A stretch of 64,000 nt of DNA from Balneola sp. (GTDB lineage: Bacteria; Bacteroidota; Rhodothermia; Balneolales; Balneolaceae), in contig JAEPPZ010000009.1 in assembly GCA_017640785.1 (NCBI GenBank), positions 1 through 64,000 on the forward strand, in the 5' to 3' direction. The translations under genes were made by a program, and so were the position numbers. This document shows, in pieces, positions 1-64,000 of the stretch. Each line of letters opens with the position of its first letter. Position 1 is the stretch's first letter. The notes beneath the pieces were generated by a model, which was not told the DNA's origin, made no database searches, and worked only from the letters and a program-made list of their open reading frames with translations.

Positions 1-58
1 TATAGAGCTATTCTTAATCCCAGCTTAAAAAGCCAAACTTTTTTCTTTTTTGATGCTG

Positions 59-736
59 TCATTCTTTAAATCTATATCCGACACCCTTTACTGTTTCAAT
101 ATAATGATCGCCGAGTTTCTCTCTTATTTTTCTAACATGAACATCAACAGTACGATCAACAACATAAATATTATCTCCCCAAACCTTGTTTAAAAGAGTT
201 TGTCTGTCCAAAACTTTTCCCTTTCTGCTAGCCAGGAAAAAAAGCAATTCAAATTCTTTTCTTGGTAAATGAAACTCTTCTCCGTCTTTGTATACGATAT
301 ATCGATCTCTGTCTATTGTTATATTATGAACTTCAAGAATGTTGGTGGCCTCTTCCTTTTCATCAAATCTTCTCAGCACCGCTTTTATCCTTGAAATAAG
401 CTTGGTTGTACTGATCGGCTTCGTTATATAATCGTCGCTACCTTTATTTAAGCCTTCGACCTCGGTTTTCTCGTCGCTTCTTGCTGTTAGAAGTATTATC
501 GGAATTCTTTTAAGCTCAGCATCCTTTCTCATTACTTCGACTGCTTGCAATCCGTCCATTTTCGGCATCATAATATCGAGTAAAACCAGATCCGGACTAT
601 GCTCTTTCGCCATCGCAATACCCTCTTCTCCATTTTCGGCTTTAAGCACATTAAACCCTTCCTTTCGGAGATTATACTCAATTAAATCTAAGAGATCTTT
701 TTCGTCGTCAACTACAAGAATGGTTTGCTTTGCCAC
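59..736 (-). CDS. OmpR/PhoB-family response regulator
   Basis: Phosphorylation-dependent transcription factor of 225 residues. The receiver domain (about 4-118) has the acidic pair D10/D11, phospho-acceptor D54 in VLLDIMMP, and the conserved lysine in ITKP near 105. A winged-helix DNA-binding domain fills about 130-225 and ends in the typical VKGVGYRF. The length is normal for PhoB-type regulators. The start is GTG at 736, with AAAGAA just upstream. The partner kinase is not in view; it would lie downstream on this strand, beyond the left edge. PhoB/phosphate control is likely from overall similarity, but the regulon cannot be read here. Confidence 0.93.
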   Translation of the reverse strand: MAKQTILVVDDEKDLLDLIEYNLRKEGFNVLKAENGEEGIAMAKEHSPDLVLLDIMMPKMDGLQAVEVMRKDAELKRIPIILLTARSDEKTEVEGLNKGSDDYITKPISTTKLISRIKAVLRRFDEKEEATNILEVHNITIDRDRYIVYKDGEEFHLPRKEFELLFFLASRKGKVLDRQTLLNKVWGDNIYVVDRTVDVHVRKIREKLGDHYIETVKGVGYRFKE

Positions 737-964
737 TTCTTTAAGGTTTAGTTAAGAGGTATGGTAAGTTCTGCTACAATGGTACTAATGTCTGCCATTA
801 ATATAAAATGAAGAAATTGTTACGTGAATTAAATTAAGCGTTCAAAATGAAGAATTATACGCTCAAACCTTTTTTGTTTTCCTTTATTTATTACGCCTGT
901 AATCTAATCAATGGAACAAATCCGAATAATCACGCTCGTTCTACCCGCCCTGCAGTGGAATGAA

Positions 965-1552
965 TTATTTGTTTAAGTAGCTAAGCGCCTTCTTAATTGC
1001 CGCTGGAACCGTTTTAACATCTTCTTCTTGCAAACCTTTTGAAGCCGCGTCTTCTGCCTGTCGTTTTTTGAAACCTAAAGATTCCAGCGCTGATACTACT
1101 TCGTCTGTTATGTTTCCGGCAGCCGGCTTTGAAACACCTCCTGAACTCTTAACATCTCCAAGCTTGTCTTTTAATTCTAAAATTATTCGCTCTGCAGTTT
1201 TTTTGCCTATTCCGGGAACTCTGGACAATGAAGCCGCATCCTTTCCCGTAATAGCACCGATTAAATGATCTGCCGGCAAGCCCGAGACAATTGTAATTCC
1301 AAGCTTTGGACCCACTCCTTTTACTGTTATCAATTTTTCAAATAATTGCAACTCATCTTTAGCATAAAACCCAAACAACCTCTGGTCGCTGTCTGTTATG
1401 TGATGATGAATAAGAAGCTTTACTTCTGTTCCTTGTTTCAGGTGAGCCAATGTTTGCGTCGAAATTTCAACTCCGTAACCTATCCCCCCAACATCAAGGT
1501 GTACTTTATTTTCTTCCAGCTCTTCTACATAACCTTTTAGAAATGTTATCAT
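965..1552 (-). CDS. ruvA: Holliday junction branch migration protein RuvA
   Basis: DNA-binding subunit of the RuvAB branch-migration complex, 195 residues, normal length. The OB-fold N-terminus starts MITFLKGYVEELEENKVHL. Two helix-hairpin-helix motifs are visible (VKGVGPKLGITIVSGL and VPGIGKKTAERIILEL). The C-terminal domain III, which contacts RuvB, ends in a helical ALESLGFKKRQAEDA segment. Its start overlaps the end of ruvC by 4 nt, so the two are translationally coupled and act in the same resolution pathway. ruvB is not in the window. Confidence 0.96.
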   Translation of the reverse strand: MITFLKGYVEELEENKVHLDVGGIGYGVEISTQTLAHLKQGTEVKLLIHHHITDSDQRLFGFYAKDELQLFEKLITVKGVGPKLGITIVSGLPADHLIGAITGKDAASLSRVPGIGKKTAERIILELKDKLGDVKSSGGVSKPAAGNITDEVVSALESLGFKKRQAEDAASKGLQEEDVKTVPAAIKKALSYLNK

Positions 1553-2124
1553 GCTCCCTTAACCCTGTCGGGATTATCCGCAACAAAACTTGCCCAATCC
1601 GACTTTTTATTATTTTGATGTGTTTTCTTTTTTATAACTCCCGGCAAGCCCTTTCCTTTCATATAATGACACCAGGCAACTGCCAGTGCATCCGTTGCGT
1701 CATTCTTAAGCTTTTCATCTGGTAGTGTTACCATTTTGTCCAGCATAAAAGCTACTTGATCCTTACTCGCATTTCCATTCCCTGTGATTGCCTTTTTAAC
1801 TTCTTTGGGATAATACTCAAAAGCAGGAAGATTGTTGTTTTTGATAGCTAATATCGCTGCAGCCTGTGCTCTGCCCAACTTTAACATTGCTTGAGGATCA
1901 ACTCCATAGATCGGGGTTTCAACAGCGCAAGCGGTAGGGGAGTTTGATTTAATAATTCCGGAGATCTGATCGAATATATATTTTAACCGATCGGAGTGAT
2001 CTTCCATATGCGCCATTTTTAAAACATCGCAACGGAGCGCAACCAGTTTTCCCTTTTCCTCGGTGAGCACAGCATACCCTGTAAAGCGGGAGCCGGGGTC
2101 AATTCCAAGAATTATATCAGGCAT
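1549..2124 (-). CDS. ruvC: Holliday junction resolvase RuvC
   Basis: Endonuclease that cuts Holliday junctions, RNase H-like fold, 191 residues. Catalytic acids are visible: D9 in ILGIDPGS, E69 in AVETPIYG, D142 and D145 in NDATDALAVA. The C-terminus is about 20-30 residues longer than in E. coli, with a lysine-rich tail. It is first of the ruvC-ruvA pair. An intergenic palindromic repeat lies upstream (2155-2175). Confidence 0.96.
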   Translation of the reverse strand: MPDIILGIDPGSRFTGYAVLTEEKGKLVALRCDVLKMAHMEDHSDRLKYIFDQISGIIKSNSPTACAVETPIYGVDPQAMLKLGRAQAAAILAIKNNNLPAFEYYPKEVKKAITGNGNASKDQVAFMLDKMVTLPDEKLKNDATDALAVAWCHYMKGKGLPGVIKKKTHQNNKKSDWASFVADNPDRVKGA

Positions 2125-2151
2125 TGGTGTTTATTGGTGTTTTAAAATAAG

Positions 2152-2300
2152 GTCATCCTGAACTTGTTTCAGGATCTTACGCAAAGGCTATTAATTCTAT
2201 TCCAAACTACTTTTCTAACTTTAAGTCATCTCGCGGCACATGCCCGAGATCCGGATTTTTAAATAGATCGAGATTCCGGCTTTCGCCGCGGAATGACAAA
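2152..2300. repeat. cluster of short palindromic intergenic repeats
   Basis: Three imperfect palindromes lie between ruvC and fabI. The first is at 2155-2175, with arms ATCCTGAA and TTCAGGAT around CTTGT. The second, at 2225-2255, has a TCTCGCGG arm and a CCCGAGAT arm. The third, at about 2270-2297, has a GATTCCGG arm and a GCGGAATG arm. Members of the same families recur at 3194-3218, 3256-3282, 17360-17390, 21782-21802 and 53371-53397. They may act as REP-like elements or weak terminators. Confidence 0.7.
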
Positions 2301-2315
2301 ACCGTCAGGTATTCT

Positions 2316-3149
2316 TTATTCTTCGTCTTCTGAGTAAAGCTTCGCTAGGTCTTCCATCATTTCTTCAGAAATACCATTCGTTACAAAACCCCCGTCATGG
2401 AACAAATTCTGCATGGTTACCTTTCTGGTCAGGTCAGAAAACATCGCTACACAATAATCAGCGCATTCATCAGCAGAAGGATTTCCCATTGGGGCTAACT
2501 TCTCTGCAAAAGTATACATCCCGTCAAAGCCTTTGATTCCTGAACCAGCTGACGTTTTAGTCGGCGCCTGAGAGATCGTATTCACTCTGATTCCTCTGTG
2601 AGCCAATCGGCTTCCGTAATTTCTGGCAATAGACTCGAGCAGCGCCTTTGCGTCATTCATATCAGAATACTTACTGAAAATTCGTTGTGCACCGATATAG
2701 GAAAGTGCGATCACGCTTCCGCCATCATTCAAGATTCCGACTTCATCTGCATGATGCAGAACTCTGTGAAGAGACACCGCAGAAATATCGAGTGATTGCT
2801 GATACCATTTATAATTGATGTCCGTGTATTCCTTTTTCTTTCTGATGTTTGGAGACATCCCGATAGCATGAAGAATGAAGTCCACACTTCCGAGTTCTTC
2901 TTTCACCTTCTCCATCATTTCCTTTACCGCTTCGTCATCAGAAACATCACAAGGAATAATTGGTGCATTTATTTCTTCGGAAAGAGCATTCAACGCCCCC
3001 AATCTTAATGCAATCGGTGCATTTGAAAGAACCATCTTTGCCCCCTCTCTGTCACATGCTAATGCAACGCGCCATGCAATACTTCGATCATCCAGCGCTC
3101 CAAAAATAATTCCCTTTTTTCCTTTAAGTAATCCGTTTCCTTCGCTCAT
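2316..3149 (-). CDS. fabI: enoyl-[acyl-carrier-protein] reductase (NADH) FabI
   Basis: Last step of the type II fatty-acid elongation cycle, reducing trans-2-enoyl-ACP. It is a 277-residue short-chain dehydrogenase. The FabI-type cofactor loop is near the N-terminus (KKGIIFGALDDRSIAWRVA). DVSDDEAV and HAIGMSPN follow. The catalytic pair is Y161 and K168 in YSDMNDAK (Y-x6-K), with the FabI-specific upstream tyrosine at 151. The C-terminus DGGFVTNGI is conserved. It stands alone between two intergenic repeat clusters. The FabI assignment over other SDRs is firm from the Y-x6-K spacing. Confidence 0.95.
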   Translation of the reverse strand: MSEGNGLLKGKKGIIFGALDDRSIAWRVALACDREGAKMVLSNAPIALRLGALNALSEEINAPIIPCDVSDDEAVKEMMEKVKEELGSVDFILHAIGMSPNIRKKKEYTDINYKWYQQSLDISAVSLHRVLHHADEVGILNDGGSVIALSYIGAQRIFSKYSDMNDAKALLESIARNYGSRLAHRGIRVNTISQAPTKTSAGSGIKGFDGMYTFAEKLAPMGNPSADECADYCVAMFSDLTRKVTMQNLFHDGGFVTNGISEEMMEDLAKLYSEDEE

Positions 3150-3189
3150 TATATATTCTCTTATATTATCGGTTAAACTTTTGTTAATA

Positions 3190-3285
3190 ATAAGTCATTC
3201 CTGCGCAGGCAGGAATCTAAATCGTAATTAAAGCAACATTTTATATTTCTATCCAGATCTCGGGCATGCGCCGCGAGATGACTTC
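3190..3285. repeat. two palindromic intergenic repeats upstream of fabI
   Basis: At 3194-3218 the arms ATTCCTGC and GCAGGAAT flank GCAG. At 3256-3282 the arms GATCTCGGGCA and GCCGCGAGATGAC form an imperfect palindrome nearly identical to that at 53371-53397. The rest of the 3150-3442 gap is AT-rich and shows no gene. Confidence 0.7.
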
Positions 3286-3442
3286 AGGCTTGAACATATT
3301 ATATAGATAAAACTAACAAGCCGAGATGAACTACGTGAAAATCCTATTTATTCCGATAAAATGATAGGGGAAATGAGTTTTGAATGTGGAATTGATGAAA
3401 ACCGAATATTGAACTCTCTTTGGTTTTTACTATCATTGACAC

Positions 3443-3829
3443 ATGTCGTTAAAGTTTAAAAGAAATTATCACTTAGATAAGCTTGATAAATTGATGAGCA
3501 CTGAGGCTTCTTCAAAAACGCCCTCGATTGCTTATCTGAATCCGGATGGCGTTGCCCGCGGATGGATTCTTATTGCCGCTGTTTCAACGCCCTATTTGCT
3601 TTGGCTTTTATTCAAATTGAAAAAATTCGGTTGGCTGGTATCTTTTACGGTCTTTGTTCTTGCCCCTTTCTTGATCAACTATTTTATAATAGCAGACACA
3701 AACGCAGGACTTCTGGTCTGGGCGATTACTTTAATTGATTGGGGGGTATTTCTTTTCCTTCTTAAGAACAGCTATAATACATGGCGAGAGCCTGATTTTA
3801 AGAATACACCGGGTTCGGATTTTGAATAA
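3443..3829 (+). CDS. small membrane protein of unknown function
   Basis: 128 residues; no family recognised. The first 40 residues are polar and basic. Three hydrophobic segments follow: about 42-58 (WILIAAVSTPYLLWLLF), 64-83 (WLVSFTVFVLAPFLINYFII) and 89-106 (LLVWAITLIDWGVFLFLL). The C-terminal tail is short and polar. The ATG is chosen because the N-terminal region reads as one continuous protein. It converges with the lipoprotein gene at 3837, with only 7 nt between. Confidence 0.7.
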   Translation: MSLKFKRNYHLDKLDKLMSTEASSKTPSIAYLNPDGVARGWILIAAVSTPYLLWLLFKLKKFGWLVSFTVFVLAPFLINYFIIADTNAGLLVWAITLIDWGVFLFLLKNSYNTWREPDFKNTPGSDFE

Positions 3830-3836
3830 TTATTCG

Positions 3837-4928
3837 TTAAGAACTCTTTGGCACAATTTCAATAATCTGAATTCCTAAATTTTCTTCGTCTTTAAGCATT
3901 ATCAAATTACCTCTCTTCGTTGCTCCAAGGATCGCCCCGGAAACTTTAACTTCTCCAATAAAATCAAATGAGTTTTTATCGTAAACCCCTACAAAGTGGC
4001 TGCTTTCATTTAGAACTCGATTTCTCTTGTAAATTCCGCTGTCGTTTCTAAATACTAAATATAAGTATGAATCATTGTGAGCCAGATGTAAACTAATACT
4101 TTGTTCTTCAGATAAGTATCTAGACATTTCCTGAGGGTTAGACGCCATTGTTATAAATTTTTCAGAAACCTTAAAAGAAGGGGGGTGTATTTCTGTTGAC
4201 CCAAGAAGTTCTCCTGACGCTGTTGAAAAAGCTTGTACCTTCGGAGTTTTACCCTGAACCGTGTATACAATTTCGTTCTCACAATCGAGGGAATAAGTTG
4301 TCTCCTGAAGTATATCTTTCCTTCCATTAAAGAAAGGGTCGTAGCCACCAAGCGTATCGATTAAACTTAAGTTTTTTTTGTCAAATATTGCAATAGTCGG
4401 GGTTGATGGAAGCGGAGGAATTCCAAGCAATTGAAATCCTGCATACCATTTTTCATTGCAGAAAGACATGTTTCTAGAGGTTATAGATATTCCATCTTTT
4501 ACAGGATAAGTAAATAAGTCTACCTCCTCAGAGGTACGATTATACATCTTAAATAATGCCAAGGCTTTGTCTAAAACTAAAATCTGATTTGAATCCTGAG
4601 CTCCAAAAAATCTTGATGTTAATAGTTCTTTAGGACCCCGCCCTTTTTCGCCTATTTTTTCGATAAAGTTGCCTTGATAGTCCGTTATTACAACACCCAC
4701 TGCGGAACCATAATTTGTAAAGACCAATTCATCTACTTCCGGATTGTCTATAACTTGGGTATATAATCTTATTAAATGCTCCTGGGTTTCATCAGTTAAA
4801 GTAAATTCGTGAAGTACTTTAACCTGGACTTCCTGTTTTTCACTTTTACTACTACATGCTATCAACAGTAAAAGCAATATGTAAAAGTTTTTATGCAGGT
4901 GTTCTCGTTTATTAATTATAGAAAGCAT
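3837..4928 (-). CDS. 6-bladed beta-propeller lipoprotein
   Basis: 363 residues. The N-terminus has a signal peptide with a lipobox-like LLIAC, so cysteine 25 is probably lipidated. The rest has recurring hydrophobic strand patterns with GNFIEKIGEKGRGPKEL near 84-100, the signature of the 6-bladed beta-propeller (BF4221/DUF4221-like) lipoproteins common in Bacteroidota. The function of that family is unknown; a surface or periplasmic role is inferred. It is monocistronic. Confidence 0.8.
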   Translation of the reverse strand: MLSIINKREHLHKNFYILLLLLIACSSKSEKQEVQVKVLHEFTLTDETQEHLIRLYTQVIDNPEVDELVFTNYGSAVGVVITDYQGNFIEKIGEKGRGPKELLTSRFFGAQDSNQILVLDKALALFKMYNRTSEEVDLFTYPVKDGISITSRNMSFCNEKWYAGFQLLGIPPLPSTPTIAIFDKKNLSLIDTLGGYDPFFNGRKDILQETTYSLDCENEIVYTVQGKTPKVQAFSTASGELLGSTEIHPPSFKVSEKFITMASNPQEMSRYLSEEQSISLHLAHNDSYLYLVFRNDSGIYKRNRVLNESSHFVGVYDKNSFDFIGEVKVSGAILGATKRGNLIMLKDEENLGIQIIEIVPKSS

Positions 4929-5088
4929 TCTTAATTATTTAATGATCATCAAAGTAAAGAAAACCAGGAAAAATCCTCTATTTTATATTGGTCTTAATAT
5001 CTATTAACTGAGCATTCTTAAGCAAATACTAGCTCAATACTTCGCCATTCTATGTTCCTCTGTTAATTATTCAAAGTTCTAATAAACT

Positions 5089-5110
5089 TTATCCACATTA
5101 CTGTTGATAA
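5089..5110. promoter_or_regulatory. pair of DnaA boxes upstream of ffh
   Basis: A perfect DnaA box TTATCCACA (5089-5097) faces an 8/9 match TGTTGATAA (5102-5110), 4 nt apart and in opposite orientation, about 60 nt upstream of the ffh start. They could be a DnaA-responsive operator for the ffh operon or a DnaA titration site. A single perfect 9-mer by chance is possible in 64 kb, so the pairing is the main evidence. Confidence 0.45.
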
Positions 5111-5171
5111 CCCAAGAATAAACTCGTATTTTTATCGGCTCTGAACTAAGCGAATAATCCTGTTCAAATAA

Positions 5172-6512
5172 ATGTTTGATAGTTTATCCTCAAAATTAGA
5201 TAAAGCCTTTCAGAATCTGAAGGGCGAAGCTCGTATCACCGATGTAAATATCGCTGAAACTATACGAGAAATTCGTCGTGCTTTATTGGATGCGGATGTT
5301 AACTATGAGGTTGCTCGCGAGTTCACGAAAGAAATTCAGGAAAAAGCACTCGGTTCAGATGTGCTCACCAGCGTTAACCCGGGACAGCAATTCACGAAAA
5401 TCGTGTTTGATGAACTGGTTGAAACTTTTGGTGGCGAAAAATCTGATATCGCAGTTGCCCACACCCCACCTACTGTAATTCTTATTGCAGGTTTACAAGG
5501 TTCCGGTAAAACTACCTTTACAGGAAAGTTAGCCCGTTACCTAAAGCAGGAGCATAAAAGGAATCCTCTTCTTGCTGCCGCCGATGTTTATCGCCCTGCT
5601 GCCGTAAATCAGCTTAAGTCTCTGGCATCCCAAATTGATGTGCCGGTTTATTCCATTGAACAACAAGATGCCGTTCGCGTAGCTAAAGAAGCTGTCGCCA
5701 TGGCAAAAAGCTTGGCAATGGATACCGTTATCATTGATACTGCCGGACGTTTACATGTAGATGAGGAGATGATGAATGAGGTCGCGGAAATTAAGAAAGC
5801 CGTAAATCCTCATGAAATTTTGTTTGTTGTTGATTCGATGACCGGTCAGGACGCGGTTAACACAGCAAAAGAGTTTAATGAGCGGATCGATTATAACGGG
5901 GTAGTTCTTACCAAGTTAGATGGTGACACCAGAGGTGGTGCTGCACTTTCTATAAAAACCGTTGTAAATAAACCGATCAAATTTGTGAGCACCGGCGAAA
6001 AGCTGGATGCTCTTTCCCCATTCTACCCAGACCGTATGGCACAGCGCATACTTGGTATGGGAGATGTGGTATCGCTCGTTGAAAAAGCTCAAAAAGAATT
6101 TGATGAAGACGAAGCCAAGCGACTACAGAGCCGTATTAGTTCTGATAAGTTCGATCTTGAAGACTTCCTCGAGCAAATTCAAAAGATCAAGAAGATGGGA
6201 GATTTCTCCGATCTTGTTTCTATGATCCCCGGCGCCAGCAAAGCATTGGATAACAACGAAATCGATGAAGACGCCTTCAAACCGATTGAAGCTATTATCT
6301 ATTCAATGACGCCGGAGGAGCGTCAGAATCCGGAAATTCTTAATGGAACTCGTCGTAGACGAATTGCAGCCGGTTCTGGCACTACTGTCCGTGAGATCAA
6401 CGATCTCATTAAACAGTTCGAACAGATGAAAAAAATGATGAAGACCATGTCCAAAATGGGAAAGATGGGCCGGGCTCTTCAAGGATTAAAAAATTTACCG
6501 ATTGGTAAGTAA
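5172..6512 (+). CDS. ffh: signal recognition particle protein Ffh (SRP54)
   Basis: GTPase that binds signal sequences and delivers ribosomes to FtsY at the membrane; 446 residues, normal length. The N domain spans about 1-90. The G domain has P-loop GLQGSGKTT at 107-115, the DTAGR motif near 195, and [11 protein letters not shown] near 247. The methionine-rich M domain near the C-terminus ([16 protein letters not shown]) binds 4.5S RNA and the signal peptide. It opens the ffh-rpsP-rimM-trmD-rplS run; the gap to rpsP is 33 nt. DnaA-like boxes lie upstream. Confidence 0.97.
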
Positions 6513-6545
6513 CATTATTTATACACAACTCACTGGAGAACAACA

Positions 6546-7433
6546 TTGATTAGAATTAGACTTCAAAAGAAAGGACGTAAAAAACGACCAATCTTTCATA
6601 TTGTAGTTGCAGACAGCAAAGTTGCTCGTGATGGAAGAATCATTGAGCAGGTAGGCCGTTATGACAACGTAACTGAGAAAAAAGAAGTGGTACTCAACGA
6701 AGACCGCATTCTTTACTGGTTAGATACCGGTGCTCAACCATCCGATACTGTACGCAAGATCCTCAGAAATGAAGGAGTTCTTTACAAGCGTCATTTGATG
6801 ATGTGGGGAAAAAGCGAAGAAGAGATTGAAACAGCACTTGCTGAGTGGAAATCTTACCGCGACTCTAAAGGAGACGACAGTGATTCCCGTAAAGACAAGC
6901 ACAAGGACGTTCTTGCTGCAGAAGAAAAAGAATTTAAAGATCAGGTTCAGAAAAAAGCGGCTAAAGCAGCTGTTGAATTAGAAACTGAGTCTTCTGACGA
7001 AGAAGCAGAAGCTACTGCTGAAACTGAAGCGACTGAAGAAGTTGCAACAGAAGAAACTACTGACGAAGCTCCTGCTGAAGAGGAAGTTGTAGAAGAAGCA
7101 GCTCCTGAAGTAGAGGAAGAGCCGGAAGTTGAGGCAAAAGAAGCTGCTGAAGAAGTAGAAGAAAATATTGCTGAAGCGACTGAAGAGCCTGCTACCGAAG
7201 AAGCAACTGTTGAAGAAACTGAAGAAGCTCCGGCTGAAGAAGAAAAAGAAGAAGTTGCTGAAGAGCCAAAAGCTGAAGCAAGTTCAACTCAAACTTCTGA
7301 TGACATGACTGCTAAAGAAGCTATCGATCATATCAGAGATACTGATCTTGATGCATTAAAAGGGTTTATTTCTGACGACGAGTCAAGAAAGACCGTTATT
7401 GCAGCATGGGAAAGCAAACAATCTGAAGGATAA
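6546..7433 (+). CDS. rpsP: 30S ribosomal protein S16 with long acidic C-terminal extension
   Basis: The first ~85 residues are a normal S16 (MIRIRLQKKGRKKRP..., RIIEQVGRYDN, LDTGAQPSDTVRKIL). The protein continues to 295 residues against about 80-90 in E. coli. Residues about 110-140 are charged. Residues 140-245 are an E/A-rich low-complexity tract. A short folded-looking helical module, TAKEAIDHIRDTDLDALKG onward, ends the chain. The start is TTG at 6546, preceded by GGAG at good spacing; no upstream ATG fits. The extension stays in frame without biased stops, so it is real coding sequence. Confidence 0.95.
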   Translation: MIRIRLQKKGRKKRPIFHIVVADSKVARDGRIIEQVGRYDNVTEKKEVVLNEDRILYWLDTGAQPSDTVRKILRNEGVLYKRHLMMWGKSEEEIETALAEWKSYRDSKGDDSDSRKDKHKDVLAAEEKEFKDQVQKKAAKAAVELETESSDEEAEATAETEATEEVATEETTDEAPAEEEVVEEAAPEVEEEPEVEAKEAAEEVEENIAEATEEPATEEATVEETEEAPAEEEKEEVAEEPKAEASSTQTSDDMTAKEAIDHIRDTDLDALKGFISDDESRKTVIAAWESKQSEG

Positions 7434-7448
7434 TTTAATCCGGCTCCT

Positions 7449-7991
7449 ATGAATCAGGAAGCCAATATACAACCATTTACTTTAGTCGGGCGCGTAGATC
7501 GCTCGCACGGACTTGACGGCGAAGTTAAAATCATTTTTGAGTTTGACGATCCCGAAACCCTGAATGAAATAACTGTTGTGTATTTGCGGAACGAAAGGGG
7601 CGACTACTTCCCTGCCCGAATTAAAGATGTTCGGACTGAGGAAAAAAGAAATGAAATTTCGTTCTTTGTACATTTTGAACATATCGCTGATCGCACAGCG
7701 GCAGAAGAATTAAAAAACTCAGGCGTATATCTGGAAACAGATCTGGCCAATACTTTAATTCCTGACGTTGAAGAAACAAACAGCTTGCTTCACTTTGATG
7801 TTTATAACACAAATGGTGAGCATATCGGAACAGTAATGGACATCATCGAGAATTCCATGCAATCTATTCTGAATGTTTCTTCAAACAACGGTTCTCTTCT
7901 TATTCCTAATGTTAGCCACTATGTGGTTAAGGAAAATTTTGAAGAAGAATCTGTCATCTGCCAAAATCTGGAAGAACTCGGAGAACTTTAG
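7449..7991 (+). CDS. rimM: ribosome maturation factor RimM
   Basis: 16S rRNA processing factor that binds S19 during 30S head assembly; 180 residues, usual length. The N-terminal barrel has [16 protein letters not shown] at about 13-28. The C-terminal PRC-barrel contains [15 protein letters not shown] and [10 protein letters not shown]. It sits 15 nt after rpsP and 2 nt before trmD, the classical gene order, which makes the assignment secure. Confidence 0.95.
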
Positions 7992-7993
7992 AA

Positions 7994-8686
7994 ATGAGAA
8001 TTGATATCATATCTGCAGTTCCGGGATTACTTACAGGTCCGCTGGAAAACAGCATTGTGCAACGCGCCAAAGAAAAAGGCTTGGTTGAGATATTTGTTCA
8101 CGATCTTCGGGATTACACCGAAGACAAACACAACAAGATTGATGACTACCCTTATGGAGGCGAACCGGGCATGGTGCTGACACCACAACCGATCTTCAGC
8201 TGTATAGATCATCTGACTTCTGAAAGGAAATACGATGAAATTATATTTACAGCTCCGGACGGAGAAGTGTTTAACCAGGAAGAAGCCAACAAGCTGTCAC
8301 TATTAGAAAATGTGATCATTTTGTGCGGCCACTATAAAGGAATCGATCAGCGAGTTAGAGATGCATTAATCACCAAAGAATATACCATTGGTGATTACGT
8401 GCTTTCAGGAGGGGAACTTCCCGCTATGGTTATTACCGATGCTTTGGTTAGATTGATACCGAATGCCATTGGAGATGCCGGAAGCGCATTAAGCGATTCG
8501 TTTCAGGACGGATTACTTGAAGCTCCCATTTATACCCGACCGGCAGAGTTCAAAGGAATGAATGTTCCTGAGGTCTTAAGATCCGGCGATCATAAAAAGA
8601 TCGAAGCGTGGAAAAGCGAGCAATCTCTTGCAAAAACCAAAGAACGAAGAAAAGATTTGTACGAAAAATTTAAGAAAGATTATTAA
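7994..8686 (+). CDS. trmD: tRNA (guanine-N1)-methyltransferase TrmD
   Basis: Methylates G37 at N1 in tRNAs reading CNN codons, preventing frameshifts; SPOUT-class trefoil-knot enzyme acting as a dimer. 230 residues, normal. Visible signatures: [13 protein letters not shown] at the start, [25 protein letters not shown], and the knot segment [15 protein letters not shown]. The C-terminal domain includes [18 protein letters not shown] follows the rimM stop by 2 nt. Confidence 0.97.
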
Positions 8687-8716
8687 CGGCTGATTAGTCA
8701 GCAAAGAAACAGAATC

Positions 8717-9076
8717 ATGGATAAGCTAAAACTTGTAGAACAAACGATAGTTAATGACGACATCGCTCAATTCACCGCCGGTGATACAGTGAATGTTCAC
8801 TACCGTGTACGTGAAGGAGAAAAGGAACGTATTCAGCAGTACGAAGGTGTTGTATTGAATGAGCGTGGAAGCGGAGCTAACAAAACGTTTACCGTTCGTA
8901 AAATAAGCAGCAACGTTGGTGTTGAGCGTATTTTCCCTCTTTATTCTCCTTTTATTGCGAAGATCGAAGTTAAAAAACGCGGAAGTGTAAGACGTTCTAA
9001 ACTATTTTATCTGCGTGAACTAAGAGGTAAAGCTGCTCGTATTAAAGAGCGCGGACAGGAAAGCAAAAAGAAGTAA
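8717..9076 (+). CDS. rplS: 50S ribosomal protein L19
   Basis: Large-subunit protein at the 30S-50S interface, 119 residues, usual length. The conserved segments [45 protein letters not shown] and [13 protein letters not shown] are present, and the tail is basic. It ends the classical rpsP-rimM-trmD-rplS group and is followed by a terminator-like hairpin before adk. Confidence 0.97.
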
Positions 9077-9100
9077 CATTCTCTTTTTAAGAACCGGACT

Positions 9101-9137
9101 CGGGCTGCCTGTATTTGAAGCCCGTTTCTTCTTTTTT
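9101..9137 (+). terminator. terminator or attenuator between rplS and adk
   Basis: GC-rich stem CGGGCT (9101-9106) with AGCCCG (9119-9124), a 12-nt loop, then a T-rich run (TTTCTTCTTTTTT). It probably ends or reduces transcription of the ribosomal operon before adk. Confidence 0.65.
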
Positions 9138-9155
9138 AAAACTAAATTTATTTAG

Positions 9156-9710
9156 ATGAATATTATTCTTTTTGGACCTCCCGGTGCCGGAAAAGGCACG
9201 CAAGCGAAATTACTTCAGGACAAATACTCAATACCTCACCTTTCAACCGGTGATATATTTAGAACTGCGATAAAAAACCAGACTCCTCTTGGCGTTAAGG
9301 TTAAGTCTATTCTTGACTCAGGTCAGCTGGTTCCGGATGAAACCGTGGTTGATCTTGTGGCAGATGAGCTTAAAGATCCTAAATATGATAGTGGGTTTAT
9401 CTTGGACGGATTTCCGAGAACGGTTCCTCAGGCAGAAGCTTTTGATGAGATCGCAGAAAACCAGAACAAAGCTATAGACGCCTTTGTTGTTCTTACTGTA
9501 CCCGAGAAGGAGTTAATCTCCAGAATTCTTTCAAGAGGACAGGGAAGAGCTGACGATACTGAAGAAAAGATCAAAACTCGTTTAGAGGTTTATCACGAAG
9601 AAACAGAGCCGGTGCAAAATCACTACGCTTCAAAAGGTGTTGTTAAAGAAATTGATGGTATAGGAACCATTGATGAAATCTTTGAGCGCATTACTTCTTC
9701 GATAAAGTAA
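9156..9710 (+). CDS. adk: adenylate kinase
   Basis: Interconverts ATP + AMP and 2 ADP. 184 residues: the short form without the zinc-binding or long LID insert. P-loop GPPGAGKGTQA lies at about 7-17, the AMP-binding segment LSTGDIFRTA follows, and LDGFPRTVPQAE contains the arginine that contacts AMP. The arginines SRGQGRADDTEE come from the reduced LID. It lies 80 nt after rplS behind a hairpin, so it may have partly separate expression. Confidence 0.95.
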   Translation: MNIILFGPPGAGKGTQAKLLQDKYSIPHLSTGDIFRTAIKNQTPLGVKVKSILDSGQLVPDETVVDLVADELKDPKYDSGFILDGFPRTVPQAEAFDEIAENQNKAIDAFVVLTVPEKELISRILSRGQGRADDTEEKIKTRLEVYHEETEPVQNHYASKGVVKEIDGIGTIDEIFERITSSIK

Positions 9711-9713
9711 TTT

Positions 9714-9746
9714 AAAAAAGCCATCACTTATTGATGGCTTTTTTTT
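9714..9746. terminator. bidirectional rho-independent terminator after adk
   Basis: Perfect 13-bp inverted repeat: A6GCCATCA at 9714-9726, loop CTTAT, and TGATGGCT6 at 9732-9744. The A-run on one side and T-run on the other let it serve both adk and the leftward gene ending at 9745. Confidence 0.9.
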
Positions 9747-10326
9747 ATTCATCCTTAAGTTGTTTTATCATAATTCTGGTTTCAGGAACAGCCCCTTTTA
9801 ATATTGTGAGCTGAAGCCTCCCTAAATAATCAGAAAGCACCTCGAGTTCTTCGGCGTACCATTTTTTAAACTCCCTTTCATTTCCCTCTCCGTAAATCAA
9901 AAACATTCTTGTTTCCGCTTCCAGAATACCGACTCTTTTTTCAATAACAGAGATCAGATTCGAACCACGATCAAGACTTGCGAGGTAATCTTTTCCGATC
10001 GTTGTAAAGTTTTCCGACTCAAACCCCGATCTAACTATCAGCATGTTATTAGTGAAATCAATAGATCTGTTTAGCGATATCTCGTGATCCGGATTGTTGG
10101 CTAATTCACTTCTTAAACTGTCAACTTCTTCCTTTGCAGATACAGCTTTGGTATAAAGATCATCCAGATTCAACAGAAACGTTTCGTAATAATTGACCCT
10201 GTTCCTTCTTTCCACTGCTTCTTCTCTTAAGGTTGTTAAATAGAAGGCGCCATATACCCCAATAAAAACAACAAACAATTCAAGTAAGAGAAACTTCCAA
10301 CTGCGATTTTGAATAATTTTTTTCAT
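9745..10326 (-). CDS. membrane-anchored protein, possibly DUF6090-like
   Basis: 193 residues. One N-terminal transmembrane segment (about 11-30, LLLELFVVFIGVYGAFYL) is followed by a polar, helix-rich region with coiled-coil character (TTLREEAVERRNRVNYYETF). This layout resembles the DUF6090-type proteins frequent in Bacteroidota, but the match is from memory and weak. It is the last gene of the glpD-glsA cluster, 9 nt after glsA. Function unknown. Confidence 0.65.
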   Translation of the reverse strand: MKKIIQNRSWKFLLLELFVVFIGVYGAFYLTTLREEAVERRNRVNYYETFLLNLDDLYTKAVSAKEEVDSLRSELANNPDHEISLNRSIDFTNNMLIVRSGFESENFTTIGKDYLASLDRGSNLISVIEKRVGILEAETRMFLIYGEGNEREFKKWYAEELEVLSDYLGRLQLTILKGAVPETRIMIKQLKDE

Positions 10327-10335
10327 GGCAAAAGA

Positions 10336-11250
10336 TTAAAAAATAGACAACCCTGTTTTTGTTGTAAGCCTTTCCAAGACCTCCATTCCCAGAACTGAAT
10401 TTCCGGCTTTATTTAATTTTGGACTCCAAACGGCAACGCTGTAGTGTTCCGGAAAAACCGCCACAATCCCTCCGCCAACACCGCTTTTTCCGGGCAGGCC
10501 AACTTTGAAAGTAAACTCACCCGCCTGATCATAAAATCCACAAGTGAGTAAAATTGCACTTAATCTTTTTGACTGAGACGCATTCAGAATTCGTTCACCG
10601 GTTACAAAATGTTTACCATGATTTGCGTACACCAAAAAGGTTTGCGAGAGCTCTTTACAGCTCATTTCAATTGAGCACATATAGAAATAAAAATCCAGAA
10701 CATCTTCCACAAGATTTTCAATGTTGCCGAACGATTTCATAAGACTGGCCAGTGCTACATTTCTGTATCCGGTTTCCTTCTCAGACTCCGCTACCTTTTC
10801 ATTAAAACCAATGCTGGGGTTACCCGACAGCTTTTGTACAAACTCTAAAAATTCATGTTTTGGATTCTTAAGATTAGAGATCAGTATATCACAAATAACA
10901 AGTGCCCCGGCATTAATAAGTGGATTCCTTGGTATGCCTGATTCATATTCTAATTGAACCAAAGAATTGAATGGGTTTCCCGAAGGTTCAACGCCTACTC
11001 TTTTCCACAATTTCTCGCCCAACATCGGATACGCCATTGTGAGCGCAAAAACTTTACTGATACTCTGAATCGAAAAACGATCTTCATTTTGTCCGATCGC
11101 GAAATTTCCTTTTTCCAGGCTACAAAGGTGTATGCCAAAATTATCTTCTTGTACACCAGCCAGTTCCGGAATATAGTTTGCAACTTTACCCCCAAACTTC
11201 CCTTTGTCCAACTCCGAATCTATCTCATTAAGTATCTTTTGATAATCCAT
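10336..11250 (-). CDS. glsA: glutaminase (GlsA family)
   Basis: Hydrolyses glutamine to glutamate and ammonia; beta-lactamase-fold serine enzyme. 304 residues, typical length. The S-x-x-K catalytic pair is S63/K66 (SISK). Also visible are NPFNS, GIPRNPLINAGAL, a conserved EKETGYRN and the C-terminal GLPGKSGVGGGI. Its ATG overlaps the glpD stop by one base (TAATG), suggesting translational coupling with glycerol catabolism, an uncommon partner. Confidence 0.95.
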   Translation of the reverse strand: MDYQKILNEIDSELDKGKFGGKVANYIPELAGVQEDNFGIHLCSLEKGNFAIGQNEDRFSIQSISKVFALTMAYPMLGEKLWKRVGVEPSGNPFNSLVQLEYESGIPRNPLINAGALVICDILISNLKNPKHEFLEFVQKLSGNPSIGFNEKVAESEKETGYRNVALASLMKSFGNIENLVEDVLDFYFYMCSIEMSCKELSQTFLVYANHGKHFVTGERILNASQSKRLSAILLTCGFYDQAGEFTFKVGLPGKSGVGGGIVAVFPEHYSVAVWSPKLNKAGNSVLGMEVLERLTTKTGLSIF

Positions 11251-12812
11251 TAGTTTATAACATAATTTTTAGCCAATTCAAGAAACTCTTTCACTTCCTG
11301 TTTTTGCCATTTTTTATCTTCACCGAATTCTTCAGCTAATATCTCCGCAACCTTTGGAGCGACTTCAATTGCAGCCTCTGCATCTAACAACAAGGCCCGG
11401 GTTCTTCTGGATAAAAGGTCCTCTATAGTTTGAGCCCATTCATTCCTAATTGCCCAAACGATCTCCGCTTTAATATACGGAAGGCTCGGATGCAGCTGTT
11501 CTTTCATAGAATCATTTTCTTCCATTATTTTCTCAATAGCTACCCGATCTGAACCATACACACTCAAAGGATCCTTCTTATCAACATTTTTTAACCAACC
11601 GTGGATCCGTTGATTCTTTGTTTTTGTCTTTTTGAAATCCACTCCAGCAACCATTGCCGCCCGATCGATTGTGTCTTCGGCCATCTTTCGATAGGTTGTC
11701 CACTTCCCTCCGGCAATCGTAACTAATCCGGATTCAGAAATCTGAATGTGGTGGCTTCTGGATATTTCAGAAGTAGATTTTGACTCTGGTGGTTTCACAA
11801 GAGGTCTTAATCCTGCAAAAACACTCTTTACATCTTTTCTGGTTGGGTCTTTTGTTAAGTACTCCTTAGCGTGTTTAAGAATAAAATCTATTTCTTCATC
11901 TAATGCTATTGGTTCTAAAGCGGGTTTGTCAATTGGAGTATCTGTTGTACCTACAAGAGCCTTTCCGTGCCACGGAACAGCAAAAAGAACTCGTCCGTCA
12001 TCAGTATGAGGAACCATTATTGCCGCGTCTCCGGGCAAAAATTCTTTATCCAGCACCAAATGAATACCCTGTGCACATTGAATTATATTTTCGTGTTTCT
12101 GATCATCCATTTTGAGAATGGAATCAGAAAAAATTCCTGTTGCGTTAACAACCGCTCTGGCTTTGATCGTAAATTCTTCTCCATGAATATGATCTCTGGC
12201 AACTACGCCGTCAATAAAACCTGAATCGCCTTTTATCAATTCATTTACTTTCATGTAATTTACCGGAGTCGCCCCAAGATCAGCTGCCGTTTGGGCTAAA
12301 TTGATTGCCAAACGCGAATCATCAAACTGGCCATCATAATAAATTACTCCTCCTCTCAGTCCTTCAGGCTCCAGAGTTGGGATCTTTTCCAGAACCTCTT
12401 CCTTTGAAAGCGTTTTGGACTTTTTGATGCCCAGCTTTCCGGCTAAAGCGTCATACACTTTCATGCCTATTCCATAAAACGGACCATTCCACCATTCATA
12501 ACTTGGAACTATAAATGATTGGTGACTCACCAAATGTGGAGCATTCTGAATAAGCAAGCCTCGTTCGTGCAAAGCTTCAATAACCAGAGAAACATCACCT
12601 TGTTGTAAATATCGAACCCCACCATGAACCAATTTTGTACTTCTGCTGGATGTACCTTTGGCAAAATCAGCCATATCCAACAACAGAGTTTTGTAGCCTC
12701 TGTTTGCTGAATCTACAGCACAACCCAAACCTGTTGCCCCTCCTCCTATTATCAGAATATCCCAATAATCGTTATAGTCTCTGATGTGGTTTAGTGATTC
12801 GGTACGATTCAT
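11250..12812 (-). CDS. glpD: aerobic glycerol-3-phosphate dehydrogenase
   Basis: FAD enzyme oxidising sn-glycerol-3-phosphate to dihydroxyacetone phosphate and feeding electrons to quinone. 520 residues. The Rossmann FAD motif IIGGGATGLGCAVDSANRG is near 21-39. STKLVHGGVRYLQQGD and GKALVGTTDTP are conserved. The C-terminal domain includes AEIVWAIRNEWAQTIEDLLSR-type residues. It is 137 nt downstream of glpK on the same strand, so both steps of glycerol use sit together. No glpF transporter is in view. Confidence 0.96.
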   Translation of the reverse strand: MNRTESLNHIRDYNDYWDILIIGGGATGLGCAVDSANRGYKTLLLDMADFAKGTSSRSTKLVHGGVRYLQQGDVSLVIEALHERGLLIQNAPHLVSHQSFIVPSYEWWNGPFYGIGMKVYDALAGKLGIKKSKTLSKEEVLEKIPTLEPEGLRGGVIYYDGQFDDSRLAINLAQTAADLGATPVNYMKVNELIKGDSGFIDGVVARDHIHGEEFTIKARAVVNATGIFSDSILKMDDQKHENIIQCAQGIHLVLDKEFLPGDAAIMVPHTDDGRVLFAVPWHGKALVGTTDTPIDKPALEPIALDEEIDFILKHAKEYLTKDPTRKDVKSVFAGLRPLVKPPESKSTSEISRSHHIQISESGLVTIAGGKWTTYRKMAEDTIDRAAMVAGVDFKKTKTKNQRIHGWLKNVDKKDPLSVYGSDRVAIEKIMEENDSMKEQLHPSLPYIKAEIVWAIRNEWAQTIEDLLSRRTRALLLDAEAAIEVAPKVAEILAEEFGEDKKWQKQEVKEFLELAKNYVIN

Positions 12813-12861
12813 TTTGGTTATTCAAATTTTAGATAGAAAATTAAATTTAGCCCTTACATAA

Positions 12862-12894
12862 GATCCCGATCCGCCAGCTGGCGGACGGGGTGAC
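12862..12894. repeat. palindromic repeat between glpD and glpK
   Basis: Perfect palindrome CCGCCAGCTGGCGG at 12871-12884 inside a GATCCCGAT...GGGGTGAC context. The outer sequence resembles the GATC...GTGAC edges of the other intergenic repeats of this window. It is more GC-rich than its surroundings. Confidence 0.6.
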
Positions 12895-12949
12895 GATCCT
12901 TCTTGAAACAATACTAATTCAAAATTCATCATTTAGAATTAGTAATTAT

Positions 12950-14440
12950 TTAAACCCAATTCTTACTCTTTTCTATTGCCTGGTTCCATTTTTCTAACAG
13001 TCTTTCTTTTTCTGATGTTTTCATTTCCGGCTCAAACCTTGCATCAATTTCCCATTTCTTTTGTAGCTCGTTCGTGCTTTTCCAGAAACCAACAGCTAGT
13101 CCTGCTAAATATGCCGCCCCTAATGCGGTTGTTTCCGTTACTTTTGGTCTCACGATCGGAATTCCCAGAATATCAGACTGAAACTGCATGAGTGTTTTAT
13201 TTACAGAAGCTCCGCCATCAACCCGGAGCTCTTTAATTGAAATTCCGGAATCTGCTTCCATTGCCGTCAGCACATCTTTTACCTGAAATGCGATTCCTTC
13301 AAGTGCAGCTCTTGCTATGTGTCCGGCAGTTGCTCCTCGCGTTAACCCATACATGGCTCCGCGGGCTTTTTGATCCCAATGCGGAGCGCCAAGCCCTGCA
13401 AAAGCAGGAACCAGATATACTCCTCCATTATCTTTTTCTGTTAAAGCCAGTTTTTCGACATCTGCTGAAGATTCAATAATTCCCAAACCATCTCTAAGCC
13501 ACTGAACCAGCGCTCCCGCAATAAAAATCGATCCCTCCAAAGCATAGGTTGTCTCACCGTTCATTTGCCAACCAATTGTAGTTAACAAGTTGTTCTCAGA
13601 AGTGATCGCTTTATCACCAGTATTGAACATGATAAAAGAACCTGTTCCATACGTATTCTTCAGCATTCCGGGCTCAAGACACATTTGTCCGAACAGTGCC
13701 GCTTGCTGATCTCCCGCTATTCCTGTAATTGGAATTTTATTTTTAAAGCAATCCAATTCTGCTGCTGCAATTTCTCCACTTGATGAACAAACATCTGGTA
13801 ACACATTTTCCGGGATGTTCATTAGCTCCAAAAGTTCTGTGTCCCATTCTTTATCATGGATATTGAAAAGAAGTGTGCGTGAAGCATTTGTAATATCCGT
13901 AACGTGGTTTTTTCCTTTAGTAAGGTTCCATATCAACCAGCAGTCTATTGTTCCGAAAGCAAGTTTGCCTTCTTCTGCTTTTTGTCGGGCTCCATCAACA
14001 TTATCGAGAATCCACTTAAGTTTCGTACCTGAGAAATAGCTGTCTAAAACGAGTCCCGTTTTTTGCTGAATTTTATCTGACCACCCATCATTCCTAAGCT
14101 CATCACAGTAATCTGATGTTCTTCGGTCTTGCCAGACGATAGCGTTATAAACCGGTTTTCCAGTTTCCTTGTCCCAAACTACGGTAGTTTCTCTTTGGTT
14201 GGTAATACCTATCGCGGCTATTGTTTTACCGCCTTCCGCATATTTTGAAACAACTTCTTCAATTACTTCTTTTTGAGTGTTCCAAATCTCCTCAGGATCG
14301 TGTTCTACCCAGCCATCTTTAGGAAAATGTTGTTTGAATTCTTTTTGGGCAAGATGTTCAACTTCGCCATTTTTATTGAAAAGAATTGCTCTAGAACTTG
14401 TTGTTCCTTGATCTATGGATAGAATGTATTCTTTAGCCAT
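12950..14440 (-). CDS. glpK: glycerol kinase
   Basis: ATP-dependent phosphorylation of glycerol to sn-glycerol-3-phosphate; FGGY family, 496 residues, full length. The N-terminal phosphate-binding loop is [32 protein letters not shown]-type substrate residues (here [10 protein letters not shown]) and the C-terminal FGGY signature ([20 protein letters not shown]) are present. It feeds GlpD. Strong G over C bias at third positions fits a leading-strand gene left of the proposed origin. Confidence 0.97.
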
Positions 14441-14455
14441 GAAGAAAACATAATG

Positions 14456-14851
14456 CTATTTTTGTTTTTCTTCTGCTTTATTTTGTAGCCACTTAAATGC
14501 CCTCTCTTTATCCACAAAAATTTTAGAAACCAATCCATTATTACTGGCAACCGTTTCCCAGAATTTCCAATAATATAATTTTGAGCTTTCCACAAAAAGT
14601 GCTGTAACCACGTATTTGTGTTTAATATTTAGCTTTTCATTTTTTTTGGGGTCAAAAAACTCCATCACCTGCAGTACACCTGCGTTCAACTCTAGTTTGC
14701 TTAAATCCTTTAATAATTGATAGCCAAGGTTATGTGCTTTTTCCCTGCTTTTTGAACTGATTTCTATTGCGGATTCCAAATTCAGTTTTCCTGTTGCAAC
14801 AACTTCCAATATTTCTGTTTCATCATGGTTTATGAATTCTATTTCATACAT
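14456..14851 (-). CDS. STAS/SEC14-like domain protein
   Basis: 131 residues. The beta-alpha arrangement (MYEIEF...ILEVVATGKLNLESAIEISSKSREKAHNL) and the C-terminal helix with AFKWLQNKAEEKQK resemble SpoIIAA-like STAS/SEC14 single-domain proteins. No catalytic residues can be named. It lies 15 nt upstream of glpK on the same strand and may be cotranscribed. Family assignment is by pattern only. Confidence 0.65.
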   Translation of the reverse strand: MYEIEFINHDETEILEVVATGKLNLESAIEISSKSREKAHNLGYQLLKDLSKLELNAGVLQVMEFFDPKKNEKLNIKHKYVVTALFVESSKLYYWKFWETVASNNGLVSKIFVDKERAFKWLQNKAEEKQK

Positions 14852-14932
14852 GACAACCCCTTTTATTAATGCTCACATTAATAAACTAAATATTCTTTCT
14901 ACAGCAAAGCTTTTTATTTCAACGAAGCTGAC

Positions 14933-15814
14933 CTAAACAGATTTAGCGAGCGCGTTTCTGAAAGCCCTAGCCCCTACTTCTACCAGTTGTTTAGATTTGT
15001 AGAACTCAAAAGTATCGCAGGTGTCTCTGGGCACTTCGACTAACATATCCGGCTTGTAATGTTCTATCATTAATTCTGTAAGTCGATCTTGTGTAAAGCT
15101 GAAAGTACTTTCCATTAACTCAAACAATGAAAATGATTCCTTTTTCTTTTCTTCGTGGTTTTGTGCAAACTCTTTTATGGAATCCGGAAGGATGTTTTCG
15201 AACCAGTACTTTTTACGCTGTTTCTTTTCTTCCTTGATCAATAAATCCTCTACAATGGTTCTGGAATTTATATCCACCGCTACAATGATGGCGTCGTCTC
15301 TTTTCTGAACCAGGTTTATTGGCAAAGGGTTTAAAACTCCTCCATCCACCAGAACAAGATCTTCATCAACAATGGGTGTAAAAATCCCCGGAATGGAAAC
15401 CGATGCTCTCAAGGCTTTAAAAAGATCTCCTTCTTTAAAATGAACCTCTTTGTGATGTTTCATATCGGTTGCAACCGCTGTAAAAGGAATTTTAAAGTCT
15501 TCTATTTTCTGTTGCCCGGTAACCTCAATGTGTTTTCCGAACAGTTTTTCACCTTTTACAAAACCCTGAGAAGTAAATGTGAAATCCAACAAATCAAAAA
15601 CTCCTTTTTTGGTGAGACTCAACATCCATTTTTTGTATTCAGATAACTGGCCTGCACAATAAATTCCTCCTACAACTGCTCCCATTGAACAGCCAATTAC
15701 TTCTATGATCTCGTATCCTTCTTTTTCGAGTTCTTCAATAACACCAATATGTGCAACTCCTCTGGCCCCTCCGGAACCTAATACAAGATGTACTTTTTTT
15801 TTCTCTGATCTCAT
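14933..15814 (-). CDS. patatin-like phospholipase
   Basis: Lipid acyl hydrolase, 293 residues. The oxyanion loop GSGGARG is at 13-19. The nucleophile elbow GCSMG has S43, and the catalytic aspartate is D157 in VDGG. This Ser-Asp dyad is complete. No signal peptide or transmembrane segment, so it is cytoplasmic; a charged linker lies near 190-225. It sits 33 nt downstream of the YiiX-like gene and may share its transcript. Related to the NTE/RssA group. Confidence 0.9.
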   Translation of the reverse strand: MRSEKKKVHLVLGSGGARGVAHIGVIEELEKEGYEIIEVIGCSMGAVVGGIYCAGQLSEYKKWMLSLTKKGVFDLLDFTFTSQGFVKGEKLFGKHIEVTGQQKIEDFKIPFTAVATDMKHHKEVHFKEGDLFKALRASVSIPGIFTPIVDEDLVLVDGGVLNPLPINLVQKRDDAIIVAVDINSRTIVEDLLIKEEKKQRKKYWFENILPDSIKEFAQNHEEKKKESFSLFELMESTFSFTQDRLTELMIEHYKPDMLVEVPRDTCDTFEFYKSKQLVEVGARAFRNALAKSV

Positions 15815-15847
15815 CCTACAACCTGACTCTCTTTATTTCAAAAAATT

Positions 15848-17314
15848 CTAGTTCTTACAACCCGATTCTTCCTCTGCTAATTTAACCAATTCCCAATACG
15901 GAGGTTTATATCCGTTTTCTTCGATAAATGAATCAACTGCTGTTGAGGTTTTCTCTTTCAACCCTTTATGTCTTTGTATAAAGGCATCGCTTTTCAACGC
16001 CTGGGTTGCACTCATTCCTTCGGGAATAGGTCCTTCCGATTCAAACTGATTTTTGATCCAACTGTTTCCTTTCATAATCCTTGCAAAAGGAAGCATCAGC
16101 GGATTGAATTCTATCTCCTCTCCTTGTTCGGCACACACAAGCATGGCATCTATTACCGCGTTATATAAATGATCATCGAACAAACTTTCAGCACTTCTCC
16201 ACTCAGCCACTACCGAAAGTTGGGGATCGTATTCCAGATCTGAAGGCATTTGTGTTACAAAATTCTCAACCCCAAAAGTGTTCAGTAATTTCACAACTCC
16301 ATTAGATGATATGGTTGATTCCGATTCCCACAACTGAATGCCATTATTTTTGTACGCATATGATCCTACTTCAGAACAAAACATAGCTTCGGGATCATAA
16401 AAGTTCATTTTGAAATCGTAAGGAATGTGCCGTTGTTGAACTTCTTCAAACATTTCTTTTGCTGCAATATGAGGAAGCATCGGGTTTTCCTTTATTTCGG
16501 GAAGATCAGCTCTGGGGCGCAAAACCATAAACCGAAGCTTTCGGTCTTTGATATATTCCTCAAGCGTAGCGATAGCAACACCTCGTTCAATATGTGCTTC
16601 TATCAAATACGGTATATTTGTTCCTTCCTCTACATAGATCAAAGCAACATGCGAAAAGTTACCGGGATAATCATTTCCCCTTGAAATAAGTGCTGAGACT
16701 TCCGCTCCTCCTCGTGATACCAGCAGATCTCCACTGTGAACTTTTATTCCCAGAATATTTGTAGATGGAGTTTGTGATTCCTCTTCCTTCACATACAAAA
16801 CCGGATCAATAGGCTCTTCTGATTGCAATAAAACTTCTTCTACTGTTGCACGCATTCCATACAGCGTTTTATAAAGAACATCTCTGGTTTCTTTTTCTGA
16901 TATATCCCATTCCGCAGACAGATCTTTGATTACTCTTCTTGCTCTGTTATATACTTCAAAAAACTCAGGATTTTGTACGTCCTGTGCAGCAATAACCGGA
17001 GCCAGCTCAAAGAAACTCAGAAGGAGTTCATCGAAAATAACATCATTCGGTTTGGGCTCTCTGTTTTCAATTTCATCAACAATTGAGAACAGATCAGATA
17101 TAAGAGCTTCAATAACTCCGGGTGTAATTATCTCTTTATCTGCTTTTGCTTCTGCGAATTTACTTTCCAAAAAATCCCATCGTTCATCCTGATCCCAGAT
17201 AAAAGGAGTGGAATTACCTTCACTTTGAATGTTGATGGTAGAGTTGTCGGGAATCAGTAATAATCCGTAGAGAATGATAATTCCCAGAAGGGTAATGCTA
17301 AGTTTCTTTTTCAT
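15848..17314 (-). CDS. YiiX/YebB-like NlpC/P60-superfamily cysteine hydrolase
   Basis: 488 residues. A signal-anchor segment at the N-terminus (KLSITLLGIIILYGLLLI) precedes an acidic helical region to about 180. The permuted papain-fold domain follows: HSGDLLVSRGG, then NFSHVALIYVEEG with a candidate catalytic histidine, and MFCSEVGSYAY with a candidate cysteine. About 150 helical residues follow. Family members act on amide or ester bonds in cell wall or lipids; the substrate is unknown. Longer than plain YiiX because of the extra domains. Confidence 0.78.
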   Translation of the reverse strand: MKKKLSITLLGIIILYGLLLIPDNSTINIQSEGNSTPFIWDQDERWDFLESKFAEAKADKEIITPGVIEALISDLFSIVDEIENREPKPNDVIFDELLLSFFELAPVIAAQDVQNPEFFEVYNRARRVIKDLSAEWDISEKETRDVLYKTLYGMRATVEEVLLQSEEPIDPVLYVKEEESQTPSTNILGIKVHSGDLLVSRGGAEVSALISRGNDYPGNFSHVALIYVEEGTNIPYLIEAHIERGVAIATLEEYIKDRKLRFMVLRPRADLPEIKENPMLPHIAAKEMFEEVQQRHIPYDFKMNFYDPEAMFCSEVGSYAYKNNGIQLWESESTISSNGVVKLLNTFGVENFVTQMPSDLEYDPQLSVVAEWRSAESLFDDHLYNAVIDAMLVCAEQGEEIEFNPLMLPFARIMKGNSWIKNQFESEGPIPEGMSATQALKSDAFIQRHKGLKEKTSTAVDSFIEENGYKPPYWELVKLAEEESGCKN

Positions 17315-17359
17315 GGATAGAATTTAGCGAAAGAATTTATAATTCATGAAGAAGTTTTG

Positions 17360-17482
17360 GTCATCTCGCTGCGAATGCCCAAGATCTGGATTTATTATTA
17401 ATCTAAAAGCTAATTCATAAATCCGGGCATCCCTCGGATTCAATCGAGAACTGTCGATTGAATCATCTCCTTTCGAAGGGAG
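17360..17482. repeat. intergenic palindromic repeats upstream of the YiiX-like gene
   Basis: 17360-17390 is a diverged copy of the GATCTCGGGC/GCGAGATGAC family. 17438-17463 is a 10-bp hairpin (ATTCAATCGA / TCGATTGAAT, loop GAACTG). 17467-17482 carries CTCC...GGGAG arms. The last two may also act as transcription stops for the gene ending at 17485. Confidence 0.6.
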
Positions 17483-17484
17483 AA

Positions 17485-18375
17485 TTACTTTAATATCTTT
17501 AGAATACCATCCTTAACCCCAACCAAGCTCTCCACATCATTAAAGTGCTCAATTCCTTCTCCCATTACAAATAACGGTACTTCATTTCTGGTATGAGTTT
17601 TTACTGACAGATCTTCAAGATTTCCATGGTCACTGGTTATAACCAATACATCTCCACTTCTTTTGTGTTTGATGATATGAAACAGAAACTCATCCAGTGG
17701 TTGAAGCACTCTTTCGGCATCTTCGAAACTTTGATTATGTCCGGCTTTATCAGTTAAATAATATTCGTACAAAACCAGATCGTGATCCGGAACAACATTC
17801 AGTAATCTTTTGGCCGCATCTGTAGCTGTTATCTTTGGAATGTTTATATCCAATTTTTCTCTCCAGGCATTTTGGACGATCTCTGCAGTCAGTGCTTTTT
17901 CTTCTAGAATATCATCTGTTGAATTCAAATGCATTTCAGCACTTTTGGTCATGAGCGTTGTACAGCTCCATCTGTTTCTCCGATTTGCGTGCTCAAAGAA
18001 TATAGGCGGATAAGCATTCATGAAATACGGTTTCTTTCCCGCTTCTTTTACCGACTGAAAAACACTCTGCTCTTTTAGTAAATGCTTTATTCCGGAATGA
18101 GGAAATGGACCAAAATGTTTTCCTATCACTTTGGATGCATTTTCGCCGGAAAATAGAGTTGTTTGTCCTGTTCCGCTTTGAGGAAGTCCTTCTACATCAA
18201 GATTTGCATCGATTGCTTTATATAATTGATTTGAAGATCGTACTCCTTTTGCATTCTTAAAAAAATTCTCTCCGGAAAGGATCTGAAAACTTTCATAAGA
18301 ATCTATGAGGAAAGGATTTTCTTTGCCTTCATTCCCTATTCCTACTCCATCAATAAAAATGAAAATTACAGCCAA
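17485..18375 (-). CDS. alkaline phosphatase-superfamily metalloenzyme (phosphomutase-like)
   Basis: 296 residues. The start FIFIDGVGIG carries a metal-ligand aspartate, SGTGQTTLFSG the probable nucleophile region, and ITSDHGNLED two further metal ligands; KAGHN is also present. These are marks of the phosphopentomutase / cofactor-independent phosphoglycerate mutase fold. It is too short for either classic enzyme, so the exact reaction is open; the pattern matches stand-alone metalloenzyme-domain proteins. One nucleotide separates it from dtd upstream. Confidence 0.75.
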   Translation of the reverse strand: MAVIFIFIDGVGIGNEGKENPFLIDSYESFQILSGENFFKNAKGVRSSNQLYKAIDANLDVEGLPQSGTGQTTLFSGENASKVIGKHFGPFPHSGIKHLLKEQSVFQSVKEAGKKPYFMNAYPPIFFEHANRRNRWSCTTLMTKSAEMHLNSTDDILEEKALTAEIVQNAWREKLDINIPKITATDAAKRLLNVVPDHDLVLYEYYLTDKAGHNQSFEDAERVLQPLDEFLFHIIKHKRSGDVLVITSDHGNLEDLSVKTHTRNEVPLFVMGEGIEHFNDVESLVGVKDGILKILK

Positions 18376-18376
18376 A

Positions 18377-18817
18377 TCACTTCTCCAATATCAGTGTAAC
18401 CGGACCATCGTTTACTAATTCAACATCCATCATTGCACCAAATTTTCCGGTTTGAATATTTAAATCCGAATGTTCTTTAAAATAAGAGATCATTTCCTCA
18501 TACATCGGTTCTGCTTTATCCGGTTTGGCCGCTTCTATAAAACTGGGTCGAGTTCCTTTTTTTGCATTACCATATAAAGTGAACTGTGAAACTACTAAAA
18601 GTCCTCCGCCCACATCACTTACCGAAAGATTCATTTTTTCGTCTTCATCTTCAAATATCCGCAGCTTCAGAATCTTCTCACACATCCATTCCAGTTGTTC
18701 TTTAGTATCATCTTGATGGATTCCCACCAGTAATAATAAACCCTCTTCAATAGCTCCGGTAATTTCATTTCCGACGGTTACCGATGCCGATTTTACGCGC
18801 TGAATTACAACTTTCAT
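18377..18817 (-). CDS. dtd: D-aminoacyl-tRNA deacylase
   Basis: Removes D-amino acids mischarged on tRNA. 146 residues, family length. Starts MKVVIQRVKSASVTV. The conserved LLVVSQFTLYG, GTRPSFIEAAKP and C-terminal NDGPVTLILE (Gly-cisPro motif) are present. It forms a leftward pair with the metalloenzyme gene. The start borders the candidate replication origin. Confidence 0.96.
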   Translation of the reverse strand: MKVVIQRVKSASVTVGNEITGAIEEGLLLLVGIHQDDTKEQLEWMCEKILKLRIFEDEDEKMNLSVSDVGGGLLVVSQFTLYGNAKKGTRPSFIEAAKPDKAEPMYEEMISYFKEHSDLNIQTGKFGAMMDVELVNDGPVTLILEK

Positions 18818-19255
18818 ATACTAAAATTATGTGGATTACTATGTGGAATACTTACTAACAAAAACTGGATAACTAAAATCGTTCAAAGTTCTCAACAAGT
18901 TTCCACAATTTGTTCACCTAATCAACATTCAAAAAGAATAACTTTTGGTGTTGAACAGCTTCATCTGATTTATATGTACAAAACAGATACACTTGTTGAT
19001 AACAAAAAATATCACTCTATAAATTACTGTTTTTTATAAAAAATATATCAACATTGATATCCACAAAGTTTTGTCAAGCGATGTAGAGAAAAAGAATAAC
19101 TTTGTTATCCACAAATCCACACTCTCTATTACTATATATTAAATTTATAAATCTCATTTTATTTGTCTTTTAGGATGTGGATAAGAAGTGAGAAAAAGGA
19201 TTCTCAAAGAGTTTTATAAGAACGTATATTTAAGCAATAAAAAATTCCTGATCTC
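18818..19255. other. candidate chromosomal replication origin (oriC)
   Basis: 438-bp intergenic, AT-rich region between divergent genes. Perfect DnaA boxes: TTATCCACA at 19105-19113 and its reverse TGTGGATAA at 19176-19184. 8/9 matches: TGTGGATTA 18830-18838, TGTTGATAA 18994-19002, ATATCCACA 19057-19065. 7/9 matches lie at 18864, 18899, 19045 and 19113. Two very AT-rich tracts (about 19003-19056 and 19122-19170) could be the unwinding element. Third-position G/C bias of the flanking genes changes sign here. dnaA itself is not in the window. Inference, not proof. Confidence 0.72.
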
Positions 19256-19765
19256 ATGGATAAAAGATACCCTATTGGAAATTTTGATTACGAGAAAGAT
19301 CACGATCTGAATGATGCAGAAATGTACATCGAACAGATCAAAGAACTTCCTTCAAAAATAAGAGCTCTTGTTTCAGAATTATCAGAAGAACAATTGAATA
19401 CTCCGTACAGAGAAAATGGTTGGACTCCCGTTCAGGTTATTCATCATTTAGGAGATAGTCACCTGAATTCATTGTGCAGATTCAAACTTGCTATGACAGA
19501 AGAAAATCCTACAATTCGTCCTTACAATGAAGCTGCCTGGGCAGTTTTAGGTGACTATGAGTTGATGAGTGTTGAAGAAGGATTGAATTTTCTGGAAGCA
19601 GTTCACTTAAAATGGGTTGCTATCTTTAAAACAATTAAAAAAGATGATTGGAAGCGAACATTTCAACATCCGGAATCGGGAATAAATTATAAACTTATAA
19701 ATGCCTTAGCGATGTATGCCTGGCATGGAAATCATCACTTAGCTCATATTGAACTTGTTAGATAA
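19256..19765 (+). CDS. DinB/YfiT-like putative metal-dependent transferase (BstA-like)
   Basis: 169 residues, four-helix DinB fold. Three candidate metal-ligand histidines are visible: one in VQVIHHLGDSH and two in AWHGNHHLAHIEL. The start DKRYPIGNFDYEK is typical of the YfiT/bacillithiol transferase branch of DinB. The thiol cofactor used by this organism is unknown, so the substrate is left open. Divergent from dtd across the candidate origin. Confidence 0.85.
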   Translation: MDKRYPIGNFDYEKDHDLNDAEMYIEQIKELPSKIRALVSELSEEQLNTPYRENGWTPVQVIHHLGDSHLNSLCRFKLAMTEENPTIRPYNEAAWAVLGDYELMSVEEGLNFLEAVHLKWVAIFKTIKKDDWKRTFQHPESGINYKLINALAMYAWHGNHHLAHIELVR

Positions 19766-19783
19766 CGATCTGTAACAACGAGC

Positions 19784-19815
19784 TTCCCCTCCGACGGAGG
19801 GGAATGAGGGGTGGG
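19784..19815. repeat. GC-rich hairpin repeat upstream of purM
   Basis: 9-bp perfect stem TTCCCCTCC / GGAGGGGAA with loop GAC (19784-19804), followed by GAGGGGTGGGTC. The GTGGGTC edge recurs beside the hairpin at 53324-53345, so these seem to be one repeat family. Confidence 0.6.
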
Positions 19816-19852
19816 TCCAAACTGATAAAATTTATTTTAAAAACTCTATCAA

Positions 19853-20863
19853 ATGACAAAAAAGACATTCACATACAAAGATTCAGGCGTAGATATCAAA
19901 GCCGGAGAAGAGCTTGTTAATTCTATAAAAGGAGTAGTTAAAGAGACTCATGGTCCTGCAGTGCTTTCCAACATTGGTGGTTTTGGTGGATTTTTTAAAC
20001 CGGATATGGGAGCGTTTAAGAATCCTGTATTTGTTAGTTCTGTGGATGGCGTTGGAACCAAATTGATTGTGGCGTTCAAAGCCGGAAAATATGATACCGT
20101 TGGACAAGATCTGGTAAATCATTGTGTGAATGATATTGCGGTTTGTGGGGCAACTCCTCTTTTCTTCCTGGATTATTTCTCTACCGGAAAGCTTGAGCAA
20201 AATGTGGGTTATGATGTGATCAAAGGATTTGCGACGGCCTGCAAGGAAAACAATGTAGCTTTGATTGGTGGAGAAACTGCCGAGATGCCTGATATTTACG
20301 GAGAAGGTGAATTTGATCTGGCAGGGACCATTGTCGGTATTGTAGATGAAGACAAAGTGATCAACGGTGCAGGAATTGAAAAAGGTGACGTTCTTCTTGG
20401 ATTCAAAAGTTCAGGATTACATACCAACGGATATTCACTTGCCAGAAAAGTGTTGTTCAGTGAGTACGATGTAAATGATCATGTGGAAGAACTTGGATGT
20501 ACCGTTGCAGAAGAACTATTGCAAGTTCATCGATCATATTTAGGATTGATCTCAGAGCTTAAAGAAATGGATGGAGTAAACGGGTTTTCTCACATTACCG
20601 GTGGTGGAATGGTAGGAAACACCAAACGAATTTTACCGGAAGGATTGGCTTTAAATATTAACTGGGAAGGATGGGAACGTCCTGCGGTTTACAATCTGAT
20701 TCAGGAAATAGGAAATGTACCCGAAGAAGATATGCAGACAACTTTTAATCTTGGAATTGGATTAGTTTGTGTGGTTTCTGCAGATAAAGCAGCGGAAGTA
20801 AAAGCAAAAGCTGAAAGTTTGGGAGAAGAGGTTTTTGAGGTGGGGAGTGTAATTAAGGATTAA
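19853..20863 (+). CDS. purM: phosphoribosylformylglycinamidine cyclo-ligase
   Basis: ATP-dependent closure of the imidazole ring (AIR synthase) in purine biosynthesis. 336 residues, normal. Visible: GVDIKAGEELV, FKNPVFVSSVDGVGTKL, NHCVNDIAVCGATPLFFLDY, ALIGGETAEMP, and SGLHTNGYSLARK. The C-terminal ATP-grasp-like half has FSHITGGGM. Single gene, no other pur genes adjacent. Confidence 0.96.
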   Translation: MTKKTFTYKDSGVDIKAGEELVNSIKGVVKETHGPAVLSNIGGFGGFFKPDMGAFKNPVFVSSVDGVGTKLIVAFKAGKYDTVGQDLVNHCVNDIAVCGATPLFFLDYFSTGKLEQNVGYDVIKGFATACKENNVALIGGETAEMPDIYGEGEFDLAGTIVGIVDEDKVINGAGIEKGDVLLGFKSSGLHTNGYSLARKVLFSEYDVNDHVEELGCTVAEELLQVHRSYLGLISELKEMDGVNGFSHITGGGMVGNTKRILPEGLALNINWEGWERPAVYNLIQEIGNVPEEDMQTTFNLGIGLVCVVSADKAAEVKAKAESLGEEVFEVGSVIKD

Positions 20864-20876
20864 GGATTATGAGTTT

Positions 20877-21674
20877 ATGTTAAATAGAGAGGATTGGTTA
20901 ATTGAACTAGTTAAAAGAGATTTAAATAAAGAATTAGTTTCACATTACACTAAACTAGAAACAGCTGTATTTGATATTATTCCTACAAATAAAATCAAAT
21001 TTACAACCCAAGAAAAAAATAACGACCCACATGAGTACAGAAAAGATCTAGGTACTATAATAATAAGAGATGAAATTGATTCAGAATTTACTAGTAAAGG
21101 AGAGAGTTTATTAAAAGATAATCTTAAGGTTTTTTCTACATCTATTAGTTCGCCTCAAAAAAGAAAACCAGAACATACTTCCTTAACAAATTGCTCATTT
21201 GGAAATGTAATGATGTGGGCACATTATGGCAATAATCACAAAGGGATAGTATTACTTTTTGAAAAGAAAGATTTAGAAAAAAAACTGAGAGAAGAATATA
21301 GTAGAGTATTTGTTGAAGAAGTTAACTACAAAGATGTATCAAATACTAATTATACAATTAAGCATGATAGTCAAAAACGATTAATTGATAATATTTATGA
21401 TGAACTAGAAAAAGATAAAGGAAACAGGTTTTTTTCTAAACAAAATGAATGGTCATGTGAAAAAGAATTGCGATGGGTAATTCTAAATGAAAACAAAAAA
21501 GGAAGTGAATTTTTGGACTATAAAAATAGTCTTAAAGCTGTAATCTTAGGGGATAGGACAGAAAAAAAATATGTTGATGTAGTAAAGAAATTATTAGAAG
21601 GATCAAATATTGACTTGTTCAAATTAGATTGGGATCAATTTTTTAAAAAAAGTTTTAAGCTAAATAAAGTTTAA
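20877..21674 (+). CDS. DUF2971 family protein
   Basis: 265 residues. Recognised by TSISSPQKRKPE, MMWAHYGNNHKGIVLLFEK and WSCEKELRWVI, the usual DUF2971 core. Function unknown; family members are often found in variable or defence-associated regions. It is strikingly AT-rich, with A/T-ending codons and long A runs, unlike purM only 13 nt upstream, which suggests recent transfer. No defence partner gene is adjacent. The start is ATG at 20877. Confidence 0.85.
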   Translation: MLNREDWLIELVKRDLNKELVSHYTKLETAVFDIIPTNKIKFTTQEKNNDPHEYRKDLGTIIIRDEIDSEFTSKGESLLKDNLKVFSTSISSPQKRKPEHTSLTNCSFGNVMMWAHYGNNHKGIVLLFEKKDLEKKLREEYSRVFVEEVNYKDVSNTNYTIKHDSQKRLIDNIYDELEKDKGNRFFSKQNEWSCEKELRWVILNENKKGSEFLDYKNSLKAVILGDRTEKKYVDVVKKLLEGSNIDLFKLDWDQFFKKSFKLNKV

Positions 21675-22008
21675 ACTCATTTCTAAGCTCTGTTTAGAAT
21701 GCAAAAAGGGTCTCCTTCTACCAATGGATATATCTTCATTGAACTAGAAAAAGCCAAATTAAATAAAGCAACTCCCTACAGATCCTGAAACAAGTTCAGG
21801 ATGACGATTATTAAAAAACTACACATTTTTAAGGTTAACAAGCGAGGGATTTATCCCGATGAAGCGAAAGTAAGTTTTAGAATATGAATACTAAAATCCT
21901 CCTTTGAAGGAGGTGAGTTTCAATCGTTTAGATTGAAAGCCGAAGGATGTGTGAATTAGAAATGTGATGTTATCCAGTTTACTAGCAAGGAATTTATTCC
22001 GCAGCTTT
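21675..22008. repeat. gene-free region filled with palindromic repeats
   Basis: No gene seen. It holds hairpins at 21782-21802 (arms ATCCTGAA / TTCAGGAT, the reverse copy of 2155-2175), 21846-21857 (GGGAT/ATCCC), 21898-21913 (CCTCCTT/AAGGAGG), 21918-21938 (TTTCAATC/GATTGAAA), and an AGGAATTTATTCC near 21988. Confidence 0.65.
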
Positions 22009-22662
22009 TCATTTTATTCCGGTGCTATACAACCCAATCATTTGCAATGATTTGCCTTGGATATGAAAGTCTGGTTCGGAGATTTCTTCTGTGTATATAT
22101 TTTCGAATCCAACTTCAGCAAGTAAGCTTTCTACTTCAGTTTTTGTGTACTTGTTAAATCCATAATTTGATACTTCTAAGTTGTCCAATACTTTTTTGGG
22201 TCGGTACGCAATCAATATTTTACCATTAGGATTTAATACTCTATATAGTTCACGGGCATTTTTCGATAGATCAGGCCAAAAATAGATGGTGTTCGTGGTT
22301 GTTATATAATCAATACTATTATCTTTATAAGGTAGATTTTCGATCGAACCTTTAATGAAAGATACTTTTCCTGAATCGATTAATTTTTGATTTAATCGTA
22401 TAGCTTCATCAACCATTGTCTGGGAAAAATCCAATCCTATATATTCTAAATTGTGATTCAAGCCCATTAAATCCTTGGTAAAGAAACCGTTTCCCATTCC
22501 AATTTCTAAAATTAAACTATTAGGTTTGGGTTTAAGCAGCTTATATGAGTTTAGACATAGATGCTGATTGCCTTTATTCATTTGTTTGGCGACTTCTTTA
22601 CCATTCTTTCCTGTAGGTTTCCGTAGATGTTTTGCAATTTCTTGCATGGAAAGGTCACTCAT
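22009..22662 (-). CDS. class I SAM-dependent methyltransferase
   Basis: 217 residues. Rossmann-type methyltransferase with SAM-binding motif I LILEIGMGNGFFTKDL, motif II acidic YIGLDFSQTMVDEA, and ENLPYKDNSIDYITT as motif IV, as in UbiE/Methyltransf_11 proteins. Substrate unknown. Single gene. Third-position C exceeds G, consistent with a lagging-strand gene right of the origin. Confidence 0.88.
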   Translation of the reverse strand: MSDLSMQEIAKHLRKPTGKNGKEVAKQMNKGNQHLCLNSYKLLKPKPNSLILEIGMGNGFFTKDLMGLNHNLEYIGLDFSQTMVDEAIRLNQKLIDSGKVSFIKGSIENLPYKDNSIDYITTTNTIYFWPDLSKNARELYRVLNPNGKILIAYRPKKVLDNLEVSNYGFNKYTKTEVESLLAEVGFENIYTEEISEPDFHIQGKSLQMIGLYSTGIK

Positions 22663-22865
22663 AGCCGTTTTTATTGAAACATTAAAACTAATATGATTAT
22701 AAGTGAATTAATTACCAAGGTTAGATATCAGCGGTAATCAAAAAAATTAACAAATCAGCCATCCTGATGTTAAAACCCTATAAAGCCCGGCCTCAAATTT
22801 AGTATCCCGTTTATTAATGGATAGTTTTCAACTAATTAAACTATTCACAAAGAAATTATTTTTTA

Positions 22866-23351
22866 ATGAACATTTTAAAGAGAGTTAAAGCACTCATTTT
22901 ATCACTTATTATTTGCAGTACAGCTGTAGCGGCTCAAAATATGCCAATGCAACAAATTGCTCCTGCTGATTCAGTATCAGATTCTGAACTGGAACAATTT
23001 GTAATAATAGCACAGGAACTCCAAGGAATACGAATGGAACTGGATAGTCTGGTTGTTGCCAAACTGGAAGAAGAGGGAATGTCTACAGCAAGGTTTCAGG
23101 AAATAATGCGTAGCAAGCAAAACCCTGAAGGTGAAGAAATAGAACTTACTACTAAAGAAGAAGAAACCGTAGCAAATATGCAGAGCTTTTTACAACAAGC
23201 AAGTATGAGCGCTCAAAAACAACAAATGCAATCAATTCAGGATTCTGAGATGTCTGCACAGCGATTTCAAAGTATAGCTCAGGCAATGCAATCCGACAAA
23301 GATCTGGCTATGAGAATGCAAACAATAGCTATGGAGATGGAGTCGAACTAG
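22866..23351 (+). CDS. secreted DUF4168-like protein
   Basis: 161 residues. Signal peptide (KRVKALILSLIICSTAVAAQ, cleavage after AQ region), then a polar helical domain rich in Met, Gln and Glu with repeated GMSTARFQEIM / EMSAQRFQSIA segments. This pattern fits DUF4168, a periplasmic family of unknown function; stress-related roles are only conjecture. Monocistronic, ended by a strong hairpin. Confidence 0.7.
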   Translation: MNILKRVKALILSLIICSTAVAAQNMPMQQIAPADSVSDSELEQFVIIAQELQGIRMELDSLVVAKLEEEGMSTARFQEIMRSKQNPEGEEIELTTKEEETVANMQSFLQQASMSAQKQQMQSIQDSEMSAQRFQSIAQAMQSDKDLAMRMQTIAMEMESN

Positions 23352-23352
23352 A

Positions 23353-23397
23353 AAAAAGCCGGAGGATCATCCAAAGAACTTTTTGGATGATCGCTTT
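23353..23397. terminator. bidirectional terminator between convergent genes
   Basis: 11-bp perfect stem GATCATCCAAA (23364-23374) / TTTGGATGATC (23381-23391) with loop GAACTT, flanked by AAAAAAGC and GCTTTCC. Lies between the DUF4168-like gene and the potassium channel gene. Confidence 0.8.
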
Positions 23398-23447
23398 CCT
23401 TTAAAGGATTAGGAACATCAGCGTAAAGCAAAAAAAATCAATGATCT

Positions 23448-25136
23448 TTAATCAGCATACATTTGTATAAACCGCTCTTCTGCTTCAGTTTCTCCTATTA
23501 AAACAAGTTCGCTGTTTTCCGGAATAGGATCTGTGGGATCCGGATTGATTATCTGTTCTCCATCTCTGGTATAAGCAATTACATTACATCCGGTATTGTG
23601 ACGGATATCAGCTTCTATAATAGTTTTTCCTGCAATTTTAGAAGGAGTTCTTAGACTGAATACATTCAATCCCTCGGCAATCATGATAATATCGTTTTCT
23701 TCATAAATATTGAAGATAGCGTTGGCTCCCATCGTAGCATAAGACATCACAAAATCGGCTCCGGCGCGGTGTAACGAACTCACATTTCTTTCCAGAGTGG
23801 AACGGGCAACAATGTGAATATTTGGGCGAAGATGGCGACAGTAAATTGTGAGATAAATATTAATGTCATCCTGATTAGTACTGATAATTACACTGTGAGC
23901 CTTGTCAATTCCAGCCTTTTTCAGTGTGTTGATATCGTTTGCATCTCCAAGAATGAAATTCTTTTCATTCAAAATTCGGTCAGGATTTTTATCAACAATT
24001 TTGAATTTGATATTACGACGCTTTAAGTGATAAGCTGCAGCTCTACCTACACGTCCACCACCAATTATGATAACAGGCTCTTCACTTATGGCATAGATAC
24101 CAAACAACTCATCATATCTTCGAAGTTGATCCACAGAACCCGCCATCATGATCACGCTTTGTTCGCTTATAACAGTATCCGGATGAGAGCCGAGAAAACG
24201 GCCTCGTTCCCAAATTCCAACAATATTAATTCCAAGTTTTTCTCTGAGTTGTGATTCACGAAGTGTTTTTCCAACAAGTGGAGTGTCATAAGCAGTGGCT
24301 TCAGCAATAACAATATCTCCAAGCCTACCGATGGTATGAACTCGGGCATCTTGTCCAAGCACGCGCCTTGATAAAGCCCTTCCCAGAAGATTACCCATGT
24401 GAAGTACATGATCACATCCGGCGAGTTTCAGGATATCAATAGAATCGTGAGAATTGGCAGTAGCTATAATTTTAATATGCTCGCTGTTTTCTCTCACAGT
24501 GTGAGCCACGTTGGTATTGAACATATCAGAGCCGTTCGTAACCACCATTGCCGCCTGATGAATTTGTAGCTTTTGATAGGTTTCGGGATTGTCAGGTTCA
24601 CCAACCATAACTCTGTATCCGTCGTCGAACAATTCCAAAGCTTCTGTCAGGTCCTGAACCAAAAGCACATATTCTTTGTGGTACTGCTTTAGTTTTTCGA
24701 TAAGTGCTTTTGTAATGGGATCGAAACTGGCAATAACCACATGGTTTTTTGTAGTTGGAGGAAGTTCTTTTGGTGCTCTTGCGCGCGATTGAGCCTCCAT
24801 CCACGGAGCATAAAAGAATTCTATGAATGTGAAGGGCAACATGATCAACAGAACCAGAATACCGGAACCTAGAACCACCATTGAAAAGAAACGACCCAGA
24901 TCGGAAGTAAAGGTGATATCCCCGAAGCCTAGAGTACTCATGGTTACCAGAGTCCAATAAAACCCTGTCATCCAGCTGTGTTGCTGACCTTCTCTTTCCA
25001 TAATTATATGGAAAAGGACTCCATAAATGGTGATGAGAAGAACAAGAATACCAAGAAACTTAAGAAGGCGCGCTATATTTACCTTCGTGTTCTTATTAGA
25101 AATAAAGTAAGAGATCTGTGATGAAAAAAACTTCAT
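23448..25136 (-). CDS. potassium channel with tandem TrkA/RCK domains
   Basis: 562 residues. Two membrane helices (about 25-46 and 85-107) flank the pore with filter TLGFGD at 68-73 (usual TVGYGD). Two Rossmann RCK/TrkA-N domains follow: one at about 130-250 (HVVIASFDPITKALIEKL, without a full GxGxxG), and a second at about 350-470 with a complete VIIIGGGRVGRAAAYHL. TrkA-C domains occupy about 265-345 and 480-562. A ligand-gated K+ conductance at the inner membrane is inferred. Single gene. Confidence 0.92.
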   Translation of the reverse strand: MKFFSSQISYFISNKNTKVNIARLLKFLGILVLLITIYGVLFHIIMEREGQQHSWMTGFYWTLVTMSTLGFGDITFTSDLGRFFSMVVLGSGILVLLIMLPFTFIEFFYAPWMEAQSRARAPKELPPTTKNHVVIASFDPITKALIEKLKQYHKEYVLLVQDLTEALELFDDGYRVMVGEPDNPETYQKLQIHQAAMVVTNGSDMFNTNVAHTVRENSEHIKIIATANSHDSIDILKLAGCDHVLHMGNLLGRALSRRVLGQDARVHTIGRLGDIVIAEATAYDTPLVGKTLRESQLREKLGINIVGIWERGRFLGSHPDTVISEQSVIMMAGSVDQLRRYDELFGIYAISEEPVIIIGGGRVGRAAAYHLKRRNIKFKIVDKNPDRILNEKNFILGDANDINTLKKAGIDKAHSVIISTNQDDINIYLTIYCRHLRPNIHIVARSTLERNVSSLHRAGADFVMSYATMGANAIFNIYEENDIIMIAEGLNVFSLRTPSKIAGKTIIEADIRHNTGCNVIAYTRDGEQIINPDPTDPIPENSELVLIGETEAEERFIQMYAD

Positions 25137-25208
25137 GTAGAAAGATAGTTTGTCTTAGGCTAATAAAGACAAAAAAATCTACAATTTTAATTCCAGCTGA
25201 AAATTAAA

Positions 25209-26327
25209 TTAATTGGAGAGTAAAGGAGTCCGGGAATCATTTTCTAACTGATCACAAAAGTAAGACTCAGAAGCCCATTCATTCTTAAAAAGATGTGGAA
25301 GTGTCTTTATTTCCATTACTACAGAAAACTCATGCGAAGAACGCTCACATAGCTTGTTAAAAAGCTGAAGATAGACTTCCTTTTCTGAATAGAAAGGCAC
25401 ATTCAATTCAGAGTAACTATAGGAATGAACAGAGATTCTGTTTTCATCATCGAACTTAGAAAGAGTTTTTGAGCTAAAGTTCGTTTTAAAATCCTCATCA
25501 ACATATAGATATGCTTTTGCCGTTTTACCTGAAAACAAATTGAAAGATGGATATCCCGGCCAAAGATTGAAAAAGTTGGTTGCAGGTAAGATCAGGAATA
25601 AGAAAATAGCAAAGCTTTTAGAAACAGAGGGATTACTAAAAAGGTGAATAGCTTCCTTATTCCAAAATAATAAAACCAACAGGATCATCATTGCAACATT
25701 CCATGGTATGATGACTGTATTGAATGTAAAAAAGCCGAATATCACTTCATAAAGAATTAAAAAGTGCATACCCAAAAGTAACAAAACTGAAATTTTTCTT
25801 GTTGAAATAAAGATCAATCCAACACCTAGAAGAGCTTCAATTAAAGGAATAGAATAACTCAATGGACCAAGGTCAGGGACAATGAGTTCAGGTAAAGTAT
25901 TTGTTATAAAACCGGCATTAACTTTATGAATACCGGACCAAAAATAGATCCCAATAAACGCTATTCGAAATAATGTAAGCATGGTTTTTTCTGTGATCAT
26001 CTTACAACGATACGAGAAAATAAACGCCAAGAGAACAAAGAATATATAAACCCAGGGCTGCCATCGGCTCTGATCCTGAAGGCATAGAAATAATATCAGA
26101 AGCAGAAAAAGAAATAAAGAATGGGTTGAGAATTTGAAATCAAAAACAGAAAGTAAACCACTAATAAAAAACAGGCTTAGTATAGAAAAATGTAATAGTC
26201 CTCCCGTTACAAAAAAATCAAAGCTGGGAAGAACAGGAAAAACCCTGTCATTCATCCAAAGAGGGAAACAAATAAGAATACCGGCAAGAAGAGAGATAAT
26301 TATTATTATCTGCAGCTTTTTATTCAT
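25209..26327 (-). CDS. polytopic membrane protein of unknown function
   Basis: About 372 residues with some eight to ten hydrophobic segments up to residue 270, then a soluble C-terminal region of about 100 residues. It resembles HTTM/DoxX-like multipass proteins in layout (SGIHKVNAGFITN near 140), but no firm family is recognised. I prefer the ATG at 26327 (MNKKLQ); an in-frame TTG at 26348 would add seven residues. GC-poor but similar to neighbours. Confidence 0.65.
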   Translation of the reverse strand: MNKKLQIIIIISLLAGILICFPLWMNDRVFPVLPSFDFFVTGGLLHFSILSLFFISGLLSVFDFKFSTHSLFLFLLLILFLCLQDQSRWQPWVYIFFVLLAFIFSYRCKMITEKTMLTLFRIAFIGIYFWSGIHKVNAGFITNTLPELIVPDLGPLSYSIPLIEALLGVGLIFISTRKISVLLLLGMHFLILYEVIFGFFTFNTVIIPWNVAMMILLVLLFWNKEAIHLFSNPSVSKSFAIFLFLILPATNFFNLWPGYPSFNLFSGKTAKAYLYVDEDFKTNFSSKTLSKFDDENRISVHSYSYSELNVPFYSEKEVYLQLFNKLCERSSHEFSVVMEIKTLPHLFKNEWASESYFCDQLENDSRTPLLSN

Positions 26328-26367
26328 TCCTTTTCTACGATCGACCAATTAAAGAAAGATAAAAGAG

Positions 26368-27291
26368 TTATTTAATTGCAAAAACAACATCGGTAATATT
26401 TGCATCTTTTGCTGTTTCCAGAGGATTTGTAATGTAATGCTCCCAGGGATGAACGCCTCTTTTTTGTTTAAACTCTTTGCCTCTGGCCATTCCAATCATT
26501 GTAGACCAGGCGTTACCAAGGTGATCATATTTTCCGGTATGACGGAGGGTATAAATTCTTGTAGCTGGAATTTCTCCTGATACAAAATCATCAGGTAACT
26601 CATCGGAAACAGAAGTTACTCCAACACAGGCAGTATAGGTTGCCTTTCTTTTTACTATATCCCACTTATGGTAAATACTGTAGGCCTGTCCTGTTGCAAG
26701 GGCTTCATTTTTTTTCATGTATTCTTCCAGCTTGCGAAAATCTTCCGGCATAGCATCATCCATTTTATCAATGTCACAAGTTGTTTTAATACCTATATAT
26801 TTTGCTCCCGGAAAATCAGATTCTCCCATCCAATCCAGTTTTGATTTTACCTCACCTTCTTCAATATAATCCTTAAGCATATTCAAGCCACGTTCATAAT
26901 CCATGCCAATAAATCCTTCCATCATATTTTTCATCCAGAACATAAAAAAAGGCAGTTTACTATCCATAGACCAGGTAACAGCAGTGCGATTGTTATTGTC
27001 AGAAAGCAAAAATTTTACTTTTGCCTCAGATTTCCAGGGTTTTAAAAAAGTAAGATCATACTCAATGGAATTGCTACCATCTTCCAGAGAGATATTCATA
27101 TTGCCTTCACCAACCCTGTCCCCTTTCCACTCATAATATTTAGCATCGTCAGAAATGTTGACCTTTACACCTTTTTCCATGATTAACCACGGAGACCATT
27201 TAGTCCAATGATTAAAATCATTCAATTTTGTGTAAACATTATCAATTGAGGAATTTATTGTAGCAGAACGTGTTACATTAATTTTAGGCAT
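26368..27291 (-). CDS. SRPBCC (polyketide cyclase-like) / GyrI-like fusion protein
   Basis: 307 residues with two ligand-binding folds. Residues 1-150 look like an SRPBCC/START domain (SATINSSIDNVYTKLNDFNHWTKWSPW, TAVTWSMDSK). Residues about 160-307 look like the GyrI-like effector fold (TGQAYSIYHKWD, GEIPATRIYTLRHTGKYDHLGNAW). Such fusions bind small hydrophobic compounds; there is no DNA-binding domain. The ligand is unknown. Confidence 0.82.
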   Translation of the reverse strand: MPKINVTRSATINSSIDNVYTKLNDFNHWTKWSPWLIMEKGVKVNISDDAKYYEWKGDRVGEGNMNISLEDGSNSIEYDLTFLKPWKSEAKVKFLLSDNNNRTAVTWSMDSKLPFFMFWMKNMMEGFIGMDYERGLNMLKDYIEEGEVKSKLDWMGESDFPGAKYIGIKTTCDIDKMDDAMPEDFRKLEEYMKKNEALATGQAYSIYHKWDIVKRKATYTACVGVTSVSDELPDDFVSGEIPATRIYTLRHTGKYDHLGNAWSTMIGMARGKEFKQKRGVHPWEHYITNPLETAKDANITDVVFAIK

Positions 27292-27424
27292 AATAAGACA
27301 GGTTTATGAAAAGCATTAATAAATGAAATCAATCATAAGTTTAAAAGCAAAAAGCGAGACTATTCTTAACAGAAAAAGTGAAAGTTGATTTGTACCTTTA
27401 ATCCATGGAAAAAGAAAGAATTGA

Positions 27425-28513
27425 ATGATAAAAATTTCGCGTTTCCGGGCTTTTATTAGAAAGCATCAAAAAAGTGCACCGGTTGTTTTTTTTATACTGG
27501 GATTTACATGGGATTCATTAACACTGGGAAGCATTGACCGATTATATGATCAGATTATTATCTGTGTGTATTTATTATCTCTGAGTCTGAGCCTATACCT
27601 TTTTAATTTAGTGGATGATGATAAATGGAAGGAAACGTTTCTGGAGCGTTATGAGGATTACTTTCCGTTGGCTATTCAATTCTTTATCGGAGGGTTGTGT
27701 AGCGCATATGTAATATTCTTTTCGAGAAGCGTATCATTTACAAAAACCGTTTCTTTCTTCATAATTCTGGTAGTACTGCTTTTCGCAAATGAGCTTCTGA
27801 AGAAAAGGATATCGAATAAGTATCTACAATTCGGTACATACTTTTTTGTGAACTTTACTTTCTTCACATTTTTTATTCCGGTATTAGTAAACACGATGAA
27901 TACATTTATTTTTCTGATATCAGGAGGGATAAGTTTATCCAGCACACTTATTTTAGTCACTTTTATTTATGGAAAAAGTCCTTCTACAAGAAGGGAGCTA
28001 AATAAGACCAAGCTTATAAATCTGATCCTTATAATTTATGCTACTATAAATATCTTCTATTTCTTTAACCTGATACCCCCGGTGCCTTTGGCAATGGAGG
28101 AAGGATTGGTAGCCCATAACATTGAAAAAGAAAACGGAACGTATACTGTTACGTATCAAAAAAGCGGTCTATTTTCTGCATTTGATAATGAAACAAGCTA
28201 TACCCCCGGAGATAGTTTATTCATATTTACATCTATTTTTGCTCCGGCTGATCTAAAGAAAAGAGTTAACCATCATTGGCAATGGAAAAACTCACAAACG
28301 GGTGATTGGGAAACGTCAGATAAAATTGAATTCGAGATCACAGGAGGAAGAGACGGGGGCTATCGTGGTTATTCATATAAAACCAACATTCTGGAAGGGA
28401 AATGGAAAGTAGATGTAACAACAAACGATGATATGATTCTTGGACGTATAAATTTCACGGTTGTTTATGACTCAACAAACACAAGTAGAAACTTAGAAAC
28501 AGAAACTTTTTAA
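27425..28513 (+). CDS. DUF2914 membrane protein
   Basis: 362 residues. About seven transmembrane segments fill residues 15-220. The C-terminal 100 residues form the extracytoplasmic DUF2914 domain, recognised by [22 protein letters not shown] and [18 protein letters not shown]. Function unknown. Its stop overlaps the stop of the convergent XRE regulator gene by 4 nt. Confidence 0.8.
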
Positions 28514-28728
28514 GGCTCAATTTTGTATTTAAAAACCTCACCAATTGGTTTTTTAAAAGCAGTTGCAATTTTAAAGGCGAGATCAAGGGATGGAGAGTAT
28601 TTAGCCGCTTCAATGGCATTGATCGTCTGACGCGTTACCCCAACAAGATCTGCAAGCTCCTGTTGAGTCATCTCGTTCTGATTAAAGCGAAGTTTCCTGA
28701 TATTGTTTACAATGATTCCGTCTTCCAT
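28510..28728 (-). CDS. XRE-family transcriptional regulator, short
   Basis: 72 residues, a stand-alone helix-turn-helix of the YozG/Cro type: [29 protein letters not shown] carries the recognition helix. The length is typical of such regulators. It follows the membrane-protein gene by 1 nt, a frequent pairing in which the regulator controls its own operon. The palindrome at 29276-29289 upstream is a candidate operator. Confidence 0.9.
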
Positions 28729-28729
28729 A

Positions 28730-29176
28730 TCAATATCCTTTCCTGTATTGATAGATCATAATAGTTCGGCGGGTTGCGCTGGCAAAGAACAGAGAAAGTA
28801 TGAGGAAATGAAAAATAGTAGAAAGCTCCAAAGAAAAAGGAAATTCAGAATTACTCATAAAACCCAGGTTTGATATGAATATTTGAACAAGGGCAATTAC
28901 CACAGAAATAACTAAAATGTTATATCCGGCCTTCATGCCTTTTGCTTCAATAATAAAATCACGCTCATCTTTTTGAACTTTTTTGTTTCCCTCACTGATC
29001 TCAACAATGATCTCAATAATTACAGCAATCCAGAATAAATTGAAGAAGGTTTTTATAAATGTACCGGAGAAGCTCTCTACGGTTCCGGGCAATCCAAAAT
29101 TAAAGAGTATATAAAAAAATAAAAACGACGAAGAAGTTGCTAATGAGGTCCATGAAAGAATTTCTTGTTTAGACAT
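28730..29176 (-). CDS. four-helix membrane protein, operon partner of XRE regulator
   Basis: 148 residues with four hydrophobic segments (about 12-30, 42-60, 85-107, 118-135). It has a charged cytoplasmic loop [23 protein letters not shown], which resembles DUF2178-like membrane proteins usually encoded with a small XRE regulator. Function unknown. First gene of the two-gene leftward operon. Confidence 0.7.
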
Positions 29177-29275
29177 AATGAATAAGGTTTAGTGAATGTC
29201 GGGTTTTCTTTACGCGATGTAAAAAATATGTTACACTGATAGTAAATTTTTTTTTTGCTCCTGAAATAAAATTGT

Positions 29276-29289
29276 CTTGTGGTGCCACA
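29276..29289. promoter_or_regulatory. palindrome in divergent promoter region
   Basis: TTGTGG-TG-CCACAA, a perfect 14-nt palindrome in the 210-nt gap between the divergent membrane-protein/XRE operon and the oxygenase gene. Spacing suits an operator for the XRE protein, but nothing else supports it. Confidence 0.3.
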
Positions 29290-29386
29290 AAAAAGTGTAT
29301 TTTAAATTTACCTAACTAAAAGGGTTAGCATGGTTTAAAGCCTTTCTTAAACCAGTTACCAATTACTCGATTAAAAATTTGAACCC

Positions 29387-30013
29387 ATGGTTTATTCTGA
29401 AGACAAGTGGATCTCATGGGTGGATGAGCTCGCTGAAAAAGACATTGTAATTGTAGATGATTTCATCTCTGACGAACTATATAAAACGATAATGGATTTT
29501 TTCTCTGTTATTGAAGAAAATGAGCGGCTCAAAAAAGCTGGAATAGGGACCAGTTTGGATTATCAAATACAGAAAGAAGTACGAGGGGACCTTATTTATT
29601 GGTTAGATCCCAAAAGAGACACTCCCCTTTCGCCTTTTTTTAATTTGATGGAAGAATTAAGAGAAAAGCTAGGAATGTATTGCTTCATTAGCTTATCAGG
29701 ATCTGAGTTTCATCTGGCCAAATATCCAATCGGTTCAAAATATGAGAAACATATAGACCAATTTAACAAAAGAAGTAATCGCCAAATTACAGTGCTTATA
29801 TATCTAAATAAAGACTGGAAAAAAGGAGATGGCGGAGAGCTTAAAGTTAATAATGAGGATGGGGGATTTACGGTAGAACCAATTGCAAAAAGAATGCTTC
29901 TTTTTAAAAGTAATGTGGTTGAACATGAGGTTTTACTCACATACGTACCGAGATATAGCTTGTCGGGTTGGGTATTACGCCAACCGGCAACTTTAGGTAG
30001 TTTACTTGGTTAA
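29387..30013 (+). CDS. 2OG-Fe(II) oxygenase
   Basis: 208 residues, double-stranded beta-helix dioxygenase of the prolyl-4-hydroxylase type. The iron motif H-x-D is in KYEKHIDQFN; the distal histidine is in VVEHEVL; the 2-oxoglutarate arginine is in PRYSLSGW. GGELKV is also conserved. The substrate (protein or small molecule) is unknown. Divergent from the XRE operon. Confidence 0.88.
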   Translation: MVYSEDKWISWVDELAEKDIVIVDDFISDELYKTIMDFFSVIEENERLKKAGIGTSLDYQIQKEVRGDLIYWLDPKRDTPLSPFFNLMEELREKLGMYCFISLSGSEFHLAKYPIGSKYEKHIDQFNKRSNRQITVLIYLNKDWKKGDGGELKVNNEDGGFTVEPIAKRMLLFKSNVVEHEVLLTYVPRYSLSGWVLRQPATLGSLLG

Positions 30014-30016
30014 AAA

Positions 30017-30253
30017 TTATTGAAGACGATTCCAGCGGTATTTTTTTTTGATGGGGCCCAGAATATCTTCTAGACCATTAGTTTTGATCTCATACATGGT
30101 TGAAAGCTGTTGTCCTAATTTACCGGGAGGAAATCCTTCTCGCTGAAACCATTCCAGATAATGAACAGGAAGGTCTGTAATGAAGCGGTCTTTATATTTG
30201 CCAAAAGGCATTTTAGCCTGAACCAGTTTGATCAAAAAGGAAGAATCGTACAA
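30017..30253 (-). CDS. DUF3820 family protein
   Basis: 78 residues. The core MPFGKYKDRFITDLPVHYLEWFQ... is the DUF3820 signature (annotated elsewhere as a quorum-sensing-regulated factor, unproven). The ORF opens with a TTG at 30253; the ATG at 30211 (MPFGK) would cut the usual N-terminal helix, so TTG is preferred. Convergent with the oxygenase gene, 3 nt apart. Confidence 0.8.
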   Translation of the reverse strand: MYDSSFLIKLVQAKMPFGKYKDRFITDLPVHYLEWFQREGFPPGKLGQQLSTMYEIKTNGLEDILGPIKKKYRWNRLQ

Positions 30254-30302
30254 TTTTGGTATTTTTTTTAAGTTAAGTAGAAAACTAATAACTAAGACTC
30301 AA

Positions 30303-30647
30303 TTGAAAGTAGCGTATTTATTTATTTTTGTAATCCCGTTTTTATCCTGCTCAGCATTCGAAAACGAAAATAATGAGCTAACCTACCGTTGGGAAAGCAA
30401 TGAACTAGTAATAGAGAATGGAACATCAGAGACATTATACTATGCAGCATTTGAACAAGAGGTTTTAGCATATATAGATTGGTTTCCGATCTCAACAGAA
30501 GAAAATGAGCTTTTACCAAACACTGTTAAAAGGATAAAATCAAAAGACATTTACGAATACGAAGCCGGAGATACTATTGTTTTATATTACTGGTCAGGAT
30601 CAGAGCCACCGTATGAAGTTTTTGAGAATGTAAAAATTGAAACCTGA
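30303..30647 (+). CDS. small lipoprotein of unknown function
   Basis: 114 residues starting at TTG 30303: KVAYLFIFVIPFLSCSAFEN is a good lipoprotein signal with lipobox FLSC. The mature part is acidic and looks like a single beta-sandwich (TYRWESNELVIENGTSETLYYAAFE). No family recognised. An upstream in-frame ATG at 30228 would bury the signal peptide and overlap the opposite gene, so it is rejected. Confidence 0.65.
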   Translation: MKVAYLFIFVIPFLSCSAFENENNELTYRWESNELVIENGTSETLYYAAFEQEVLAYIDWFPISTEENELLPNTVKRIKSKDIYEYEAGDTIVLYYWSGSEPPYEVFENVKIET

Positions 30648-30717
30648 AAACAGAATAGATAGCCAGTCGATAAGAACGGACTTATTTTGTATTATTAGTT
30701 AACTCAAAAAAAGAAGA

Positions 30718-31059
30718 ATGCCTCAGGTTAAATTACTTAAGATAGCTCACGGAAGAAGCGGAGATAAAGGAAACGGATCAAATGTTGGAATTATAGCTCG
30801 TCATCCGGATATCTATCCGTTTCTCAAAAAAGAACTCACCTCAGAAAGAGTAAAAGAGCACATGAAGTATGTGTGTAAAGGAAAGGTTGAGCGTTATGAG
30901 CTTCCAAATATAGGAGCTTTGAATTTTATTCTAAATGAAAGCTTAGGTGGTGGCGGAACGGTTTCTTTAAAACTAGATGCACAGGGAAAGACTCATGCAT
31001 CACAAGTTCTGAGAATGGATATAGATGTTCCTTCTGAATTGCTTGAACTAGTTGATTAA
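30718..31059 (+). CDS. AtuA-like C-terminal (ferredoxin-fold) domain protein
   Basis: 113 residues. Starts QVKLLKIAHGRSGDKGNGSNVGIIARHP, the hallmark of the C-terminal AtuA-like domain, which occurs alone or fused to the larger DUF1446/AtuA part in acyclic terpene and branched-acid breakdown. Here it stands alone and the large partner is not in the window. Function is therefore uncertain. It converges with the gene ending at 31063. Confidence 0.85.
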   Translation: MPQVKLLKIAHGRSGDKGNGSNVGIIARHPDIYPFLKKELTSERVKEHMKYVCKGKVERYELPNIGALNFILNESLGGGGTVSLKLDAQGKTHASQVLRMDIDVPSELLELVD

Positions 31060-31062
31060 GTT

Positions 31063-31953
31063 TCAATTCTTGTCCTTCAACCTAACATCGTAAAAGTTCC
31101 AACAACCTGATTCACAGCTTCCCTCGATCAAGCTTAAATTTGTTATAGAATCGAAGTTAGTTGCCGGCTCAAAGAATAATAAAAGATGTTGTTCTGTATC
31201 GGCGGGAATAACCATATTTCCATAGCCATATTTGTCACTTCCAGTCCATCCAAATTGTGATATTAAATCGTACCTGTTTCCGGAAGCGTCACGAACATAC
31301 ATAGCAAAGTCAGAACCCGGGGAATGTAAGTTTCCACTGTATTGCTGATCAATTTCATTAAAGAGCAAAAGCACTTCCAGAGCCTGATCAGTAAATCGGA
31401 TTTCTTCAATGGAGATATTAGGATTAGTAGCAGAGCCGATAAAAAGAAAATCCTCTACAACTGTTCTGTTTGAACGACGTCGTAAAAAAGAATTAAAAGA
31501 GTTTAGGATACAGCCCCCGCCCATATAACATTTTATATCCAAATCAGAATGACTCTTAAGCGCTTTTATCCGTGTAGTTGAACCAAGAAGATAAAAAGGG
31601 TTTCCTACACTAAATCCGGTCAGGTTAAAAGTATCTACGGTGTCAGAGTTGGCACACTCGATAGCCAAAGACAATGTAAAGGAAGAGTAATTTGAAATAG
31701 ATTTTTCCGTTGGAGCGCATCCTCTGTACTGTGTTTTAAGACGGCTTAAATAAAATCCATCAGAATGGATCCACTTGGCCTCACCTAAGCCATTAATGCT
31801 GATATTTCCATTAACATTATCGGTAGAAACACCCGTATGAAATTCTGTTGAATAGGTATACCATTCGCCGGAAAAAAAATTCTTTTGTGCTTTTAAATCA
31901 GAACTTTGAGCTTGAATTAAAAATAGTGAGAGAAGAAATAAAGTTAGTCGCAT
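31063..31953 (-). CDS. secreted protein of unknown function
   Basis: 296 residues with a signal peptide (LTLFLLSLFLIQAQS). The mature part is beta-rich with scattered cysteine pairs (CYMGGGCILNSF; EGSCESGCW) suggesting disulfides. No family recognised. It is last in the leftward run from the Nramp-like gene, 42 nt after the DUF2911 gene, and probably belongs to that operon. Confidence 0.65.
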   Translation of the reverse strand: MRLTLFLLSLFLIQAQSSDLKAQKNFFSGEWYTYSTEFHTGVSTDNVNGNISINGLGEAKWIHSDGFYLSRLKTQYRGCAPTEKSISNYSSFTLSLAIECANSDTVDTFNLTGFSVGNPFYLLGSTTRIKALKSHSDLDIKCYMGGGCILNSFNSFLRRRSNRTVVEDFLFIGSATNPNISIEEIRFTDQALEVLLLFNEIDQQYSGNLHSPGSDFAMYVRDASGNRYDLISQFGWTGSDKYGYGNMVIPADTEQHLLLFFEPATNFDSITNLSLIEGSCESGCWNFYDVRLKDKN

Positions 31954-31994
31954 ATTTTCGGAGGATAAAATATTGGAAAAGATGTTTCAGGAAT

Positions 31995-32552
31995 CTAATA
32001 AAAACGAATGGGTATATCTACTTTTACAAGATCCCAGGAAAGACTCATAACAGTTGTTGAGCCTTTAAGATCCGAAAAACTGATAGTAAAAGCTTCAACA
32101 GGAGAATCTAAATTTTGAACAGGTACAGTAAACCGGTATGCATCAAGCTGTTCGTTATAATCGAAAGCACCCCATTGACCTAAGCCATTATTCAGAATAA
32201 TGGTCCAGCTTTCTTTATTAGGAATGGTAAATAAAGAATAAGTGCCGGCATCTATTACTTCCATATTCATTAAAACAGGCTCTGTAATAGTTATTTCAGT
32301 AGCTTCATTTGCTCCGGTTCTCCAAACTTGACCATATGGTTCCCATTCCCCAAAAATGGTTCTTCCCTTTCTGTAAGGCTGTCCATAAACAACCTTCATG
32401 TAAGTATTCTCATGCTCAATAGAGGCAATAGCAATAGGGCTCTTACGATTTCCTGTTGGCGCATCCTGAGGAGAATCAGGTTTTGATTTCCCGCAGCTAA
32501 CACTGAAGATAAATCCAATAATCAATAAGGAAACCGCAGATCGATTAAGCAT
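31995..32552 (-). CDS. DUF2911 lipoprotein
   Basis: 185 residues. The lipoprotein signal ends FSVSC. The DUF2911 core is clear: YGQPYRKGRTIFG, WRTGANEATEI, DAGTYSLFTIPN and GQWGAFDYN. Function unknown, envelope-located. Its ATG overlaps the stop of the upstream 979-residue gene by one base (TGATG), so they are coupled. Confidence 0.88.
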   Translation of the reverse strand: MLNRSAVSLLIIGFIFSVSCGKSKPDSPQDAPTGNRKSPIAIASIEHENTYMKVVYGQPYRKGRTIFGEWEPYGQVWRTGANEATEITITEPVLMNMEVIDAGTYSLFTIPNKESWTIILNNGLGQWGAFDYNEQLDAYRFTVPVQNLDSPVEAFTISFSDLKGSTTVMSLSWDLVKVDIPIRFY

Positions 32553-35491
32553 CAGAATTCACCAAAAACAAATTTCACGTTATTACGAGTGGGCTCAAAT
32601 GAAAACCCGAGACCGAAATCAAAAGTAATGTTAGAAACGTTGAATTGAAAGTGCAATCCCGCACCAAAAACACTACGGCTTTCAGAAAGCAATCCTTTAA
32701 AATTATTTTGTTCTAAATTTGTGATGGTATGCGAAAATGTTGACAGATAGATAGCCCTTAAGTATAAAGGAAGCAACATTCCGCCTTCGCCCGGATAAGA
32801 GACAGGAATTGTATAACGTGTACTGAGCCGGCCCAAATTATTAAAGGTTTCATTAGAGTTAGCACTTATCTGAAAGGCGTTATCTGTAAAACTTTCCGGA
32901 ATAATGAGACTTTTGCTGTACAGCGTATTAGTGCTTTGGTTCAAAAGCTGAATATCGTATCGGAGGGACTGATTCAATTTTCGAAATGGAGCCACATAAC
33001 CGATTAATCCGTAATAAGCAGCCCAGCGATCTCTTATATTGAGAACCCCTTGGTTGCCGTCCTCAAAACTCAAACTTACATCCTGATCGTTTAAAGCTTT
33101 ATCCAAAAATCCGAAAACCGAAAATCCCGATGAAGGTTGAATATCTCTTCTTTGTGTGAGGATGTTCCAGCTCAACTGAGCATAACCTCCTGCCTTATAC
33201 TGAGTCTCAAAATCTGATAAAGGATCGGGATCCAGATTAAAATATCTAAACTGCTCAGCACTTATTCTTGGAGAAAGATAAAGTGATTTACTTCTGGTAG
33301 TAGCATTAAATGTAAAGTCTACAGGGATGCTTAGATCAAAACCTCGCTCCTGTATCATTACAGAATAGATGTTATTGTTACCAAAATCTAAGATCCTGAA
33401 TGAAGGATTACTGTATGACCTAAGCTTAAATCCCGGCCAAAAAGTTTTATTGGTATAAGAAAGGTCGTACCAAAGGCGGCTTTGTAGACCTGTTATTTCC
33501 GCTGTATAACTTTGGCTGCTTAATGCGTCGATACTTTGTACACTTGCTCCGATTTGATCGGCCCCGGAGTTTTCTCTTACAACGGGGAGAACAACTCTGG
33601 GTTTAAGCCAGGAAATGTCAGGACCATATTCTTCAACTTCCCATGAATCGGAATCTATATCGGAGCCCATCAATGGACGAGAAAGCCGGTCTCTAAGTTC
33701 TGCTCCAGAAAGAAGAGCGTCTTTGGGTACTCTTTGGTTATAAAAATCTCCCTCATCGAGGACTGCTATTTTTTGTTCCTGATCTTGCTGCACAACATAA
33801 GCAATTGAAGATGCATCAGGTGAATAAGAAGCTTCAAAAGCATTAAAAAGTGAATTTGTTTTTTGAATTATGTCACCGGTTGAGACATTCAGTTCATAAA
33901 TATTCATTGCAGGAGATTCATCCGCAGTGAACAACAACTTTTGTTCAGATGGATGCCAATCCAAATCGAAAATGGAGGCGTTCTTAAAAGCAACACGGGG
34001 AGCTTGATTAACATCCTGAGCAATGGTTTGCGGTGTAGTTATCCAAAGGCCTTGTACACCACGCTTATTCATGATCAAAGCTAACTGATCCGGACTAGCT
34101 GGGTTTGCCTTAATTGAAACGGGTGTGCCGTTTTTAACAGATGTAAGCAGACGATGAGTATTGTTACCGTCAATGGATATTATATTAACATTTGCTCCAT
34201 CGGTTTGCAGGGCGATAATATTTGAACCTGAAATTGTCGGGCTGAAAACACGATCTTTTTTTGTTATTTCAAACTGCTTATTAGTATCAAAATCGATCCT
34301 TTTCAGTTCTGTTTTAAAAGCAGAGGAGTATAGAAGGCTGGCATCATACTCAGAAAATAAAATAGAGTTAGCAGCACGGTCGTAATCAATATTATAGTCA
34401 GACACGGCATTGGCTTCAGCTATTTTTTGTGTCTTTTGGGACTTCAGATTGTAGCTGTAAAATCCACGAGGTGCATTGTAATGCAAACTAAAGAAAACGA
34501 TTTCATCAGGAGAAGTCCAGATAGGTTTTCGTTGTGTTACTCCATCAAATGGAGAGTCTATTACAAGTTGTTTTTCTGAAGTGGATTCTCCAATATTTCT
34601 TTGTCGGGCAGCTTCCTCATCCTTTTTATCAGACAAGTATTCGGCAAACAGATCTTCCGTCCATTTTCCTGTTACATGTTTTAAGGCGAAGCCATAGCCG
34701 AGAAAAAAGAATTTGTTATGATACCGAATAGCTTCTTTGGAGACATCTTCACCATAGTTTTGATGTAACCACTGAGTAAATGTAGACCCGGAGATATAGT
34801 GGCGATTATATGGAAGAGTGTATCTTGAAACATTGAAAGTTTGCCCCGCGGTCCAGGGATCATTACTGCTAACTCTGGCATTATACTGGTTATTGAAATA
34901 TGCATAATTTTTGCGACCTCCATCTTCTGTCACATTTTCTGTTTCATGGTGTACAGCAAGGCCCTCGTGAACCCCAACCGGAGGAAAGAAATTAAAACTA
35001 CGAGCAAAATCGGGAGAAAAAATACCGTATAACCACGGAATAGAATAAGGAACTACCAAGCTTCCATGTGTGGCATGTAACAATTCATGGGGCAAAACCG
35101 CTTCAAACCAATCACCTGAACGTGGATTTATGCTTTTCCCTTTCAAAGGAGCGGCATCAAATTCGGAACGAAAATTATTGGAAGTAACAAAGCCGTTTGA
35201 GAGATCATTATAATTAGAAATAATGACCGGAAAATTTTTGAGCTTCCCCCCTGACAGTTCAACAGCTTTGGGATATTGGTTTTCAAGAATTGCGGCGGTA
35301 CGAAAAGCTAAAGAGTCTTCTGACTCAGGAAAAATAATCCGAAAGTGCTCGGTCTTTAGCTGTTGCCAGTTTAAGCCTGCGGGTCGATGGATTGGGAAGT
35401 AAACATTTTGAACGTTCGTTTGAGCTAGAGAAATATCCGTGCTCAGTGAAAAAAGAAAGAAAAACAGAACAAGGTTTTGGAAAGATTTCAT
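32552..35491 (-). CDS. secreted metallopeptidase-like / TolB-propeller / outer-membrane barrel protein
   Basis: 979 residues with a signal peptide ending SLAQ. Residues 40-200 hold a gluzincin-type motif HELLH at 135-139, with E176 in HEGLAVHHE as the likely third zinc ligand. About 300-620 is a TolB-like WD40/PD40 propeller (SPDASSIAYVV, HPSEQKLLF). The last 300 residues alternate as amphipathic strands ending in aromatic FVFGEF, as in outer-membrane barrels. A surface-exposed protease or adhesin is inferred. One-base overlaps join it to both neighbours. Confidence 0.78.
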   Translation of the reverse strand: MKSFQNLVLFFFLFSLSTDISLAQTNVQNVYFPIHRPAGLNWQQLKTEHFRIIFPESEDSLAFRTAAILENQYPKAVELSGGKLKNFPVIISNYNDLSNGFVTSNNFRSEFDAAPLKGKSINPRSGDWFEAVLPHELLHATHGSLVVPYSIPWLYGIFSPDFARSFNFFPPVGVHEGLAVHHETENVTEDGGRKNYAYFNNQYNARVSSNDPWTAGQTFNVSRYTLPYNRHYISGSTFTQWLHQNYGEDVSKEAIRYHNKFFFLGYGFALKHVTGKWTEDLFAEYLSDKKDEEAARQRNIGESTSEKQLVIDSPFDGVTQRKPIWTSPDEIVFFSLHYNAPRGFYSYNLKSQKTQKIAEANAVSDYNIDYDRAANSILFSEYDASLLYSSAFKTELKRIDFDTNKQFEITKKDRVFSPTISGSNIIALQTDGANVNIISIDGNNTHRLLTSVKNGTPVSIKANPASPDQLALIMNKRGVQGLWITTPQTIAQDVNQAPRVAFKNASIFDLDWHPSEQKLLFTADESPAMNIYELNVSTGDIIQKTNSLFNAFEASYSPDASSIAYVVQQDQEQKIAVLDEGDFYNQRVPKDALLSGAELRDRLSRPLMGSDIDSDSWEVEEYGPDISWLKPRVVLPVVRENSGADQIGASVQSIDALSSQSYTAEITGLQSRLWYDLSYTNKTFWPGFKLRSYSNPSFRILDFGNNNIYSVMIQERGFDLSIPVDFTFNATTRSKSLYLSPRISAEQFRYFNLDPDPLSDFETQYKAGGYAQLSWNILTQRRDIQPSSGFSVFGFLDKALNDQDVSLSFEDGNQGVLNIRDRWAAYYGLIGYVAPFRKLNQSLRYDIQLLNQSTNTLYSKSLIIPESFTDNAFQISANSNETFNNLGRLSTRYTIPVSYPGEGGMLLPLYLRAIYLSTFSHTITNLEQNNFKGLLSESRSVFGAGLHFQFNVSNITFDFGLGFSFEPTRNNVKFVFGEF

Positions 35492-36159
35492 TAACTGGAA
35501 ATTATATATCCGGGAAGAAATTTATAGATACCCCAAAAATGTGAAAAAGCGCCCCCTAAAACAAACAAATGCCAAATTTCATGAAAACCGAATTTTTCAG
35601 GAAAAGGATCAGGTTTTTTCAGTCCATAAATTACGGCGCCAACTGTATAGAATAAGCCCCCAATAGCAACCCAATATGAGAACATATGAGGAAGTTGTTC
35701 CCATAACTTTGGAAAAATTATAACCGATATCCATCCCATCAAAAGATATAAAACTGTTGAGAACCAGCGAGGCGCAGACATCCAAAAAACCTTTTTGATG
35801 ATACCTATCAATGCAAAAGACCAAATGCCGATAAGCATCCACAGCCTCCATTCACCATCCAAAACGATAGAACATATTGGGGTGTAAGTTCCGGCTATGA
35901 CCAAATAGATCATAATATGATCCACCATCCGGAAGCGTTCTTCTGTTTTAAAAGAAACGTTTATTGCATGATAAAGAGCGCTCGAGGCAAACATTAGAAA
36001 AACAGTGACCCCATAAACAATAAAAGAGATTCTTGACCAACCGGGATCTCCGGAAGAATTAAGGATCAGATAAACAAGAAGCACAACAGAACCAATGGCT
36101 CCGATCAAATGAGAGTAAGCGTTAAAAGGCTCGCGTGCTGGAAATAGAAAGTTTGACAA
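35491..36159 (-). CDS. HlyIII / YqfA-family membrane protein
   Basis: 222 residues with seven transmembrane helices. FNAYSHLIGAIGSVVLL, SSALYHAIN, DHIMIYLVIAGTYTPI and FHEIWHLFVLGGAFSHFWGI show the conserved Ser/His/Asp metal-site residues of the PAQR/hemolysin III family. I place the start at TTG 36159, with GGAG 7 nt ahead and 14 nt after the Nramp-like stop. An upstream ATG at 36240 would overlap that gene and add an unconserved stretch. Function is uncertain despite the family name. Confidence 0.88.
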   Translation of the reverse strand: MSNFLFPAREPFNAYSHLIGAIGSVVLLVYLILNSSGDPGWSRISFIVYGVTVFLMFASSALYHAINVSFKTEERFRMVDHIMIYLVIAGTYTPICSIVLDGEWRLWMLIGIWSFALIGIIKKVFWMSAPRWFSTVLYLLMGWISVIIFPKLWEQLPHMFSYWVAIGGLFYTVGAVIYGLKKPDPFPEKFGFHEIWHLFVLGGAFSHFWGIYKFLPGYIISS

Positions 36160-36173
36160 GAAAAATCTCCGGT

Positions 36174-37433
36174 TTATAGAAATAATTTTGAATAAGTATA
36201 GAAAAGAGCAAATCCTGATAAAAACACGATACCGCACCAACTAAGTATACGAAGCCATGTTGGTGGTCGGTGTTCATCCGGAAAATGCTTCGACATAACC
36301 AGCCGGTAATTTATAAAAGCAAGTACCGGTGCTGTCAGGAATGAAAGTGTTGTAGCTAAATCAACCATAAAAGTAAAACGATCACCTGCGAAGTAAAGTA
36401 CTATCAAAGAAATAATGGAAATCGTAATTATAAAGTACTTATAGCTTTTAGAAGAATCAGCACTAAACTTGGTAGATATGTTTGATAGAATCTGTCTTGA
36501 AACTCTTGGGTAGGCGTCAGTTACCGTAAGGGTTGTACTGAACATTGTGGTAAAAGCGCAAATGATGATAATGATATATGCCCAGTCGCCAAGCGAAGAA
36601 GTATAGATACTTACTAATTGTCGGGAAAAAGCTCCACCACTATTTGCAAAAACTTCTCCGCTTCCAAACATGATCAGAGCACCAAGCGTGAGGAAGCAAA
36701 GCGCCAAAATTCCGGCGCCTATATAACCAATATTAAAATCAGTAAGGGAATCTTTTAAGCTGGGTTGCCTGCCGGTTTGTTTTATTCGTTCTAAAGACCA
36801 AATTGAGTGCCATGCAGAGCCATCAATGGGAATAGGCATCCATCCCATCAAAGCAATAAGAAAGGCGATTCCTGAACCTGTCCAAATACTGGGAGGTTGC
36901 GGTTTGGGCGCGTCGCCTGTGTTAAAAACAGCCACAATAATTGCTATAATAGTAGAAATGGTAAGCACTACCATAATTAATTTAATGGCACTATCCAGCG
37001 CAGAATATTGACCTGCGGCAAGAATTAGAATACAAACCCCCAAAATAATAGCGCTCCAGATCAATGGACTTAAAACAAGACCGGTTAATTCAGCAGCTAA
37101 ACTTGCAGTTACGATAGTGACCGCCGCCTGAACCGTGAACATGGTTCCGACAGTAAAAACAACAAAAATCCAAAAAGCCCAGGAACCAAGTTTCTTATAA
37201 CCTTCTATCAGGCTTTCTTTAGCAATAATTGCATAGCGAGGACCATATTCCAAAAAAGGATATTTGAAAATATTGGCAAGAATAACTGCCCATACTAATG
37301 CAAAACCATAATCTGCACCAGCTCGGGTAGACTGAACTAAATGCGAGACACCAACCGCTGCTGCCGCCATAATTAGCCCGGGGCCAAGCGCGTACTTTAA
37401 AGTAGAGAATCTGGACTGACTTTCTGTATCCAT
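36174..37433 (-). CDS. Nramp-related transporter with altered metal-binding motifs
   Basis: 419 residues, 11 predicted transmembrane helices, LeuT fold. The start ATG 37433 (MDTESQSRFS) puts TM1 at the usual distance; an earlier ATG would overlap the divergent kinase gene. TM1 reads GPGLIMAAAAVGVSHLVQS where classic Nramp has DPGN; TM6 reads GWMPIPIDGSAWHS where classic Nramp has MPHN-like residues. The two main metal ligands are therefore absent, so Mn/Fe transport cannot be assumed. First gene of the operon. Confidence 0.82.
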   Translation of the reverse strand: MDTESQSRFSTLKYALGPGLIMAAAAVGVSHLVQSTRAGADYGFALVWAVILANIFKYPFLEYGPRYAIIAKESLIEGYKKLGSWAFWIFVVFTVGTMFTVQAAVTIVTASLAAELTGLVLSPLIWSAIILGVCILILAAGQYSALDSAIKLIMVVLTISTIIAIIVAVFNTGDAPKPQPPSIWTGSGIAFLIALMGWMPIPIDGSAWHSIWSLERIKQTGRQPSLKDSLTDFNIGYIGAGILALCFLTLGALIMFGSGEVFANSGGAFSRQLVSIYTSSLGDWAYIIIIICAFTTMFSTTLTVTDAYPRVSRQILSNISTKFSADSSKSYKYFIITISIISLIVLYFAGDRFTFMVDLATTLSFLTAPVLAFINYRLVMSKHFPDEHRPPTWLRILSWCGIVFLSGFALFYTYSKLFL

Positions 37434-37509
37434 AGTATTGGTTAGTAAAGTATTAAACTTTTTGAGAGTACAAATTTTTCTTTCCATCTGTAAGTCGTAA
37501 AATGAGAAA

Positions 37510-39387
37510 ATGAAAAAAAGTGTACATATTTGTTTCTGTCTCTGCTCCCTCCTTCTCATTGGTTGTGCAAATGAGATGGATGAGAAGGCAATGTCTTTCA
37601 TGGATGTTAAACCCTATGAAAGCGTTCCGTTTACAGTTTTTGAAACTACAGAAAGCAATTTAAGTATCGGCGATATTCTCTCAAAAGAGTATCAGGAGAA
37701 ATTTGACAGCTTAGAAAATTCCAAAAGCATTGAGAGAGCGAAGACATATTGGTTTAAAGCAGATCTTAGTAGTATAGATTTTGAAGAGGAAAACTGGGTT
37801 GTAAGAGTTGGAGGATATGCACTCAATAACCTATACCTGAATCAGAATGATAGCATAATAATATCTAAAGCCGGTGACCTAGATCCTGTAACAAAGGAAC
37901 TGGAACTCATCACTTGGCGCTATCACACAATGAATGAATCGAATTTGATTCAGGGAAAATATGTGTATCTGGAATTGAGGGAAAATTATTTTCCGGCGCG
38001 GATCTATAAACAACAAATCCGGGTAATTCAGGAATCTGATTTTAAATCAAACTCTATAATTGGCTTTATAGATGATGCAGAATATAATTTTAGAGCTGTT
38101 TTCTTTTTAGGTGGAATTGCCTTCCTGTTGATCTATACGTTAGGAATATACTTTATCTATAAGGATCGGCTTTACTTATTATATGGAGCATACCTTCTTT
38201 TCTTGTTGATGTATTTAGGAGTCAAAATGTATCCGGCTCAATCAACAGTACTGTTTGGTGCTTTTCCAATACTAAACCAGGCCTGGAATGAAGTAACTCA
38301 AATACTTCTTAATTACTGGTATGTTAGATTTGTAAGGAAGTTCTTAGATGCAAAAACACTTTATCCATTTATAGATAAGGCAGGTAAAGTTATAGAATGG
38401 GTAATACTCGGGTTTGTAACAGTGGTGCTGATAAGCATTTTTTCTGATCCCTTAAGTACATCACTGTATTACATAGTAACAACAGAAAGGCTGATGATGA
38501 TTGCGTTTGCCGTAGTTACAAACATTTATATACTTCTGAATCTTAAAGACAGAAGAGGGATCTATATAATGGCGGGATCAACAATGTTATTAACAGGAAG
38601 TGTTACCGCCTTAATAATGGGTGACATTCAATATTTCATGATCGGGGTGATATTAGAGATATTTATTTTTGGTATGGGTTTGGGAATTTTGATGAAGCGG
38701 AGAGAAGACGAAAAAACTATTTTAAACAAAGAAATGGAAAAAGTGAAAATGAGAGCCTTACAAACTCAAATGAATCCTCACTTTATTTTTAATTCGCTGA
38801 ATTCCATTCGGTCATATATGATAAAAAATGAGACCAAACAAGCTTCGGGATATTTAGCTAAGTTCTCCAGATTAATAAGACAGATACTGGAATATTCAAC
38901 AGAAGAATTCATCACGCTGAAAGAAGAGCTGCAGGTTTTAAACTTATACGTGCAAATAGAGCAATTGCGATTTCGGGATGAATTTGGTTTTATTATTGAA
39001 GTAGATGAAAGCTTAAACGAAGAAGAATTAATTGTGCCTCCATTAATTGTACAACCCTTTTTAGAAAACGCTATTTGGCATGGATTGATGCAAAAACAGG
39101 GAGAAAAGAAAATAGAACTTTCTGTAAAAGACAATGGAAGCACAATTAAGATTATACTGCGCGATAATGGAATAGGGAGAGAAGAAGCAAGTCGCAGTTC
39201 TTCAGGCTTAAATAAAGAAACCAGATCAATGGCTATAGACCTGACCACACAAAGAATAGAGCTGCTGGAAGAAAAGGGAGTTGATGGAGATAAAGTTAAG
39301 ATCATAGATCTTTATGATGATTCCAGGGCGCCAACAGGAACGGAAGTAAGGCTGGAGCTTCCAAAGTTAAACAGGAAGTTAAAATGA
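37510..39387 (+). CDS. 7TMR-DISM sensor histidine kinase (LytS-like)
   Basis: 625 residues. A lipobox-like LLIGC near residue 19 precedes an extracellular 7TMR-DISM2-type domain (about 30-170). Seven transmembrane helices fill about 185-390, followed by a short coiled coil. The kinase core has His424 in QMNPHFIFNSLNS and an HATPase with NAIWHGLMQK and DNGIGREEA. Its stop overlaps the regulator start by 4 nt. The ligand is unknown. Confidence 0.92.
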   Translation: MKKSVHICFCLCSLLLIGCANEMDEKAMSFMDVKPYESVPFTVFETTESNLSIGDILSKEYQEKFDSLENSKSIERAKTYWFKADLSSIDFEEENWVVRVGGYALNNLYLNQNDSIIISKAGDLDPVTKELELITWRYHTMNESNLIQGKYVYLELRENYFPARIYKQQIRVIQESDFKSNSIIGFIDDAEYNFRAVFFLGGIAFLLIYTLGIYFIYKDRLYLLYGAYLLFLLMYLGVKMYPAQSTVLFGAFPILNQAWNEVTQILLNYWYVRFVRKFLDAKTLYPFIDKAGKVIEWVILGFVTVVLISIFSDPLSTSLYYIVTTERLMMIAFAVVTNIYILLNLKDRRGIYIMAGSTMLLTGSVTALIMGDIQYFMIGVILEIFIFGMGLGILMKRREDEKTILNKEMEKVKMRALQTQMNPHFIFNSLNSIRSYMIKNETKQASGYLAKFSRLIRQILEYSTEEFITLKEELQVLNLYVQIEQLRFRDEFGFIIEVDESLNEEELIVPPLIVQPFLENAIWHGLMQKQGEKKIELSVKDNGSTIKIILRDNGIGREEASRSSSGLNKETRSMAIDLTTQRIELLEEKGVDGDKVKIIDLYDDSRAPTGTEVRLELPKLNRKLK

Positions 39388-40094
39388 AATTAAAAGTAGC
39401 TATAGTTGATGATGAACGGCATTGTATAGAAACTTTAAAATACGATCTGGAAGAGTCTTTTTCTGAGAAGGTAGAAGTGCTTTTCGAATGCAACAATAGT
39501 GTTGAATGTGTTGAAAATCTTCGTTCTATAAAACCGGATGTACTATTCATTGATATTGAAATGCCGGGTTTAAACGGCTTCGAGCTTATAAAAGTGATAA
39601 AACCCAAAGAAACGAAAGTAGTGTTTACAACAGCTCATGCTAAACACGCAGTTGAAGCCATAAATTTTAAGCCGGAAGCTTATCTACTAAAGCCTATCGA
39701 ACTCGAAGAATTGAGCAAGGTAGTGGATGAGTTATATGCATCAAAAAAGCCGGCAATTGATATTGGTATTTCAGATAAATTGGCTATTTCAACAACAGAA
39801 GATATTGAACTGGTAAAACATTCAACGATCGTATATGCCAAGGCAAGTAATAACTACACAGAAATCATCCTTGAAGACGGAGGCACCAAGCTTATCAGTA
39901 AAACGCTGAAGTTCGTTTCTGCACAGCTTCCTGAAAGTTCTTTTTTCAGAGTTCACAAAAGTTATTTAGTGAACCTGAACCACATTGAAAGATACAGGAA
40001 GGCAGACGGAGGAATGCTGATAATGAGTAATGAAGCAGAAATTCCAGTCTCAGGAGATAAGAAAGAAGACTTGCTCATACTCATTCAAAGGTGA
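39384..40094 (+). CDS. LytTR-family response regulator
   Basis: 236 residues. Receiver domain with VDDE at 8-11, D57 in LFIDIEMPG and lysine in LLKPIELEEL. LytTR DNA-binding domain at about 130-236 (IVYAKASNNYTEIIL, FFRVHKSYLVNLNHIERY). Coupled to the kinase at 39387. Its target promoter is not evident; the M14 peptidase downstream is a candidate by position only. Confidence 0.95.
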   Translation: MKLKVAIVDDERHCIETLKYDLEESFSEKVEVLFECNNSVECVENLRSIKPDVLFIDIEMPGLNGFELIKVIKPKETKVVFTTAHAKHAVEAINFKPEAYLLKPIELEELSKVVDELYASKKPAIDIGISDKLAISTTEDIELVKHSTIVYAKASNNYTEIILEDGGTKLISKTLKFVSAQLPESSFFRVHKSYLVNLNHIERYRKADGGMLIMSNEAEIPVSGDKKEDLLILIQR

Positions 40095-40206
40095 GTTTAA
40101 CTAACTCTTGTCACAATCATACTAAGAAGCTATTCATTTAATGACTGCTATCGTCATATTTGGGCAGGGATTTATGGAAACATTATATATCACAAGATGT
40201 CCTAGT

Positions 40207-40250
40207 CCTCAATTCCCACTGGTTTTGATTAACTTCTACCAAAATTGAGG
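40207..40250. other. stable hairpin in the regulator-peptidase gap
   Basis: Outer stem CCTCAATT (40207-40214) / AATTGAGG (40243-40250), an asymmetric internal loop, then TGGT (40220-40223) / ACCA (40238-40241) closing a 14-nt loop. It is AT-rich with no U-tail, so not a standard terminator; a leader or small RNA structure is possible. No clear gene accompanies it. Confidence 0.4.
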
Positions 40251-40285
40251 AACTATAGCGTAATAATTGTATGAAAGCAGTTATT

Positions 40286-40311
40286 GCGCTTTTTTGTTTA
40301 AGCGCTTTTTT
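40286..40311 (+). terminator. rho-independent terminator after the two-component pair
   Basis: Stem GCGCTT (40286-40291) / AAGCGC (40300-40305), loop 8 nt, followed by TTTTTT. It separates the LytTR gene from the M14 peptidase gene. Confidence 0.75.
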
Positions 40312-40376
40312 CAGCATTTTTCATATAGTAAAGCTACTATACAGAGATCTTTAAAAAACGAATAACTACAATACTT

Positions 40377-42962
40377 ATGAAAAAGGCATTTCTTTTATGT
40401 GCGGCATTAATATTTGGGTTTAATGCACAAGCGCAAGTAACTCTTGATTACTACTTACCTGATGGAATTAAATATGATTCAAAGATCCCGACACCAAAAT
40501 CTGTGTTAGGTTCTGAGGTTGGAGAATGGCATGTTCGCCACGACCAATTAGTGAATTATATGTATGCAGTAGCAGAAGCATCAGACAGAGTATCAATAAG
40601 TGAATATGCAAGAACTTATGAAAGTCGTCCGCTTTTAATGCTGACTATTACCTCTCCGGAGAATCATAAAAATATTGATAAGCTGAAAAGAGAGCACGTT
40701 CAACTTACAGATGCAGCGAGTTCCGGAAATCTGGAAATTTCGAATATGCCGGCAGTGATTACTTTAAGCTACAGTGTTCACGGAAATGAGCCAAGCGGTT
40801 CTAATTCGTCGTTACTAACCGTATATCATCTTGCGGCAGCTCAGGGAAAAGAAATAGAGGACGTGCTGAAGAATACGATTATTTTGGTAGATCCAAGTAT
40901 AAACCCTGATGGACTAAGTCGTTTTGCTCAGTGGGCAAACCAACATAAAAGTTTAAATAATTTAGTAACAGACCCAGGCAGCAGAGAATATAATGAAGTA
41001 TGGCCCGGAGGAAGGACCAACCACTACTGGTTCGACCTTAATCGTGACTGGCTGTTAGTACAACATCCGGAAAGCAAAGGTAGAGTAGCTAAGTTCCATG
41101 AGTGGAAACCAAACATCTTAACAGATCATCATGAGATGGGAACAAATTCCACCTTCTTTTTTCAACCGGGAATTCCATCCAGAACACACCCATTAACTCC
41201 GGAAAGAAACCAGAGATTAACAGCAAGCATCGCGGAATATCACGCTGAAGAGCTGGATAAAATTCAATCTTTGTATTACTCCAAAGAAAGCTTTGATGAC
41301 TTTTACTACGGAAAAGGATCTACATATCCGGATGTGAACGGCGCTATTGGAATTCTTTTTGAACAAGCCAGCTCCCGCGGACATGCGCAGGAAAGCGTTC
41401 ATGGAATTCTTAAGTTTCCTTTTACAATTAGGAATCAGTTTACAGCTTCCCTTTCAACAATAAAAGCAACTCAGGCGATGAGAGAAGAGTTGCTAGCACA
41501 TATGCGGGACTTTTACAAAGAAAGATCCGAAGCCGCAAAAGCAGCGTCTATAAAGGCATATGTTTTTGGCGAAGAGGCGGACCAGGCAAGAACGTACCAT
41601 TTTGCTGAAATGTTAAACCGCCATCAGGTCAAAATATATGAGTTGAAAAACGACCTCAATACAGATGGCAAGAATTTTAAAGCAGGAAAAGCATTTGTTG
41701 TTCCTACAAACCAACAACAATATCAGCTTATAACAGCGGTCTTTGAACGAAGAACGGAATTCACAGATAGTCTTTTCTACGATGTTTCAGCCTGGACAAT
41801 GCCTTATGCATTTAATCTTCCTTTCGCGGAATTAGGAAACAGAGAGTTTAAGGACAATCTTTTAGGTTCTCAGTTTGATGGAGAGATGAAATCAAACGGA
41901 TCCGTTATAGGGGGAAAAAGCAATTACGCCTATGTATTTGAGTGGGATGAATACTATGCGCCAAAAGCTGTTTATAAACTTCTTTCAAATGGAGTTCGGG
42001 CAAAAGTAGCCTCTCAGCCATTTACTTCTGTGACCTCTCAGGGAACGAAAGATTTTGATTACGGCACAATTATGGTTCCAATGGGCGTTCAGGATGATCA
42101 GCAACAAACACACCAGCTTATTCAGGAAATTGCAAAAGAAAATGGGATAAGTGTTTATTCAGTAAAAACGGGATTAACTCCAAAAGGAATGGATCTCGGA
42201 AGTAATAATTTTGAAAATCTGATTGAGCCTAAAGTTGCAATGATTGGCGGTAACGGGACCAATTCTTATGAAATTGGTGAAGCATGGCATTTAATGGATC
42301 AAAGATATCACATGCCACTTAGTATTGTAGAGCAAGATGATATCAGAGGCTCACGGCTACACAGATATAATGTTTTAATTATTTCCGGCTACGGATACAA
42401 TGACCTGTCAACAAGTGATGTTGACGAAATAAAACGCTGGGTGAGCAACGGGGGAACACTCATCGCTTACAAGTATGGAATCGGCTGGGCTAAGCAGCAC
42501 GGTTTGGCAAATGTAGAATTCGTTTCAGGAAACAATAATAATGAAGACGATGAAGTAAAAACCAGACCATATGTGAATCAAAGCAATGATTCAGGGGCTG
42601 GTGTTATTGGCGGGGCTATTTTTAATACAAAAATAGATCTTACTCACCCGATGGGATATGGCTTTAATAATGAAGACTTAACTGTTTTTAGAAACAGCAC
42701 TCAGTTTCTGCAGAAAGGTAAAAACCCATATTCAAATCCGGTTGTATACACTGACTCTCCTTTAGCCAGTGGATATGTTTCAGATGAAAATGTCGAAAAA
42801 ATGAAGAACTCAGCAGCAGTTGTCATTAGCAGACACGGAAGCGGAAAAGTTATTACAATGACAGACAACCCGAATTTCCGGGCATTTTGGTATGGAACAA
42901 ATAAACTGTTTGCCAATGCGATATTCTTTGGACATACTATTAGCGGGAGTACAGCAAATTAA
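40377..42962 (+). CDS. M14-family zinc carboxypeptidase, secreted
   Basis: 861 residues, signal peptide ending NAQAQ. The M14 zinc motif H-x-x-E is H135-G-N-E138 in SYSVHGNEPSG; DHHEMG and NRDWLL are further active-site segments. About 400 C-terminal residues form a glutamine-amidotransferase-like Rossmann domain (KVAMIGG... SGYGYN, NGGTLIAYK), a layout known in this M14 subgroup. Acts outside the cytoplasm on peptides. The next gene starts at the base after its stop. Confidence 0.92.
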   Translation: MKKAFLLCAALIFGFNAQAQVTLDYYLPDGIKYDSKIPTPKSVLGSEVGEWHVRHDQLVNYMYAVAEASDRVSISEYARTYESRPLLMLTITSPENHKNIDKLKREHVQLTDAASSGNLEISNMPAVITLSYSVHGNEPSGSNSSLLTVYHLAAAQGKEIEDVLKNTIILVDPSINPDGLSRFAQWANQHKSLNNLVTDPGSREYNEVWPGGRTNHYWFDLNRDWLLVQHPESKGRVAKFHEWKPNILTDHHEMGTNSTFFFQPGIPSRTHPLTPERNQRLTASIAEYHAEELDKIQSLYYSKESFDDFYYGKGSTYPDVNGAIGILFEQASSRGHAQESVHGILKFPFTIRNQFTASLSTIKATQAMREELLAHMRDFYKERSEAAKAASIKAYVFGEEADQARTYHFAEMLNRHQVKIYELKNDLNTDGKNFKAGKAFVVPTNQQQYQLITAVFERRTEFTDSLFYDVSAWTMPYAFNLPFAELGNREFKDNLLGSQFDGEMKSNGSVIGGKSNYAYVFEWDEYYAPKAVYKLLSNGVRAKVASQPFTSVTSQGTKDFDYGTIMVPMGVQDDQQQTHQLIQEIAKENGISVYSVKTGLTPKGMDLGSNNFENLIEPKVAMIGGNGTNSYEIGEAWHLMDQRYHMPLSIVEQDDIRGSRLHRYNVLIISGYGYNDLSTSDVDEIKRWVSNGGTLIAYKYGIGWAKQHGLANVEFVSGNNNNEDDEVKTRPYVNQSNDSGAGVIGGAIFNTKIDLTHPMGYGFNNEDLTVFRNSTQFLQKGKNPYSNPVVYTDSPLASGYVSDENVEKMKNSAAVVISRHGSGKVITMTDNPNFRAFWYGTNKLFANAIFFGHTISGSTAN

Positions 42963-43511
42963 GTGAGCATTTCTTTTGATATTGATGAAGCCATTTCAAT
43001 TTTAGATAGAACCCCGAAAGTATTGTCAGCATTGCTTTCGGGACTTTCTAAAGAATGGCTTTACAATAATGAGGGAGATTCAACTTGGAGTCCTCATCAG
43101 GTTTTGGGACACTTGGTATATGGCGAAGAAACAGACTGGTTACCAAGAACAAAGATCATTCTTGAATTCGATGCCACAAAAGAATTCGAGCCCTACGACC
43201 GATTTGCACAGGACAGACTTTACGCAGATAAAAGCTCCGAAGAGTTATTGAGCTTGTTTGCAAAAAGAAGAGCACAAAATTTGGAAGAGTTAAAAACAAT
43301 GAGTCTTTCTTCCGATGACCTTATGAAAAAAGGAAAACACCCGGAATTCGGGGAAATCACCTTAAAAGAAATGCTTTCAGCTTGGGTTGTTCACGATTTA
43401 GGTCACATTGTGCAGATAAACAGAACACTAGCCAAGAATTTCAAAGAAGAGATTGGTCCATGGGCAAAGTATCTTACGGTTGTCAGATCAAAACCGGCAT
43501 CGGAGGAATAA
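42963..43511 (+). CDS. DinB-family protein
   Basis: 182 residues, DinB four-helix fold. Candidate metal-ligand histidines are in HQVLGHLVYGE and VVHDLGHIVQINR. The start is GTG at 42963, immediately after the peptidase stop, so it is read from the same transcript. Only loosely similar to the DinB gene at 19256. Substrate unknown. Confidence 0.82.
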   Translation: MSISFDIDEAISILDRTPKVLSALLSGLSKEWLYNNEGDSTWSPHQVLGHLVYGEETDWLPRTKIILEFDATKEFEPYDRFAQDRLYADKSSEELLSLFAKRRAQNLEELKTMSLSSDDLMKKGKHPEFGEITLKEMLSAWVVHDLGHIVQINRTLAKNFKEEIGPWAKYLTVVRSKPASEE

Positions 43512-43520
43512 ACTAAATCA

Positions 43521-44033
43521 CTACTCTTCTCTTGGAGGCATTCCCAAAAGGTGTCTGAAATCAAATTTTTCACCCATGGTTTTAAGATTATTAATGAGCA
43601 TTATTGCCCGATCGATCTTTAACTGGCTGCTTTTTACTGAGCCAACATAATGGATGATATATCTTTTCTTTCCGTCGCTCAGAGCTTCAAACAGCCTTGC
43701 ACCTTCAGGCTCTTGTTCAAGCAATGCATCAAGCTCCTCCGGCATTTCCATTCCATATTTAAAATGATCATGCCTTAGCTCCAGTGTAACTTCAGCCCCT
43801 AATTCGGCGCCAAACTTCTTAAGTCTTTTTTTGTTTATAGAGATGTATCCCTGCCCTTCACCAAAGGCAACCAATCCGCAATGAAACTCCTCAAATCCAT
43901 TTACAGAACAAAGGAGCCTTGTTCCCAGCCCACCCATTTCTTCGACCATAGTTTTCGGAATAACCACAACCGTCATTTTTAGTTTTTCTAGAAGTACTAA
44001 AGTGGTTTTCAAATGGAAAGTCTTCATGCGCAA
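43521..44033 (-). CDS. DUF1905 / YdeI-like (OmdA) protein
   Basis: 170 residues. The N-terminal DUF1905 barrel (FHLKTTL, VVIPKTMVEEMGG) is joined to the YdeI-like segment (PEELDALLEQEPEGARLFEALSDGKKRYIIHYV and a final KIDRAIMLINNL helix). The family has been named bacteriocin-protection in some genomes without firm proof. Convergent with the DinB gene. Confidence 0.8.
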   Translation of the reverse strand: MRMKTFHLKTTLVLLEKLKMTVVVIPKTMVEEMGGLGTRLLCSVNGFEEFHCGLVAFGEGQGYISINKKRLKKFGAELGAEVTLELRHDHFKYGMEMPEELDALLEQEPEGARLFEALSDGKKRYIIHYVGSVKSSQLKIDRAIMLINNLKTMGEKFDFRHLLGMPPREE

Positions 44034-44103
44034 TGAGTTAGAAAAAGAAACTATTTAGTCTAGGGATAGTTTATAAGGTTGAAAACTAACTAAAAAGAAA
44101 CAA

Positions 44104-44769
44104 ATGAAGGGTTTAAAAATAACCGGAATTATAATAGCAATTCTTTTGGGAGCAGCATTGGCTGTTGGAATGACAATTGATGGAATTGTTGAGTCAGGTA
44201 TAGAAGATTCAGGCAGCGAAATATTAAAAACGGAAGTGGAAGTAGATGATATCGATGTTTCTCTTTTTGGTGCTTCTGCGGATATGGATGGGTTTATAGT
44301 GTACAATCCGGAAGGTTTTTCGGATGATGTTGCGATCTCTTTAAAAGGAATTGAGATCGAAATGGATGTTAAAAGTTTGTTATCTGATCAAATAGTAGTT
44401 AACAGGATCAGGGTAACCAATCCGGAAATACTTTTTGAACAAAAAGAGACAAGAGTAAACCTAAGAGAGCTCAGCAGTAACATTGAGATGAGTTCAGATG
44501 ATAAATCAGAGAAGACAATTATTATCAAGGAATTTATTCTCGAACAGGGCAAAGTAAAGATTTCATCAGAACTGGAACAAAAAAGATCAGCGGAAGCCAC
44601 AGTTGATAGAATAGTTCTTACCGATATTGGTGAGTCAGGATCTGATACAGTAGAACAGGCTTTAAGAGAAATATTTAGACCAATTATCCGAAATGCAATA
44701 TCCGAAGCAGTAAAATCAGGCTTAATGGATCAACTGGAAGAAGGAGTTAAAGACCTAATTGATTTCTGA
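44104..44769 (+). CDS. AsmA-like membrane-anchored protein
   Basis: 221 residues. An N-terminal transmembrane segment (ITGIIIAILLGAALAVGM) is followed by an extracytoplasmic beta-rich part with the AsmA/DUF748-type pattern (ILKTEVEVDDIDVSLFGASADMDGFIVYNPEGF, IKGIEIEMDVKSLL). The family is short here against full AsmA. A role in outer-membrane homeostasis is inferred only from family. Confidence 0.7.
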   Translation: MKGLKITGIIIAILLGAALAVGMTIDGIVESGIEDSGSEILKTEVEVDDIDVSLFGASADMDGFIVYNPEGFSDDVAISLKGIEIEMDVKSLLSDQIVVNRIRVTNPEILFEQKETRVNLRELSSNIEMSSDDKSEKTIIIKEFILEQGKVKISSELEQKRSAEATVDRIVLTDIGESGSDTVEQALREIFRPIIRNAISEAVKSGLMDQLEEGVKDLIDF

Positions 44770-44776
44770 GAAAACA

Positions 44777-46165
44777 CTATTTGTCTTTAGCTTTGTAGGA
44801 GGCTTCGATACCGGCAAGCTTTTCATCGATAAAACTTCTGGATAACCATCTTCCGGCAACCATAACTCCGGAGTGTTTTTTAAGATTAGAAATATCTTCT
44901 AAAGGATTATTGTCAACCAGAATTAGATCGGCTCTTTGGCCTACTTCAATGGTTCCAAAATTATCTTTGCGCGAAAAATATTCCCCAACATTTTTTGTGC
45001 CTGTAACAAGTATCTCATAAGGAGTCATTCCCGCTTCACTCATGACTTTCAGTTCTCTGTGAATTGAAAAACCGGGAACACTGTATAATTGAGGAGCATC
45101 TGTTCCCATAAGAATTTTAACTCCTGATTTATTCATTTCTGAAAGCAGTCGTTGACGAAGAGCGGCGTGCTCACGAGCATTCTCAAGATTAAAATTAGAG
45201 TTATTAAGCAATCGTTTTGTCCAGGCATTATAACCGGACACAAGATTTTTAGGGATATACTTTAACTCATCATATTCTCTAAGGGCATCATAATCTGCAG
45301 CGCCTAAAATAGTCTCCCATAAAGCCTGAGTAGGCACAACCCAAACATTGTTTTCTTTTGTTAAGGTGATTAACTCATGAATTTTTTGATCGAGTTCTTT
45401 TCCTGTGTAACTATCAAGATATGCAACATACCCATCCATATGATCGATGGTCTCCTGCCCCATTTCAATAGCGTGTATTATTCCCACATCCGAAGGAATA
45501 TGTCCGCCAAAAGTAATACCGATCTCATTAGCAGTTTGTGCCATGGCGTCGTACTCTTCCAAAGTAAGCCCAGGATGGATCTTTAAGAGATCCCAGCCCT
45601 CTTCTTTTTGCTGACGAACTCTACTTATGGCCTCTTCTACAGAACCGATGGAATTGCCGTTGAAACTTGGACCGGCCAAATAAAGACTCGGACCGATTAT
45701 TTCCTGAGAAGATACTTTATCTTTTAGTTCAAGCTGGTTAGCCCAACCCAACATGCCTCTTACGGTAGTAATACCGGCTGCTGTATATAAAAATAATGTG
45801 TTTTCAACATACTCCATATTCATATATCGCGGAGCATTTGAAGGAGGATCAGTAGGTGGAACATGCCCATGCATTTCGGCTAATCCCGGAATTAGAAATT
45901 TTCCGGTGCCATCAATAATTGTGGCTTTGCTGTCAAACTCTACATTTTCGGATGGAGCAATAAGAGAAATTTCATCCCCTCTGATTACAACCGTTTGGTT
46001 TTCAATAACACGATTGCTTGTCATAGGAATGACAGACACATTGATAAAGGCCGTTACATTGCCTGTAACTTTCTCTTTGGTTGTTTGATCATTCTGCGCT
46101 TGAAAAACGATATATGTAAGTACAAATATCGCAACTAAAACAGCAGGTAAAGCTACTCGTTTCAT
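44777..46165 (-). CDS. membrane-anchored amidohydrolase (imidazolonepropionase-like)
   Basis: 462 residues. N-terminal signal anchor (ALPAVLVAIFVLTYIV). The metal-dependent hydrolase core has HGHVPP (H-x-H), a carboxylated-lysine candidate in LLKIHPG, further histidines in GGHIPSD and IDHMDGY, and the aspartate of MGTDAPQ. The small composite domain closes with GQRADLILVDNNPLEDI. Secreted relatives include prolidase-like and cyclic-imide enzymes; the substrate is unknown. Confidence 0.85.
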   Translation of the reverse strand: MKRVALPAVLVAIFVLTYIVFQAQNDQTTKEKVTGNVTAFINVSVIPMTSNRVIENQTVVIRGDEISLIAPSENVEFDSKATIIDGTGKFLIPGLAEMHGHVPPTDPPSNAPRYMNMEYVENTLFLYTAAGITTVRGMLGWANQLELKDKVSSQEIIGPSLYLAGPSFNGNSIGSVEEAISRVRQQKEEGWDLLKIHPGLTLEEYDAMAQTANEIGITFGGHIPSDVGIIHAIEMGQETIDHMDGYVAYLDSYTGKELDQKIHELITLTKENNVWVVPTQALWETILGAADYDALREYDELKYIPKNLVSGYNAWTKRLLNNSNFNLENAREHAALRQRLLSEMNKSGVKILMGTDAPQLYSVPGFSIHRELKVMSEAGMTPYEILVTGTKNVGEYFSRKDNFGTIEVGQRADLILVDNNPLEDISNLKKHSGVMVAGRWLSRSFIDEKLAGIEASYKAKDK

Positions 46166-46268
46166 GGACAGTTAGTTATTTGATTACATATAAGAACAGG
46201 TTTGTTGAAACCTAAAACAACTTTTAGTTATTATTTTGATGAATTTTTACCGGTGTGAAAACTTGTAA

Positions 46269-47012
46269 TTACTTTTGTAAAGTCAAAAGCTCTTTGATGG
46301 TTTGTTTTATCGAAATTTCTTGCTTTCGGTAACTAATAAATGAGATGTCTCCCATTATCACTGCTCCTCTGTAGAAAAGATACATACCAATTGCCATTAT
46401 ACAATGACTAATATCCAGATGATTGAACCAAGGACTTATAGAAACTTTTGAAGTATAAAAGAAGGCAGCTAGTGATGTAAATAAAATGGATTGACAAATG
46501 ATCTTGGCACCTTTGTTACCGGTCTTCCAAAAAGCATAAAAACATAAAGGAAAAACAACCAAACCTAACCCATAAGCAGAGTGAACCTGAACATAAAAAA
46601 AGTTTAAGGTGAGAAAAGAAAGAACAGCAAACCCAAGCAGCTCAACAACATTTGCAATGCCCAAAACTTTGCTGGTAGTTCTAGAGACTATAGGAGAAAG
46701 GAAGGAAATAATTCCCCGTTCCAGAGCCGAAACAGCCAACATACTTATCAACCAGCCGGGAAGCTTCCAGCTCAAACCTAAAGCATACTGAAAAGCGTGA
46801 CCGGTTATACCTCCAAAAGCTGTAGCAATAGCCATTATCAAAAAGTATAAACGAAAGTATTGATGTGAGCTTCCCTGATAGTCGAGCTTTTTTAGTTTGA
46901 TATAAGCATAAAGGCAAACCGCAGTAACCAAAAGATCAGTAAGAGTAACAATGGGTTCCATTATCAGAACCCCGAAAATTTCGATAGAAGGTTGCCCGCT
47001 TGGTGAAGTCAT
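46269..47012 (-). CDS. polytopic membrane protein
   Basis: 247 residues with about seven hydrophobic segments (e.g. LTDLLVTAVCLYAYI, FLIMAIATAFGGI, LGFAVLSFLTLNFF). The motif FGGITGHAFQYALGLSWKLP and LDISHCIMAIGMYLF contain membrane histidines. No family firmly recognised. It stands alone; a hairpin at 47122-47148 lies upstream. Confidence 0.65.
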   Translation of the reverse strand: MTSPSGQPSIEIFGVLIMEPIVTLTDLLVTAVCLYAYIKLKKLDYQGSSHQYFRLYFLIMAIATAFGGITGHAFQYALGLSWKLPGWLISMLAVSALERGIISFLSPIVSRTTSKVLGIANVVELLGFAVLSFLTLNFFYVQVHSAYGLGLVVFPLCFYAFWKTGNKGAKIICQSILFTSLAAFFYTSKVSISPWFNHLDISHCIMAIGMYLFYRGAVIMGDISFISYRKQEISIKQTIKELLTLQK

Positions 47013-47121
47013 AGTTACAGAAGGTAGAAAAATCTGTAACCAAAAAATTTAAGAGCGTTTAAATTTAACAGGAATGTCTTTTCACAATAAAAACTTACGC
47101 TTCTAAAGTCCTATCAATAAT

Positions 47122-47148
47122 CCATCAGACGGATAGCCCGTCTGATGG
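47122..47148. repeat. perfect 11-bp hairpin, intergenic
   Basis: CCATCAGACGG (47122-47132), loop ATAGC, CCGTCTGATGG (47138-47148). No T-run. It lies between two leftward membrane-protein genes and could stop read-through or be a palindromic repeat. Confidence 0.6.
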
Positions 47149-47250
47149 CTGTGCAATTACTCTTAAGATTTGAGATGTGATAAGAACGTTCTCATTTCAA
47201 AGATTTGAGTATGTGACATAATATTACTCTGAAAAGAAAAGCTTTATAAC

Positions 47251-47826
47251 TTACTCCGGCGAAAGCTCTTTCTCATTTTGATCACGTACGACATTTCTAA
47301 AAGAAATAGCTGAAAGAGAGAACAAAACCGTAAAAAACATATTAATTGCCAATATTTGAGTAGCTGAATTATGAGGTGGTTCTTGCAGATATCCCAATAG
47401 AGCAATAACCGCGATGATCATAGGTAGTGTAGCAATAACGAATAATGTATAGCACAATCCCTGCGATTTAAATCTGGACAAAAAAGCGCCGATCAAGCCC
47501 ACAGCCGGAATAATGAAATAAAGAAGATTAATTTGTTCTCCTTCATGCCCAACAATTCCAACAGCCCCGTTTACCCATACTAAAAATAGAGTAGAGATCA
47601 GTGCGATGCCGGCTCCAATTCGATACGAGTTGTTTTCCATATTATGCAAAACAACAACAAAAACGGCTCCTGTTCCAAAAAGTAAAACTCCGGCAAAAAT
47701 AAAGTCGGATAAGGTCCAAACGACTTCGGACGTGAACTGCATTGCAATTAGCGGGACGAGTAATAACGCGGCGGTTCCAATAGCAACAAACGCTAAGTGT
47801 TTTTTAATTGAGGTTTCAGATTTCAT
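47251..47826 (-). CDS. six-helix membrane protein
   Basis: 191 residues. Six hydrophobic segments at roughly 10-30, 38-58, 70-88, 97-115, 125-145 and 158-178, with short charged ends. No family recognised. It lies 65 nt after the frameshifted small gene on the same strand, and is probably the last gene of the winged-helix operon. Confidence 0.65.
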   Translation of the reverse strand: MKSETSIKKHLAFVAIGTAALLLVPLIAMQFTSEVVWTLSDFIFAGVLLFGTGAVFVVVLHNMENNSYRIGAGIALISTLFLVWVNGAVGIVGHEGEQINLLYFIIPAVGLIGAFLSRFKSQGLCYTLFVIATLPMIIAVIALLGYLQEPPHNSATQILAINMFFTVLFSLSAISFRNVVRDQNEKELSPE

Positions 47827-47891
47827 GATGTGAAGATTTAGGATATTATAGTTAGCACACTTTGAATTACAAAGTACATGAGTAAATTTTT

Positions 47892-48085
47892 TTAAGAAGG
47901 CTTTATTTTGTTTTTGAGCCTGGTTTTATAAAACCAGACAATTCCAGTTAGAATCATGAATAACGGAATTGCTCCTGGTTCATCTTCAACAGTTATCATA
48001 AAGATCATAAGAATAAGACCAAGCGTCATAAGCAGAATGGAGAGAGTTCTTTGAACAGGTTTTTTTGTTGTGATTCTTTGTTCAT
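47892..48085 (-). CDS. small two-helix membrane protein, interrupted by -1 frameshift at an A7 run
   Basis: Too short for usual gene calling. ATG at 48085 overlaps the winged-helix stop (ATGA). The zero frame ends at 48026 after 19 residues. A -1 shift at the A7 run (+ strand T7, 48060-48066) continues into a clean 64-residue protein. It has a hydrophobic hairpin (TLSILLMTLGLILMIFMI and AIPLFMILTGIVWFY) and basic tail. The run reads A AAA AAC in zero frame, a classical slippery heptamer. It may be programmed, a mutation or a sequencing error. Confidence 0.6.
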
Positions 48086-48381
48086 TTCTGAGACTTAATT
48101 ATAGCTTCCAAAACATTTAAGTGTTTTTCAAAAGCAGTTTTACCTTTCTGAGTTATATGATACTTCGTATTTGGTTTGTTATCGATAAAGCTCTTTTTCA
48201 CACCAATAAAATCCTCTTTTTCAAGAGTTTTGATGTGGCTCGCCAGATTACCGTCCGTGACATCCAAAAGTTCCTTCAGAGAATTAAAATCCAGAGTATC
48301 GTTAACGGCCAATGCGGACATAATTCCCAGCCGGGTTCGATTTTCAAAAGCCTTATGTAAGTCGTTTACTGAAACTTTCAC
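48082..48381 (-). CDS. winged-helix transcriptional regulator
   Basis: 99 residues. MarR/ArsR-type winged helix as in the small HTH regulators that pair with membrane proteins: ENRTRLGIMSALAV, LKELLDVTDGNLASHIKTLEKEDFI as the recognition region, and the wing KPNTKYHITQKGKTAF. The start is GTG at 48381, which overlaps the upstream stop (GTGA). An upstream ATG at 48447 would run through the preceding gene. It is between two membrane-protein genes and probably controls them. Confidence 0.88.
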   Translation of the reverse strand: MKVSVNDLHKAFENRTRLGIMSALAVNDTLDFNSLKELLDVTDGNLASHIKTLEKEDFIGVKKSFIDNKPNTKYHITQKGKTAFEKHLNVLEAIIKSQK

Positions 48382-48980
48382 CGTTCGTGCCTGATATGGA
48401 TATAGATTCCATAAATAGTATGGGCAACACCAAAACCAAGCGCCCAAAGAAGTAAACTGTGCTCAATAAAATAAGCGGCATTCAACCCCAGTGCTATTTG
48501 TAGCAGGCCCAGAACACTCAGTTCATTGAACGTAAGCCTTCCGGCGCTATACAGTGCTATTCCGTAAAAGATCAAAGTTACAGAAGGTATTAAGCCAATA
48601 GATCCGCTATAAAAAAGTATTAAAGAAAAAACAGCTCCCGCAGATAAAGGAATTCCCACAATACTTAAAAGCCTTTTTGATGCTGAGTTCCAGACCCTCT
48701 CTCCTTTTTTATGAGCCTTTTTGTAAGAAAGTAAAACTGCGGATCCTACGGCCAATACCAAAACCAAAAGAGCTAATAAAATGATTTCAGTTTCTACACC
48801 AGAAGAGTTCGCAGAAGCTGGATCGAAATCATATATATAATAAGCGATGTATGCTCCCGTCAAAGCATAGAGCCCGGCCAGCACTCCGGATAAACCCGAA
48901 AGCGACAAAAATTTAGATGACCGCTCCATCATAGAACGGATCTCAGCCAGGTCTTGATTATAATCTTGTTTTGTATTCAT
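48378..48980 (-). CDS. membrane protein, first gene of winged-helix operon
   Basis: 200 residues, polar N-terminus with an MMERSSKFLSLSG segment, then about six hydrophobic segments (GLYALTGAYIAYYIY, IILLALLVLVLAVGSAVLL, and on). A similar pairing with a small winged-helix regulator is common in Bacteroidota. Function unknown. It overlaps the regulator start by 4 nt. Confidence 0.72.
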   Translation of the reverse strand: MNTKQDYNQDLAEIRSMMERSSKFLSLSGLSGVLAGLYALTGAYIAYYIYDFDPASANSSGVETEIILLALLVLVLAVGSAVLLSYKKAHKKGERVWNSASKRLLSIVGIPLSAGAVFSLILFYSGSIGLIPSVTLIFYGIALYSAGRLTFNELSVLGLLQIALGLNAAYFIEHSLLLWALGFGVAHTIYGIYIHIRHER

Positions 48981-49043
48981 TACAAAGTACTTTTTAATAC
49001 AAAGTAACGTAATTTATTCTTCCCCGCAATAGGCAGCAAATTT

Positions 49044-49745
49044 TTATTCTGTATGTATAAAAGAACCGTTTTCCAGAAAATGGATTACCTGTTCAATAAC
49101 CTCATCTTTATTCATAATAAAGGTATGGGAATAGGGCACTTCAATATGATCTGTCATGCCGCTTAGTTTTGTGCTTTCAACAGATACTTTTCCGTCATCG
49201 GGATTTGGCAGCATTTGAGATAATATCGGATTTACAGTTTTGGTTCCTGCAATAATGCCCAGCTCAAAATTAGCGGGACCCAGTTGGTTTGGTACACTTG
49301 ATGAGTCCGTTCCAAGTTGTAACCCCGCAGGTCCGTTAACGGCCTTGTAGAGAATGTTATCCTTCATTTCGTCGGTAATTTCACTGCCCTTGTTGGGCGG
49401 GGCAAGCATGACCACTCTTCCAAGATTGGTTACAGAGTGTTCGCTTAAATATTGACGGATAAGAATTCCTCCCAAAGAATGAGTTACAAAATGAACTTGA
49501 GATGAATCCGGACACGAAGCGACAGATCTTGGAATAATATTGTTTGCGAGAGTCTCAATATCGTACTTAGTTGATGGGTAGGACTTATTTATAACGAAGT
49601 ACCCTTCTTCATTCAATTTCTGCTCCATTTTAGAAAAGGAGTTATCTGATCGAGCTAATCCGTGAAGAATAATAACGCAATCAGAAGCTATAGAGGAGTT
49701 AACAAAAAAAGTACAGAGCAAACTTAGAAGTATAAAAGCTTTCAT
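49044..49745 (-). CDS. secreted lipase-like alpha/beta hydrolase
   Basis: 233 residues. Signal peptide (KAFILLSLLCTFFVNSSIA). HGLARSDNSF supplies the oxyanion region and THSLGG the nucleophile elbow with serine; VVMLAPPNKGSE and a late histidine in VPYSHTF complete a lipase-type triad with an aspartate not firmly placed. Resembles triacylglycerol lipase/GPI-inositol deacylase-like small hydrolases. Single gene. Confidence 0.85.
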   Translation of the reverse strand: MKAFILLSLLCTFFVNSSIASDCVIILHGLARSDNSFSKMEQKLNEEGYFVINKSYPSTKYDIETLANNIIPRSVASCPDSSQVHFVTHSLGGILIRQYLSEHSVTNLGRVVMLAPPNKGSEITDEMKDNILYKAVNGPAGLQLGTDSSSVPNQLGPANFELGIIAGTKTVNPILSQMLPNPDDGKVSVESTKLSGMTDHIEVPYSHTFIMNKDEVIEQVIHFLENGSFIHTE

Positions 49746-50006
49746 AATTTTGAATAAAAGAAAAGTTCCCGGTACGGTTATTTCAAAAAGATGTTATCTG
49801 AGATATCTATATGTTAATTATCTCACCTACACCAATCACCAACAAGAGTACATGTTATAGTAAGTGATAACAAATAATTGATAGAGAACAGAGTAATTTG
49901 TAAAATAAATCTTTTTAGTAGTTTAGTAATTTCATTCTTAGGATTTTAATGATGCTAGAATCAGAAAATTTTTAATTTGTTTACTAAATCACACAACACT
50001 GCAAAG

Positions 50007-50891
50007 ATGCGAAATTTGAACAGACAGGATTATTGTAATTTAAAGATCTTTTTATTTGGACTGTTGTGCATATCCGGAATAGGGTGCGAAAACGAGTTCG
50101 ATCCACTTCAGGAAAACGACAGGTATGTTTTTTCTATGTATGGTGTATTTGATATACATGCTGACACCAATTGGGTAAGGGTAATGCCAATTACGGAGAC
50201 TCTGATTCCAAGAGATCCGGAATCAAATGGTACAAAAGTAACCATGATCCATCAAGGAACCGGTGAAGAAACTCAACTTCAACCCAAATTAATCCGCTTT
50301 AGTGAAAATGTTTATGTATGGAATTACTGGACAACCAAAGAACTGGAGCCTCAAGAAGAATACATGATTCGCGCAGAGGCACCGGGTGGAAGTCAAAGCT
50401 TTGCCACAATCACAATGCCGTCTGAGTTAGCGATACCTGATATAATTTATTCGGGTGGGAATGAAGAAGGAGAAATCAGAGGGACCAGTGAAGACACATT
50501 AGTAACTATGGATTTCAGATATTTAATACAAGTGATCAGGGGTCGTGTAGTTGAGCCGGAGGTAGAGGTTATTATTTCAAATCTGGATGATATAAACTTA
50601 AAACCGAATGGGGATTATTGCGCTGAAATAGATAACGCTCAAAAAATAGAAGAGATCTTATTAGCCAATCGGGGTGATATGATAGTTAACAGACGAGAAC
50701 TGGTTGTAATTTCATCCAGCGAAGATTGGCCCGACATCGTTGACTTAAGTGAAGAAGAGATTGTTTTGCCGGATGCAGTTTCAAATGTAGTTAATGGGAC
50801 AGGATTTATTGCCGGAATAGCTAAGCGAAAAATAGTTATAACATCTAAAAGAATTTCCGCAGAAAGCACCCAAAAAAGAAAATTCATATAG
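50007..50891 (+). CDS. DUF4249 lipoprotein
   Basis: 294 residues from ATG 50007. Lipobox SGIGC near residue 27 follows a signal peptide; the mature part is a beta-rich DUF4249 domain (FSMYGVFDIHADTNWVRVMPI, GEETQLQPK, IRAEAPGGSQSFATITMP). The DUF4249 family usually sits beside a TonB-dependent receptor, as here (28 nt to the receptor). It probably acts as a partner surface lipoprotein. A TTG 30 nt upstream is possible but less likely. Confidence 0.85.
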   Translation: MRNLNRQDYCNLKIFLFGLLCISGIGCENEFDPLQENDRYVFSMYGVFDIHADTNWVRVMPITETLIPRDPESNGTKVTMIHQGTGEETQLQPKLIRFSENVYVWNYWTTKELEPQEEYMIRAEAPGGSQSFATITMPSELAIPDIIYSGGNEEGEIRGTSEDTLVTMDFRYLIQVIRGRVVEPEVEVIISNLDDINLKPNGDYCAEIDNAQKIEEILLANRGDMIVNRRELVVISSSEDWPDIVDLSEEEIVLPDAVSNVVNGTGFIAGIAKRKIVITSKRISAESTQKRKFI

Positions 50892-50919
50892 TCCGTTATA
50901 TGATCTACACAAACAGAAT

Positions 50920-53190
50920 ATGAATAAAAAGATCCTTTTAAGACTGATACCCGTTGTGTGCTTTTTGATCTTTGGAGTATTGATGACTAACATCAAAGCT
51001 CAGGGGTCTTTAATACGCGGGATAGTAACAGATTACCAGACCGGGAAAGTGCTCGATATGGCAAACATTACCCTTCAACCAATGTCGGGCAAGGGAATAA
51101 TTGGAACAACTACAGACGGTAACGGGCTTTATCAATTCAATGATGTGGCCGCCGGTGAATATGTGTTTGTGGTTCGTTATGTCGGATACGAAATGCACAT
51201 CGATACATTAACCATAGGGCTAAGGGCGCGGAACATTTCAAATCATGTGCAACTGAGACATTCCCGTGAAGAGCTTGAAGAAATCAACGTGCAAGGTGAA
51301 GTTGCAGAAGACATGAACCCGGGTCAGATTAGTATAAGTCCTGAAACGTTTGGAAGAGCCCCAACACCCGGCGGAAGCGCAGATCTGGCAAGTTATATTC
51401 AAACACAACCCGGAGTGGTTGCTGTGGGAGATCGTGGAGGGCAGCTTTTTGTAAGAGGCGGAACACCGTCAGAAAATATGACGCTAATGGACGGTTTATT
51501 GATCTATCAGCCGTTTCATATTATTGGATTCTTTTCGGTATTTCCCGAAGATATAGTTTCTAATGTAGATTTTTATGCCGGCGGATTTGGTCCACGCTAC
51601 AGTGGACGAACTTCTTCAGTAATGGATGTAAGGCTTAAAAACGGAAACCTTTACAACCAAAAATGGTCTGCTTCAGTGAGTCCTTTTGTGTCGGACTTCT
51701 TTTTTGAAGGCCCGGTTCGTGAAGGAAAAAGCTCAATTATTGCTTCTCTGCGTGGCTCAATGATCGAAGAGACAAGCGATGTGTATCTATCGGAAAAACA
51801 ACCGATGAAATTTAACAGCCAGTTGCTTAAGTACTACAACTCTAGTGGCGAAGGAGTAAATTGTTCTGCATTAATAATGCGGACATACGATCGCGGTAGC
51901 CTAGATTTTGAATCGGATGATTATTTTAAATGGAGTAATGTAGTTACAGGCGGTCGCTGTGCAGGAGCCTCAGCAGAGTCGAAGGTTTCGTTTGTCGATT
52001 TCAACTTTGGCCTATCTTATTTTTCAAACGAGCAAGGTGGATCTGAAGCAGGATTGAGAAATTCTCAGATCTTTAAATCGCATTTAGACATGAACCTGAC
52101 CTTGTATGTTGGAGAAATGCGTTTCGACTACGGTTTCTTTACTGACTACAGAACCATGTCTTATGATATTGCGAATCTCTTTGTTTCTCTTGATGAAAAA
52201 GCGGTTGCATTTTCAAGTGCCGGAGGGTATTTGAAAATTGGCGTTAATATTGGAGAGAAATTTTTGATCGAGCCGGGCGTGTCAATAACAAGTTACTTAA
52301 AACGATTACCACCAAGCGTGGAACCCAGATTGCAGATGTCATGGCAGCCTCGTGGCCGCGTGGATGAAGAAATTCATGCAGCTTTGGGAATATATCGACA
52401 GCCATTTGCAGGGCTCACTGATTTCAGAGATGCAGGGACATCCTTTACTACTTTTATACTGTTACCCGAATCAGAACGACGAATGGAAGCAAAGCACGCA
52501 CTGTTGGGCTGGAGACAGCCTGTAGGTGACTTTTTCGACTTTTCGGTAGAAGGATACTACAAAGAAATAAAAGATACTCCGGTTGCAACCTGGGGTCCGG
52601 TTGCTCGTTTTGCAACCAAGCTTGCTTATGCAGACGGAACAGTGAGAGGCATGGATCTACGGCTTAACTTAAATTACCGAAAGTTTTACATGGGATTAGG
52701 TTATGGTTATTCCATCACAGAATACACAACAAGGCAGGATCATTTTGGGACCTGGTTTGGAGAGCCTGTACAGAGTTACAATCCGCCGCATGATCGTCGC
52801 CATCAGTTAAATGCTCAAACTGGTTTCAATGTGGGGAATTTTTCAACAAATGTGAGCTGGTCGTATGGATCAGGCCTTCCTTATACTCGTCCTCTGGGTT
52901 TTGACAGCTTTTTTAGTTTTGATCAGCGTCCTCCCGATGTTACTGAAGATTATGGAGAACCCAGAGTGCTGCTGGACAAACCTTTTAAAGGACGTATGCC
53001 CGATTTTCACCGATTGGATATATCTGTAGCGCAGGCTTTTAATGTAGGCACCAAAGATATAAAAGTTCAGGCCGGGGCCATTAATACCTATAACAGAGAA
53101 AACCTGTTTTATTATGATGTGTTCAATCAGAGAGGGATTAATCAGCTTCCTTTAACGCCTTACGTGTCGCTGAAAATAGAGTCGAATTAA
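50920..53190 (+). CDS. TonB-dependent receptor
   Basis: 756 residues. Signal peptide to about 28, then a carboxypeptidase-regulatory-like domain at 30-115 (RGIVTDYQTGKVLDMANITL). The plug has PGVVAVGDRGGQLFVRGGTPSENMTLMDGLLIYQPFH at about 165-200. The rest is a beta-barrel ending in LTPYVSLKIESN. It imports or binds an unknown ligand at the outer membrane, with the upstream DUF4249 lipoprotein as likely partner. No TonB gene nearby. Confidence 0.93.
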   Translation: MNKKILLRLIPVVCFLIFGVLMTNIKAQGSLIRGIVTDYQTGKVLDMANITLQPMSGKGIIGTTTDGNGLYQFNDVAAGEYVFVVRYVGYEMHIDTLTIGLRARNISNHVQLRHSREELEEINVQGEVAEDMNPGQISISPETFGRAPTPGGSADLASYIQTQPGVVAVGDRGGQLFVRGGTPSENMTLMDGLLIYQPFHIIGFFSVFPEDIVSNVDFYAGGFGPRYSGRTSSVMDVRLKNGNLYNQKWSASVSPFVSDFFFEGPVREGKSSIIASLRGSMIEETSDVYLSEKQPMKFNSQLLKYYNSSGEGVNCSALIMRTYDRGSLDFESDDYFKWSNVVTGGRCAGASAESKVSFVDFNFGLSYFSNEQGGSEAGLRNSQIFKSHLDMNLTLYVGEMRFDYGFFTDYRTMSYDIANLFVSLDEKAVAFSSAGGYLKIGVNIGEKFLIEPGVSITSYLKRLPPSVEPRLQMSWQPRGRVDEEIHAALGIYRQPFAGLTDFRDAGTSFTTFILLPESERRMEAKHALLGWRQPVGDFFDFSVEGYYKEIKDTPVATWGPVARFATKLAYADGTVRGMDLRLNLNYRKFYMGLGYGYSITEYTTRQDHFGTWFGEPVQSYNPPHDRRHQLNAQTGFNVGNFSTNVSWSYGSGLPYTRPLGFDSFFSFDQRPPDVTEDYGEPRVLLDKPFKGRMPDFHRLDISVAQAFNVGTKDIKVQAGAINTYNRENLFYYDVFNQRGINQLPLTPYVSLKIESN

Positions 53191-53261
53191 GAACACTATT
53201 TTAATCGGCTGGTTTGGAAGCACGGTCTTTCAGAAAACGATGAGAACGAACCCATCCCTGT

Positions 53262-53397
53262 CCCTTCCCTGAAACAAGGGAAGGGGACTTTTTAACTAGA
53301 TCTTAAATTTATTTAAAGAGTCTCTCTCCCTAATGTTAGGGAGAGAACAAGAGTGGGTCAGACCAATCCGGATCTCGGGCATTCGCCGCGAGATGAC
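53262..53397. repeat. three palindromic repeats after the TonB receptor
   Basis: 53262-53285: CCCTTCCCT / AGGGAAGGG, loop GAAACA, followed by a T5 run that may also terminate the receptor transcript. 53324-53345: CTCTCCCTAA / TTAGGGAGAG. 53371-53397: close copy of the 3256-3282 repeat. Otherwise 53191-53485 shows no gene. Confidence 0.7.
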
Positions 53398-53485
53398 CAT
53401 ATTCTTCACTAAAATTTCAGGGCGTCGAACAACTTCCAAATACTCCGACCGTGGGATTATTGGCGAGCATTATTGACGGCTAATA

Positions 53486-54277
53486 CTAAAGTTCAAAAGA
53501 GCTTAAAAACCGAGTCTCATCTCCTTTGTCATAATAATAAAACACGGCAAACACATGCTGGAAGTTGGTTTTAGGCTTGTCGCTATAAGGAACCACCCAT
53601 TCAACCTTATTTTTCAAGAAATCTATAAACCCGGCATCAAATTTATCATCGATTCCCTTGAGTGTCTTTACGCTGTGTATCTTTAAATTTCTATCAAATG
53701 TTATTAAATATTGGTAATAGCTGTTTTGCGGCAGCTCAATTCCATCATACTTTTTCAAATAGTCAGAGATATTTGTTCCAACAGGTTGGACAGAAAAACT
53801 TCTCTTTAAATTTGATAACCGGGAAGACAAAAAATCTAACATTTCAAGTTCACGGTTAATAGATTGTTGTCTGTTCTGTTTTGCCCTTCCCTTAAACCAG
53901 GGTTTTACCATTGGCTTGGAGTTGCTACACCATCCAAAAGTTAATTTCCCTTCATTATTTTTAGTCGCATAGACAATCCAATCCTCACCCTTCTCAACAT
54001 AAAGATCACACGATGTAAGGATGCCATGTCCCCGATTTCCGTATACATAAAGAGTACTAACCTCATTTCCTTTGAATACTTTTTCCGCTTTAACTTCAAT
54101 TTTGAACGTCTTGGATTCTTTGGTAGGGCTATCGAAGACTTGGTTTATAGTAACTTTACCAACAAAATCAGATGTTATATAGTGGTTATTTGTTTCTTGC
54201 CATGAACTTGCACAAGAACACGCATTAGCATTAGAATAGCCAAGCAATAAAATAAATATGAGAAGGTAGAATTTCAT
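53486..54277 (-). CDS. secreted protein with N-terminal CSC motif
   Basis: 263 residues. Signal peptide LLIFILLLGYSNANA, then CSCASSW directly at the likely mature N-terminus, followed by DFVGKVTINQVF and a GNRGHGILTSCDLYVEKGEDWIVYA strand region with further cysteines. This N-terminal layout recalls the TIMP/NTR-like fold but is only a resemblance. The C-terminal half is beta-rich. Function unknown. Confidence 0.65.
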   Translation of the reverse strand: MKFYLLIFILLLGYSNANACSCASSWQETNNHYITSDFVGKVTINQVFDSPTKESKTFKIEVKAEKVFKGNEVSTLYVYGNRGHGILTSCDLYVEKGEDWIVYATKNNEGKLTFGWCSNSKPMVKPWFKGRAKQNRQQSINRELEMLDFLSSRLSNLKRSFSVQPVGTNISDYLKKYDGIELPQNSYYQYLITFDRNLKIHSVKTLKGIDDKFDAGFIDFLKNKVEWVVPYSDKPKTNFQHVFAVFYYYDKGDETRFLSSFEL

Positions 54278-54514
54278 AAAGGTCTTCGTTCCTATAGAAG
54301 TAACTCATTTATTTTATTGTACACAAACTTACTCTGGATTAGTGAGCTCAAATGCTACTTCTCTTTACAAATAAATAGAGAAAACGTAGAAATACACGGG
54401 TGGCACAAAGTTTTAAAATCGCTATAAATTCAATATACTAATGAACTCTATCTCGGCTTGATCCTACAAAAACACCGAGCAAAAATGTATTACACTGCAA
54501 ATAAAATAAATCTC

Positions 54515-56902
54515 ATGAAACGTATATCACTTTTAAGTTTAATAGTAATGTTATGTGTCCCTGTGACCATGATTCAAGCTCAAACCACTCCGGATGGTTC
54601 ACTGGAAGCCATGCAAGGCTTTGCCCGTGCCGTTGATGTATCTGACGGCCGCGTATTTGTTGGTGAACCTTCAAACTTTCATCAACCCGGTACCGTTTAT
54701 ATTTTTGGTAAGAAAGGCAACAACTGGGATCAAATGGCCCGTGTTATGGCCAAAGATGGTGTAATTGGTGATAATTTTGGTTCTGCTGTATCTGCAGATG
54801 GAAACCGCGTTTTGATTGGTGCACCTAGCGCTAATGACAGGATAGGAGCCGCGTATATTTTTGAACGCGGACGTGACGGAAACTGGTCACAAAAAGCTAA
54901 TTTTAAACTCGGCGATGATATTACAGCCGGCGGATTAGGTGCAAGTGTAGCATTGACGGGCGATCAGGCTTTTGTAGGCGCTCCAAGCTATGCAGACGGA
55001 AAAGGCTCTGTAATGGTTTTCCAGCGTTCTTCGGGCGGTGTTTGGGCGTTGAAAAGCAACATCATGAATCCGGATACTTCTACAGCTAATTTTGGATCAT
55101 CACTAGCTATTGATGGTGATCAACTTGTAGTAAGCGCTCCGAATCGTGAGGGCGGAACCGTTTTTGTAATGAATAATATGGACGGTGAGTGGACAATGGC
55201 TACTACCTTAAGCAGTAATCAAGCTCAGGAGCAAAGTCGTTTTGGTTCCTCTCTGGCTATAAAAGGAGATCGAATTTTGGTAGGAGCTCCTCGCAACAAC
55301 AATGCGATGGGAACTGTTTTTGTATATGAAAATGTAGATGGAGATTGGAGTCCTTCCGGATTGCTGACGGCATTTGATGTTGAACGACGTTATCAGTTTG
55401 GAGCTTCTGTAGCATTTGCTGAAGATGGAGTTTGGGTTGGAGCTCCGGGAGCTAATGGCTCAAGCGGAAATATTTATCAGTTTATGATGGATGAAGATGG
55501 TGCGTGGACAGGTTCTTCCAAGTTACCTGTTGGAGAACAAGAAGCAGGCGATGGTTTCTCTGGCTCACTAGCTATGGATGGCAATGTCGCAGTAGTAGGA
55601 TTGATCGGTGCTGATTATGGTGCCGGTTCTGCAGTCATAATGGAGAAAAAAGGCTCAGGCGACTGGATGGCTTCTAAAATGATTATCGGAGAAGAATCTT
55701 CTGTGCTGGAACCTGTAAAGGGGCGACGAGTACAGTGTGATGATTTGAAAGCTGAACAATTTGGTTGTAAAAATGTAGATTTGATCTCCTTCCTTCCTGT
55801 AAGTGATATTGGTGGCGGACGCGGCGTTCGTGTTAATGATATTTGGGGATGGACCGATCCTGAGACCGGCGTGGAATATGCACTCGTTGGAAGAAATGAA
55901 GGAACTTCTTTTGTTAGTCTTGCTGATCCCGGTAATCCCGTATACGTAGGTAACCTGCCTATGACAGAAGGCTCTCGTGCAAATGTTTGGAGAGATATCA
56001 AGGTATATAAAAACCATGCTTATATCGTAGCTGATGGCGCCGGAGAACATGGAATGCAGATACTGGATCTAACCAAGCTAAGGGAATTTGATGGCGAACC
56101 ACTACAGTTAGAAGAAACCGCTCTGTACACAGGTATTCACAGTGCTCATAACGTAGTAATCAATGAAGAAACCGGTTACGCCTTTATCGTTGGTAGCAGC
56201 GGAGGTGGAAACACTTGTGGCGGCGGTCTTCATATGTTGAATATTCAAGACCCGACAAATCCTGTATTCGAAGGTTGTTTTTCTGATCCGTCAACAGGAA
56301 GAAGTGGTACCGGTTATTCGCATGATGCACAGTGTGTAATATACAATGGCCCGGATGAAGATCACCAGGGAAGTGAGATCTGCTTTGGCGCAAACGAAAC
56401 GGCAGTAAGTATTGCTGATGTAACCGATAAACAAAATCCGATTGCTCTTTCTACAGCTACCTACCCTAATTATGGATATGTTCACCAGGGTTGGTTGACA
56501 GAAGATCATAAGTACTTCTTTCAGAATGACGAGCTCGATGAATTAATGGGAGCAGTAGAGCGTACTCGTACAATGGTTTGGGATGTAACCGATCTGGATG
56601 ATCCTCAACTATTGAGAGAGTTTTATGTAGAGATCCCGTCATCTGATCACAACCTTTACATCAAAGACGATAAAATGTATCAGTCTAATTATGTAAGTGG
56701 ACTTCAGGTGATTGATGTTTCTGATCCTGCAAATCCTGTAAAAGTAGGCGACTTCGATACTGATCCTTTCTCTAAAGATGCACCCGGTTTTGCCGGAACC
56801 TGGAGTAACTATCCATTCTTCAAAAGTGGTTTAGTTATTATGACCAGTGGTCGCGAAGGTCTTTTCGTACTGGATACAAATGCTAAGGCAATCAGCCAGT
56901 AA
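54515..56902 (+). CDS. choice-of-anchor B family secreted protein
   Basis: 795 residues from ATG 54515 (MKRISLLSL). Signal peptide ends IQAQ. Residues about 25-390 have FG-GAP-like repeats (FGSSLAIDGDQLVVSAP, FGASVAFAEDGVWVGAP and others). Residues 420-795 match the choice-of-anchor B region with LVIVD-type repeats (VDPANPVKVGDF-like, HNVVINEETGYAFIVGSS). A calcium-bearing or surface propeller protein is inferred. The TTG at 54458 would add a non-signal extension. Confidence 0.88.
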   Translation: MKRISLLSLIVMLCVPVTMIQAQTTPDGSLEAMQGFARAVDVSDGRVFVGEPSNFHQPGTVYIFGKKGNNWDQMARVMAKDGVIGDNFGSAVSADGNRVLIGAPSANDRIGAAYIFERGRDGNWSQKANFKLGDDITAGGLGASVALTGDQAFVGAPSYADGKGSVMVFQRSSGGVWALKSNIMNPDTSTANFGSSLAIDGDQLVVSAPNREGGTVFVMNNMDGEWTMATTLSSNQAQEQSRFGSSLAIKGDRILVGAPRNNNAMGTVFVYENVDGDWSPSGLLTAFDVERRYQFGASVAFAEDGVWVGAPGANGSSGNIYQFMMDEDGAWTGSSKLPVGEQEAGDGFSGSLAMDGNVAVVGLIGADYGAGSAVIMEKKGSGDWMASKMIIGEESSVLEPVKGRRVQCDDLKAEQFGCKNVDLISFLPVSDIGGGRGVRVNDIWGWTDPETGVEYALVGRNEGTSFVSLADPGNPVYVGNLPMTEGSRANVWRDIKVYKNHAYIVADGAGEHGMQILDLTKLREFDGEPLQLEETALYTGIHSAHNVVINEETGYAFIVGSSGGGNTCGGGLHMLNIQDPTNPVFEGCFSDPSTGRSGTGYSHDAQCVIYNGPDEDHQGSEICFGANETAVSIADVTDKQNPIALSTATYPNYGYVHQGWLTEDHKYFFQNDELDELMGAVERTRTMVWDVTDLDDPQLLREFYVEIPSSDHNLYIKDDKMYQSNYVSGLQVIDVSDPANPVKVGDFDTDPFSKDAPGFAGTWSNYPFFKSGLVIMTSGREGLFVLDTNAKAISQ

Positions 56903-56914
56903 TTAAATCGTTTC

Positions 56915-56956
56915 AAAAGCAGCCTATCTTATCATACAGATGGGCTGCTTTTTTTT
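56915..56956 (+). terminator. rho-independent terminator
   Basis: AAAGCAGCC (with the following TATCT) pairs with AGATGGGCTGCTTT across a TATCATAC loop, then an 8-nt T run. It follows the choice-of-anchor B gene directly. Confidence 0.85.
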
Positions 56957-56992
56957 ATAAGAATAATATCATAAGCAGAGAAAATTCCAATC

Positions 56993-58054
56993 ATGCGTAG
57001 ATTTTTAGGCTCGTGTTTAGCATTAATATTCCTTTTATCGACCAGTTATGTAAAAGGCCAGATAGCTAACCCTCAATATATTTATACCTGTAATCAAGGT
57101 TCGGCCAGTATCAGCGTGATTGATAATAATACGCACGAGATTGCAACGGTCGTTGATCTACAAGAACTGGGATTTAGCGCCAATGCCAAACCGCATCACG
57201 TAATTGCAGAAGCGGATGGTTCATACTGGTATGTAACTCTGATTGGGGAAAACAGAGTCCTTAAGTTTAACAGAGATAATAAACTGGTAGCTGAAACCGA
57301 AATAGAAGTGCCGGGATTGATGACGATGGATCCTGACAGCGATATACTTTACGTAGGGCGATCAATGAGTGCAGTGAATCCTCCTCAAAGTTTTGGAGTA
57401 ATTAATCGCAGTGATATGAGTCTGGAATCCGAGAAGGATCTGTTTTTTACCCGACCACATGCTATAACCACGTTACCGGGCAGCAATCGGATTTTTGTTG
57501 GAAGCTTGTCTTCAAATCAGTTTCTGTCTGTGAGTTCTAAAGAAGTTGATTCAGAGCTGACCAATCTGGAGGGGATGAATCACATGCTCGTAAATTTTGC
57601 GATCTCTCCGGATAAAAAAACCATGGTAGGAACCGGCCAAATGACGGGCAAATTATTGATATTTGATATTACAAACCCGGTATCTCCGGCGCTGGAAGAG
57701 GCTATTGCTGTGAATGCAGCACCATGGCATCCCGTTTTTTCACCGGATGGTCGGTATGTATACTTTGCAAATAAAGGCACCAACACGGTAACAGTGATCG
57801 ATATGAAAAAGCGTGCAATAGATGCAGTGATCGAAGGTGAAGGACTAAGTCAACCACACGGCGCTGCACTATCTGCTGATGGCAAATTTTTATATGTAAG
57901 CAACAACAATCGAAACGGGGGTTATTTGCCCGAAGGGATGACGGCAGAAGATGCTCCGGGAACCGTGGTGGTTATCGACACTCAGAGCAAAGAGATCATC
58001 AAAGTGATTGAAGTAGGCAAAAATGCCACCGGTATTGGAACCAATGTTCAATAA
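56993..58054 (+). CDS. YncE-like secreted beta-propeller protein
   Basis: 353 residues. Signal peptide ends VKGQ. Seven-bladed propeller repeats: YTCNQGSASISVIDNNTHEIATVV, YVTLIGENRVLKFNRDNK, YVYFANKGTNTVTVIDMKKRAID, YVSNNNRNGGYLPEG. Ends with GTVVVIDTQSKEIIKVIEVG. Such proteins are often paired with cytochrome or copper functions, but no heme or copper motif is visible. Its last bases lie near the next gene. Confidence 0.87.
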   Translation: MRRFLGSCLALIFLLSTSYVKGQIANPQYIYTCNQGSASISVIDNNTHEIATVVDLQELGFSANAKPHHVIAEADGSYWYVTLIGENRVLKFNRDNKLVAETEIEVPGLMTMDPDSDILYVGRSMSAVNPPQSFGVINRSDMSLESEKDLFFTRPHAITTLPGSNRIFVGSLSSNQFLSVSSKEVDSELTNLEGMNHMLVNFAISPDKKTMVGTGQMTGKLLIFDITNPVSPALEEAIAVNAAPWHPVFSPDGRYVYFANKGTNTVTVIDMKKRAIDAVIEGEGLSQPHGAALSADGKFLYVSNNNRNGGYLPEGMTAEDAPGTVVVIDTQSKEIIKVIEVGKNATGIGTNVQ

Positions 58055-58073
58055 AAGATCTCATATTTTAAAG

Positions 58074-59873
58074 ATGCTGAAATACTTCATTTCATCAGTT
58101 TTCATCATTACTCTGATCAATGGGTGTACTGCACAGAAAGAACTGAGAGTGTCCGAATCTGCAGAAACCTATCAACAGCAGATCGATCCGTTTTTTGTGT
58201 TCGATAAAGACGGCAATCAAATTCAGTTTCCATTTATAGGTGGATTGAATACGCCCCGTCCACAATTTGTGGATATCGATAATGACGGCGATTCAGATCT
58301 GTTCCTGCAGGAACACTCTTCTGAATTAATGTTTTTTGAAAACCGTGAACCGGGCACTAAATCAGCTTTGAAATGGATCACCAACACTTATAAGGATCTG
58401 GATATTGGTGAGTGGTTTCGGTTTGTAGATATGGATCAGGACGGAGATATGGATCTGTTGACTGAACAACCATATAGTTACATTCGCTATTACAGAAATG
58501 AAGGAACGGCGGAAAAGGCCAGCTATACATTGGTTGCAGATTCCTTACGAGACATCAATGGAACTCCGATCTTTTCGGATCGGCAGAATATTCCTAACGT
58601 CACGGACATTGACTGTGATGGCATGCCTGACCTTTTTATTGGAAGCCTTGATGGAACACTCGCCCGTTATGAATCTCAGGGTCGCGATGAGAAAGGCACC
58701 CCTCTCTTTAAACTCATTACAAAACGATTTCAGGACATTGAGATCGTGAAACAATTTGGTACGCTCCACGGAGCAAATACAATGGCTTTCATCGATATCG
58801 ACAACGACGGTGATCAGGATATTTTTTGGGGCGATTTCTTTGAACCCAGCATACTGCTGTTAGAAAATACCGGCAGTTGTAGCAATCCACAATTTGTTGG
58901 AGAACCTCGTTCATTTCCACCATCCAGTCCGGTCATGACCAGCGGTTACAATGTGCCGGGTTTGGTAGACTGGGAAGGTGATGGAGACATGGATCTGTTT
59001 CTGGGTGTACTGGGCGGAGCTTATAATACGAATGAAACCACGGCAGATAATTTCTACTTTTTCGAGCAACAGGATAATCGCTTTGAGTTACAAACCGAAC
59101 AATTTCTTTCCATGATTGATACCGGAGACGAAAGTATTGTAACTACCGGTGATCTGGATGGGGACGGAGATCTGGATATGTTGGTATCCAATAAGATCGA
59201 TCCCGATAACCGGAACTCTTCGGTTGTTTATCAATTTGAGAATCGTGGAACCAAACAGAATCCCGAGTTTCACTTGAGCGGTAGTCTGGAATTGCCGGCG
59301 GCTTATCACTATGCTCCTGAGCTGGGTGATCTGGATGGAGACGGAAAAGCAGATCTTATACTTGGGAACTGGAAAGGAGGAATGGATTTCTATCGAAATA
59401 CCGGTTCAGGCTTTGAGTTGATCAAGGAAAATGCTGCCGATTTGCCACGAGGAAGTAACGCCGTTCCCTCTTTGGGCGATCTTGATGCAGATGGCGATCT
59501 GGATTTGATAGTCGGACAGTCGGGAGGCGGAGTTGAGTTCTTTCGAAATGAAGGGACAAACAAAGCGCCTGAATTCATCTCCATACCGGATGCTTTTCCT
59601 GAAGTCGAAAGTTTGCAACGCAGTGCTCCGGCATTGTATGATATTGACAGTGATGGAGATCTGGATCTCTTTTTAGGCACCAAAATTGATGGTTATCTCT
59701 TTTTTAGGAATACAGGAACGTCAACAGATCCGGCATTCACCAAAGAAGCCTTCCCTTTTACCGTGCGTACAACTCAATTGGGAAGCCCACACTTCACCGA
59801 TCTGGATAGCGATGGTGTTGCGGAATTCTTATCCGGCACCCGCGGTGGTGGAGTCCTTTTTTATAAACGGTGA
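58074..59873 (+). CDS. VCBS/FG-GAP repeat lipoprotein
   Basis: 599 residues from ATG 58074 (MLKYFISS), 19 nt after the YncE-like stop. The lipoprotein signal ends ITLINGC. At least seven calcium-binding-like repeats of the D-x-D-x-D-G-D type occur (DIDNDGDSDLFLQ, DMDQDGDMDLLT, DLDGDGDLDMLV, DIDSDGDLDLFLG). They build an integrin-like or propeller fold that binds calcium at the surface. It ends within a few bases of the cassette array. Confidence 0.9.
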   Translation: MLKYFISSVFIITLINGCTAQKELRVSESAETYQQQIDPFFVFDKDGNQIQFPFIGGLNTPRPQFVDIDNDGDSDLFLQEHSSELMFFENREPGTKSALKWITNTYKDLDIGEWFRFVDMDQDGDMDLLTEQPYSYIRYYRNEGTAEKASYTLVADSLRDINGTPIFSDRQNIPNVTDIDCDGMPDLFIGSLDGTLARYESQGRDEKGTPLFKLITKRFQDIEIVKQFGTLHGANTMAFIDIDNDGDQDIFWGDFFEPSILLLENTGSCSNPQFVGEPRSFPPSSPVMTSGYNVPGLVDWEGDGDMDLFLGVLGGAYNTNETTADNFYFFEQQDNRFELQTEQFLSMIDTGDESIVTTGDLDGDGDLDMLVSNKIDPDNRNSSVVYQFENRGTKQNPEFHLSGSLELPAAYHYAPELGDLDGDGKADLILGNWKGGMDFYRNTGSGFELIKENAADLPRGSNAVPSLGDLDADGDLDLIVGQSGGGVEFFRNEGTNKAPEFISIPDAFPEVESLQRSAPALYDIDSDGDLDLFLGTKIDGYLFFRNTGTSTDPAFTKEAFPFTVRTTQLGSPHFTDLDSDGVAEFLSGTRGGGVLFYKR

Positions 59874-59898
59874 AAGTTAAAATTGGTATCTGAGTCCG

Positions 59899-59919
59899 AC
59901 TTGAAATGGTTGTTATACG
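59899..59919 (-). repeat. attC half site, truncated
   Basis: ACTTGAAATGG-TTGTTATACG matches the right arm of the other sites; the left arm is missing, replaced by the end of the VCBS gene region. It marks the left boundary of the cassette cluster. Confidence 0.6.
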
Positions 59920-59920
59920 T

Positions 59921-60160
59921 TTATTCTATTAGTTCTTTAAATGGATCAAAATTATCAAGGCAAATATCTTTCTCATCAAGATTAAATGAAACTGCCTGAT
60001 TTTTCATCATATTTATAATGTGGTGATACGCGGCAAGATAACCTTCTGCAAAAGCTTTACCATTTTCGGAAGAGTTTTGATAGTCTTTCTTTGCATCCAA
60101 AGCTCTTTCTTTGATAGTAAATGCAATGTCTCTTAAATAGTAACGGTGAGCATCACTCAT
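59921..60160 (-). CDS. cassette-encoded small protein
   Basis: 79 residues, start ATG 60160. Helical, with SDAHRYYLRDIAFTIKERALDAKKDY and AFAEGYLAAYHHIINMMK; this resembles hypothetical proteins frequent in chromosomal integron cassettes. Function unknown. Bounded by attC 60175-60281 on its 5' side and the half site on its 3' side. Confidence 0.75.
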   Translation of the reverse strand: MSDAHRYYLRDIAFTIKERALDAKKDYQNSSENGKAFAEGYLAAYHHIINMMKNQAVSFNLDEKDICLDNFDPFKELIE

Positions 60161-60174
60161 ATTAGTTGTTTAAA

Positions 60175-60281
60175 CGTATAACGACCCTGCGTTTAAGCGG
60201 CGAGTCTGGTTTTAATTGTTAAAGTTTCGAATCCGCCTACCCCGAGCATTCTGGGAGTTCACTTGAAACGGTTGTTAGCCC
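60175..60281 (-). repeat. attC-like site B
   Basis: Outer arms TAACGACC / GGTTGTTA and inner arms CGTTTAAGCGG / ACTTGAAACG pair imperfectly; one unpaired base (TTCAAG against TTAAG) resembles the extrahelical base of attC. It follows the 3' end of the toxin gene. Confidence 0.75.
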
Positions 60282-60288
60282 GCATGAT

Positions 60289-60585
60289 TTATAGTTTAGA
60301 TATAGAGAAATCTTGCCGAAAATGTCGAACGGTTAAAATTTCGATAGAATTCTGAAAAACTTCATAAATAACACCATAATTTTTGTGAACTACGATTTCT
60401 CGAATACTCTGATTACCTGTTTCAGGTAAAACTCTACCAACTAATGGATTCTGCCTTAATTCTTCGACCTTCTCTTCAATCTGGTCTATAAGAGCTAACG
60501 CAGCGTCTGTATTATCTTTAGAAATGTATTCGAGAATTTGTCTGGTTTTAGATCTGGCAGTAGGTGACCAAATAATCTTCATCAT
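60289..60585 (-). CDS. RelE/ParE-family toxin
   Basis: 98 residues, type II toxin fold: IIWSPTARSKTRQILEYI, ALALIDQIEEKVEELRQNPLVGRVLP and REIVVHKNYGVIYEV, with IEILTVRHFRQDF at the C-terminus. It matches the ParE/plasmid-stabilisation branch better than RelE ribosome-dependent RNases. Whether gyrase is the target is inference. Overlaps its antitoxin by 4 nt. Confidence 0.9.
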   Translation of the reverse strand: MMKIIWSPTARSKTRQILEYISKDNTDAALALIDQIEEKVEELRQNPLVGRVLPETGNQSIREIVVHKNYGVIYEVFQNSIEILTVRHFRQDFSISKL

Positions 60586-60860
60586 GAATATTCAGCTCTC
60601 AGTTCACTGAAAAACTTTTCATGACTCACTCCTTCTCCATTATTTAGTTCCTTACGCGCAGTAGTTAATTCTTCCAATAACTGAATTTTGTCGAGCATCT
60701 TTTGATAATCTTCCACATCTATTAATACCGCAGAACTTTTACCATGCTGTGTAATAACAAGAGGTCGTCTTTCTGATTTAACTTGTTCTATAAAAGACGC
60801 CGCATTTGCCCGAAAATCGGAAAGTGATCGTATATCTTGATCAAGTTGAATGTGAGACAT
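60582..60860 (-). CDS. Phd/YefM-family antitoxin
   Basis: 92 residues. SLSDFRANAASFIEQVKSERRPLVITQHGKSSAVLIDVEDYQKML is the Phd/YefM DNA-binding fold; the C-terminal helices wrap the toxin. Its promoter must lie in the 60861-60945 gap inside the cassette, so the pair can be expressed without an outside promoter. Confidence 0.92.
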   Translation of the reverse strand: MSHIQLDQDIRSLSDFRANAASFIEQVKSERRPLVITQHGKSSAVLIDVEDYQKMLDKIQLLEELTTARKELNNGEGVSHEKFFSELRAEYS

Positions 60861-60945
60861 GAGATAAAGAATTAATTAATTGTACTGATTAATGTACTAA
60901 ATACAGAACAAAAAAGTTGTTTAAAATTTCTTTAGCAGTTTAGGA

Positions 60946-61036
60946 GGCTAACGACCCTGCGTTTAAGCGGCGAGTCTGGTTTTAGTTATTAAAGTTTCGA
61001 ACCGCATTCGAGTCCGCTTAAAACGCTTGTTATGTT
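60946..61036 (-). repeat. attC-like site C
   Basis: Begins GGCTAACGACC, ends TTGTTATGTTG; shares TGCGTTTAAGCGGCGAGTC with site B. Shorter central part (91 bp). Lies after the 3' end of the 77-residue cassette gene. Confidence 0.75.
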
Positions 61037-61042
61037 GCAACA

Positions 61043-61276
61043 TTACCCAATAAAGAGCTTATCTATTAAATTTTCTAACTGTTTTCCAATTTCATTCGCA
61101 TTGTAATCCAAATCAAAGCCAGAAACTTGAAGCTTTTCTCCACAAAGATCTCTGAGATCATCAGCTTCATCTTCATTTAGATCATCATTTTTCTCTAGCT
61201 TAATTCTCAATTGTTCTGGCAACTCGATTTGATCGAGGATAAACAGCGAATCGTCTTTAGATAATTTGATAGACAT
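61043..61276 (-). CDS. cassette-encoded acidic small protein
   Basis: 77 residues from ATG 61276 (MSIKLSKDD). Acidic and helical: LPEQLRIKLEKNDDLNEDEADDLRDL and GKQLENLIDKLFIG. No known family. The earlier possible start at 61315 falls inside the neighbouring attC and is rejected. It sits between attC C and D. Confidence 0.72.
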   Translation of the reverse strand: MSIKLSKDDSLFILDQIELPEQLRIKLEKNDDLNEDEADDLRDLCGEKLQVSGFDLDYNANEIGKQLENLIDKLFIG

Positions 61277-61287
61277 TTTTGAAAACA

Positions 61288-61393
61288 ACCTAACGACTCT
61301 GCGTTTAAGCGGCAAGTCGTGTTAAAATTATTAAAGTTCGGAACCAGCCTGCCTCGAGCATTCGGGGAGTTCACTTGAAACGTTTGTTATGTT
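61288..61393 (-). repeat. attC-like site D
   Basis: Begins ACCTAAC, a perfect match to RYYYAAC, and ends GTTATGTTG. Inner TGCGTTTAAGCGGCAAGTC and TTCACTTGAAACG arms pair. It follows the 91-residue cassette gene. Confidence 0.75.
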
Positions 61394-61420
61394 GCCAATT
61401 ACTGTGTGTAAATTGTGTAT

Positions 61421-61696
61421 TCATAAAGAATGGTAAGCCTTTGACTTGGAATAACAATCAACACAAACAATAGTCATTCCATTAAACTCTTTAAAGATGT
61501 CTGTCATACCACCTTCTTCTTCGAATACTTTTTCACATCGTTCGCACCAAGCTTGAAGGTCATTGGGATGGCTAACGTTTTCAACAAATCCTACTTTATC
61601 TCCTTCATTCTTTAACAAATGACAACACACTACCGAAGAAATGCGCTTGCCATGCCTGCCACATTCTACATACATCGGTTCAATTTCTGATTCCAT
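61421..61696 (-). CDS. cassette-encoded cysteine-rich protein
   Basis: 91 residues. Six cysteines in three clusters: VECGRHG, VVCCHLL, WCERCEKVF and IVCVDCYSK, which suggest one or two zinc ribbons. No family recognised. It is the 5'-most clear cassette of the cluster. Confidence 0.72.
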   Translation of the reverse strand: MESEIEPMYVECGRHGKRISSVVCCHLLKNEGDKVGFVENVSHPNDLQAWCERCEKVFEEEGGMTDIFKEFNGMTIVCVDCYSKSKAYHSL

Positions 61697-61994
61697 TTAG
61701 CAATATAACATAATATTATCCGAACAAGGGTTTTGTTAGCACGGGGTGGATAATATCCAAAAATCATACTTCAAACTCATCATTAATTGTTTTTGAGATG
61801 TTACCCGTCTCGTTAGTCGGATAACCTCTGAGGCACATATAGATAGTATGAAAGTAGCACAAATTCATCGAAACAATTATTATCCAAGATACGAACAAAC
61901 CAACCCAAGGATTCTGGTTGCAGAAATAATAATTTCTGTTACCTTTTTGAATCTTTCGGGAATATTTATCGGGAATGCAAATCAACTCAAGTAA
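61697..61994. other. gap with degenerate cassette edge and promoter region
   Basis: At 61703-61742 an ATATAAC...GTTAGCA pair could be a decayed attC. A weak leftward ORF of 73 residues (61764-61985, TTG start, one hydrophobic stretch) may be a remnant of another cassette, but is not called. The right end should hold the promoter of the serine hydrolase. Confidence 0.4.
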
Positions 61995-63986
61995 ATGAAA
62001 AAACTAACGACGTTACTTTTAGCTCTTCTGTTAACCACAGGCTTTTCTATAGCTCAAACCACAACCCCGCTAAAAGTCGGGGACGAAATTGATGATGCCT
62101 TAAAAACAGGTGAAACCGATGTGTTCACACTTACCATTGACGCTGATCAGTTTGTATTTGGCTATGCCGATCAAAAAACGGTGGACGTGGTGATTACCGT
62201 AAAAGGGCCGGATGGAACGCCCGTTGCTTCTTTTGACAGTCCTGCACGGGGCCACGAAAATTTTCAGTTTAATACAGAAGACGCAGGACAGTACACTTTT
62301 GAAATAACCCCTTTTGAAGAGGAAGAGGGAGATTACAGTTTGCTGGTTTCGCATGTTGAGCCGGTAGCAAAAGAGCCAGCCGGCAGAGTGGATCAGCTGA
62401 TGATGCAATACTCCGGAAATGACGTGCCCGGCGCAGCAGCCTTGGTGATGAAAGACGGAGAAGTTATTTTCCAAAAATCGTATGGCATGGCTAACCTTAC
62501 TCATAATGAGCCTATGCAGGAAAATACACTTCATAACATTGGGTCAACTTCCAAGCAGTTTCTGACTTTTGGGCTGTTGCTTTTAGAAGAAGAGGGTAAG
62601 CTGGACCTGGATGATGACGTTCGTACATATATACCTGAATTGCCTGAGTTTGATCAGGTTGTAACACTCAGGAATCTTGTAAACCACACCAGCGGATATC
62701 GTGAGTTTCTAAACTTGTTGGCTATGACGGGCCGCAATCCGAGTTCAAGTTTAAGTCAGGAACAGGTGATTGAAATTGTTCAGCGCCAGCCGGAATTACA
62801 GAACGTGCCCGGAGCCGAGTGGAATTACAATAATACCGGTTATGTGATTATGACGGAAGTCATAGAGCGAATTAGCGATATGAGTTTCCCTCAATGGATG
62901 AAAGAAAATGTGTTTGAGCCTATCGGTATGAATCACACAGTTTCCCGCAGCGACCCGGGAGAGGTCATTGAAAACCGTTCCCAGGGGTATCAACCTTCCG
63001 AAGATGGTAGCGTTGCCGAAGTGAGTGATTTGGGCGGTGGTATGGGGCCCGGCGCCATTTATACTACCCTCGGTGATCTTTCAAAATGGATTAACAATCT
63101 TCAGGATCCAAAGGTGGGAACCGAAGCTATGGTTGAGGAAATGACCACCTCTTTTGAGTTAAATGAGGGCAATAAAACCGGCTACGGCCTGGGTTTTTTT
63201 GTAGCTAAATACAAAGGGCTGGATTACTTCCATCATGGAGGAGCCGATCTGGCGCACCGCTCCATGCTTATGGTGTTCCCGGGAATTGATGCAGCCGTGG
63301 TGACTCAGAGCAACCATGCTTCTTTTAATGGAAGTATTCCCAATCAAATAGCAGAGGCCTTTTTTGATGAATATATGGAAGCAGATTCAGCAGAAGCCGA
63401 TGAAGAAATGGCTGCTGAAAAGAAAGAGGAATTTGAATACGACCCGGCCGACTTTGATCCGCTAACCGGTCGCTATGAACTGGAAGTTATGCCCGGTTTT
63501 ATCCTCAGTTTTTCCAGAGATGACGATAGGATTTACACACAGGCTACCGGTCAGCCGGAAGTTGATATTACAGCCACATCCGACTCTACCTTTAGTTTGG
63601 TTGGAGTGAATGCCTCAGTCACCTTTCACAGAAATGAAGATTATACTGCTGATTCGCTTACCCTGCACCAAAACGGAAATCATATCGCGAAGAAAATAAA
63701 ATTTGAGGTGACGGTGGATGAAATGGAGGAGTTTACCGGTCGATACTTCAGTGAAGAAATAGAAACGGTATATGATATTGCCATTGAAGACAGCAGCCTG
63801 ATGCTTAAAAATTATCAGTTGGCGGATGATATTAAATTGTCGCCGGGAAGCGTCGACACATTTAGTGCAGGATACCCAATTGCCGAGGTAGATTTTGTGC
63901 GTAACGAGGCGGGAGAAATCACCGGTTTCAATGCTTCGAACGGAAGAACCAGGAATGTTTATTTTAAAAAATGGAGTGACAAATAA
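61995..63986 (+). CDS. secreted serine hydrolase (class C beta-lactamase fold)
   Basis: 663 residues. Signal peptide ending SIAQ; residues 25-122 look like a PPC-type beta-sandwich (TDVFTLTIDADQFV, GQYTFEITPFEEEEGDYSLLV). The catalytic domain has S184-T-S-K187, Y278-N-N280 and HHGG in the HxG position, so all three motif elements are present. A lipocalin-like C-terminal part (from about 475) completes it. D-alanyl peptidase or esterase activity is more likely than antibiotic hydrolysis. Confidence 0.92.
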   Translation: MKKLTTLLLALLLTTGFSIAQTTTPLKVGDEIDDALKTGETDVFTLTIDADQFVFGYADQKTVDVVITVKGPDGTPVASFDSPARGHENFQFNTEDAGQYTFEITPFEEEEGDYSLLVSHVEPVAKEPAGRVDQLMMQYSGNDVPGAAALVMKDGEVIFQKSYGMANLTHNEPMQENTLHNIGSTSKQFLTFGLLLLEEEGKLDLDDDVRTYIPELPEFDQVVTLRNLVNHTSGYREFLNLLAMTGRNPSSSLSQEQVIEIVQRQPELQNVPGAEWNYNNTGYVIMTEVIERISDMSFPQWMKENVFEPIGMNHTVSRSDPGEVIENRSQGYQPSEDGSVAEVSDLGGGMGPGAIYTTLGDLSKWINNLQDPKVGTEAMVEEMTTSFELNEGNKTGYGLGFFVAKYKGLDYFHHGGADLAHRSMLMVFPGIDAAVVTQSNHASFNGSIPNQIAEAFFDEYMEADSAEADEEMAAEKKEEFEYDPADFDPLTGRYELEVMPGFILSFSRDDDRIYTQATGQPEVDITATSDSTFSLVGVNASVTFHRNEDYTADSLTLHQNGNHIAKKIKFEVTVDEMEEFTGRYFSEEIETVYDIAIEDSSLMLKNYQLADDIKLSPGSVDTFSAGYPIAEVDFVRNEAGEITGFNASNGRTRNVYFKKWSDK

Positions 63987-64000
63987 TAGAGCTAAATAAA

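Follow-up and report, generated by a model that had tools for sequence, protein, structure and literature searches.

The 438-bp intergenic region between dtd and a DinB-like gene in the Balneola sp. genome is very probably the single chromosomal origin of replication (oriC), and of the DnaA type. The initial annotation, made on a 64-kb stretch of this genome (the window), had proposed the region as a candidate chromosomal origin, a reading supported here by a cluster of DnaA boxes, a switch in strand skew, low duplex stability and conservation of the locus. The sequence features sought for a DnaA-type oriC were all found: a box cluster, a minus to plus skew switch, an AT-rich unwinding element, a terminus roughly opposite the origin (in a relative), and an encoded DnaA.

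An AT-rich intergenic region with a cluster of DnaA boxes

The minus-strand dtd gene has its start codon at 18817 and the plus-strand DinB-like ORF begins at 19256, so the gap between these divergent genes has the coordinates initially given to it. It is AT-rich, as claimed, with a G+C content of 26.5% compared to 38.7% for the window (Table 1). The right-hand gene had been called DinB; its product does belong to the DinB_2 superfamily (YfiT/DinB-like), but it is not DNA polymerase IV. Both perfect DnaA boxes and all three one-mismatch boxes that had been reported in the gap were found, in both orientations, along with eight additional boxes with two mismatches. Five boxes with at most one mismatch were reached in none of 2000 dinucleotide-preserving shuffles (shuffle mean 0.16), and any 438-bp stretch in the rest of the window contains at most three. 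The least stable 40 bp of the entire window lie within the gap, a few bases past a tandem box pair.

Table 1. Features of the origin region and its flanking genes (window coordinates).
Feature	Position	Strand	Evidence or remarks
dtd, D-Tyr-tRNA deacylase, left flank	18377..18817	-	ORF and domain
oriC, AT-rich intergenic region, dtd / DinB-like (very probable)	18818..19255	.	boxes, skew, conservation
dtd-proximal tandem DnaA boxes	18830..18850	-	TGTGGATTA 18830-18838, one mismatch; TGTGGAATA 18842-18850, two mismatches
weak DnaA box GTTTCCACA, two mismatches	18899..18907	+	strongly conserved
weak DnaA box TAATCAACA, two mismatches	18919..18927	+	conserved
origin-linked 15-mer AAAAAGAATAACTTT, copy 1	18931..18945	+	genome pattern search
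DnaA box TTATCAACA, one mismatch	18994..19002	-	box search
second AT-rich low-stability stretch	19007..19059	.	stability scan
DnaA box ATATCCACA, one mismatch	19057..19065	+	box search, conservation
15-mer AAAAAGAATAACTTT, copy 2	19089..19103	+	one base ahead of box pair
unwinding-module tandem DnaA boxes	19105..19121	+	perfect TTATCCACA 19105-19113; AAATCCACA 19113-19121
likely DNA unwinding element	19125..19164	.	least stable 40 bp in 64-kb window
DnaA-trios CTA TTA CTA	19126..19134	+	4 bases past second box, 12 past perfect box
perfect DnaA box (TTATCCACA), reverse orientation	19176..19184	-	box search, conservation
conserved TATATTTA before DinB-like gene	19225..19232	+	alignment of 19 gaps
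DinB_2 superfamily gene, right flank	19256..19765	+	present in Balneolaceae; absent at origin of G043 (family f4)
purM-like AIR synthase	19853..20863	+	direct origin neighbour in family f4 (G043)

Strand skew switches at the gap

Skew was expressed relative to the plus strand and measured from G and C at fourfold-degenerate sites, with the genes of each strand fitted separately. A change-point test was carried out on the window and the two following stretches (~104 kb, 88 genes). The best change point was 18817/19256, exactly the gap, with a log-likelihood gain of 24.0 (permutation 99th percentile, 17.4), and none of 500 permutations of gene order equalled it. This bears out the change of sign in third-position G/C bias that had been described at this position. 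Towards its right end (54458-63986), the window contains genes with flat or reversed fourfold skew, possibly surface genes that were acquired recently or are highly expressed.

Skew along the remainder of the genome was taken from sampled stretches covering about a quarter of it. The sampled stretches of contigs C10, C11, C12, C15 and C17 all have one sign, those of C2 and C16 have the opposite sign, and the minus to plus switch lies on C18 at the dtd gap. The right arm is noisy, with C18:120-140 kb negative against the trend. On contig C13 the skew changes from plus to minus between about 140 and 230 kb, which suggests that the replication terminus is probably located on this contig.

We also examined a relative from the same genus (G003) that is assembled as one contig of 3,489,855 bases, fitting a two-break model to forty 20-kb stretches (614 sampled genes, again about a quarter of the genome). 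The first break falls at the edges of dtd, at 954,906 or, within about 1-2 log units, at the homologous gap (955,359-955,783), and the local cumulative skew minimum is at 955,882. The second break falls at 2.716-2.753 Mb, nearly diametrically opposite the gap, half a chromosome from which is 2.70 Mb. A skew switch far from the gap had been named in the initial annotation as evidence against an origin; the switch is at the gap in its own genome, and G003 agrees independently. Skew resolves the position to about one gene per side, which could accommodate a replication start beyond the gap but close to it, perhaps no more than a few kilobases away, with the boxes serving as an accessory cluster. 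However, no further box cluster, tandem pair or similarly unstable stretch was found nearby in the window, and we consider such a displaced start very improbable.

The probable origin is distant from dnaA

The window lacks dnaA, as the initial annotation stated, but the genome does not: it has one match (E 8.9e-67), on contig C17. The dtd gap and dnaA are therefore on different contigs in this assembly, and in G003, where dnaA is located at 1.302 Mb, they are 347 kb apart. The skew on either side of dnaA has the same sign in both genomes (-0.154/-0.147 on C17 and +0.118/+0.108 in G003).

Competing clusters were assessed from the complete genome list of perfect boxes. A stronger cluster at another skew minimum would have weighed against the dtd gap; the other close pairs of perfect boxes, on C10, on C12 and upstream of dnaA on C17, all sit in stretches without a skew change. 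The array upstream of dnaA (C17:83867-84129, locus L031) comprises two perfect boxes and another two or three with one mismatch, all in a single orientation, with spacings of 99, 152 and 11 bp that are fixed across most of the family. Given this conservation, and given that dnaA-side origins are usual in many bacteria, the array could be taken for the true origin and the dtd gap for a DnaA-binding region of secondary importance, used for instance in titration or regulation. The constant sign of the skew across dnaA in both genomes, the single orientation of the boxes and the failure to find the unwinding module described below in the array make this highly unlikely. The array probably serves dnaA autoregulation, which fits better.

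The locus is conserved across Balneolales

The group compared was identified through one of its genomes, G024, which has the same dtd locus, without differences, as the Balneolaceae MAG contig VEMX01000017.1. The gap is 430-456 bp long in 19 Balneolaceae genomes, in most of which, beyond the closest species, the identity of the DinB-like neighbour is down to 40-57%. The best-conserved 9-mers in an alignment of these 19 gaps are nearly all DnaA boxes, including TGTGGATTACTATGTGGA, GTTTCCACA and TTATCCACAAATCCACA, and the dtd-proximal tandem boxes are among the best kept. Boxes upstream of dtd recur in other Balneolales families. In G043 (family f4) the dtd gap has seven boxes and leads straight to purM; fourfold skew in this genome is weak and too noisy alone to locate a switch. 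Skew that is minus on the near left and plus on the near right of the homologous gap was observed in five genomes from three families (G010, G018, G025, G036 of f3 and G038 of f5). At another f4 locus (L057), no boxes were found upstream of dtd.

These comparisons bear on whether the gap is a mere bidirectional promoter region, with boxes that regulate dtd and the DinB-like gene and a skew break that marks an old inversion boundary. The flanking genes are divergent, and the conserved, promoter-like TATATTTA ahead of the DinB-like gene resembles the Bacteroidetes -7 promoter element (TAnnTTTG), which we take to be that of this gene. However, the gap and its boxes persist in G043 with purM as the right neighbour, the break at the gap is one of only two fitted on the G003 chromosome and the other is nearly opposite, and recurrent inversions at one junction in f1, f3 and f5 are not expected. 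We therefore give a promoter region with an inversion boundary very little credence compared to an origin.

Outside the order, the 700 bp upstream of dtd contain zero or one box in all 52 sampled genomes of the phylum, and dtd-linked boxes as a phylum-wide rule were rejected on this basis.

A conserved putative unwinding module and an origin-linked repeat

In the window, the tandem boxes TTATCCACAAATCCACA are followed by the spacer CTCT and the DnaA-trios CTATTACTA, with the low-stability segment directly adjoining. TTATCCACAAATCCACA followed by four bases and CTA is present in 19 of 19 aligned Balneolaceae gaps. Of 25 Balneolaceae genomes, 22 contain this tandem-box pattern exactly once, and its reversed control has zero matches over 60 genomes. 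Wherever the position of dtd was known for comparison, the match is upstream of dtd. Elsewhere in the class there is a single match, not near dtd, which in that genome is on a different contig, and the exact pattern was not found in genus g19 (G025, G034 and G087). Three consecutive trios are present in approximately 11 of the 19 gaps and the run is interrupted in the remaining gaps.

A DnaA box pair, a gap and DnaA-trios make up the layout of the basal unwinding system (BUS; PMC8287927). Scored as a box pair, a spacer of at most 16 bp and at least three trios of the form.A., a putative BUS was found in the window, with CTA TTA CTA after a 4-bp gap. It resembles the BUS of Bacillus subtilis oriC (DnaA-boxes 6/7 and DnaA-trios; PMC6669920, PMC8287927) in its tandem boxes, of which the upstream one is nearer the consensus, and in its 4-bp gap and CTA (3'-GAT-5') trios. 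The better box is 12 bp from the trios, and the published peak for the BUS is 10-13 (PMC8287927). Unlike in B. subtilis, the boxes overlap by one base, and frequently just two or three trios are uninterrupted.

By analogy with this known system, DnaA would bind the perfect and tandem boxes of the module together with the outlying boxes, and a DnaA filament would extend from the tandem pair along the trios on one strand. The adjoining AT-rich segment would then melt and helicase would be loaded at the melted stretch. Initiation at the gap would send out two forks, one leftwards through dtd and the other rightwards through the DinB-like gene and purM.

The two copies of the 15-mer AAAAAGAATAACTTT in the gap are 158 bp apart. 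Among 29 genomes of the family, 14 of its 19 exact occurrences fall in the origin gap, and the reversed control has three occurrences. AAAAAGAATAACTTT is strongly linked to the origin in Balneolaceae and is possibly a new element. A more speculative proposal is that Balneolales share a single ancestral origin locus, near-constant in length and with its place fixed at dtd/purM, where an extra lineage-specific factor governs initiation. This factor would recognize the repeated 15-mer, which in one of its two copies lies against the unwinding box pair; we regard this proposal as possible but doubtful.

Relation to known origins

The oriC of Escherichia coli, between gidA and mioC, is located away from dnaA and has DnaA boxes in both orientations beside an AT-rich unwinding element. 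The Balneola gap is likewise distant from dnaA, with boxes in both orientations and an adjoining AT-rich unwinding element. It differs in having other neighbours and one GATC site, with no sequence kinship shown.

A Prevotella genome paper, drawing on DoriC, states that a long distance between oriC and dnaA is common in Bacteroidetes (PMC4755523). By that statement, the kind of origin represented by the dtd gap is already known. The remark in the initial annotation that such an origin is easily missed by dnaA-based annotation is right, yet dnaA-distant origins are, on the same account, no novelty in this phylum. As in those origins, an intergenic box cluster sits at a skew transition; what differs is the dtd / DinB-like / purM address, which is specific to Balneolales in our sample. 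At the level of titles and abstracts, the literature searched contained no description of a Balneola or Balneolaceae origin or of a Balneolales address. The conserved dtd-oriC-(DinB-like)-purM address and the 15-mer are minor novelties, the 15-mer only possibly so. The locus provides a firm origin address for an order in which dnaA-based annotation of the chromosome start errs by several hundred kilobases, and a minimal sequence ready for use in an oriC plasmid, for bacteria among which genetic tools are probably scarce. It is also an example of an origin that has kept its place throughout an order despite a change of the gene on its right side.

In two Saprospiraceae MAGs, dtd is separated from a ctaA/COX15-like gene by an AT-rich gap that contains 4-5 DnaA boxes (L178:5613-6000 and L254:5544-6000). 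This raises the possibility that the origins of these Saprospiraceae may be linked to dtd too.
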